Shown one piece after another: positions 1 through 64,000 of a stretch of 64,000 nucleotides of DNA. Each line of letters starts with the position of its first letter. The stretch's first letter is position 1. Position numbers and translations under genes: made by a program. Below the pieces are notes generated by a model. That model saw only the letters and a list, made by a program, of their open reading frames with translations. It had not been told where the DNA came from and made no database searches. This DNA is from Ectocarpus siliculosus (taxonomy: Eukaryota > Sar > Phaeophyceae > Ectocarpales > Ectocarpaceae), in NCBI GenBank assembly GCA_000310025.1, contig FN649727.1, positions 5,784,537-5,848,536 on the forward strand. Reading direction: 5' to 3'.

Positions 1-205
1 GTGTTGCTGCTGTGACGGCAATTCCTTCTCGTTACACCTACATGGTTTGTTAATACTCTACTTGTCTTAACGGTCCCACTATGCTTTTGTTGTCGGCCCG
101 GTGTCATTGTTCCATTATCCATGTTTTTCAATCGGGTTGGCTTGGCGCGGTCAGTTGTTTTGTTTCATTGTCCGCCTTTTGCGTCGGCTGTGCTGCGTGC
201 GGCAG

Positions 206-376
206 GTTTGGGAAGCCAAGCGCGTGGTTGTGATGAAGCGAACCCTTGCCACTGGGTACGCCGGCGTGGACAACCCCGTCTTCTTCAAGCCCAACACGGA
301 CATGCTGCTCGGCGACGCCAAGGCCACGATAGAAGACCTCCTCGGCGAAGTCAAGGCGCACTACTCGCACAAATAA
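206..376 (+). CDS. NNT: NAD(P) transhydrogenase, C-terminal exon (partial gene)
   Basis: This is the last coding exon of a proton-translocating NAD(P) transhydrogenase, the membrane enzyme that couples hydride transfer between NADH and NADP+ to proton movement; in animals it is in the mitochondrial inner membrane. The exon opens after a ggcag acceptor at 201-205 and encodes 56 residues from [12 protein letters not shown] to KAHYSHK, ending at TAA 374-376. The segments [18 protein letters not shown] and [14 protein letters not shown] match the end of the NADP-binding domain III, and the match to the animal NNT C-terminus is close residue by residue. All upstream exons lie outside the window. 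It is convergent with IMP3. Family assignment is secure from the motif; the organelle is inferred from the family. Confidence 0.9.
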
Positions 377-3300
377 CCACGCGAAATGAAATCATTGTTT
401 TGTGAATAGATTTGGCCGCACGCACTGGCTGTGGTAAAAATGCGCCGGTGATTTTGAGTGATGGCTTATTTGCCGCGTGCTTGATCGGTGTTGGTCGATC
501 GAGCGGTCGATCTACTCGTTGCTGCTATGCCCTGACTTGTCTCTTGAGAATCCCAATCTGATCCAACCTGGTGGGTGCTTGTTTGTTCAGCTGTGCGGCC
601 ACCAAGCACACTCGAAATTGATGCTTTGCTGTCCCGTGTCTGTTGCTGAACTCACGGACTCACATTGGTGTTTGGAAGGCACTCAAACAAACCTGTCGTG
701 GTGTTGTTCCATGTGGTTCTATGAGTGCGCCCGAAAGGATGGTGATGGCCCCAGTTTGCGTAGGGGTACTTGAAACTGTAGGCAGCAGAACGGCGAAAGA
801 CCTCGTTTCATCAGTAATGACTGTTTTTTCTGTTGGGCTCGTTTTGTTATTTGGAGTTTTCGGGGGTGGCACGTTTGTTTCCGATCTGCTTGTTTTGTGG
901 AGGGTAATATCGTTGTGTTCGCCATAGACCCTGGAGGTGGTGTATCGTAGGAGCTATGTTTATGTTTACAAGTGTACACTACAATTTATGTGGAGATGGC
1001 CCGATCTGGGAGAGAGAGGAACGAGGATCTCTGCGATGGCTTGTTTGTACTTTTTTTAACGAGAGTGCTGAAAAATCATACGAAGTACTTTTTAATTTTT
1101 CCATGGGCATGGACTGCGGCGACGCAACGAATTGCCCACAGGGGAACTCCCAAGTACGCAGTATTGCTGGGCTGTGCCAACGCAGATTGGGCTGGACACG
1201 AGGGTTTTGTCTACCATGCGCCACCACCCCCAGCGAAATTAATTATATTTGCAGCATTTCGGATAAGGGAGGCCTGGAATGCACACGCGCGTATTCCTTT
1301 TATTTGTGGAGACCACCTTCATAAAGGTACAATCTCCCCAACGTCTGTCGAGGACGATCCCCTCTTCTCACAATGGCGTCGACGAAGAGATGTCAGAGTG
1401 TGTCGATCGCGCAGTCACGCGGATCATCCACTTCCATTTTGACGTTTCCCCCCTTTTCCGCATTTTTCCCGTCCCCGGGTAAGATTGGCCATCGGTGATC
1501 GGTCCTGTGGGAACAATGCTCCGTCCTCTCGAGGACGCGTGGTCAATGGTCTAACCGCTAAGGCATGCAAAACATGAGAGTACGCTCCCCCCCCCCGGGT
1601 AATGGTCAAACGACTACGGCATGCACGACTATGAGTACACCCCCCCCCCCCCGGGTAAGCTCGTTTACAAGAGCTTCTTTACCTACTTCCGGACTACTCA
1701 GGTACACGCGTTCGTATATACCGATGTGCACATAGTGCACCGGCTCGGAAGCATCATCAGCTGGCCGATCAGAGTATGCGTCTTGCGGGATTCGTCTTCG
1801 AGACTACACTGGTACTTCGAAGCTAGATTTTGTGACGAATTGCGACAGGTCGTCCTTCTCTTGTTGCTGGCACCTGATGCTGCTGTAGCAGGCACTTTCT
1901 CAGTGGCTTCTTTTCCAGGCTGCTCGGTACACCCCGAATCCCAATACTTCACGTCGTGTCGTGTTGACTTGGCCTTAACACTACGATACTGTCTCCGACA
2001 GTTCATTTCAATATATATCCTGTCATGTCCGGGAACGGTGGTTCCGTGATGACGAAACCCTCCTCACAAGCTGCGACATATTTTGTAATGTTTCAAGTCC
2101 CTTCCGATATCCCAAACGTAACCCGCCTCTTGACCAATGGGCGCGACCCTCTTGATGCAACAGGTGTCATCTTCTGGCTGTTCAACAAACCACACTGCAA
2201 CCTTGAACGAGAAGCATCCGATGCAAGCACATGGGGGGGCAGAGTCAGACGCGCACTGCAGAAACCAGCCCAACGCACCGAGAAAAGAACACCTTGTGGG
2301 GGTTCATCGTCCTGAATGTTCTACAACACGGAGTTGAACTGTACTTGTATGTACCAAGGAACAGAAGGGCAGCACGAGGAGTGCAAGAGAACAGTCTTGT
2401 ACAAGATCCCTCCTACGGAATGGGTTCTTGATTCTTGGGTGTTAGGATCATGGAGGCGACGAACGATAATAGGGAAACAAACCATTTGTGTCATGTCCAC
2501 TGCTACTCCTGTAGGCCCGGGCGTTTTTCGTTCATTTTGCGGGTTTCCCTTAAATGCTGTGTTGCCCTGTTTGAGAGGCTGTGTGTGTGACCTAAACAGC
2601 CTTGCGACAATTGAGGTTCGAACGTGATAAGAGGATGTGTGTGAACTGAACAGTCGCGAATTTTGAGGTCCGGGCGTGAGAGGTGATGAGCTGGCGAGAC
2701 CGGAGCCCTACCAGCAGCAGTAGCATCAGCAGTGGCCTAAAGAGGGACTGTCGTGGGCATGCACGTGCGTCATGTGTCGTTCGAATGCAAGTCAGGCCCA
2801 AAAAAGGAGCAACAGTTCGGGCGCCCATTCTCTCAGATTCTGTGTGGAAGTTATCACCTCTTCGCGTAGTGTTTCCCACGATGGGGTGTGTTTGTTGCAC
2901 AAACCAATGAACAAAGTTTACTGCGTTTCTCGCTCAGTCTTTCCAGTCGACAAAGACCGACAGCTGCTGAAAAACAGATGACGGGCTCTGCGAACACGTT
3001 TCACTGCCAACCATCAGCAGAGGCCGTCACTGTTCAAACATGAAGAGAAAGCACGCCATGAGCTGAATGATGCGAGCACAGACTGCTCAAGCTTGAATGC
3101 ACCGAGTCGTGTGGCATGGCCGGCTGTTGCTGTGCGAGATTGCAATAGAGGGTAGGGTTGCCTTGGAGTTCGTAGAGTGAACACTCATCTTCACACCCCA
3201 TTGCTCAAAAATGGCACCTGCGCATACATTGTCACTCCAGCACGAGCACGGATCACATGCTCAATATTTATCGGCCAAGTATGACCAGCACACCTGACGT

Positions 3301-3429
3301 TTATACCGGTGTGAAGAAACACTGCCACTTTGCGTGAATCAAACAATCACAACAGACATCACGTCACTCCTCAGTACATCAAATAATTCTTACAAGGCAG
3401 GCCCTGAAGAGCCAAAAGCAAATCCAACA
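377..3429. other. Tail-to-tail intergenic region (transhydrogenase / IMP3)
   Basis: About 3 kb between two convergent stop codons. I find no exon that I can tie to a family. It probably holds both 3' UTRs plus repeat debris. The repeat at 1480-1655 lies here. Stretches at 1698-2006 and 2064-2273 are open on the minus strand and could be a decayed mobile element, but I recognise no domain in them. Confidence 0.5.
1480..1655. repeat. Poly-C-ended dispersed repeat, two related units
   Basis: Two related units follow one another, each ending in a C-run followed by cgggtaa. The first (about 1484-1600) contains gatcggtcctgtggg, cctctcgaggacgcgtgg and ggcatgcaaaacatgag; an inverted copy lies at 23285-23410. 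The second (about 1604-1655) contains actacggcatgcacgactat then gagtac and a C-run; the same end closes the 600-bp repeats at 38773 and 45616. A shorter relative with ggcatgcaaaacacgagcac and a C-run is at 17236-17285. The shared terminus marks a repeat family of unknown class. Confidence 0.6.
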
Positions 3430-6015
3430 CTACCCCTCCCCCAGCAGATCGAAATCATCCACTTTGTCCTCGTATGTCTTGATGGCGCGCTTGATCTTTG
3501 AGCCATCCACCCAGGTCACAAAGTCTTCCATACTTCGGGTCACCAGAAACTGTGTGCGATGGCAAAAGCAAGGGGCAGCATTGAGGGCGTCCTGGTCAGT
3601 AACGGTGCCGTCCGACGGAGACAAGGGGGGGGGGCTCCACACAACAGGGTGCGCCCCTGGTTGATGAGCTTGAAACAACTCTGGTTGGTAGGAACCCTTT
3701 CCACCTTACCGTGGCCGAAAAAGCGCAGGTACCCTGCTGAGGTTACTTTCGCGCAGAAAGTATACCCTGAATTGTCGAGGAAGATGCAGAAACGAGATTC
3801 AAGACCACAATTCTGGCGGGAGCATTCGTCCATTCCACGAACGTGTTGCGGTTTTAGGCACAGTGCGGATTCCGAGCAGTCCGTTTGGAGGCAGGATGTG
3901 TTATAGTCAGGTTTGGACAATAAATAATATAAAACCGCGCACGTTGTGGAAAGCAGATGTGTTTCGCTCCTTCCCATGCAGTCCGGTTCAAGATTATCTC
4001 AACCCTGAGCACGGATCGCCACGCAAGTCAATTGATACCGACCGCTATGGTCAAGCCGGCCCGTGCACTCGACAGGAAGTCTTTCCCACTCACCGCTGGA
4101 TCCGTGACAGCGTGGGGACCCACCCTAACGTGCCCCTGCTCGATGTACGTCGTAGCCTCCGTGAGTGTTTCGGACATCTTGAGTCTCACCATCACCACCG
4201 GTAATCGTCGTCTGTAGGAGGAGAGCAAGCAACGAGCACGCGCGTATTTCGAGGAGGGATAAAACCATTGAGCAGCGCACTCCTTGCACCAAGATACAAG
4301 TTGCAAGAACTTCGCATCTTGTGCGTAGGAACTTTGTGCCGAATACATCCAAAATGTGAAAGTGTGTTATGTGAAGCAGACTCTCGTCAATCACAAGAGG
4401 CGTTGGGGGCAGGGAGAATGGCAGGCAGCAATATGCATCCAGGGGGGAGGGGGTTGCACGCGTGCCAGGGCAATACGCGCCACAAAAGCCAGTGGCGTGA
4501 GCCTCACGAGAGCGTCGTGGAGCCCTGTTGTAGGCATATCGATTCAGCCACGTCCTGTTCCGTCGAAGCAAGAAACCTCAGATTCCCAAGGTTCTCGTGC
4601 GGTGTCATGAAAAAACGTGGAGGATAAGGCATCGTGACGGACCCGCGTGTGCGTCAGCCGCGGACAAATCACCTGCTGTCGGCTATTGGCGCGTGGCTCT
4701 GCTTGGCTCGTTCTGCCCTAGTTAGAGTACATGATGTTTTCGTTCAGGTTGCGAAGCCGGAGGAAAAAAGATAGGCCGGTTGAGGACCTAATGGTGTCAC
4801 CTGCAGAAGGAAGACACGCTGGCTGTCTCCGTCTTAGCCAGACTTTTCTTCGTGTTGATGATCCCCATCGCAAACAGCTTTTCCAGCAGCTGTTCGGTCA
4901 TCTTTATCCGGAACTCGTCGCTCGCATCCAAGGTCTACCGGAACGGGGGTGTGCGGGAAAAATCAACTGAGGTCGTTGCATCTGGTGGTCAATCGCACCG
5001 AAACGCGAAGCACGCACACTGTGACCACGCCGAACGAAATCGTTGGGGCGAGGTGGCGGCGCGGCGAAAGCGGCCAAAACCCGACGAAGACCTTTCAATG
5101 CTCACTATAGTTTTTTCGTGTATTCTCAGCTCTTTACTGGCCATTACAATTGTACACGTCACGTCTTGCCGGGTTGGTAACACACAACGCCCGGCAGTTG
5201 TTTCGTCCCGCAATCTACCTTGAGTCTGGCTGTGAGCTTCGTGATGAGCCCAACGATTTTGTTGTACTTGACGTAGTCGTCTCTGTTCTGCACCAGATAT
5301 CTTCGAAGGACCTGCGACAACAAGCAAAGAGGGCAGTTGACAAAAAGGGGTAACCCCAACGGTTCAGGAACCACCGTACTATTGATTCCTGTACCGTGCC
5401 GTACACACGTCGTCCGATGCACCCTTCAGCAACAACGCAGAGAGACCGGGAGAGAGAGGGGAAGATACAAAGATGAAACGCAGACGCAAGAACGAGCAAT
5501 ATGCATGCACGCATGCACCCTTTGGTCTCAGACAGGCTCCTAGAACACAGATGTAGAGACAAGGAAGGACTGCCCACCCGAGACAGACCTCGAAAGAGTG
5601 CGACGTAGTTCTAAAAGTGAAGGTCCAGCTACACAGTACACGGCCTGAGATGCTTCGTTTCATGATAAAAACATGCACTGCTGTGATCTACGTAGATCTG
5701 GTTCCTCGGTTTGTGTTTCCTCCAGCTCTCTCCGCAAGGGCGAGGGGAAGCAAACTCCAACATGCCGAGAGTTTTGAGGGACAGTGGATACTGCGGTACT
5801 AGCAGAGCTTTGGTTTCAGCAGCCGTACCCGCTGGCTGCGGCAGCTGACAACAGGGACACGCCCGCACTTGGGGTGTTTGAGCAAACACAGGACTGTCAA
5901 TTTTCATCCGTTCCACCCTCCACACCTGAATCTCGCGGATGTTCTGGTCGCTCTTCCACTGCAAGAAGTCGACCTTCTTCAAGAGCTTCTGCTCATGGTA
6001 CTTCAGCTTCCTCAT
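3430..6015 (-). CDS. IMP3: IMP3, U3 small nucleolar ribonucleoprotein protein
   Basis: IMP3 binds U3 snoRNA and helps it pair with pre-rRNA during small-subunit processome assembly in the nucleolus. Five exons, read right to left: 6015-5926, 5311-5219, 4934-4801, 4211-4094, 3549-3430. All introns are GT...AG and the phases agree, giving 184 residues, the same length as human IMP3. The N-terminus [18 protein letters not shown], the middle [17 protein letters not shown], the S4 RNA-binding region [13 protein letters not shown] with [11 protein letters not shown], and the end [15 protein letters not shown] then DDFDLL all align to the family without gaps. The start is the ATG at 6015; a TTG two codons upstream extends the frame but is not needed. 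The introns contain unrelated open frames. The gene looks intact and functional. Confidence 0.93.
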
Positions 6016-8108
6016 ATTCAAGTGTGTTGAGCGCGAACCAGGTATTCTGTGCGATGGAGGTAGGTGGGTGGCTGCCTGTGGCTACCTCGAGGGGCTCCGC
6101 GGAAAGTATTCCACGATGCCTGCTTTCAATATACGGGACCCCCGAGAAGAGATCGAACTCCTTGATGCCGCTACACCACACACCACACCTCACCCCCAAC
6201 GCACCCCGAAGTGGATTGGAGAAGGTGAGAAAGCATCTAGTATGGTACAAGGTCAGTATCGGACCGGAGAAGCGGGGTATAAGATACAAGATCGGACTGC
6301 TATCCCCTCTATTCGCCCGCGGTGTATTGCCTGATTCCCTGTCAAGATCGCGGTCTCAATTCAAATGTTCCCCTGGCGCCGCACCGTTTCTAGAAGGCAC
6401 AGCGGGTTGGGGCATCCTTAGTTTGAGAAGAGGTTCGCATTTTCTCTTGGCACCGCGAAGGTCTTTGACCTGGACGAAGTGTCATCATGCCCATCTCCTT
6501 CCGAAGTTTCAATAGAGTCAATTTTCACATTCACCCCCGTTCTTCGACATGATGTGCGGGGCATCATCAGGCGCTGTCACCTGCCTCCCAACAGCAGGAC
6601 TTGTACAGCAGAAGATACCCTACAGCAGTCAGTTTAATCAAGGCCACACTGCTATGGCAGTACTCTCGCCCAGTCCCATTACTCCAAAAATGTGGCCTGC
6701 CTTTGCGTTCCGCACGATGGAAAGGCTACCCGCAAGTTGCCCCGCCAAACTCTGAACTCTTCGATCTTGCTTGGCAGAGTAGTCTAGCGAGTAGAGAGGG
6801 ATTGTAGTGTGATCGTACTTAAAGACGATGTGTCACTGTTACGTTTGTGCGCTAATGGCCAAACACAGCAGAACAAAACGCCCGTCTGGATACACCGCAA
6901 TAGTCCCATCGTTTGCCCATCTTCGTCGAATTTCATGTCGTCAGCGGTCACATCAAATACTAAATACGGCTCGAACAGGCCGCCAACAGACGTCTGCGGA
7001 GATCCCAATGATTGGGTTCGCATGGTGGTATTGCTATAGTCGACCATGGGTTTTATGTTTTATGACGTTGAAAGATAACTCGCACGCCACCGCACACCTT
7101 ACGAAATTGGTGCAAGAATCGAAACCTGCATGAAAGCTTCGTGAACAAAATGACAAAGCTCGCTCTCCCTGCCTCTCTGCCTGCATGTCCGGGGTGGATG
7201 ATGCAACGATAGAAACCGGATCACTAGATAGCTTGGAATGGACATGGACACGAGACAAGAGCTGGCGGAAGCCACCGCTTTGCTGGAGACAGCGAAGGTA
7301 TAGTTGAAGCAGTAGGAATGCGATGCAGCAGAAATGCATCACCCGTGTTTGGCTTGGAGTGAGAGACGAGGCATCGCGTTGTTCCCTGCCCTGCCGCCTG
7401 ACGAACATACGACGAGCAAGGCAAGGCAGTTTTGGATTCACGAGGGCACGTATTCTTCACGCCTTTAGAGATGCTATGGTGGCGGCCTACGGGCAACTGC
7501 GGCTCCCAGTCCAGTGCTTCCGGGGGCGTCTGCTGGCGCTCGAAGTATGTGCCCCTTGAGCAAGACAGTGGGCATGTTGATATGTACCCTCACACGACGT
7601 TGACCTCGTGTACCATTCAGTGTACCGATATGCAGACAGCGCGCGTCTTTGACGCTCAACGGAGGGCGGCTATTTGCTGCTGGTATAAGCTTTTTGCGCG
7701 AAACTGTACGCCTCTGGCAATTTCTTTCGTAAGGCTCAGCTAGGGTCGACCAGTCCTCGTTTGCGTAGCAAGATGCAACCGGCCGGTTGCCTTGACTCGT
7801 TGTTCTCGACCCTGGTTCTATGGTCCGAAATCCTTCCACCGGCGCACCTGTGCACCCAGGGCGGCGCTGTTGCGGCACGCACCCCAAACCAAACTCCCTC
7901 AACAACATGCAACAGTACATACTCTTAACCGGTCCGTGGGTTATGAAAGAGAGGTGCTTCGACCGCCTCGTATTTTTCGAGAGTCATTTTTTAACAGTAT
8001 GACTGCCCCCCCTCCCCCCCCCCCCCCGCCTCCCAAAGATTACGTTCCGATGCTAAATATCTGTTTCGGTTCACACTCGCTATTTTTCCCGCTCCCTCGC
8101 CCGAAAAG
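6016..8108. promoter_or_regulatory. Head-to-head region between IMP3 and CacyBP
   Basis: About 2.1 kb between the IMP3 start and the first CacyBP exon I can support. It must contain the IMP3 promoter and, somewhere, the CacyBP promoter and probably a short 5' exon that I could not locate. Open frames exist on both strands (for example minus 6784-7047 and minus 7474-7920) but none shows a domain I recognise. A run of about 14 C at 8015-8028 follows an ATG at 7999. Confidence 0.4.
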
Positions 8109-11100
8109 GGCCCAAGGGTTCGAAAAGCCCTCTCGGGTCTTGTCGCCTCGCTGCAGAGCACCGCGGCGGCAGAGCCAGCGGAAGCCGAGACCGACAGCAG
8201 CAGCAGCAGAACGGCGGCGGCTGCGGCAGCGGTGGCGGCCAGTGGTGATGGTGGTGGAGACGATGTCCCGGCGGCCTTGAGCGGGTCTCACTTGCCGGAG
8301 GCGGAGGGGCAAGCGGCAGCAGAAGCCGCAGGTGCTCCTGTTGTTCCTGCTACCAAGGTGGAGGGAGGCGTGCCTGCCCCGCCTCGTGCGCCCGAGAGAA
8401 AGTGAGACGGGAGGACGTGGCGCAGATCAGTCGCTGGGCTTGGCTTGGCTGACACTTGCCTTTGTATTGTATTGTACAGGGAGAGTTGACTCCCTGTTTT
8501 TTTGTTGCTGGTGGTGCCCACGTGCTTGGTAGTAGAAGATTGTTTGGGGAGGGGAGGCGGAGGCAGATGTGTACACGGTAAACCTTGTGACTAGGCACGG
8601 GGTGACGTGGCGTGGCGTGTTGCCTCACAACTCCGGGTGCTCGGCCTCTTTCCCGAGCGACCCCTCGCTTCCTGCGGCCCTGTTTCGTTGTCGCAATTGT
8701 TGTTTTGTTTTTTTCGCATCACCCACCTGGCGGGTATATACCACACCAGTTCTGCACCGCCTGGTTTTGGTGTATTCATGCCAAGAAAGTGGTATCGGTT
8801 GTGTGCTTCGTGTTAAACGTGCGCCGTTACATATCGTGGTGCTCGGGTGGTTTGACTTGCTCTCTGTCTGTCTCGCCCGACGAGAGGCGCCTTCGAAGAA
8901 AGAGGGCCGGACAGTTTTCTCAAGGGAGGATGCGCCAGCGTCCATACTGCCCGCGCGGTACTACACACGCATTTTATTGCGTGGGGGGTTGTTCTCGTCC
9001 CTGCTGTAAAGCACCAAACCGCTACATCCCGCCGGCGTACTACCGTGCCTGCCTCCCGTTGCAAAAACGAAAAACAAAAAACAACGTCAAGGTACGCGAC
9101 CGTCGAAAAGTTCGCCTGGGATCAGGGGAGCTTCAGCAGCCCGAAGGTGTCCGTCTATGTCCCGCTCGAGGGCGTCGGCGCGGCGAAAGAGCGTGTCTCG
9201 TGCTCCTTTACCTCCCGAGGGTTCGACCTCACGTGAGTAGTACATGGTCTGTTCGGCTGGCCTGTTTCCTATTGCCTAGATACCCTCCCCCATGTTACTT
9301 TGCTCTCCCTCCGCTGAGGGCACTGTGACCGCACACTGCACCGCGCCCGAAACCCCGTGAAGTGTCATCGAGCGAAGCGAGCTACGATGCCAGTATGTCT
9401 TACTACTCCAAAACCATTCCACCAACAACACACCAAACCCTGCTATGAATTTTTCTGTTACTTTGCTCTTCCTCCGCTGAGGGGTTGACCCGTGTGACGA
9501 TGACGATGGCTTTCTGAGGCCGTCCGATGGCGGGTTGGGATGTAAAAGACGCGTTGCTGCTGCTGTATCCGATGGACCGGGCGCGTATCTGCTGCCGAGT
9601 TTTTTCGGCGTTCCTCGTGGTTGACTTCATTGCTCACATGTGCTGCTGCTGCTAATGCTGCTGTCGCTGTTTTTGTTTTTGTCTGGACGTGTCTGCGTGT
9701 ATCAGGGTGAAGGATCTCAATGGCAAGAGCTACCGGCTGCTGCAGAACAACCTCGACAAGGACATCGTGCCAGGCGAAAGCAAGATCCTGGTGAAGAGAG
9801 ACAAAGTCATCGTCAAGCTGCAGAAGGTATACCGCTACGCCTACTAAGTTTGTCCTTGTCGAAGATGTGCATCAGTCGATCCACCCAACCTAGGAAACGT
9901 GCAAATCCCTCGCTATTACGGGCGTCAGTGAGGTTTATCCGGATCTGCACGTCGTTCGAAGATGTACGTCGCTTCACCTTATCGGCGGTACACAAATAAG
10001 CATTCGTGCAGGAGCAGTAATATGTTAATAAAACATTTCGTTGTACTGGTTGAGTGCTTATTGTTGGAGGTTGTATTGCTGTGGCGTGCTGATGTTGCTA
10101 GGAATAGCGTCAAATCAAGTTGTAAGTTTTTCTGGTGGGAACCCGTGTCTTTTTCCTCCCCCAGCGGTTCGGCAAGTTTGGCCGAAAGACACTCGTGAGC
10201 TTGAGAGTCGCGTGAAAAAGTGGTTCCGCCGAACACCAACGCAGGCGTAGTTCCTTACGTGATAAGTGGAGAAGGTTACCCAACAGGCCTATTATTTCGA
10301 TCAAGCTAGACCTAGAGTTCCAAGAGTGTGGCCGGGAGCTCACGATCGTGGACACGTGTCTGCCAACTCCAAGGTCCGACACGGTGACCGCAGCAGCTCT
10401 CGGGCAGTTGCACCTCGGAAAGCTCCTCGGATTCGGGGATGGATCTCTTGATGTTACCAGTTCTGTCTCCGGCGAACGTTCTCAAGTCTTGCAAGCACGA
10501 ACGTACCACCTTAAGAAAGAGGTGCATCCTGGCCCCCACGCCTGCACTGCTGTTTTGTCTCTCTCCTGTATTGTATTGTAGGTGAAGGGCGAGTACGGGA
10601 CCTACGACAACTGGGCCAACTTGGCGGCGAAGAAGGCCAAGAGAGTCGATCCCAAGGCTAACCCACAAGCAGGTGACAACACACAATTTTGGAACAAAGT
10701 ACAATTTTGGAACAATAGTTTGGAAACTCAAACCTCCAACGCAACCAATCTTTCTTTGATGTCGTATCGTCTGGGCTGCTCTAGACAAGACAAGACTCTT
10801 CGGAGAATTTTCGCTGTTTATCGCAACGAAAGTGGACGATGTGGACACATCATGTAGCACGAGGGGCTGACCTGTTGGAATCGATCGAAGCGTTGCTAAG
10901 TATAGGGCAACTCGATCTTTTGCCGTGTTCATGACATGCGAGGTTCGGCATGTAAAGGGTCAAGCAGCCAGTAGCAGGCAGAGATGGGCAAAGCGGTTGT
11001 TGGCGCCCCGACTCTCGAGCCAAACGGTAAAGCCTCCTCTTGTTTGTGTGGCAGTTTCGTACCGTTTTTTTTCGGAGAATCTCAGGTGTCCGTTTTCGGG

Positions 11101-12458
11101 ATGCGGCAAGTGGCAGCGATGAAACACCAGAGGGACTGAAGATCCTGAAACAAGCACGGGTAAACTTGCCAAGATATGCTCTAGATTTTTTTTGTCTGAG
11201 CAAACGCCGTTGCCTCTCCTCTCGCGTGTCGTGTGAAATAATCCGCAGGAATCATGGACATGATGAAGGACATGTACGACGACGGAGATGAGTCTACCAA
11301 GAAGCTCATCGGTGAGGGTGTGAGAGCTAGCAAGCGGGGTGTAGGGTCACGCGTGTAACTGTCATGTCATACCTTTCGAGCTATGAGCGGCGATGAGCTC
11401 TAGCAGAGTGACGACACCAGACGAGCACAGTTTTAGCTCGAGGTGCAATTTACACGCGCCGCAACTTGCAGAATTATTGCATCGCATTGGGAGTTCCACG
11501 GTCTTTATGGCGTTCTTTCTGGCATTCTCGCCCCGATGCTGGTCATGCCGCGTTGAAGTCGCTTGCTCCCTCGTCCCTGTCACACCCACGCCAACGGTAT
11601 CCCCCATCACGTCGCCCGGTGCACTGGATGCTTTCGCTCTGAGGCTGTCGGGCGAAGAGCAAAGCAAACGAAGGCTGAGCAACACCAACCAGAAACCCCC
11701 GTTTACATTGTGCAGCATGGTATGTTCAGCTGTCACGCACAGCAGGAAGAGGATGAGCAGGCTGCCATTGCCGTGGAGATTGGTACCAAACAGTCCGTCA
11801 GTCAAGGCAGTAGAAATTGGTCCTCTGTTGTCCACACAATTTTGTTGTTGACGCCGAACCGGACCTTGCCAAAAAGCTGCCCTACCCTATCCTCTCGTAC
11901 CACACCGTGTACCGAATTGTCGTCCCTTGTCCCGTACGCTGCACGGGTCCCCTTTGCCGTGCCCCCGTGGTGTCGGTCGACTTGTCCAACCGTCCGCCCC
12001 CAACAACAGGAGAGGCGATGTTGAAATCGCACCAGAACCGAGGCGCCCCACCGGGGTCCTCGTTCGACAAGCCCGACCCTTACGGCAGCGGCAGCAGCAG
12101 CAGCAGCGGCCTTGGCGGCCTTGGCGGCCTTGGAGGGGGGGGCGCCGGGAAATCATCGTCGCCCTTCGATGGACTCGGGGAGGGGCTCGGCGGCCTTGGA
12201 GGGGCAGGAGGGGGACTCGGCGGCAACTTGGGCAGCATGATGGACGACCTCAACATGGACCTGGACAAGGACACAGGGGACGGCGGCTGGGGGGCCGGCG
12301 GGAAAGACGACTTCGGCTTCGGGTCGGCGGTGCCCCCGCCGCAGGCGTCGTCTGAACCGGTGCCAGCCGCCGAAGAAGAGGGGGAGGAGGGCGGTGGCGT
12401 GGAAGAGGCAAAGGCGGAGAGATCTGGCGGTGGTGGTGACGCGGAGAGCTCGTCGTGA
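8109..12458 (+). CDS. CACYBP: Calcyclin-binding protein (CacyBP/SIP) homologue, CS and SGS domains
   Basis: CacyBP/SIP is a cytosolic/nuclear adaptor linking Siah-type E3 ligases and S100 proteins; its CS domain is Hsp20/p23-like. Exons: 8109-8401, 9092-9232, 9706-9826, 10582-10672, 11249-11311, 12010-12458, with matching phases. The first is Ala/Glu-rich. The CS domain runs from YATVEKFAWDQGSF through VKDLNGKSYRLLQNNLDK to VKRDKVIVKLQK. An SGS-like tail follows (YDNWANLAAKK, GIMDMMKDMYDDGD, TKKLIGEAMLKSHQNRG). The last exon then adds an unusual Gly/Ser-rich and acidic extension to TGA at 12458. In exon one the frame reads straight into TGA at 8403, but AA|gtgaga there is a good donor and joins in phase to the CS exon. 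The 5' end is unresolved: either an upstream exon is missing or the ATG at 7999 applies and the C-run length is miscounted. Confidence 0.8.
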
Positions 12459-14523
12459 GTAGTCGTGTTTGTTTTCTCTTTTGTCGGTTTTTGGTGTTTG
12501 GGTTTAGTCCATGGCCGCGCCTCCTCGGTTACTTATGTTGGGATTTATGTCCAAATGTCCAAGCCTTGTTGCGTTTCGGCCTGTTTGGGTCTGTCTGTCC
12601 TTAGTGGTCGGACGCGGGCGAAAACGTGGGTTGCACCTTTCGTCGTGAGTTCTGTTGCAACGAGCCGTAAGAGCTTCCGGCCGGGCCGGCGAGTACTTGA
12701 TGGGATCGACGCATGTATCGATTCTGGGACGTAGACGACAGCTGCCTATACAGCAGTTCGAGGCAATACAAACCCTTGAGTTGCCTTGTTCCCCCTCCCT
12801 AAAATACGAGCATGGTCACTGCGTCGCGTTGGTCATGTACCGCGGAAGTTGCTTGTGGCCTGTCGGACGAAGGGTTCCCGCCGACAACGTCAAATCTCAA
12901 CGACCCCCCCTGCTGCTCGTGGTGGTGGTGGTGGTCCCTCTCTCGTGACAGGAACCCCCTCGAGGACCTCGATGACTAGCGCCAAGTGTGGCCAAGTGTG
13001 GCGGTATTTGGCTGGCAGCACTGATGGAGGCGCTGCGAGAGCGTCGTTGTGGCGAGAGCAGCAATGGCATTTTGTGGTTCGTTGTACAACAAGACTGCAC
13101 GGCGAGATGCTGTTCCTGGGAGTTGATGTTTGCTCTCTGCGAAAGCCGCCACGCTCTGCGTGTCTTGCGTGCAGCACTGGGCGGGCGTTAGCTACAGACG
13201 CACGGTTTGCCAAGAGGTCTGCTTCTGTGTGTTAAGAGACAGAACTGGTGGGGTGACCCAGTGCTCGAAGACACGGGATGGGAGGAGTAGAGAGGGCACC
13301 TTGCGTCCGCGTACACGAGATGCGAAGAACCAATAAAAGAAAAGCCTACAGCAGCAGCCCGTGGAAACATTCAGGTTACCGTCGGGCAACCCTGCCGCGG
13401 CTCAGGCACGGCCGCCAAAGGAAAAATACAAGCTTCCTCAGGCACTACTATACTGCAAAGGGAAGCGAGGGGTGGGGGGGGAGAGGAGAAGCTTCCCCAG
13501 AGGTTCGGTTCGGTTGCAGCCCGAATTTTGTTCCGCTCTACGTACGTGGAAACGTATAAAATATACATACGCCCCGCTTCGTGCCGCGACAAGAAAGTCT
13601 TGACAGCTTGCTGCCATAGGTTTAAAATAATCGACCAAGATATGTACAAACTACGTTTGGATGGGTGTGAAAATCACCATCGATCCAAAACCGAAACACA
13701 GCCGCCCCCCGGAGAGTTTCACCTCCCTGCCTACCTACCAAGTGCTTTCGCCCCAAACACGTTTCCTTCTTCCTATTTCCGCACGCTCCCGTCAGAGCGT
13801 TAGGGCAAGACACTCCTCTACAAGACCCCCGCTACTCAATGTACTACCATTGAAGCCGGCAAGCGTGAAGACAAAAAACCACACACATCGAACCTGTCTA
13901 CACGTCAACCAACCCTCGACTATGTGTCCACACTTATCCCCGCACCTGTTAACCTTTACAAGGGAACCGGCGCCACGTGCTTGTGCTTGTGCGTGTGCTG
14001 TCCTGTATCACAACACAACACCACCGCCCTCGCTCGCTCGCCCGTTCACCATCACCATCAACTGAACAAAATCCTCACCATGCCAGCCACCCGAAACTCG
14101 CTCGAGGCTAGTCGATGGGGCTACGAGGCACAACATTAGCTAGGTCGGACACAAGTTTCGGCTCACGGGGTGAGAGAGGTGGGGAGAGGGATCTCACCCG
14201 CGTGTGCGCGCGTGCATGGTACTAGCTTGCCGCCGACAACAAACAACAAAGCTACCACCAGCTCAAGCAAGGGAGGGGACATCATTTGCCACAGGCGCGC
14301 TATCTTCTTCGTCCATGTCGAGACATAACCAAACGAGAAACGCCACGTTTACGCACGTGAGGCCTACAGCAGTACCGCTGTCACGCCCCCCGAGGCTCAA
14401 CACATGGCATGACAAGCCGACGACACACATACAAGCTGCCTTCCTCGCCATGCGCTTCAAAAGCGAAGGTCATTCACGTCCACGATTGCGCGGCCAGGTA
14501 GGCTGGAGGGGGGGAGGGTTGTT
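12459..14523. other. Tail-to-tail intergenic region (CacyBP / cysteine protease)
   Basis: About 2 kb between convergent stop codons. It should contain both 3' UTRs. I see no exon with family similarity and no structured repeat here, only short C- and G-runs such as those near 12905 and 13476. Confidence 0.45.
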
Positions 14524-27009
<12,486 letters not shown>

Positions 27010-27240
27010 CTCTACTCGCCAAGGAGTCACTTCAGTAGTCAGTAGGAGCGAAAGTGTGGGTCAGGCTTGCTCACCCCAACCTTGCTTCGTCGTCGGCACC
27101 GCTCCGTGGTTTTAAATTTGGCAACCGCCCACCCCCTCCCGTAATACTTCATCCCCCCAGAAAGCGCGCACCATTTCACCACACACAGCAGCCCCCGCAG
27201 CACTTAGTGTGGCCGCCGGCAAGGGTACGTGCCGCTGAAC
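27010..27240. promoter_or_regulatory. Compact divergent promoter region, protease / PHD-AP2 gene
   Basis: Only 231 bp separate the protease start (ATG at 27009, minus) from the PHD-AP2 start (ATG at 27241, plus). Both 5' UTRs and both core promoters, or one bidirectional promoter, must fit here unless upstream non-coding exons exist. An AT-rich block tggttttaaatttggca lies at about 27107-27123, flanked by C-rich tracts. No canonical element is otherwise evident. Confidence 0.5.
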
Positions 27241-30200
27241 ATGGACGTGGCAGCCTCCCAGCCCCCGAGCCACCACGGGACCGCGGCGCCAACGCGATCT
27301 TCGCCGCCGAAGCCTACAACGGTGAGTACGAACAAAATCACACAAAAAAAATTAGCGCCCTCTCTCTCCACTGCATAATCTACATATGCATACGGCAGCA
27401 GACTGCTGTCCATCTGATTTCGAACGTCTCTCGTCGTGCAAGAGTTTATTCATTTTACACACACTTTGCACTAAAGTACCCTCGGGCGTACCGCCGTGGT
27501 TTGGCGTAGGGTAGCGGGTTTCGTCCGCACATTTCTGCAGAGATGACGGTGGAGATTTTTGAGTTTCTCGCACGCGAACGGCTACAACTCTCGGCTCACG
27601 ACTCCAAAGTCGAAAGTCGTTTCGGTGTATCGATCGCGTTCGTTCACAATGACTCGACGAGAGGGGAATTTACGCCGCCGGACAGGCGAGCGTACTGATT
27701 TCGGCCGCCGGCTGTTGGGGCCTGGTCCGAGCAGCCGAGCGCCTGCAGCAGGTTGCTTGACATACGAAGCGCTGGTGCTGTAGAGAACAAATGTTGACGT
27801 TTACGTAGGGGGGGGGGAGATGGTTTAGTGAGAAGCGAAGCATTTACGATGATGTGCAATAATCGCAGCAGTCGTCGACGAGGGTTCATATTGAAATCGT
27901 CTGAAAAAACGTTCGCATTTTCGAACCCCTCACTCACTCACGTGAAAACGAATACTGTACTGTAGGTTCTCCCCTTCCCCTCCCCTCTGCACTTCATTTC
28001 CTCTACCGGTGCTTCCTCTTCAGCGGGCGAGAGAAAAATGTAGACTCACGACTGCTGATGATGCTGTTGCTGCTGCCTGTTCTCGACAGCCCGCACATCT
28101 GTTTCACAGGAAATTTCGGGGCACAGCTGTACTTGACCTTCGAGATAAACGGCTGCCCTCCCTTGCATACCGCCAGTACAAGTAAAACAGCACTACTTAG
28201 CCGAATCGTCTGTTTGCTGCTGCAACCCCCCACGTCAGTTTGCCCGCGTCTGTGACTGCCACCATGGAGCCAGTACGGTGGCAAGAGCTCCTGCCAACGG
28301 CGATCACGTAAAACGAATTGCGGCGGTATCACCTAGACTAACTATGCAAGGTCTTGCGTGTTTTCATTCTCCTCACGACCCTGCTGGTGTTTCACCACCA
28401 CAACCACCACCACCACCACCACCACCACCAGCCGCGGCAGGTAGTCGGCACAACCAGAGCTTCTCGCTCAAACAACAACAACAGCAGCAACGGCGGCAAA
28501 ACGCCGCTGGCGACAACGGCGACGACGCGCAAGAAGGGAGCAGCCACAATAGTGGCAGTAGCGGCGGCGGCGGCGGCTGCATCAGCGGCGGCAGCAGCAG
28601 CAGCATTAGGCGTGGGCGGTGGCAATGGCGGCGGTGGCGGCGGCGGCGTAAGCGCTGTTCCCGGAGGCGGCGGGGGGGCGGTTAAAAAACGCGATAGCGC
28701 CAAGAAGGGCGGTGCCGAGAGCCCGCGAGGGGCACGAGGAGGCGCGAGCGGGGTAAACGGTGGGAGCGGGAGCGGGAGCGGCAACGCCTCCGGCGTTTCG
28801 CGGAAGAGGGTACGCGTGAGGGACGAGAAGCTCGGCGAGTTCGCGGTTCTGTTGGCACCATACGAAGGAGGTGAGGGGAGGAGGGAGCTCTTCCGCGTGT
28901 CTTTTTTGTCTCCCCCGGACAAGTAGTGCGATACAAGGGAGCTGGTCTCAAAGAGAAAGACCGGGTCGCACGATGCCTTTTCGCCATGAGGGCAACTGGT
29001 TTTTTGGTGTTTTGGGGTCTTGCTTTGCTTCGCATTGCCGTCGCGGAGACGAGAATTCCCGCCGGGGCGGCTAGCCTTGGGTGCTTGGTGACCACCGGTG
29101 GTTTGGCTGGGCATGCCAGAGGCACTGCTGTACAATGGTGGAACGGACATGTTGTTGTGCTGCTGTACAACGGCAGAGACGAGACGCCAGCCGCCTTAAA
29201 GTCTTCTCCTCCCCGCCCCTTATGCCAACCCGGAAGAGCACTACTGGAATTCGATGGCATACCCTGCTCGGCATCTTGGTGCTGCTGCGAACTGAAATCC
29301 TGAAATCAGAGCTAGCAGGCACGGAATTGTGTGCTCTTCGGCTTAATCTGTGCCAGCCGTTCATCTCCCGGGAGCAACGCGCGCGCGCAAAATCCACGTT
29401 TTATGTTTGCTGAATCCTGAAATATGTCTCCCTAACGCTCCGTCTCCCCCCCCCGTCCTTCGCCGCCCCGCCCCTATTTCTACAACAACGACCGACCAGA
29501 CCACAACGATATCTGCGAGATATGCGACAAGGGCGGGGACCTCCTGTGCTGCGACTTTTGTAACCTGGTAGGTGGCCTTGCGTTTTGCTCTGTTGCGCAG
29601 GGAGAGGCGCTACACAGCAGCAGCAATGAAAGTCACCACACGCAGACATGATAGATGCAGGGTTGGGTGGCAAGACGTTTCCTGTTAGGCCTTTCAGGCA
29701 TCGTGGATGGCGTCGGGCTTTAGCATTGGGGCAAGAACGCCTCGTCAGCACCAGCAAAACCCCCTCAGAGTCGTCCAGCCTCGTTCCGTGTTGCGCCCCA
29801 TCACCGTCACTGTCTGCGCCAGCTTGTGACTGAACATGTGTGCGTGACTCCCCCCAAGTCCGAACGGCGAGTCGATATGCACTTCGTTCGTTTGATACTC
29901 TTCAATCTGTTCACGCTCGTGCCTACGCGTGCTTCCGGCGCACGTCTCGCTCGGCGTATTTTCGCGACAACCGGCTGTCCGTGGCGGTCCGTCTCCGTGC
30001 TAGTGGTGGTGTTGTTGGCCCGCCTTGTCCCCCCTGCTACGTGGAGTAGACTATTCGACGCCTCTTATCTGATAATCTGAGTGTGCTGTGCGGGCGGGCG
30101 GGTGTGGGCTCCCTCTTTGATCCCCGTGTCGATGTTGTTTTTGTTGCAGGTTTACCACTTGTGCTGCGTGACGCCAAAGCTGACCGAGGTAAGAACACAG

Positions 30201-33025
30201 AAAAACACCGCAGCGGCTTCGTGTTAGCCGCAAGTGCTGTTTTTGTGCTTCGTAGTAATTTGTCGTGGGTGGGAGGAGGCTCGCTGGCGTGAAAGTCAGA
30301 TGCTGTCCTACGGCCTCGATACGTTCGGTGACCGTCTTCTGTCAACCATATGATAAGGGCACAGGCGTGGTTGGCGGAGACTCCCTAGTTCTCACCAACG
30401 GTACGGTAGCTTTTCGACTATGCCGGCATCAACGACTGCACAGACTATTTCCAAACTTACCTTTTTGCGCGAAGCGCTTGGTGGAGTAGTTGGGTGGTCG
30501 TTTTTGAAAGCTCGCTTTTTCTTCCCAAGGTGGAGAGTCTTGCGCGAGAATTCCACCTCGCGCGCGTGACCAATAAACGGGCTGCGTTTCTTGTTGTACG
30601 CGGCGCGCATCTTCGGTCGGCGTGTCAAGGGGGAGGGCATAAAGCCCGGCGACATGCAGAATGACGTTCGTTTCTGTCTACAATGTATCTGTTGGAGAAT
30701 GTGCGTAAAATATATCATCCTGTTACACTTCCTGTTACACTTCCTGTGTTCTCCCCTTTGTTTCGCCTGGCAGCTTCCGGACGAAGATCTTTGGATGTGC
30801 CCGGCGTGCACGGCGGAGGTTACCAGCCGTCAGGTGCATGCGGTGTGCGGGATCCGTTCCTGTCTTGACGCTGTTTTCGGCATGCTGTTTTGCTGTATCT
30901 CCGAGTCCGTCCGTTTTCCAGGGAGAGTGTAGTGCCAGACTTGCGTCTACGCCATATCGCTGTGTAGGAATAGGTCGTGAGGTTCTCGCTGACGAAGGGC
31001 GAAGGACGTCAAACGTGGTGCGCGTCCTGTCTGACGCTGGCAAGAAAGTTTGCTGCTGTTGTGTTTTTTCACCTCACGCACTCCGCGATACATACACGCC
31101 TGACGCGACCTCCTCTCACGAGCAACAAGCACACCACCTCTCAGAAACACGCCATCAATTTTTGCCTTCATCTTGGCACTCCCTCCCCAGATCGCTAAGC
31201 GGCGGCGACTGGAGGACGGAGGGCGGTCGACGTCGCCGGGTCCGGGAGGGTCGGGTCGACATCACGGACAAGAGAGGGTCCGAGGCTACCAAGGAGTGAA
31301 GGCCGAAAACGACGCGTTCCGAGCCTTTGTGCTGTACAAGAACCAGACCATGGACATTGGCCTTTTCCCCACGGCCCAAGCGGCGGCGCGGGCCTACGAC
31401 CGCAAGGTGCGGGGGGGGGGGTCCCGGCGGACAAGAAGATGGACGCTAGTTTTGCGGCGCTGGCAGTGCTGTTGTCGGCGCTGGCATTGCTGCTGTCGAG
31501 AGTATGTGCTGATAGTGTAAGCACATCCGTTGCACGTTCTTCTTCGTATGTTTGTGTTTGACTACACGACTCGCTGCTGCTCGATGTTAGTCCCTCGCTT
31601 CTCCATGGCTTGACCTTGACGCCCGTGTCTTTGTGTACGAATCCTCGTGGTAGCCCCCCATCCCACCCCACCCCACCCACGATGGCTAGCTTTCGTTCCG
31701 CCCAACAAGGCTGAGCTGCGCGTGATCCTTCCAACCATTTACTGCTTTGCAACAGAATTTCACCTCTTCGCGCGTTCGTTCTCGCTCCCCTCCTGCATGA
31801 ATTTCCTACAAACCACCTCCCGGGCTCTCTCTCTCTCTCTCTCTCTTGGTGGTTGTTTCGATGGACCGACACTTCTCTCATTGTTTGCGCTTGCCCGCTC
31901 TTTGCCGCAAACACTGATAAAAGGCTCTGAGTCTATTCGGCGACGCGGCGGTCTGCAACTTCCCAGCGGACGAGCAGGTCGAGGTGGAAGGGGTCGCCAC
32001 AGATGGAACCACGGTCAAGGTAAGCATGCATGATACTTTCGCTGTTGTACGGGTGCATAACAAATGACGGCGAGTAGGCATGCATGCAAACTTTCGCTGC
32101 CTGGTCGAGTACTCTTACCTTCCACGTTCGTATCGGTGCTTTCTTGAGTTGGCATGCGTTGACACTGAATTGTTCGAACGGTCGACGTGAGGGGAAACCA
32201 GGCATTACCTCGTCAGTAGTGCCAGGTGTTTGGAGACTGCATTCGGGATCTGACTTGTTGGCTTGACTTGGCTTGCCTCTCCTTCCTTTCCCTCTGGGCG
32301 GACCTTGCCGTTCCTGTGGGGCGCGGCGTTGCTCATGGGAAAAAACAAAAACAGGGCGTGGTGCGGAGCTTTCACCAGTGGCGGGCTGAGATGCAGTGGG
32401 GAAACAAGAAGCGGCACCTGGGATTTTTCGAACGACGTGAGCTTCCTTTGCGCTGACATTAACCTGTCCAAGGATACAGTCAGTACGACTTAGGTTGCGC
32501 GGCAGCACCAGCTTCCACCTCGAAGCCAAGCAAGGGCTCCGATTTTTCCGATTGTTTGCGCTCATTGGTGGCCCACACCCACCACGCCAGTTTGCGCTGT
32601 TGTTTTGACTGCCGATAACCGTCGTTTGGTTGTTCACAAAACCGCATTTGCATACCTGTTCTTGATTTTTGTTTTGTGTCTCTTGCGCGCTACCTGCCAC
32701 CCCCCCCCCCCCCCCCCCCNNNNNNNNNNNNNNNNNNNNNNNNNNNNNNNNNNNNNNNNNNNNNNNNNNNNNNNNNNNNNNNNNNNNNNNNNNNNNNNNN
32801 NNNNNNNNNNNNNNNNNNNAGTTTGGGGTGGGGGGGCACCCCCATTTCCCCCCGGAAACCCAACAAGGGGTTCGATTTTTTCGGTTTTTTGGGGCAAAGG
32901 GGGGCCCCCCCCCCCCCCCCCCGTTTGGGGTGTTTTTTTGAACCCCCAAAACCCGTGTTTGGTTTTTCCAAAAACCCCCTTTGCAACCCCTTTTTTTATT
33001 TTTTTTTTGGGTTTTTGGGGGGCCT

Positions 33026-33056
<31 letters not shown>

Positions 33057-36000
33057 GTGTTCATGTGATCTCCCGCGTCCCCCAAGTGGAGCATGCCTCG
33101 CAAGCGTACAACCGAGCCGCCCTGTACATGAACGGGCCGGAGACCCCTCTCAACCCAACCAAGGAAGGGTACGTGCCCCCGCCTCTCACCGAACGGTCTG
33201 TGAGGGTGCCGAGGAACAAGTTGTTCGTGCAGCAGCTCCCCCTGCCGCTCATTGCGCAGGCGCAGGTATGTGGGCCGGGCGGAGGCCTCATCCATACAAA
33301 TCCAACACCTGGTGCTTTCTTACAAAACGGAGATGCGACAGAGGGAGAAACAGTGCGCTTTGAATGTCAAAACGGAGGTCGACGTCTACTGCACCCACGT
33401 ACCGTGTTGTGCCGCGTTTTGCGGTGGTGTTGGCGTATTCATCACCTTCAAGGGGCTCGCTTCGGGCTTGTTCTCCTCTTTGACGCCTTCTCGGAAGGCG
33501 TCGATGACGGTCTTGGTGTGGCTTCAGTCGGGAGCTTTTGGGGGGGTCGTTTTGTCGGGGGGCTAGACCAATGAGCCTACGCGCACACGTATTGCTTGGT
33601 CGAAGGTCGTGGTGCTGTCAAACGCCTCCCCCCCCCCCCATTCCGGTGTCATACCTGTACGTGGAGAACACCGGGGCACCACGGAATCATTGCACAACAT
33701 CGGGCACCGCGGAATCATTGCACAGCAGTTTCTATCGAGAATTTTTCCTTACCTCTGTCCCTTGACCCTTGGTTCGTGCCTGGCAACTGCCGCCCTTCAG
33801 GTCGAAGGAGCCAACAACAGCGCGGAGTTCATCCGACGCAGGCAGCAGATGCGGGGCAAGTACCACTCCCCGCTGGTCGGCGACAACCACCAAGTGTCAC
33901 GCTTGCCGCCGTTGCCGCCACCGTCGACGCCCCGGGCCAGCAGGATCCGGTCCGTTGCCTGTGCTGCTGCTGCTGCTGCTGCTGCACCTTCCTCGGCGGG
34001 GGAGGCCGCAATGTCGCCGCTTGGTGCGACCGTGGCCGCTGCTCCCGGCGGGCTTACAAGCGAAAGCAGGGTTAAGGGTAGTGGGACGGCTTGCGTTGAC
34101 CTGCCGGAGGCACTGCGAGTGCAAGTGTCCTCGAAGTTGGTCATCTCGCAAGCGGTGGCCGCTCCTGCTGCTGCTGCTGCTGCCCTTCCCGCCGTTGTAG
34201 GAACTGTGACGTACTCCCCCGTTGCTTCTGCTGTTGCTTCGCAAGCTGTGGCTGGCAAAGGGAAGGGGCGTGCTACCGCGGCCGCGAACGACACAGTGGG
34301 GTGTCCGCCGGCAAGTAAGCCGCCACCGCCGACGGCGGTAGTAGCATCGTGCGCAGAAAGCCTTCCGGAAGCGGCAGCTGGTGCCGAGACTGCTTTCACG
34401 ACCAACAGTGCTACTGTTCTGGCAGCTTCTTCATCGGCTGGCGTCGCTAAGCCTCCGGCTGCTGCTGAGGACGGCGTGTCCAAACCCCCGGCTGCGTGTG
34501 TTGCAGCTACGGCGTTGACCAGCCCACCGAGAGGGCTTACAAAGGCGGTCAATTCGACGGGCGACGGCACGGTGCTGGCCAATCGGGGGGAGATGATGAT
34601 GCTTGACTGGGAAAGGCCATCGCGAAGCCAACTCGCGGACTCGATGGAGGTTGATAACCGTCCGGGCTTGGATGAGGCGGCGGCGAACACGGCGGTATCT
34701 GCGGCGACGCCACCTCCAGCAGACGTGTCCCGCATGAAAGCGGAAGATGGGAGCGTCGTCATCACGGCTGGCACCACCACCACCACCGTCAGCGAGGCAT
34801 CCCTGAAGGCTCTATATCCGGCAGCGGCGGCGGCGGCGGCGGCGGTGGCGGCTGAGGCATCTCGTAGCCAGATCCCTGCCGGAGGTTGCGAAACGTTCAC
34901 ATGGGGCCAAACTAAACCAACGGAAGCGGAAGCGTCCGTTGCGCCACCATCGACCCCACGGAGAGCTTCCGCAGAAAGCGAAGGGGGCGGCGGGTCGCGG
35001 AGCGCTGACTATCGCCCTGTTACGGGGTGGGAGAGGACGACTTTGATGCGGGCTCCGTCCCCACCCGCTCCCTCGCCGCCGCAGTCGTCTTTGCCCGTCA
35101 AGGGTACCCCAGTACTAGCTTCTTCAGGCGTAACGAGGGGACAAGCAGGCGTCGGCGCCGCAGAGACCGCAAGCTTGGCGATGAAGCCACTGCGGTCGGC
35201 AGTGGCATCGGCTACGCCGGCGTCGTCATCGGTGACACCACCGGCACGTTCTCCTAGCCCGAACGCCGCAGGCCGGAAGCGAAGACTGGGCGCTGGAGGA
35301 GGAGGAGGAGGCTGTTCAGCCAGCGGGAGTGGAAATGGAGTAACAGGTCCGGGAACAAGCAGCAGTAGCAGCAGCAGCAGCGGTAGTGGTAGCAACTGGG
35401 GTAGAGAGGGCGGTACCGGTGCTTTGCCGCCGCCTCCGCCGCCGCCCCCGCCGATCCCCGATCTGTCGTTCGAGGATGTGGCGGAGCTTGTCTGGGACCC
35501 GCGGTCGGGGCCGAAGCCCAGAGGAGCGGCTGAGGCGAGAGGCCCACGAGGGGTCGCTGCGGCCAACCGGTCGCCGTTAGAGCAGGCCATGTGGGACCGG
35601 GACAGCACGCTGCTCGAGCGCGTGGCGCCGGCGCACGCGGAGAAGTCGATGCAGGTCCTCCAGATGCACCGCCACGACGTGGAGAGGGCGGCGCAGATGC
35701 TGACGGTCCGGCACGGGATCCACGTAATGGGACTGTCAAGCGTCCGGACGACCCGCAACAAGCGCGCAGAGCAGCAGCAGCAGCAGCAGCAGTCCCTCCT
35801 GAATCCCGCCGCGAGACCACCGTCGTCGTCGTTCGCCGCCACCGGCGGCAGCAGCGGCAGCAGCGGCGGAGGTGGTGGTGGCGGTGGGAGGAGTAGCGGA
35901 AGAGCTAGCTTTGAAGGTTGGCAGGCAGCGGCAGCGCCGAGAGCGCCGCCCGCGGCCAAGGCTGTCGGGACGGCATCGCCGACTCATGGCGGGGCGTCCG

Positions 36001-37132
36001 GGCCGGGAGGAGGAGGAGGAGGAGCGGTGGCGGCGGCCGGGGGGGCACCGCGATGCGGGAAGAAGGCGGACGCCCAGGGCGTCACGCGCGAGGAGGCGAA
36101 GCTGGCGGGCGACGCTTTCATGCGGCACGGGCGGGACCTGAACGCGGTGCAGAAGACTCTCGGCTGGAAGAGGAGCCGAGTGGTCGAGTACTACTACTGC
36201 GTGTGGAAGTATTCACCGGCGTACCAGGTGGGTTTTTTTAGGGTGGAAGTGGTTGGAATGTAAGGTAGACCGGGAGGGAGAGGAGCGGAGGGCGATTCAT
36301 TTAGACAATGTTGAGTGTGTGCGAAAGAGGAGAGGAAGCGGCCGGTAGACATGCGGTCTAGTGTGGTTCCAAGACCTTCTTTCACATCATGAGCACACTG
36401 CGCTTCACAACTGCAGGAATGTCAGGTTGAATGTGTCCTCAGGCCGCTGCCGTGCGTAGTAAGACCGCCCGACCTCCCGTCTGGTTAATAAATAATAGTT
36501 AGTGGTATGTGGTTTCGTTGCCATACACGCAATGGACACTGAACGCGACGATGAGGGCGAGGGTAGGTCATGGCGAGCATGCTCGCGGACGCTACAAAAG
36601 TTATGAGCAGTTCCTGTCCCTCTCTCCCACCCCGCACGCTCAAAGTCTCTAAATACCAAATATTCAGTGTGTACAGGGGAGCGGAGGGCTCCTGACTCCC
36701 TGTCGTTGATTTCAATTGGCTTGCGGACCATTCGGGTCCTTGTATTATTTTAGTATACCTTTTTGGGTAAGTTACCCTGTCACCACGGGAATCGACCGGT
36801 CAAGTGTTTGATCAGTACGGACAGATGAAGGTGCTGGGTAGAGAGATCGGAACGGTTTTTCATGTGAAGACAAAACAAACATGACGCCTTTCTCCCGACG
36901 CACTCCGCATCGGTGTTCTCGGCGTTGACGTTTGTAGGTGTGGAAGGCTACCCGGCACAAGGCAGGCTTGCCCGGCGTCAGCAAGGGCGCGGGAACTGGT
37001 GGCGCGGGTTCGGGGGTTCACTCCGCGTCCGCCGGCGGGTTGACGGGAGGTGGGATCCTGAACGCGAGCTCCGACGGGATGCGGTGGCGAGGTTCCCGCC
37101 TCCGCACGCTCAAGGCGCCGTCCTCCCAGTGA
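27241..37132 (+). CDS. PHD - AP2 - AP2 - ELM2/SANT-like chromatin or transcription factor
   Basis: Predicted nuclear regulator, 1290 aa. Exons: 27241-27321, 28441-28870, 29500-29567, 30150-30188, 30774-30833, 31191-31406, 31924-32019, 32355-32436, 33087-33265, 33801-36227, 36938-37132; phases agree throughout. Residues 28-170 are low complexity (Asn, Ala, Gly runs). A C4HC3 PHD finger spans about 171-222 (ICEICDKGGDLLCCDFC, VYHLCCV, DLWMCPAC), expected to read histone H3 tails. Two AP2 DNA-binding folds follow: about 256-317 (RGYQGVKAEN, GLFPTAQAAARAYDRK, LSLFGDAAVCNFP) and about 331-375 (GVVRSFHQWRAEMQW, LGFFER, ASQAYNRAALYMNG). A long Ala/Pro/Ser-rich linker leads to an ELM2-like block from about 969 (FEDVAELVWDP, HRHDVERAAQML) and a SANT-like domain at about 1181-1230 (FMRHGRDLNAVQKTLGWKRS, VVEYYYCVWKY). 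ELM2-SANT pairs usually recruit HDAC1/2-type deacetylases. The ELM2 call is weaker than the others. Confidence 0.85.
28393..28432. repeat. CAC/CCA trinucleotide run before exon 2 acceptor
   Basis: A (CAC)n tract of about 40 bp lies immediately upstream of the gcggcag acceptor of PHD-AP2 exon 2. It can serve as part of the acceptor context. Read through in frame it would give a His run, but the spliced model excludes it. Confidence 0.7.
32720..32819. other. Assembly gap of 100 N
   Basis: Exactly 100 undetermined bases, the conventional placeholder for a gap of unknown size. It sits in PHD-AP2 intron 8 (32437-33086), between the two exons that make up the second AP2 domain, after a run of about 20 C. 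Confidence 0.97.
32820..33056. other. Probable low-quality duplicate of 32488-32719
   Basis: The sequence after the gap is dominated by homopolymers, yet follows the sequence before the gap in order: ccggaaacccaacaaggggt mirrors tcgaagccaagcaagggctc, and cgattttttcggttttttgg mirrors cgatttttccgattgtttgc. Later blocks keep the same order down to the terminal C-run. This looks like a poor end-of-read sequence joined as if it were unique, not a biological repeat. Confidence 0.75.
36778..36872 (-). repeat. Dispersed repeat, copy A (inverted)
   Basis: Its reverse complement contains gaaaaaccgttccgatctct, gtccgtactgatc and cggtcgattcccgtgg, which also occur at 57176-57276 and, more diverged, at 52639-52700. 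This copy is in the last intron of the PHD-AP2 gene. The three copies share a start at gtcttcacat. Confidence 0.7.
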
Positions 37133-39789
37133 TTTAATTGGATCGATTGATTTGTGGATGGCGTTCGATATGGTTCTTAGTCCGAGCGCGCCTATGTGTC
37201 TTGTGTCCTGATAGGAGTGCGTAAACACGACGACGGTGAGACACCGAGATTTTTTGTGGTCTGGTTTTCGTGAAACACGTGCCTGTCAGTTGTGTTGTGT
37301 TGGGAGGAGGAAGGCGTACGTGCGTGGCCGGTAACAGCGCGGGGGTGGAATGCGTTTCGTGTGGCCGATCTTGTGTTGCTTGGACAGCACGGGAGTTCAT
37401 TGTCAAAAGGAACAAATGCTTGCCAGTTGTATGTACGCCCTTTGGTCACGTGCTCTCGCTGTGGGCTATCCAACGCGGAGAGGCTGCATATGCGCGTCAT
37501 TACTCTCTGTTGCAATTTAATGGTCGTAGTTGGTGGTGGTGGTGGGGCGATTGCTTGGCACAAGGACAGTCCGCGTCGCTCGCATCACCCTCGATCGCCC
37601 TTAACCATGCTCACCGTACGGAGGCATGTATGCGGGCATTTAGTCTTGAAAATGTAGCGTGTGCTTCTCAATGGCTTGATTTCATGAAGAGGCATGTTGG
37701 CAGTACGGTATGCTGTTGACGGTGGCTGGCTCTGTCGAGACCTGCCGTCTCTGCTGCCCGAAAAGGGTGAGGAGAGTACGGAGTCGAGAAGGATCTTTTT
37801 GCCGAGTCGGATACTGGCTTTCGTGGCATTAGCGTCAAAGCCGTAAGCAGGGTAACAAACGAGTGTCGTGCGCATGATTCGGATGTGGAAACGCACCGTG
37901 TAAGGTGCTATTAGCATCAGTTTCGACAGATGCATGCGGCCGTGGAGCCATCGTGGAGATTCGCTCGTGGTACAACAGCAGTATCGGGGAAAGGGTAAGA
38001 GGTTAGCGGGCGGTCTCTGCTGCCGGTATGTGTGTGTCGCTTGTGCGAACCTTTTCTGTGGGTGTTGAAACCGCCCTTGGGCATACTATAACTAATATCA
38101 CACGAAGAGTCGTGACTCATTCTTGGTGTTTCGGTGGCAATATCCCGCGGTAGCAAAGACGGTTTCAGATTAATGCATGCGGCGGCGTTGAAAGCCCCGT
38201 CGCCAGTCCTCCGTGCTTGGTACACCCATGGATACCGAAAGGGCCAGCCGGGGTGTTGGGGGGGGATAGAGTCAAATGCTCGACAGGGAGGCATACGCAT
38301 GCGCACGGGGGACGGTTATGAACGCGATACGCGATTGATGGCTAGGAGTGTACTTTATATTTAACCACTCCGTCTTGGCGGAGTCGCCATGGTGCGCCGC
38401 CGAGAAAATTTAACGTCTTGACGGAGGGGCCCGAAGGAGGGGAAATAAGGTGGCCTGTGTTGTTGATGTGGCCTGCCACCACGTTTCCTGCCTCTTCCTC
38501 CAGTACGATTTTATGTAGACATGTGGGAAAAAAAGCGTTTGTCTTGAAAGGACTGACAGGTTTAAATAATCAATGCAAACACCTACGAATGCATTGCACA
38601 GGGCATGGTGGCCCCCACCAGCAGCAGCAAGCTGTTGATGCGTATCTCATAGGCATCACAGCAGTTGAGCTCTCACCTCACCATGTTATTCGTGCTCTGG
38701 GCTACGATTGAGGGCCCGGGCGCCGGGGCGTTTCGAGACGGGGCTCGGCGGACGGGAAGACGGGGTTGAGGAGGGGGGGGGGGGGGGGTACTCATAGTCG
38801 TGCATGCCGTAGTCGTTTGACCATTGACCTCGCATCCCTACAAAGCCGGGACGGAGCACGCCGGGTTCTCACCGGACCAGGCTCTCACATCACCAAGCGC
38901 GAAGCGCCGTGAGGTATTTGGCGAGTCGCATGAAGGGTGAGCTGCATCCTGCTAAGGGTGTTCTGCATCTTGTGCTTACTTCCTTGCGTACGGATGACAG
39001 CTACGTATGACTTAATTTATTTTTTGGTGCTTTCACTTCCAGAGACAGTTGTACGCACTGTGTAACTGCCTCGAGGAAGCTTGACCATTTTAACACAACG
39101 TGGTGCGATCATCCCCCGTTGCGCGGAGTGAGGTTTCTCGACCCCGCACAACATGATCTACTCGACCACCATTATGGTTACCGCCAAAAAAAAAAACGAG
39201 GTAAAAAAAAAAAAACGGTAACCTGGTTGCCGAGTTCACGAAGTGAATTGGCCTGTTTTACAACGCCGTTGCCAAGCGACGAAAACCCAATCCCGATGGC
39301 AAACACCGAGTGGGGGGCTTGTTTTACAACGTCGTTGCCAAGCGACGAAAACCCAAACCCCGATGGCAAACACCGGGGGGGCGGGGAGGGGGGGTGCCAT
39401 TTGCCGCGGTGGTAACACTCCTCATGCACGAGGGCTGGACATAGGCATGCTTTCAACAGAATGCCTACTTCTGCAAATAACCACATCCAGACACGGGCGC
39501 TCGCCACTCGTCACTCTTCTGCAGGAGGGATTGACGAGACACAATTTGTTTGCTGGCTGTTGGCGAAACATATGGCGTCTTCGGACAAGTCACCCAAAGC
39601 AGAACAACATCGAAAAATTCCTGAGAAGCCCTTGAGCCGTGCAACACATTGCACGCCTTGCCCGCCACCACTTGAGTGCACGCACTTCGTTCAACAAACG
39701 ACGCACGCATCGTACCGTGTGTGCAACCCATACCACAAAATACACCTACTCACGGATACTTCCTATTTTGTACAGCAGAAACGAATCAA
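37133..39789. other. Tail-to-tail intergenic region (PHD-AP2 gene / TRAPPC4)
   Basis: About 2.7 kb between convergent stop codons. It holds the two 3' UTRs and the 600-bp repeat at 38773-39394. I see no additional exon with recognisable similarity. Confidence 0.5.
38773..39394 (-). repeat. 600-bp interspersed repeat, copy 1
   Basis: Bounded by G-runs on both sides. Almost its whole length is the reverse complement of 45616-46232 with only scattered differences. Internal landmarks include tgttgtgcggggt-like and gcatcctgctaagggtgttc-like blocks. A stem-loop with ggttaccg and cggtaacc flanks two A/T tracts (39177-39222). Two tandem units of about 59 bp with cgttgccaagcgacgaaaac end it (39256-39375). 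There is no coding potential, so it would be a non-autonomous element. TIRs and target duplications are not obvious. Confidence 0.85.
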
Positions 39790-42700
39790 CTAGTATTGAC
39801 CAGCGGGCTTTTTGCCGCCGCCACCGCCTCCGCCTGGCGCCCCCCCAGCGTTGCTATGCCGCTCGATGAGCTCCTCGAGGTACAGCGTGAACAGTTCGCA
39901 ACGAATCGGCATCTCCAGCTCGTAAAAGGGGTTCTGCTCCCGGTTGCATTCGCCCGGTTGCCGCATCCCGCAACGCCCACAAAACACAGCACGCAAGAAA
40001 ACGAGGGCGGTAGCGTTAGTGCACTTCATCGTTCAAGCGTTCACAAGCGCAAACAGGTCGAAATCAAGTGCTTGTATCATCGTAGGACGCCGTCAAGGCG
40101 CAGCAGTACACATGCACAGCAGTCGACCGAGCCGCACCACACCATTCGCAGCAGGCCTGCCCGTGCGTACCCAAAAACGCGCGCACGACGCAGCAAGAAA
40201 ATAAGCCCTCAAGACTATTGTACGCGTGCAAGCTTGTCGCACAGCAGCATGCGGGCATGCCAAATACAACTTCCGACCCGATCTAACCCGCCAACTAAGA
40301 AAGCAACACATTCCGTAAGCAAGGTCGATCAAAGAAGGTCAACAAAGACGTGCTCGGGAGGCAACCGGCATTCCGAGAGCGGGGGGTTCGGACACGCGTC
40401 CGGGGTCGGTTCGGGGATTCCTCTGCATCAGTCGTCTTCTGCCCGTGCCGACTTGCCAAAACCAACAGGACAAAATACCAAGAAACGGAAAACATATCGT
40501 CAACTACTACCTGACAGTAGCACCGCCATGCGGGCATGCATGACTAGTTGACAAGGCAATCCCCATGGAGGCCGTGCGAACAACACAGGCTAGAAAAGCG
40601 TACGGCGGGCTCGGGTACGGTAATAAACAACAGCCGTAAAAACGCGGCAAATCAGTTCGTAGACTGTACCTTGAGAACGTAGTCCGTATAGAGCTCATAG
40701 ATCTCTTGCAACACGCCCCCGAGGTCTGGCGTCCCCGCCTCTGCGGTTATGACGAACTTCACCCCCGTGAGCGTCTGGAAGCTCTGCAGCTTGAACGTGT
40801 CCGTCTCCAGCTTCTCGATGCCCGAGGATGGAACTGGCGCGACCTACGTACGCATACGCGCGTGCGATTCATGTTTGGTCATTGGGAGCGCGGGAGTTCC
40901 GAAGAGAAAAGGAAGACGACACACACGAGGTGACTCGGTTTTAGTTCGAAGGAGGTCGCGGGTTGGTACAGAAGGTGGAGAAGTGACACAAGGAGCGTAA
41001 ATGTACAGGCCAACCTTCAAAAAAGTCAGTGGGCGCGCGCGTACAGGGCGAAAAGCCGTTTGGCAGGAGCAAAACTACGGCCGACAGCAAATCATAATGT
41101 GTTGAGGGGAGGGGGAGATCATCCTGCAACAGGGTTGCTGTTTGGCATGTGCGCTCGTTGCGCGCGAACCAGTCTAGAAATGGGTTCTGATCAGGACGAG
41201 GGTTGTCTAAAACGGATATTTTTTTGTCGACAACTCGGTACATGTAATTCCTTTCTGGAAAGTGGGGTCCCGCCAGCTACACTGGATAGACGCCCCGCGT
41301 CCCTCTTCCATGCAACGTCAACTTTTCAACAAGTATATCCCAGGCACGTTTTGGTGATTTCACTGTTATCACCCATATTTTGCCTGCTTTTGGAATAATC
41401 TTCGTTCGTCGTTGTCGACGTTTCAATAACTTTTTCTCAACCCGCCACAACACTGACGTGCTGCACTGCTGCTGTTGCGACTGCCATTTCGCCTTTACTT
41501 TGCGTCCTGTTAACACACCAAGCAAGGACGCTTGCTCAACACTTGTAGCGTTCAGCCGGAGACGAGAGGCCGCAGCCAAGCTCACGTGAGAGGGGTCACG
41601 TCGAGCCGATTTTGCAAAATATCCGAGATTTTCAGGCAGAGGGGGACGGGCAGACACGTTGGCCAGACGGTCGGTCGGTCGCACCTTGCTACATATTTCA
41701 TAGATCTGACACTTGCCTCCAGCGGGCGCACGAGACCCCCGAGCGCCGGAGCGTGCCCCACGAACGAAAGATCGACAGGGCCCGGAGGCTACACATAGAC
41801 TACTCTTTCCAATCAACGCGAATAGATCGCATACTGGTACTGCTGTAGCAGCAAGACTATTCTGTTGGAGACGGTGCGCCTTGGGCACATGTATTTCGCT
41901 CTGGTGGAGAGGATGTAATCTGCTGTCGCGCGTGCAGATCTCTTCTGCAGTAGGAAATGGTGCCAAACGCATCTGGCTTCAAGCCTTACAAGAAGGTATG
42001 TACCGCCGCACACCACAGGTTGCTTTTATGCCAATTGGTGCAATGTCGAGGAGCCAACCGTGCGGAAGGGTTTGTAGTAGTCTTTGGCTAAACGTTCGTG
42101 AAAGCTCTACTAAGCTTAGCTACACGGTACGTACAATATAGTCCTGACTAATGTCCCTAAAACTCGTGTCCCTACCAAGAATTTTTACATGGTGACTGAC
42201 ACTTTGCATGTCGTGACTTTCACGGACTGCTGTCGCTGTCATGGCACCATTCGCTCACTTGACACCAAATGTCTTGGGTACCACGACTGCACTTACAAGT
42301 AGGATACGCCATCGCGGGTCTCTCGCCCCCAAAGGCTGTAAGTACTCAAGAACCGCGATACGGTAGCTGCTGTTGATCTATGCGACTATTATGAAGCGGC
42401 TGCATCTCTAACTCCAACAAGACAGCACGCGACGGCCTGCACAACATGTCTTTTTGGTCCACACGGCAGAAGCAGCAGCAGCAGCAGCAGTGGGATAAGA
42501 TATCAGACATCAGACAACGACACGGCATGAATAGTCGAAAGATGAAGTATGGGTGGATCCCATGCCGTAGCCGGAGGCCTCATTTCGTCCCAAACTCTGT
42601 ACAAGTACCTGAGCCGCGATGGCGTGCAAGCTGTGGAAGGTCGAGCCTAGTCGAAGCCAATCGTTGCTGTTCAACCGCGGTGCAGCGGAAGACAGGTTCT

Positions 42701-42987
42701 GTATGATAGGACACGCACGACACGGGGAGCAAGTCTTCGTTTATGAAACAGCGTGTTTGCCTCCCTCCGTGTTGTGGGCAGCTATTAATAGGTGAAGTAC
42801 AGCAGTACACTTGATTCAACGAAGAGCAGACACGCGCCAAGAACACAGCAGCATGATTCCGTGCGGAGCATTTGATAAATGTGTCATATGGTCAAGGCAA
42901 CAATCAACAATCCCATCTGTAGTTCGGCCCCACCTGGTTGTATATTAACCCTCCAGATTTATTGACGACGAAAAGTTGGAGGAACAT
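39790..42987 (-). CDS. TRAPPC4: TRAPP complex subunit 4 (Trs23/synbindin homologue)
   Basis: Core subunit of the TRAPP complexes, the Rab1/Ypt1 exchange factors that act in ER-to-Golgi and later vesicle tethering. Exons right to left: 42987-42934, 42698-42609, 40843-40670, 39933-39790; all phase 0, total 153 residues. The longin-type start is MFLQLFVVNKSGGLIYN. Then follow LRLGSTFHSLHAIAAQ, GIEKLETDTFKLQSFQTLTG, VKFVITAEAGTPDL, IYELYTDYVLK and NPFYELEMPIRCELF, matching the family in order. As in the plant protein, the PDZ-like insert of animal TRAPPC4 is absent: exon 1 passes almost directly into the FHSLHAI region. The C-terminus is a short Gly-rich tail (GGAPGGGGGGGKKPAGQY). Intron 2 is about 1.8 kb and contains a 231-codon open frame. 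Confidence 0.92.
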
Positions 42988-43993
42988 GGATGCAAGAGCT
43001 ATGGCCTGGCAGCTGTTGCTGGTGTGCCAAGTGCTGCGCCAAAAAGTGTGCGGAGTGGGGGTCGGAATCTGGGAAATTTTGTGAACTTGACACTTGATGG
43101 GTGTCACGTTGCCATCTGAGAACCCCCTGGTTCCGCCGCTGCGGCCTGCTGTTGCCACCCCGCACCGCCGCGCTCTCCTGCTGGTTTCGGGACCTCTCAA
43201 CACGCACGAACGAGGCAACATGGCATCAATGGAACAAGAAGATCCCCTACCTCCAGGCTACCCTTGCGTCAGGTATGCCATCTTGTGTAGATGGACAAGC
43301 TCTTGTCTATGTAGTGTTATGCGAACAGTTGCTGTGAAGTTGCGGTCTCTGGCAGTATAGCTCAGCTTGCTGCTCGCCCTTAGTCTAGGCCTATGAGACC
43401 CAGCAGAAGTCGGAAATCGGGGTAAGCTTGATCAGAAATGTTCCCCCCCTACATGTCTAGTATGGGACCAAGCCTCAGTATTGTTTCTGAGTATTTCCCT
43501 GAGCAAGCAGATGTTTTTTGCCTTCCTCCGACTTCAACTTCGACCGCCCGTTTGCGGAGAGACAAGCGTCTCTGCTACACATCCACGAGCCCTGGTGATC
43601 TTGGGGTGAGGTGGCCATGCGCCTTTGAGTGTCGCACCGCACCGCTACTTTTGCTCCGTTGTTGCGTTAGCTGCCAATAGAGAGATATGAAAAAAATGCT
43701 GCGCGCTCACGTATTGGCAATTAATTCACCATCTTGGACCGTTAGTTTGCACGTCTGCGCCCGGCAAATTAATTTAGAATCCAAGACGATGCTTGCTGGA
43801 CCAATAATGGACGTCTTGCCCTGAGTCTTCACCGATTCACGTTTCAGATATATTCACACGCGCGTGTCCCGGTTCGACGTGCTGTACATTTGGGCGCACA
43901 CGCGTATGGTGTAACGTGATCGGTACGTTTCCCATATCTAGGTTAGTCGACATCGTCTATGTCATCGGAATTTCGATGTTGTTACACGCTGCT
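42988..43993. promoter_or_regulatory. Head-to-head region between TRAPPC4 and PP2C genes
   Basis: About 1 kb separating the two start codons, expected to hold both promoters and 5' UTRs. No conserved element is obvious by eye. Additional 5' exons of the PP2C gene could lie here. Confidence 0.4.
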
Positions 43994-46858
43994 ATGGTAT
44001 ACGACTTCAGGTCGAGCACATTCTCCAGCGCTTCCCCGTTTCTGTGCCCGGAGCATCCGACCAACGAGGACCGCGCTCTGGTGTTTGACGATATGGTGAG
44101 TTGTGCGGGGAAAGTACTGTAATTGGTCGCCGAAGGCAGTGAATAGTTTATGGGTCGGCGTATGCATAAAACGTGGTACGTAGGCAGCAGCTGCTTGCTG
44201 GTGTGACGTGCAGGACAGCTGTAAATCGGAGGGGGGGGCGGGGGCGGGCGGGAGTCAGAGGCACGAATTCTTACCTCTTGTCAGCCTCGACTCGTCCGAA
44301 TCGTAGGCATGCTCTGAACATGACCTAGGCGCCTATATACAGCCGTCGCAGCGGTTTTATTGCCTAGCCGATGCGCGTTAAAAATCACGGTTCGATGTAT
44401 CTCCCTGAGCCTTTCACCCGCCGGCAGCAGTACAACTGTGTGTAAGGTGCCCTTCAGCGAGTTCGCGCTTGCTGCGTACCATGATATATACTGGGGCCTT
44501 TCCGCATGGCGTAGCTGTGTGTGTGCCAACTCCGTTGTTGCCGCAACACTACCGTGGCCAGCCTTTCTCTGAAGGCCCCAAAGTATGTTGTTTGTGAAGC
44601 ACCTTTTTTTTTTAACAGCCTTGGAAGGAGCGGACGCTTGCTTCATCGCGGGGTTTTGCGGCAAGAGCTGTCGCGCGAGCAGTAGCAGCGGTGCCGCAGC
44701 CGTGCCCTGCCGCCGCCGACACCGAGGCCCTCACGCAAATTCCAGCAAGCTGTGGTCGTGTTCACGAACACGTGACCTACAAGTCCACGGATCCACCCCT
44801 CATTTCTTGTGCCGTGCCCGTCGTCAGGTTCTTGTCTCCCACCGCACACCGAACCGTGTGCTGTGCCATACATCGCAAAACGCCAGTACCTTGTTGTTTT
44901 GCGCGCTCCTCCCTTGCGATTTCGCTTACGATCGAATGGCGGGTGGGCAGGTATCCGTGCTGAAGCTGGCTCCGACGGGAACGCGAGGGCCTTTGGCGTG
45001 CCTGTTCGGGGTGTTTGACGGGCACGGTGGCGATGGAGCCTCCAAGTTCGTGGCGAACCACCTCCATCACTTGGTGAGCTACGCTACGACGCGGACGATA
45101 CCCAGACTGGGAGCGTCCAGGCGCTATGCAAGGATTTGAAAAACGGCTTTTTATCACCTAGCAAACAACGGCAGATTCTGGTGGTCTGGTTCTGGCGGGA
45201 TAAGACTTGCTCTGTGTCATCCGCTCGCCACACGGCGCCGTGGAAGGGGTTTCGTGTCGTTTACGTGTGACAAGCGAATTTGACCAGGTTTTTGCGTCAC
45301 CATGCACAGATAAGTGCTTTTTGCACCACCTTTGTACACGCCCGGCAAGTCTTATCAACCGCCGAGTTCTTGTGCACGATCCAGGAACGTATTAAACACA
45401 GGAAGAGCAACGGCCGTACCTGAGGAGGCGTCTCGTCGTTTTTTTCTACCCTGTCGGGGGTTTTTGTCACCCCCCTGTTCGCCATGGAGCATACCGTTTT
45501 TGCTTTGCTGCTCCCCCCCCCCCCTCTCTCATCCGACCCGGCCCTCACTCCTCTCTCTACATGTATCCTTCCCCACCTCACACCATACCATACCACACCG
45601 CACCACGCTAAAAACCTCTCCCCCCTCCCGGTGTTTGCCATCGGGGTTGGGTTTTCGTCGCTTGGCAACGACGTTGTAAAACAAGCCCCCCACTCGGTGT
45701 TTGCCATCGGGATTGGGTTTTCGTCGCTTGGCAACGACGTTGTAAAAAAAGCCAATTCACTTCGTGAACTCGGCAACCAGGTTACCGTTTTTTTTTTCCT
45801 CTGTTTTTTTTTTGGCGGTAACCATAATGATGGTCGAGTAGATCATGTTGTGCGGGGTGGAAAACCCTCGCTCCGCGCAAGGGGGATGATCGCACCACGT
45901 TGTGTTAAAATGGTCAAGCATCCTCGAGGCAGTTACACAGTGCTTACAACTGTCTCTGGAAGTGAAAGCACCAGAAAATAAATTAAGTCATACGCAGCTG
46001 TCATCCGTACGCAAGGAAGTAAGCACAAGATGCCGAACACCCTTAGCAGGATGCAGCTCACCCTTCATGCGACTCGCCGAATACCTCACGGCGCTTCGCG
46101 CTTGGTGATGTGAAAGCCTGGTCCGGTGAGAACCCGGCGTGCTCCGTCCCGGCTTTGTAGGGATGCGAGGTCAATGGGCTAATGACTACGGCATGCACGA
46201 CTATGAGTACACCTCCCCCCCCCCCCCTCCCTGTCGCGTGCGCGCACCAAACACGGACCCCAAGATCGGGAGGAGCGCCTTCTACGAGAGCATCGATTAC
46301 CCCGCGGACGAGGCGCTGGCGAGCGCGGTGGAGGAAGGAGTAGCGTCGGTCGAGCAGGTCGATGGCGTATTCTCATGGGTCAGGCGGTCAGAGCAGTGCC
46401 GCGGAAGTATTACAAGAATAATTTAGCGTGGGTACGCCACTAGTACACACAAAGACCCACGCGTGGGGCATCGATTGCACACGTGTGCGCGAGATATGCC
46501 AAGGGGCACTAACAGCCCTTTGTAACATTGTAAACGAACGTTGGGAACAAGCGTTTTCTCGGAGTACAAAAAGGTACCCGAATATGTCTCTGGGTAATAC
46601 GAAATACTCGTAAGCGTCGTAATTTCGGTAGGTACGCAAGAGGACGGGGCCGGTTAGATAAACAGCAGGTAGGGAAAAATTAGCTACTGACTTGCGCTTT
46701 TGGCGGTAAGAGAAGACTCTCCTTGGTTGATCTCGCTTGTCCGACTGACGATGACCATAAAAAATCGTTTGAACTGATGTGTGACCCCTCTCCCCCCCCC
46801 CCCCCTCGCGTACCGCCACACTATTGGCTGGTCGCACCGCTCACACTTGTAATTGTCG

Positions 46859-46904
<46 letters not shown>

Positions 46905-49900
46905 TTCACAAGCGTGTGTCCCTGGGAAAGGAGATGAAAAGGCGATCATTTGTTTGTCGCTACCTCCCTCTCCACGTCTGACAGCACCCACCCAACCCAC
47001 CCAACCCCGTTTATATTGCAACGCCGTAATATTCTCCACTTGAAAGCATGCCATTGAGTACAGCGGGCAGGATCGCTGCTGTGTGCTGAGGGCCGTTTTC
47101 GGATGATGCGTACCGTCTGCTTCTTGCCAGCAGGCTTACACGGACTGGTCGAAGAGGTCGGGAGACACCTCCGGCTGCTGCGCTTGCGTGGTCGCAATCC
47201 GGGGTTCGGTGCTCTGCGCCGCTAACGTTGGGTGAGAGAAGACACCATCGTCGACTGCTGAAAAAATTTCTCGTTTTCGTGTTTCTTTGGATTTGTCTCA
47301 CGACCTTTTCTTCCGCATGCTCTCCCCCCTTCACCTCCTCCCTCCCAGTGCCCCACTACCCTCGACCCACCTGTCCCTGTGTGTTCGCCGTATTGTTGTT
47401 GTTGTTGTTGTTGTTAATGGGGGAGGAGGGGTGAAGTAGTGCCTCCGGAACGTTGTAGCGTGGTGGTGGTAAAAAAGTTGCTCTGTGGATGGGTTTTGAG
47501 AGTTCGTAACTTTCCAACTTGGTGTATTCGTTTCGTTTGGCGTGCAAACACTTTGTTTCCTGATTAAACCCGCTCGTCTCGACCTTGGTGTGGCCTGCCA
47601 TCCTCTTTGCGTTGCACAAATCGTGTGCAAGTTGTTTGCCATGAAGGTTTTTTCTTGTACCCGTTCAGCCGGCCAGGCGAGTATGACACATCTTTCCGTC
47701 GGTCCGTCATGTGGCAGAGCACATGAGGAGACACTCCGCCGCCGCGCTATTTTCTGCTGCTGCTGCTTTTCTTTTCTTTTGCTCTCGTCTCCACGCCGTG
47801 TCGTTCGTTGTTCGTCACCCGAAAACAAACACGGTGTGTGTTCGATCGGTTTGCTACGACGCCCGCTGTTCACGGCACTGCTGAACGACACGGCAGGGAC
47901 TGCCAGGCGATCCTCATCACGGACAAGGGGGCCATCGTTTCTCTCTCCCGGCGTGAGTAACCCACACGCGCCCTGCCGGTAGCGGTCGCTCCCCCACCGG
48001 TTGTGGTTGCGTTCGCCCAACCCTCTCTCGATTTTGTGTTTTTTTTTGTCCCAGGGGTTTGTTTTTTGTTGGCCATTGGATAAACAACACCGACGGCGGA
48101 GATTGTGACATGTTTGTTGGCCGTTGGATAAACAACACCGATGCGGAGATTGTGACATGGTTGCACGCCCTCCTTCTCTACCCGGCTGAGCACGAGCACT
48201 ACGCATCGGTAGTGTGCGACATTTTGCCTCTTTAGTTCGGTGTTACAGCTGGCTTTGCTTCGAAGCCCATGTGTTCTCCGGGAGGTTGTCTATGATTCCA
48301 TGAAAGGCGTGTTTTTTGTAGGGTGGTAGGATTTTCGGTATCGTGTCTTGACTTCGAGCTTACGCGCGCAGCTAGCGCCCGTGTGCCTCCTCAAGTCTCG
48401 GAGAACACGTTTCCCCCCGTCTGTCTCTGGCTCCTTTTGTTGGTGACCAACTTCTTGTCTACTCCTTTCCTCTACATGGGTAGGTAATCTCTCGTTGCCT
48501 CCCTTCTGCCCCTCTCCTCCCCTGTCTCATTCGTATACATCAGTCTGCCTGTTTACCTTTATCGCCCCCTCCGTTCCCCTCCCTCCACATCCACGCCCAT
48601 GTCCTTGCTTGGATCCCTTGTTCCCCTGAAGCGCACCGTGCCGTCGACCTCGACGAGAAGGCGCGGATCCGAAGCAACGGCGGGAAGGTGGTGCAGGGGA
48701 GGGTCATGGGCGTGCTCGAGCCATCTAGGGTTATCGGGGTGAGAGAAAATCTCGCAGATCTTTTTGCTGTCCATGTCCCGTTTGGTTTCGTGTCATCGTG
48801 TTGTTGATGCAGATTGAACGGGCAGCCGGCGGTGGGAGCGATGCTGGTTGGAGTTCGAGCTAACGTTAGTGCTCTCTTGAGGGTCGATCGCGTTGCCGGG
48901 TTGACGTGTGCAGAACGGCGCAGCCGCGCGGTATTTGTTTCTGTGTGACCAAGCTCTGCGCTAGCAATAGCAACACAAATACATGGCCAGGGTGCGTGGT
49001 CTACCAAGATGACGTGTAAAGCCCTAGACCAGCAAAACCCTGGTAGTTCTAACCCAGCAGCTGTGGTAGTTCTCACCCCAAACCTAGCCATGGCCGAGGA
49101 GGAAGAAACTGAACGCGGTACTCAACACCTCAGCTTCTGGTGCTCACCACCCTACCCCTTACCCCGACTCACGATGGCCTTGGCGACGGAATGAATCGAC
49201 TCCTGCGATGCTTCCGTCCTTGGCGCTTCCGAAGCCGATGGCGCCGCCCGTGGTGCTGCTGACGTGGTTTCCGTTTCAATTTCGCGCGGCCCTGTTTTAC
49301 GACCCTTAACTTGGTTTTTCGGGCCTTGCAGGACTATGACATCAAGCGGACCTGGCCAGGTTGCGTTATCGCGGAGCCGTACGTGCTGGTCCGAAGCTTG
49401 CCGTACACACGAGGGCAGGTGTGTGTTTGTGTTAACATTGAATGAAGACTGTGGCAGTCTCTTCTCCGACTCGTGTGTTTGCAATTTTTCTGGTCATGTC
49501 TGCTACGTGCGTTTGGGTGGTTTTGGGGGTTGTGTCGGCTCTTTCGTTGTCCAGGAGCGTCCCCTTTTTTCGTACCGTGTGCGACATGGCGTGGAGTGGC
49601 GTTCCCTGGTGTGTCGTGATTGGTGCGTGGCCTCGTTGCACGTCGTTTCCGGCTTGACTGTAAACCGACCTTCCTTTGCGTGGCGTGGGGGTCGCTGCTG
49701 CCCCCCCCCGTCTAGGTATTTGCCGTAGACCCCATGTTCGTAGGCCCCCTCACAACCTCACGCTTCCTTTGCTATCTATCACATGTTGTTTGGGTGGTCA
49801 CCCCCTCCCTCCCAGCGCCTCGCATGGGACAAGCACGCGTGCACGCTCACGGTAGCCTGTAGTGATGGCCCCTCTTGCCCTCTTTTCTGTTCTTTTTCGT

Positions 49901-50457
49901 TTTTCCAACAGGAGCCATCGATCTTAGTGGTAGCGTCGGACGGAGTATGGGACTTCATGACCCAAGCAAGCGTATCGAAGCTGGTGAGTTGTTGTTGCTC
50001 GTTGCAAAGCTGAACTCCAAGAGTTCTTGGGGCCGGGGTGCGTGGTCGACTTCGTCTGCTGCAACCTCGTGGTGGGGGATTCAGGAGTAGGACCGGCGAC
50101 CCTTGTCCAAGCTGCAAGTCTCCTTTTTGTCAACACCTGGGGCCAAGTACCAAGCGATATCTCGCCTGTGCCCCCCCTTCAATCCGCCCCCAAACCACTG
50201 GATCCGGTTTCGCTGCTGCATCCCTCTTCACTCTGAAGTAATAGTGTTCCAGCTCGATGTCGTTGCTCCGCCCCGCCGCAACGCACGACGTTTGCTCCTT
50301 TCCTTGCCCACGCTTTGCCCGACGCTCGTCGAGAAAGGTCACCGAGGCGATCCGCAAGCAAAAGGACCCACGCCAGGTGTCCAAGGAGCTGGTGGCCGCT
50401 GCGAGGGAGGCAGGCAGCGGGGACGATATCACCGTGGTCATCGCGAAGCTAGGGTGA
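43994..50457 (+). CDS. PP2C-type (PPM) serine/threonine protein phosphatase
   Basis: Mg/Mn-dependent phosphatase of the PPM family, 297 aa in this model. Exons: 43994-44095, 44951-45073, 46265-46357, 47134-47231, 47897-47952, 48632-48738, 49332-49418, 49816-49851, 49912-49983, 50338-50457; phases agree. Motifs in order: PTNEDR (24-27), FGVFDGHGGD (metal ligands Asp57/Gly58), TSGCCACVVAI, LCAANVGDCQAILITDKGA, RIRSNGGKVV, GVLEPSRVIGDYDIK, VIAEPYV, LVVASDGVWDFM (Asp244) and SGDDITVVIAKLG at the end. The protein is little more than the catalytic domain, so localisation and substrate cannot be read from it. The 36-bp exon 49816-49851 is supported only by splice sites and phase. Exon 3 has a weak donor (CAG|gtcgat). 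An in-frame ATG at 43976 or an upstream exon could extend the N-terminus. Confidence 0.87.
45616..46232 (+). repeat. 600-bp interspersed repeat, copy 2, in PP2C intron 2
   Basis: Inverted partner of 38773-39394, bounded by C-runs. It starts with two tandem units around gttttcgtcgcttggcaacg (45650-45750). It continues through the ggttaccg/cggtaacc stem-loop with T-tracts (45780-45823) and gcatgcacgactatgagtac, ending in a C-run at 46213-46232. The end lies about 32 bp upstream of the acceptor of PP2C exon 3, so the element's C-tract may act as the polypyrimidine tract for that exon. Confidence 0.85.
46857..46899. repeat. CT dinucleotide microsatellite
   Basis: About 43 bp of nearly pure (CT)n in PP2C intron 3. 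Confidence 0.9.
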
Positions 50458-53400
50458 CTGACTGACGACAAGAAGCTGCTGTAACCGTCTGTCCGTCATT
50501 CGGTTTCGGAATGGCATTCCGAGAGAGCTTCCTGAAGAGTTTTTTTCTCTCTCTCTCTCTGTTATCGTTTCGATGGCCGGCTTCCACGAAAGACGGAACG
50601 GAGAGCGTGAAGGAAGCAACGAGCGATTGAGCAAGGAGCGGTCGAGCCCGGCCAGTGTCACGAGAAACCAAATGAGCCATCATGTGTGGCCGTAGTAGGT
50701 CTGGGTGCTTTAAACCCGTAGCTCCCGAGTTGTGCGAGGAGCGGTTGTGCTGTTGCACCCCACCTGTGATGCGTCCATGGGTTTGTTTTTTGTGTACGAG
50801 TTCGTGGCCTTCATACCGCGTTGTGGATCACGCGAACCGTGTAGATAGTTGTAAATATGGCTTTGTGTTTGTTAAAAAGCATGAGTCGGGGAGCTTGCGT
50901 GTTGAGTGGGGGTGTTCTCGTACGGGGGGGTGTGCGGCCCGGGGACGTTTCTCCTTTGTCTTGCAATCTCGCGCTTGCTCCTCACCATGCTGCACCGTCC
51001 AGTCTACAGACAGCTTCATTCGCTCAAAAGCGGCAAAACAACACCTTCGCGTTTTGTGACCTGCGTCGGTGACACTCGGCGGCGATTAACGACCTCCGTG
51101 CCCGGTGGTCTCGTTGTTATAATAGCAGCTTGATTTAAATAGAGAGCCGTGAGGACGTGGTAGTGGTAGATGTACTCGGGACAGCTCAAGTTATAACCAT
51201 TTCGTTTTGATCGCGTCTTCGTGGGTGCTGGTCCTGTGTATCATGAGACCGCTCGTTTTTTTTTGCATACGTGGCGTGGGGGATTGCGTTTGTGTCCTTG
51301 CCTGCGCGTTCCTGCGATAGGATGACGGTGCGGTGTCCGCGGGTGGTTGTAGACGGGCGGTTCAGGAGTGTACACGACTAGATAGAAGCTATCGTTCGAC
51401 TAGTGTAGTAGTGCGCCACGCGTGCTCTGTACCTTCTTCGTAGGTCGTGTTTTGTTCCGTTTTGCTCACGCTTTTCCTTTTTCTTTGTGGCAGGGCGTGC
51501 ATTGCGCCCGGCGGGCGGTTTAAACTCAGATGTCGACAACAATTGGCAACAAAATCTGCACGACCACACCTTTGCAGTCCACCCAGCCTTCTGCTTGCGA
51601 CATGATGGGATTCGCATATTGGATGGTATCACCTGTACACTACCATAGTCGGAGCGTTGTGTGCAGAAAACATCGGTTTCATCGGGTGATCGGCTTCGTT
51701 ATAAAAAATATGTATTGGAGAATATTAGTGGTGGCCTTCCCGAAAAAAGACTTCTGCCGCCTGGCATCAAAAGCTTGAGGCGTGTACCGTCCAAGACGGC
51801 TGGGGCGTAAATAGCTGTGTCGTAACCGGGTAACAGCCATTGTCCTGTCAGCAAGCCGGTGCCGGGGTATGCATACTGTAGCAGCGGCAAAGAAGCACGT
51901 GAACCTCCCGACTCCCTTTTCTGCCCTCTCTCCGCCAGTCAGTGTGTAAACAATCATGCCCTCCGAGTCGTTTCCCACCAGTTTGCGAACGCATGACGGG
52001 GACAAGCGCTGTTGGGTTGTCGTTAGGCTCCCGAAGATGAACAGTTGAACATCATCTCGAGGCAAGTTTTTGAACCTTGCTTTACCTTCTCAGGCTGAGG
52101 TATTCTTTTTGTATGCGTATGCATATGCACAGCTCCATAAACGCTAACGTTCCCGCACGGCTGATGAGGAATCAGACGCACGTAGACATCAACCATAGAC
52201 TATGATTGTGAGAGATATGATTGTGAGAGACAAGCGGGTGCGGTTTGCCATTTTATGTTGTTACGTGTGGTGATGACGGCGTGTGGGACGTTCGGTAGTA
52301 CGTACAGTCGAGACCGACGCACAGCAGTCGGTTTTGTCAAGAAGAAAACGGTAAAGACGGACAACCATCGGTTAATACTCAATCTGATTTAGTCTAGAGA
52401 GTAGACACACATCTGTTGCATCCTACTACTACGTGCAGCGTTCGATGTCACACGCATCTCATCTATCTGCGGGTGAACGGATCAGCGACAATAGATGATG
52501 ATGAATCAGGGAAACCCGCTCGAAGCACTACTTATTGTGAGTTTTGTCAAAGGAGCCGACAAAGATAAAGATAGATATGCGCGCGCGCGTGAAAACAAGA
52601 AAATAAATGTAACTGCAGATATCAGTGATGTTGTTGCTGTCTTCACATTAAAAACCATTCCGGTCTCCACTCAGTACGTTCTAACATCCGTATCGGTCCA
52701 GCTGGCGGGGAATCGGTCCAGCTGGCAGGGACGGTATCGCGTTCAGACAACCAAAAGTTCAAAAACTCCTACCTGTTTCGACCAACAAATGGGCAAGCAC
52801 TCGGTCTTTTAGAAGCGGCACTGCTACACCACTTCCTGCTGCTACCTACTCCGGGCTGTTCGTCTCACACATGAGCGATGGGTCAACAATCAACCAATCT
52901 ATACGGTCGGCCTTTTCGTCGATTGGTAGCAGGGTCCCGTCCAACATTGAGCCCATCTGGTTCGGGCAGACTCTCCTCTTCTCACTGACACGGGCACGTT
53001 GCGTACCGACGTCGTCGCTGATCGATTTCCTGAGCATCTGCCACCTACCGATCTCTACATAAGGACGATTTACTTCCATGTGTGTACTGAGACATGTTCC
53101 TTGTACGCAAAAGTTGGCCCTCCCCCATCTCCCCAGGCAATGGAACTTTGACTATCGACAGCCACGACACAGTAGGGAGGAAACAATCGCAACAATCCAG
53201 TCACCGAGGCCTCTACACAAAGCCCAGTGCACGACAAATGTCAAATGGCTGTTTTTACACACGATTAGGGTACAGATACGTATCGGGAACAACGGCGCAT
53301 ACCTAACTGGGGTATATGTACTTATTTTACTGAGAGGGTACGTATCGCCTAGGCTACGAAAAGGTGCTTCTACGAGGTGTGTACTTACTGGCTATGGCTA

Positions 53401-54374
53401 ACACAATAAGGCATGGACGACTGACGTTGTCCCTGGCAGGCTGTGTTGGCCCTGCGCGCCCACGAAGTTGGCCCTTGCTGGAACAACCCGGCTGCTTCAC
53501 TACAAACATCAACACAGATCGTGAACTCTACTATTACCCGCGAGGCTTAAATCTACACTATACGAAGAATCAACCGGGGTAGCAAGCACACGGCCTCGTC
53601 TTCTCTGAATGGGTCAAGCCCAACCCCCACCAACCACTTCGGAGCACAAAGGGGCGCGCATGCAGCGGCACCCTGAAAAAATGGGAAAGTAAACCATGAC
53701 AAAAACCGACGAAAATGCCAAGGCGCGAGATCTACGCGGCAAACAACACACAAGGACGAAACGAGTGAAAACAAAACGAGTGAAAACAAGAGACAAAAAA
53801 ACACTTCTACTCAGCGGGACGCTCGGCCTGGCATACAGTTGCTCCACACCATCCTGACATGTATGCGTTCATGAGATCTCAAGAGCCTCCAACCCCCAAA
53901 TACAAGTAGCGGGGTGCCAGAAGAATTCGGGCGTCATCAGATACGCAGGAACATGACATCATGCAATACACGTTCCGGCAATCACGCCAATGAAGCAAAC
54001 TGTACAAAGGTCTACAACAACAAAAACACCCGAGTACACTGCAAGTAGCGGGTAGATCGGTTACAGCAGAGTGTGCCCCGCAATTGCTACATCGAGAGTA
54101 ACAAAGTGACTCGATCCTCAACACAAACAAAACCTTGGTATTCTCTTGGGTCATGGTGCTGGAGGAAGTAGTCCAGATGGCTCAATACTCCAGGGGCCGA
54201 CAAAACCAATCGAAACACTCCACGATGTCTCTGCCAGATGAAACATGACTTGGTGACCCTCTTTGAGCACGAGCCAGAGTCTAGAACTCTCGAACGCCCG
54301 CTTTCAGACCAGCCCGTCAAGCCAAACAAATCCGATCAAAACCAAACCAAACCAAAGCTAAGCCGGAGGGAAGG
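50458..54374. other. Tail-to-tail intergenic region (PP2C / DUF2993 gene)
   Basis: About 3.9 kb, the longest stretch without a supported gene. It should contain both 3' UTRs. A diverged copy of the dispersed repeat is at 52639-52700, followed by a short tandem of cggtccagctgg (52693 and 52714). Minus 52846-53079 and minus 51378-51632 are open but show no domain I recognise. Confidence 0.45.
52639..52700 (+). repeat. Dispersed repeat, copy C (diverged, partial)
   Basis: gtcttcacattaaaaaccat and tccggtctccactcagtacg align with the start of copy B at 57176, including the preceding gttgtt-type tract. The similarity fades after tatcggtcca. Confidence 0.6.
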
Positions 54375-57300
54375 CTAGAACTTCATGTTCTCGGGCTTGG
54401 GCAGTCGGTGCACCACAACGCTCACCGTCACGCGCAGCGACGGCTCTCCTCGGCTGTTGTAGCCGTGGTACATGTCCCTGAACCGCACGGCGGTGCCGTC
54501 TAGGTCCAGGACGACGGTGTTGAAGAAGTGCGTCATCTCCTCGGAGAGTGTCCTGATGCCCAGGTCGGTCAGTCGGCCTCGCTGCGCCACTCGCGCGTGG
54601 ATCTTGCCAAACCTTGTTTGTTTTAGTGTTGTTGTTGCGTTTGTTTTGTACTGTTTGTTTAGGCGCTTGTTACGCGGTACAAGTTTGATGCGTTTCCATT
54701 TGTTGTTACGTACGGGGCACAAGTTCGTGCGTTCCATGTGCACGGCGTGAACATGGACCCACTGACACGGCGAGATGGAGGGAGGCTAGTTTGAGCAGCT
54801 AGGCCGGCAGATGCCCTGGTGCAACTTGCTGCCGCGCCGTTGTGAGAGTTCACGGCAACGGCGGTCGTGGTGCGATCAAGAGGAGAGGATGACGGTCCAT
54901 GAAGTGTGTAAACGAAGCATCGCATGGACTGTGTTGTCCGTGTTCGAAAAGCCGCGAGGAGACATATCGCTAGGATCTGTTTCGCAAAACAATAATCAGT
55001 CTGCCAGTTCTCCCGCTCACAGTCCATTCGCCACAGAGTAGATGCTCCGGTATACTAACAGCCCCGCGTATACATATACACAAGAGGGACCCCGCGGACT
55101 AGAAATCGTTTTGGTAATGTTGTCCCACCACTGGAACTAATGCGTCCTTGTTTCCCTGTCAACTTCAACACAACTTCTGGGCACCCCTTCTGTACAATAT
55201 TTTGATAAGAAAGCCTATACCACGCGCTTTTCATCCCGCCATATGTAAAAATTGACATGTACTCGTTGAACAGCCAGTTGGCGCGGCCGATGCAAATCAA
55301 AGCAAAGAAGCACGCACACACACACCTGTCCGGTTGGCACGCCTCCATGACTACCGGCTGCCCTTGCCAACTTCCAGTGAAGGTCGCACGGCCTCGTTCG
55401 ACGTCGAGGGCCGTTCCTTCCCGCCGGAAATCGAACTTTCCGCTGGGAAGATCCGCCGTGGTCAGCAGAGGGTGCACCAAGAAGTTGCCGAAGTCTTGGG
55501 CGTCTAGCTCGATCAGGGCCTCGCCCTCAGCTGGACACCTTTTGTTGGTTCGGCGAAAAGTTGGGGCCGACACGCGGGCGGGGGCGGTGTGGGATGGACG
55601 GGGGAAAGCAAGTTCCCATCAGCTCAGCCGGGAGCGTTCGTCTTCGATAGGAGAAACACCAGCAGGATTAAAGACAGAACACGTTTTTCAAAGCGACTTA
55701 CTTGAACAAGATCTTTCCGCGAAACACCTCAGATGGCTTGATGTTCATCTCGTTCAGCGTGAGTGCGATTGTGCGCAGCGTCATCCCCATGGGCGTCACC
55801 CAGTTCAACCTGCGCGTGCAGAATGTTAGTGCGTTCGAAGTGTCGGGAGGGGGCCGCCGACAGGTAAGAAAAAAATACAACCTGAGGAAGCTGTATCATA
55901 TCATCTAGCCTGGTTTTCCGAGAGATTGCTTGACCTGCTCACAACTGGATACTTCATGCCTTCATACTCCCTTACGCCCACATATGAGCATTTCACCAGA
56001 TAGATTGGGCTCACCTGGCGTATTGGCATGGTACGTCAGCAACAGGACACCGCAGGCAGCGGTAGCCACCGCGTGCCGCTGAAAGCATCATACCACAGTT
56101 GCAAAAAACGGCAAAGAAGTCCCCATACAAAGGCACTACTTGTACTCTTGGGTTGGGTTACACACATCAACCGGAAAGAACCCACCCACACAGAACACGA
56201 GGCACAATCCTGAGCCTTCGATGCGGTCAAAAGTGCAATATCCATTGCATGCTTGTGGCGACAGCAGCATGCAGGGATAGTTGGCTCTTGTCCTGGCATC
56301 GCTATTATAGTAGAAGTAGTACGGAGAACAGCCTGCATTGTCGGCTACTTGTCGCGATTTTCAACCCGTACCATTCCGACCGAATCTCTAGCAACGGGAC
56401 GTTCGGTGCAATAGGTTGGACTTCCGTTAAAGAAAGGAGTTGTGTCCCCAGTTATGACGCACGTGTCTACAACGACCTGTGCTGAGCGTCCGCGATGCAT
56501 ATGGCGAACACACGATCTTTGATCTTGGCTGATGTCACCTGTACAGACCCTGTTGTCTCGCTTGATGTTCAATCGGCAGATCTCTACATCGAAACATCTG
56601 TAGGGTTAAATTTCGAAAGATAAACACGCAGGTGATGGCTGTTGTCATACATAAGGTCTGCATGTCGACACCCACAGGATCGGATGTCGCCATTCCTGCC
56701 TTCCGCCCTCCCCTCGTGGTTCAGTTGGTAACCTCGTACCTTCTGACATCTAGATTGCGGGTTCGAATCTCTTTGGAATAAAAATTAGTGATACAGAGAG
56801 AGGTGGAGCGGAGTACTGTTGTCCCCGAGTAGGGTACATATTTGTGGCCATATTACTTGATCTGAGAGTATTTTACGTGTTGGGCCCATGTTGAGCAGCA
56901 TGAAAAATAGTACTTCTACTCCAGTGTCTGTTGTATTATGTGCGTATGCAATGTGGTACCATATCTTTTGTGGGGTTGTTTTCTTGTGTGGGAATCCGGT
57001 TACTGTATGTTCATGAGTTCCGCAGGAAAGGGACCGCTGAAGATAAAAAATGAAGGCAAGTATCGCAGGGGGGAACGTGGAGAAGAGTACTAAAAACTCT
57101 CGGCTGATGCGTCAGACAATACTGCGGGAAACTTCGCCAACAGCAGTTATTGTTGTTGTTGTTGTTGTTATTGTTGTCTTCACATTAAAAACCGTTCCGA
57201 TCTCTCTCTACCCAGTACCTTCTTATGTCCGTACTGATCCAACACCTGACGCGGTCGATTCCCGTGGTCACAGCAGTCTACGTAGATGGACGCAAACACC

Positions 57301-57976
57301 CACACTCATCGCTGGTTATGTGCAGATACATACAGCCGTGTTATCAGACCGTGTACCACATATTGTATCCCCAGGAGAAATTCCGTGCGCGGAAAGCGGC
57401 ATCCTTCACCCTTGACATAGATCCATTGAGCACACCGGTAGTCGCTTATCTATATCTCTATGACCAGCTTTTCGGTTCAATTACCAATGAATGTTCGTTA
57501 GTTTTTTGGATACATCTGCTGCATACACATACCTACATGTGTGTGCATACATGCCTACCGACCACAGAGACACAGACTGTAGGGCACACTCACCCATCCA
57601 CCTTGGCCTGCTCCAAATTACCTCGAACGAGATTCATCGCCGAGCTGTTGACCGTACATTCCACGGTCGCCTGCCTGGGGTTGGCGAGTGCCAGATTCAA
57701 GATACCCTTGGCGACGCTTTCAATCACCGACGAGGTCACACCGATCGCCTTGAGAGATGACACCCCACCCGAGCCCCTGTTGAGAGATCTTCTGCGTCTC
57801 CATTTCCGCTGGAATGGGGCAGATGATACCGCCACATTTCGAAGAGCTCCGACAGAAGAACTTGCAGTGAATGAGAAAGCTTCCGCCGCCTGTAGAAGCC
57901 CCACCAGCCAAGCCAGCGTGACCACCTGCGAGAAACCGGGGCGGTTCCCAGCAGTCCGAGTCACTTCCGTCGCCAT
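54375..57976 (-). CDS. Predicted plastid-targeted DUF2993 (LmeA-like) protein
   Basis: 313 aa. Exons right to left: 57976-57594, 55809-55702, 55538-55326, 54612-54375; phases 2, 2, 2 agree. Residues about 14-33 form a signal peptide ending LVGLLQAAEA, followed directly by FSFTASSS and a basic, Ser-rich stretch (SAPFQRKWRRRR). This is the bipartite presequence expected for plastids behind four membranes, with Phe after the cleavage site. The mature part has the pattern VIESVAKGILNLALANP, MNLVRGNLEQAKVDG, then MTLRTIALTLNEMNI, and further on ALIELDAQDFGNFLVHPLL, as in DUF2993 proteins of cyanobacteria and plants. The family is related to the mycobacterial phospholipid-binding LmeA, so a role with plastid membrane lipids is possible but is inference. 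Family call from pattern only. Confidence 0.72.
56710..56790 (+). repeat. tRNA-like sequence with Pol III A and B boxes
   Basis: A D-arm-like block tggttcagttggtaa at 56720-56734 and a T-loop-like block gggttcgaatctc at 56759-56771 are spaced as in a tRNA gene. The T-arm (gcggg/ctctt) pairs poorly, and the acceptor stem is not convincing. It is better read as a tRNA-derived SINE head or a decayed tRNA than as a working tRNA. It lies in intron 1 of the DUF2993 gene, on the opposite strand. Confidence 0.4.
57176..57276 (+). repeat. Dispersed repeat, copy B
   Basis: Preceded by a (gtt)n tract at about 57147-57175. It contains taaaaaccgttccgatctct, gtccgtactgatcca and cggtcgattcccgtggt. It matches the reverse complement of 36778-36872 over nearly its full length. 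Confidence 0.7.
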
Positions 57977-58892
57977 TCGTCCACAGGCAGGTGTTCGAAC
58001 TCTGTAGGTTCTACACAAACAAGGGTACGATGAGGTGAGGTCCTTCAGGCGTGGTGGGCCACGAGCAAGGGCCGGGTGATGAGGCGGGGGGTGTGATCGC
58101 GATTTGGTTTGGTTTGGGTTTTGATGTTTGATGTCTCGGGAGACTTGGCGACCGCATGACCGCATGCGCGCGGGAGGCGGGACTGTTACCTATCTACAGT
58201 ACAATGGTTGATCTTTCCGAGTTTTCGGATCCGAAAATTGAAACCGCCTTTTATTTTACACCGACAACACTTCCTTCTCTCGCTTTCCCAAATCAACAAA
58301 CGTACTTTGCAGTTCCTACGACGCACGTGACACATAATTCTTGAAGAAGGACACACGATATGCTCCATACCTCCTCTCGTACCCGCGAACTGGAACCTCT
58401 TGCAACGGTACCGCGGGGTACCTTGGTCCTGCTATTCCACGACCTTTGAGCTCTGAGCAGAAGACGGCACGAGGAGGCTGTGGAGACAGAGATCCGCACC
58501 AGGCGACATGGGGAGGTACTTGAGCCATCACGCTCCAAGTCCTGCATGCACTACTCTCCCACTTACCAGCGGTTGATTGTTTAATCCTACTCTTTCATTT
58601 TCGTAGCTGGACTGCTGTAATTTTTTGTGTTTTTGCGTTCAAACGCCGGGATATTTTTCATCTGTGTGTTTGCTACAGGGACGCTGTCCTTGTATCTGTG
58701 AGGTACTGCTGTGGTACGACATATGTATGTACATCACAGGACGATCTCAAACAACACATTGATTGCCGTGAAGCGTGTCATTCCTAAAGAAAATGTACTT
58801 AGAATTATTGTGGGCATTTGGCAACATAGTAAGTGTTAATTCACGACGCACGAGACGTGGACACTCGCAGCTAATCATACAAACCCTTCATA
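57977..58892. promoter_or_regulatory. Head-to-head region, DUF2993 gene / coiled-coil gene
   Basis: About 0.9 kb between the minus-strand start at 57976 and the proposed plus-strand start at 58893. Both promoters are expected here. No element is obvious, and the right-hand start is itself uncertain. Confidence 0.35.
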
Positions 58893-61800
58893 ATGTACTC
58901 GTCGTGTGGATGCCGCGCCGCCTACAATGGCACCCCTGTACCGCTATCTGTACGGGAAGAGTATATGTTCACCGCAGTCTCCTTCGACAATGTGCATGAT
59001 TGCGTATATTTCACGTTCTCGCGTACGATAGGTCCCAACTCGCAGTCCATCGACACACAAGATGTTCCGCCTGCGCTTGTTCTCGGTTCTCGCAGCAGGT
59101 CCGAGGCTGCAACCACGGCGATTGAGCCATATGATGCAACTCCTACCAAAACCACTGAAGACAACCCTCCGACTCAGTTCGAGGCCTTTGAGTACCAGGA
59201 CCTGGCTGATGTCGCCGAGACGGTAAAAGGCGCCTTCGACGACTTGACCGGGGTGAGCCCCGTGTGGTTTAGCGTCGAGAAGGATGGAGGCGACATGGGA
59301 CGCAACTCCTCCGCCAGAAATCGTGGCGATGGCCGCAGCGGCGGCGGTGACAATTACGTGATGTTCGGGGATTGGCGCGTGGAAGAATCGCTAGTGGATG
59401 TTTTCGAGAATCAACCACAAGCCCAGTCCGACAAGCAGGTATTGTGCTACCCGATGCGGTACAAAATTCATCAACCACGGGGAAAGACTCTACTACCGGC
59501 ATGTATTACAACAAATAACCCTTTTCAAAAAATGTTCTCCTCTGATCGGGCATGTCATCTTGCGTCACCCGCGGGACGCTTGGTCCACGTCCCGAAGGGA
59601 AACATTATAAACTGTGTATGTATATGATTTGGCATGTTCGAACCTGTTTCTCTTACCTTGTCGCCTGACAGGATATCCTGACGAAGGTCAATGCTCTGGT
59701 GGCCACTTATGACGAGAATAGCGCCAAGCAGAGGCAAGGGCTCGAAGAGTGCATGGTCGCCTTTAACAAGGCCGTCGAAGGGGACTTGGACACGCGACTG
59801 GACACAATGACTCAGGTACACATGCCATAATATATCTACGGTATTTTTTTCTGCTTCCATCACCTCGAGGGACAGTGCCGATGGGTGTTTCCTTTCGGTG
59901 CTCGAACTGATATGCCAAAGATTAAAACTCTCAATATTAGCCTTTAGCATCATTAGACAGGAGAAGCGACTGGCAGCCTTGCCTCTGTTCTTGGTTTTTA
60001 ATAGTATTTGGCGAGACAGGGTCGGGAGCGATCCGAATTAGAAGGTGAATGAAGAAAAAATTGTGGAGGCAACGCACTACAATACCATACCCGTAAAATC
60101 GTGACAAGTCTCAACCACCTACTGCTGTGGGCACCTACTGCCGTGGGTACTGCTGAACACCGATCGTCATCGCACTAAACGTCAAACCCTCTCCGCCAAA
60201 TTTCCGTACCCCTGCCCTCATCGTGCTCTGTCGAAAATATAGCAATGCACCGAGCGACACATCGAAGAGAAAGAAAAGACGGAAGCTGCCCAAGCTGGTC
60301 TGGTCGAGCTCGAGGAGCAAACGGTGGCACGTCTCGAAGCGTTGGGGAAAGTTTTGAAGGATCGACAGGAGACCGTGTTGGTCGCTCTCAAACACGAGCG
60401 AGAGGTGGGTTTGTCGGTGTGTGGGAGAGCCTGCGACGCACCATATGAAGTTATATGGCGTTCACATAAAAAGAGGAATATATACCATGGTTGTCAGGAT
60501 TGGGAGGCAGGTTGCGTGGAGTAAAAAAGAAAGAAACGAGCTGCGAGGCTGCGTGCGATACAAAATGACGGAGGCCGAGAGCGCTTCCGTTGTTTCTTTC
60601 TCATGCTGTATGTCATGCCTCCGGGCGTCTCCGTTATTTTCGTTCTGACCTTCTTTGTTGCGAGCGAACTGTCCGATGCGTGTTCTCTCTCTCTCTATTT
60701 CTCCCTTTCTCTCATCTCTAGTTCTCTAGTTCTCGGTAGGGCGACTACTCCCATCGTCATTGACAGGATTCTCAAACGAGCAAACCCACTCCAATCGAAA
60801 GAGCGTAAAACTAGGCGACCATCCACAATCGGAAAAACGATTTACGTAGACTAGCGTGCACTTAGCCAATCATCCCGTATTACTCTACAAACAATGAAGG
60901 CCAACACGCGCAAGATCCTAGCGTCGACGCTGGGTGACCCGCTCGAAGAAGGCCGGAAGCTGTTCAACAAGCAAGTGGAGGAGACCGAACTCGAAGGCAA
61001 GCTGAAGCAACGCCGGCGCCTGCTAGATCTCAACTCGCAAGGGGTGTCGGTCCAACAGGTATGCTGTACAGCTGTCGTTGTCGTCGCCGTCGTATTTGAT
61101 GTCGATGTTGTTGCCTTTACACCCGGAAAAAGACGGAAACAGAAGTTGCCAGATGCCTTGATCCCAATCTTCAAATGTTTGCTATCCGAATCATTGTTTT
61201 TTATCGTGATTCTTAGAGACTTAAGAGGGGCAGATCGGTAGCGGCATCAGTAAGCTGAGAAAGAAGAACGTCTTTGCTGGTGGTGTGCATGGCCCTGTGT
61301 ATATCGCGGAACTCGGTTGCAAAACGGGACGGCGGATGCTGGTGAGTGGGAACGACAAGCACCACACAGAACCGTCGTAAGGGGCACAGCTGTAGCTCGC
61401 AAATGTCTCGGCATATAATAGCGGGACACGGGCCGGGCCGGGCCTGGCCTTTACCGTGGTCATTCCCGTTACGGCCGTTCCTAAAACTGTTACCGAGCCT
61501 TGGGGTGGTCCCCTCCATAAGTCCATCGTAGGCCCAACCAAAAACACTTCGCTACGTGCACATTGCTTTCTCGGATTGGCAGGAAGAAATCGAAGCGGCG
61601 ATGCTAAAGGCTTCGCGCGACGAGGTTGACAACCTCATGCAAGTGGTGGACAAGATGCAGAACCAGCAGACGAAGCTGTTGGTGACGCTGCAGGCTGAGA
61701 AGAAAAATATCTCCGCCGTGAGTCGTACCTGTTGGGACAAACTTGGGTATTCCGGGGCCGTTGTGCTCCCGCCGAAACCAACCTCAAATTGCTATCAGGC

Positions 61801-64000
61801 CGGGGAGTAGTGGTTGAGATGGAGATCAAACTTGTGCTTGACCCAAAGGGTCGAAGCTTTCGGTCACGACAACTGGAGGTCGGCGACAGTTGTCTGATGT
61901 GTCTACGTTGAGGTTCGACCCCTGGACAATGTGTGTTCGTTTTGGCAGGAAGGACTCGAAGCAGCAATTCTGAGAACCGGGTAATACCTCAACGTCTCAT
62001 GCTCCCCGCTCAACCCCTCACCACCTCTCAGATGCGTCAACATGTCAGCAAGCGGTTGGGCGCTTCGGTCGACAACGAGTCAATCGCCGCAACGCCACCC
62101 AGAGAAGGCGGGCCTAGTGGTGGGATAAAACGCCACGCCTCGAAAAAAGGAAAGACCGCCGCCTTAGCGGTGACAGCGGCGTTCACGATGAGCAACCCCG
62201 GGGAAGGGATACTAGACGACGGCGACAGTCTCGACGTGATATCCCAACTCTCGGGAATCGAGCTGCTGCACGCTTGCGAGCGGCTGGAGAACCACAACGT
62301 GACCCTCCGCCAGCGCCTGGCCAAGCTGGAGCTGCAGACGATGCAAAAGGAGCACGGTGGCGACGAGGATGAGCTGAACAAGACCGACTCTCGCCTACCC
62401 CGGGTATGCCCAAGGTTGATATCCTGCATTTATCCTACCGACGAACGATCGCCACAACGAGGTGCTTTGCATCAGCAAACACCGCAGAGGAAAGGTCCAA
62501 TGCGTTCTCCCACACCGGGAAACTGATCAAGTGCCTCTTTTTGCATCGCCACGCTAGTTCGATGTCCAGCGAGTATAGCCTGTGCCACAATAAATTTGAC
62601 TTCCTGTTTTCCGTACTCCGCATTTGCCCGGTGTGAATATTTTACGGTCATGTCGGCGACAAGGTACTCGAGACCAAGAAGGAACTCGAGGGAAAGCTAG
62701 AAGGCTTGCAGATGGCCAATGAGGAGCGGTCCAAGGAGCTTGAGCGGATCCGGGGGGGGGGCGATGTACCAACAACGAAGTCAGCAGGACCCACCACAGC
62801 GATGAGCTCGATCCCCACAACGACAGAAACACCTGGACCCGTCAAGAGACCGGACGCTAACGGCAACGGTTCAGATGACTTCATGGCCACCATTGAGGCC
62901 GAGGCAAGCACCAAGCCACGACCCTCGCCGTTTCGAGCTGCTTCCCGCTCTTCAACACTGCAACCCCCCCCCCTTTTCTTGCTCTCCTTGGCCGTCCCCT
63001 GCCGTCTCCCACCCACCACTCCTCGACTCGTCCCCTACCCCCTCACTCGTCCCACCCCTCTCCGCCCGCCCCTTACTACGTCACCCCCCTCCCTTTGTCC
63101 CTCTCTGTCGACCGAAAACTTTGTCCTCCGGGTTTGCGTTCAATTCGTCAACCTTGATTCAGACAACGACTTTGACACAAAAAGTCAAGACTCTGAGGCG
63201 CACACTGGTGTTCAACCTAGCCTGTAAAGTCATGAGGAGAAGGTTCAAGGACGCCGGGCTGGGTCCTGGCAACGATCCCAACCCGCCAAAGGGGCCCATT
63301 GTTGTGGACGACTCTCAGCTCGAAGGCGCAGGTATTTGAGTACGTACAGTGAACTGATTGCCGTCGCCTGCTGCCGCGGCCGCTACCTTACCATTGGCTA
63401 GTTCTGAAGGTACTTTCGATTCGAGTTCTCGCTCTGTGTGCTCTGCCCCTGCCTCTGTTTCCCTCTATCTATATCCCTCTCTGGCTATTTGGCTCTCTCT
63501 CCCGTCGTGTGTCTCCGAGCCCCTCCCGAACGACCATTTTCCAGCACTCTCCCTCGCGATTTCGTCCAAAAGCAAGGAAAAGTCTCAGCAACTTCGTAAA
63601 GTTGACGTTCGTCTCTGCCTTGCTTCCCCACACCACCCGTGCGCCCCCGCCCATCCAACACGACAAAAAACGAACCTTTGAATGTCGACCGTGGCCTCCG
63701 AACCACACCACACCGTGCCGCACGATTCCCGATCGCTGCGGCGGGGGGAGAGTAGGTGACCGCGGCCTGCCTCCAGATATGCAAGTCCACGCTGCGCGCC
63801 TGGAGCAGAAGAACGCGGTGCAGCGCGAGATCGAGCAAACCGAACGGCGAGAACAAGAGCTTCAGCATGCCATAGAGAATACGACGAGCACGAACAGAGA
63901 AACCCTCACCGATGGCGATAGCACGGGGAAGAGGCTAGCAGGCGAGGTGGCCAGCGGCGGCGAAGATGTCATGGAAGGCGGCTTAGGACGGGGTGGTAGT
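58893..64000 (+). CDS. Coiled-coil protein of unknown function (partial, runs off window)
   Basis: Eleven exons can be chained: 58893-59438, 59672-59815, 60243-60404, 60900-61058, 61234-61341, 61583-61717, 61949-61980, 62049-62403, 62664-62903, 63163-63331, 63777-64000 (open). Phases agree, giving about 758 residues so far. Most exons encode charged heptad-like helices, for example RHIEEKEKTEAAQAGLVELE, LFNKQVEETELEGKLKQRRR, MLKASRDEVDNLMQVVDKM, LHACERLENHNVTLRQRLAK and RLEQKNAVQREIEQTERREQ. This suggests a long rod interrupted by Ser/Gly/Thr-rich linkers. The start ATG 58893 is the first in a frame open to 59438; the real start may be further in or in another exon. The exon 9 donor appears to be GC (GAG|gcaagc). 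I do not recognise a family; cytoskeletal or trafficking roles are possible but unsupported. Confidence 0.7.

Follow-up and report, generated by a model that had tools for sequence, protein, structure and literature searches.

AP2 factors are present in plants, apicomplexans and algae. In the literature covered, their tie to deacetylases passes through separate partner proteins, as in the excerpted account of Plasmodium, where a network of ApiAP2, EELM2, MORC and HDAC1 connects AP2 factors with both a deacetylase and a scaffold of the ELM2 type (PMC6693557). According to excerpts of the respective papers, SAEG-1 combines C2H2 zinc fingers with ELM2-SANT in a single chain (PMC3088716), with its human relatives ZNF541 and TRERF1 found in HDAC1/2 complexes (PMC3088716; PMC4344507), and MTA1 carries, alongside a GATA-type finger, an ELM2 immediately before SANT and an inositol-phosphate pocket of two Lys and two Tyr (PMC4244562).

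Here we describe a locus in the window (the whole 64,000-nucleotide stretch of Ectocarpus siliculosus DNA analyzed) for which our main reading, at a probability of roughly 0.58, is one gene encoding a single-chain AP2 repressor with its own HDAC adaptor.

Gene model and order of the predicted domains

The preliminary description had placed a spliced frame of 11 exons at 27241-37132, and this frame was borne out: all 10 introns have GT/AG sites (10/10), the phases are compatible, and a single open frame of 1285 codons runs from the ATG at 27241 to a stop ending at 37132, giving a predicted product of 1285 aa. The model was built by hand, with splice sites picked for fit, and exon 1 is its least certain part because it holds no domain. 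The predicted protein reads, in order, PHD, AP2, AP2, ELM2 start, a 516-aa insert, ELM2 end and SANT. At the level of sequence we establish the predicted PHD, AP2 and SANT domains, their order and the splice-consistent frame, and from that predicted frame we infer that all exons are fused in one transcript. The features, in window coordinates, are as follows.

27241..37132, + strand: whole predicted gene, 11 exons, 1285 aa (GT/AG, phase, open frame)
27241..27321, + strand: exon 1, proposed start ATG (gene model)
28441..28870, + strand: exon 2, low-complexity N-terminal region (gene model, codon score)
29500..29567, + strand: exon 3, first part of PHD finger (gene model, Pfam)
30150..30188, + strand: exon 4, middle of PHD finger (gene model, Pfam)
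30774..30818, + strand: exon 5, end of PHD finger, whole PHD aa 172-221 (PF00628, solved-structure relatives)
31191..31406, + strand: exon 6, first part of AP2 domain 1 (WRI1 match, local AP2 profile)
31924..32019, + strand: exon 7, remainder of AP2 domain 1, aa 254-307 (local AP2 profile; WRI1, ERF096)
32355..32436, + strand: exon 8, first part of AP2 domain 2 (WRI1 match, local AP2 profile)
32720..32819, unstranded: 100-N run in intron 8, the only N run
33087..33265, + strand: exon 9, remainder of AP2 domain 2 and linker; domain aa 324-377 including the exon 7 end (local AP2 profile)
33801..36227, + strand: exon 10, ELM2 start, 516-aa insert, ELM2 end, 125-aa linker and most of SANT (gene model, codon scores)
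33867..33914, + strand: candidate ELM2 start, VG-x2-HQ-x3-LP motif, aa 435-450 (motif by eye)
35463..35501, + strand: candidate ELM2 LVWDP piece, aa 967-979 (by eye; in the joined below-cut-off Pfam match)
35634..35705, + strand: candidate ELM2 C-terminal helix, aa 1024-1047 (mostly aligned to MTA1 with SANT)
36081..36946, + strand: SANT domain, aa 1173-1224, ending in exon 11 (MTA3 match, predicted three-helix bundle)
36938..37132, + strand: exon 11, SANT end, C-terminal tail and stop (gene model)

PHD finger and tandem AP2 domains

The proposed PHD finger was confirmed by PF00628, which scores above its cut-off of 24 bits both on the whole protein (E 1.9e-6, 28.2 bits) and on the piece (34.9 bits), and by CHD4 as the best solved relative (5.6e-20), followed by PHF12, PHF21A, CHD5 and AIRE; the C4HC3 ligand spacing is present by eye. 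The PHDs of CHD4, PHF21A and AIRE prefer unmodified H3K4. We also considered C48 as a proven sister gene and rejected it, its PHD being 57% identical, yet those of C3 and C59 reach 55% and 54%, and its PHD and AP2 exons appearing by eye to be out of phase for direct joining.

The two AP2 domains that had been proposed were confirmed by homology to solved AP2 domains and by a local profile. Among solved structures, plant WRI1 was matched across both domains in tandem order (1.2e-7), with the single-domain matches to WRI1 each weak and ERF096 also matched by domain 1. A local profile made from other AP2 genes of this genome gave 47.9 bits for domain 1 and 31.8 bits for domain 2, scores reached by 0 of 5000 shuffles in either case, a test that is partly circular because the four AP2 pieces of the profile were originally found using the window's own protein; profile members C457 and C479 have independent Pfam AP2 matches, and C17 and C48 have no independent Pfam AP2 support. 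PF00847, by contrast, stayed below its curated cut-off of 33.3 bits, with 12.4 bits for domain 2, none for domain 1, and 21.4 bits (E 3.2e-4, in two stretches) on the tandem; its genome scan returned three matches, all below the cut-off and none in the window. The canonical AP2 of C457 likewise fails (29.0 versus 33.3 bits), and since this textbook domain is also rejected, the cut-off is too strict here. The preliminary description had counted AP2 or ELM2 scores below HMM threshold against itself; both are formally below, an objection that stands for ELM2 and is over-strict for AP2.

We rejected a reading in which one AP2 domain had been called as two halves, since each call is itself split over exons (6+7; 8+9) and each covers most of the AP2 profile length. 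The N run at 32720-32819 separates both halves of the second domain. AP2 domain 1 lacks most of the Arg/Trp residues that we take to be the DNA contacts of plant ERF.

One gene or two adjacent genes

Codon scores, based on a table built from five long frames of this genome that were chosen for being open, favored the annotated frame over the other sense frames in 11 of 11 exons, for example 0.28 versus -0.11 and -0.12 in exon 2, and did so in 16 of 17 exon 10 windows. Four of the 11 exons (3, 4, 5 and 8, of 39-82 bases) have scores of at most +0.16, and with antisense frames included exon 5 is outscored and exon 4 tied.

The leading alternative to a single gene is a pair of neighbors, a PHD-AP2-AP2 factor that stops around 33574 and an ELM2-SANT corepressor of its own, begun at ATG 33849. 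This is the sole ATG in frame close to the exon 10 acceptor. It lies directly upstream of the ELM2 motif, exon 9 can be read onward to a stop at 33572-33574, and contig C48 has another PHD and AP2 on one strand, the 16 kb compared showing no SANT match and no convincing ELM2 match. Codon use in the 102 codons of the exon 9 read-on, however, resembles that of introns (-0.51), and the exon 9 donor and exon 10 acceptor are in phase and only 535 bases apart. The codon score drops from +0.24 to -0.51 at that donor and climbs from -0.39 to +0.23 at that acceptor, and this loss and recovery of codon bias favors one gene. The coding signal begins at the acceptor itself (33801), upstream of ATG 33849: the 16 codons between them score 0.30, a value attained by 14 of 4959 overlapping windows taken from nine of the 10 introns (intron 8 was omitted because it contains the gap), so exon 10 looks joined by splicing to something upstream. 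We regard two genes as unlikely.

SANT domain and candidate ELM2

The predicted SANT gave its best single-domain match among solved structures to MTA3 (4e-4, 23.4 bits), and all 20 of the 20 matches listed are MTA, RCOR or NCOR2 chains, placing this predicted domain nearer to HDAC-binding SANT than to DNA-binding Myb. RCOR1 has two SANT domains, the first being the HDAC-side one, and its second aligns above its first (12.0 versus 7.4 bits). On the SANT piece, Pfam returned only DUF7952 (0.0054) and Phage_integrase (0.0083), both below cut-off, and a genome scan with PF25826 gave two matches, also below cut-off. A single-sequence fold of 35451-36227 (mean pLDDT 58.9) contains a SANT three-helix bundle at pLDDT 81-92; confidence is otherwise high only for one 75-residue helix, and of the two the bundle alone is plausible. 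A Foldseek search with the predicted SANT placed MTA1 in rows 1-4 at E 0.17-0.21, which is not significant, so the fold weakly supports a SANT identity.

Relative to MTA1, helix 3 of the predicted SANT gains a single residue between its Tyr run and W-K, and Arg takes the place of the Lys in MTA1's YGKD stretch. These elements (Tyr run, W-K and YGKD Lys) we take to be residues of the inositol-phosphate pocket, which would then be at best partly kept. On C16, a SANT-like piece lies on the same strand as a PHD and has identical spacing before W-K.

Within the proposed domain list and order, PHD, both AP2 domains and SANT hold, and the candidate ELM2 is the weakest member. It is split by 516 residues, with 125 more before SANT. 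Run over the full-length protein, PF01448 gave no match (E up to 1); on hand-joined halves with the insert omitted it reached 13.3 bits, its cut-off being 21.7. Its genome scan found one match, another gene (C34), and missed the window. A BAH domain before the C34 ELM2, guessed from the letters, was discarded, with no match in Pfam (E up to 10) or among solved structures (E up to 1). Against solved structures, the ELM2 end without SANT gave nothing significant (one unrelated row, E 1.9). MTA1 does align with most of the ELM2 helix plus SANT (7.1e-5, linker omitted), with the LVWDP piece outside the alignment, and the MTA1 (5icn) score gains little when the ELM2 pieces are added to SANT, going from 20.7 to 25.9 bits. 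The ELM2-SANT part has no close relative elsewhere in the genome, the best other row having E 0.109. Thus, of the ELM2-SANT block put forward earlier, the SANT, closest to the HDAC corepressors MTA3/MTA1, is retained, and the ELM2 falls below the PF01448 cut-off and is missed genome-wide.

That sub-threshold ELM2, its 516-residue insert, the additional helix 3 residue and the better match to the second than to the first RCOR1 SANT would also suit one gene ending in a SANT/Myb domain that has decayed or been repurposed, with no working HDAC adaptor and an ELM2 that is a relic or chance resemblance. We judge this improbable, given MTA3 as best single domain, the uniformly corepressor chains among the matches listed, the joint alignment of ELM2 helix and SANT to MTA1, and the same spacing before W-K in the C16 piece. 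More doubtful again is that the long exon 10 insert is an unrecognized intron and the true ELM2 compact, which would fit one gene or two: ELM2 halves normally lie near each other and the translated insert is Ala/Ser/Pro-rich, but the frame is open throughout it and the annotated frame prevails in nearly all exon 10 windows.

Proposed mechanism

Under the single-chain repressor reading, the tandem AP2 domains would bind the promoter DNA of target genes and the PHD finger would check the H3 tail, perhaps for unmethylated K4 as in CHD4 and PHF21A. On that same nucleosome, the ELM2-SANT module at the C-terminus would hold a class I histone deacetylase and activate it. A working ELM2, DNA binding, histone binding and HDAC recruitment are all putative properties of the predicted protein. 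The genome does contain histone deacetylase genes, with 14 exon matches of PF00850, a match that does not assign class. If the reading is true, one protein might both locate target genes and help silence them, the fusion of AP2 with ELM2-SANT would directly reveal the corepressor paired with AP2 proteins in this lineage, and a single gene would be available for testing that pairing.

Comparison with known systems

Scans of viral and prokaryote contigs found no orthologues, and the open-licence literature searched gave nothing on AP2 with ELM2 and PHD in Ectocarpus, nothing on ELM2 in Ectocarpus and, judging by abstract, nothing related on ELM2 in diatoms. Judged by its sequence, PHD-AP2-AP2-ELM2-SANT would be a new domain combination. 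Plant AP2/ERF factors such as WRI1 share the tandem AP2 domains and their order with the predicted protein and, to our knowledge, have no PHD, ELM2 or SANT. CHD4, PHF12 and PHF21A supply the closest solved relatives of its PHD finger, and their PHDs sit in other deacetylase-complex partners and are not known to occur in an AP2 or ELM2 protein. MTA1-3 of NuRD share the ELM2-SANT module and are the closest solved relatives of the predicted SANT and ELM2 helix; in the excerpted description they have BAH and a GATA-type finger and no PHD or AP2, and their ELM2 adjoins SANT, unlike that of the predicted protein. SAEG-1, grouped with TRERF1 and ZNF541 in the MiDAC family, resembles it, as far as the excerpts describe it, in combining DNA-binding-type fingers with ELM2-SANT in one chain, although it has C2H2 fingers where the predicted protein has PHD and AP2, and the excerpt mentions no split ELM2. 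The principle of a DNA-binding-type domain and ELM2-SANT in one chain is already known from SAEG-1 and MTA1. The Plasmodium excerpt is in line with the earlier statement of a normal separation between AP2 and ELM2-SANT proteins, which it places as distinct members of a shared network (PMC6693557). There AP2 and EELM2 belong to different proteins, whereas here AP2 and the candidate ELM2 fall in one phase-consistent predicted chain, and it is possible, at somewhat under even odds, that this polypeptide is a covalent version of the apicomplexan AP2-EELM2-HDAC partnership, a link that would be either old or arisen twice.

Gene model and surroundings

The predicted gene, on the plus strand of the window (the window being C2:5784537-5848536 on its contig), was modeled by placing 11 exons by hand with splice sites picked to fit, followed by a script check in which all ten introns were GT...AG with compatible phases and the product spanned 1285 aa from 27241 to 37132. 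Its domains are as follows.

Domains of the predicted product (plus strand)
aa 172-221, exons 3-5: PHD finger (PF00628, 1.9e-6)
exons 6-7: AP2 domain 1 (WRI1 match and genome-local profile)
exons 8-9: AP2 domain 2 (WRI1 match and genome-local profile)
aa 1173-1224: SANT (solved-structure matches and predicted fold)

Five long open frames from other parts of the genome served to build a codon table, by which the annotated frame scored highest among the three sense frames in every one of the 11 exons; when antisense frames were included, exon 5 was outscored and exon 4 tied. The sole N run (32720-32819) lies within intron 8. By eye, it is bordered at 32490-33055 by long C and G runs, and the sequence 3' of it resembles a degraded copy of that on the 5' side, so this part of the intron may be misassembled.

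Also by eye, two minus-strand frames upstream (25000-25497 and 26725-27060) have the motif GE-x-CSWC-x-SE-x2-P-x2-C-x-PP-x2-AKV in common; they look like a small Cys-rich gene present twice, facing the PHD-AP2 gene in head-to-head orientation. Downstream, 66-bp tandem repeats at 39250-39375 and 45620-45753 have units that, by eye, seem to be mutual reverse complements.

PHD finger and AP2 domains

The PHD finger of the preliminary description was recovered by the PF00628 HMM. It matched 79 solved structures at E <= 0.001, and among the best 60 of these the top relatives were CHD4 (5.6e-20, two fingers summed), then PHF12, PHF21A, CHD5 and AIRE. Several of these proteins are readers of unmethylated H3K4 and members of deacetylase complexes.

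For the AP2 region, the best solved structure was WRI1 (1.2e-7), whose two AP2 domains were matched in order, each stretch being weak when taken singly (0.046 and 0.091); ERF096 came second (1.1e-5). A local profile built from four further AP2 pieces of this genome, two of them complete and two half-length, gave 47.9 bits for domain 1 and 31.8 bits for domain 2, with none of 5000 shuffles per domain coming close (best 8.9 and 8.5). This test is partly circular because the four pieces were first found using the window protein; the pieces on contigs C457 and C479 match Pfam AP2 independently (1.4e-6 and 3.7e-5). The claim of two AP2 domains is upheld by tandem order and local profile but not by the Pfam HMM, for which the tandem region reached 21.4 bits (E 3.2e-4) against a cut-off of 33.3. 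The C457 domain likewise falls short (29.0 vs 33.3 bits), a warning for AP2 counts relying on that cut-off.

SANT and candidate ELM2

All 20 solved-structure matches of the SANT domain up to E 10 were MTA, RCOR or NCOR2 chains, the best single-domain match being MTA3 (23.4 bits, E 4e-4). Of the two SANT domains of RCOR1, the second aligned better than the first (12.0 vs 7.4 bits). Alignment-free fold prediction gave a confident three-helix bundle (block pLDDT 81-92), for which Foldseek ranked MTA1-HDAC1 structures first to fourth and SMRT fifth, all at E >= 0.17.

The ELM2 domain fared worse. Its candidate halves in exon 10 are separated by 516 aa, with a further 125 aa up to the SANT. PF01448 (cut-off 21.7 bits) had no match at E <= 1 when run on the full-length product, gave 13.3 bits on the joined halves and, searched genome-wide, found an ELM2 on contig C34 but none in the window. 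With insert and linker omitted, MTA1 of the HDAC1 complex aligned across the ELM2 helix and SANT (25.9 bits, 7.1e-5, vs 20.7 bits for SANT alone), the VG and LVWDP pieces of the candidate ELM2 remaining outside the alignment. The annotated frame of exon 10 scored highest among sense frames in 16 of 17 windows, and the insert therefore looks translated. ELM2 is a weak member of the domain set.

One gene or two

Two separate genes would part between the exon 9 donor (33265) and the exon 10 acceptor (33801). Codon score falls from +0.24 in exon 9 to -0.51 in its read-through, and rises from -0.39 upstream of the acceptor to +0.23 downstream (intron median -0.53, n=255 windows from nine of the ten introns). 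Position 33849, 48 bases past the acceptor, holds the sole in-frame ATG of the interval 33567-33900. The 16 codons from acceptor to ATG score 0.30, a value attained or exceeded in 14 of the 4959 intron windows, which overlap; the nearest in-phase exon upstream is exon 9. These scores, which rest on five training frames and short stretches, speak indirectly for predicted splicing of exon 10 onto an upstream exon. The predicted PHD-AP2-AP2-ELM2-SANT fusion stands, but its ELM2 is weak and its exon 9/10 junction remains a prediction.

Relatives in the same genome

Searches of the genome (189 Mb, 492 contigs) were run exon by exon, by which matches can be missed. Further AP2 genes or pieces lie on contigs C457, C45, C17, C479 and C48, the domains at C457:184026-184214 and C45:150365-150550 being 77% identical. 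With the ELM2-SANT part as query, no significant match came up beyond the window (best E 0.109). PF01448 scored 30.5 bits on C34; contig C3 carries an ELM2 start, which like the candidate of the window is short of the cut-off (14.2 bits), SANT and PHD. These lie on one strand at about 2250-4490 of the stretch C3:4965001-4974000, likely an ELM2-SANT-PHD gene. Positions 2040-5374 of C16:5795001-5803000 hold a SANT-like piece whose W-K is spaced as in the SANT of the window from what precedes it, then a PHD and what look by eye like two zinc fingers of W-x-C-x2-C type. In C48:136001-146000, a predicted PHD, AP2 and second PHD share the minus strand within 3 kb (7268-4377). In none of the 8-16 kb stretches of C34, C3, C16 and C48 that were compared did AP2 and ELM2-SANT convincingly occur together; stretches of C457, C17 and C479 were read for AP2 alone, and C45 was left out of this comparison.

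Comparison with known systems

Most likely, the product is a predicted DNA-bound repressor bringing its own deacetylase. The animal MTA1 ELM2-SANT recruits and activates HDAC1 with involvement of inositol phosphate (PMC4244562), MORC is linked to HDAC1 (PMC6693557; also PMC11483127, PMC12891473), apicomplexan-type AP2 genes were missing from stramenopiles in one survey (PMC4501334), and the AP2-domain proteins reported for Ectocarpus include no close homologue of BABYBOOM (PMC12629598). In the open-licence literature searched, nothing was found on ELM2 in Ectocarpus nor, judging by abstract, anything related for a diatom, and a limited test of the literature did not find the PHD/AP2/ELM2-SANT combination. 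A DNA-binding-type domain sharing a chain with ELM2-SANT is a principle already known: SAEG-1 joins C2H2 zinc fingers, ELM2 and SANT on one chain (PMC3088716).
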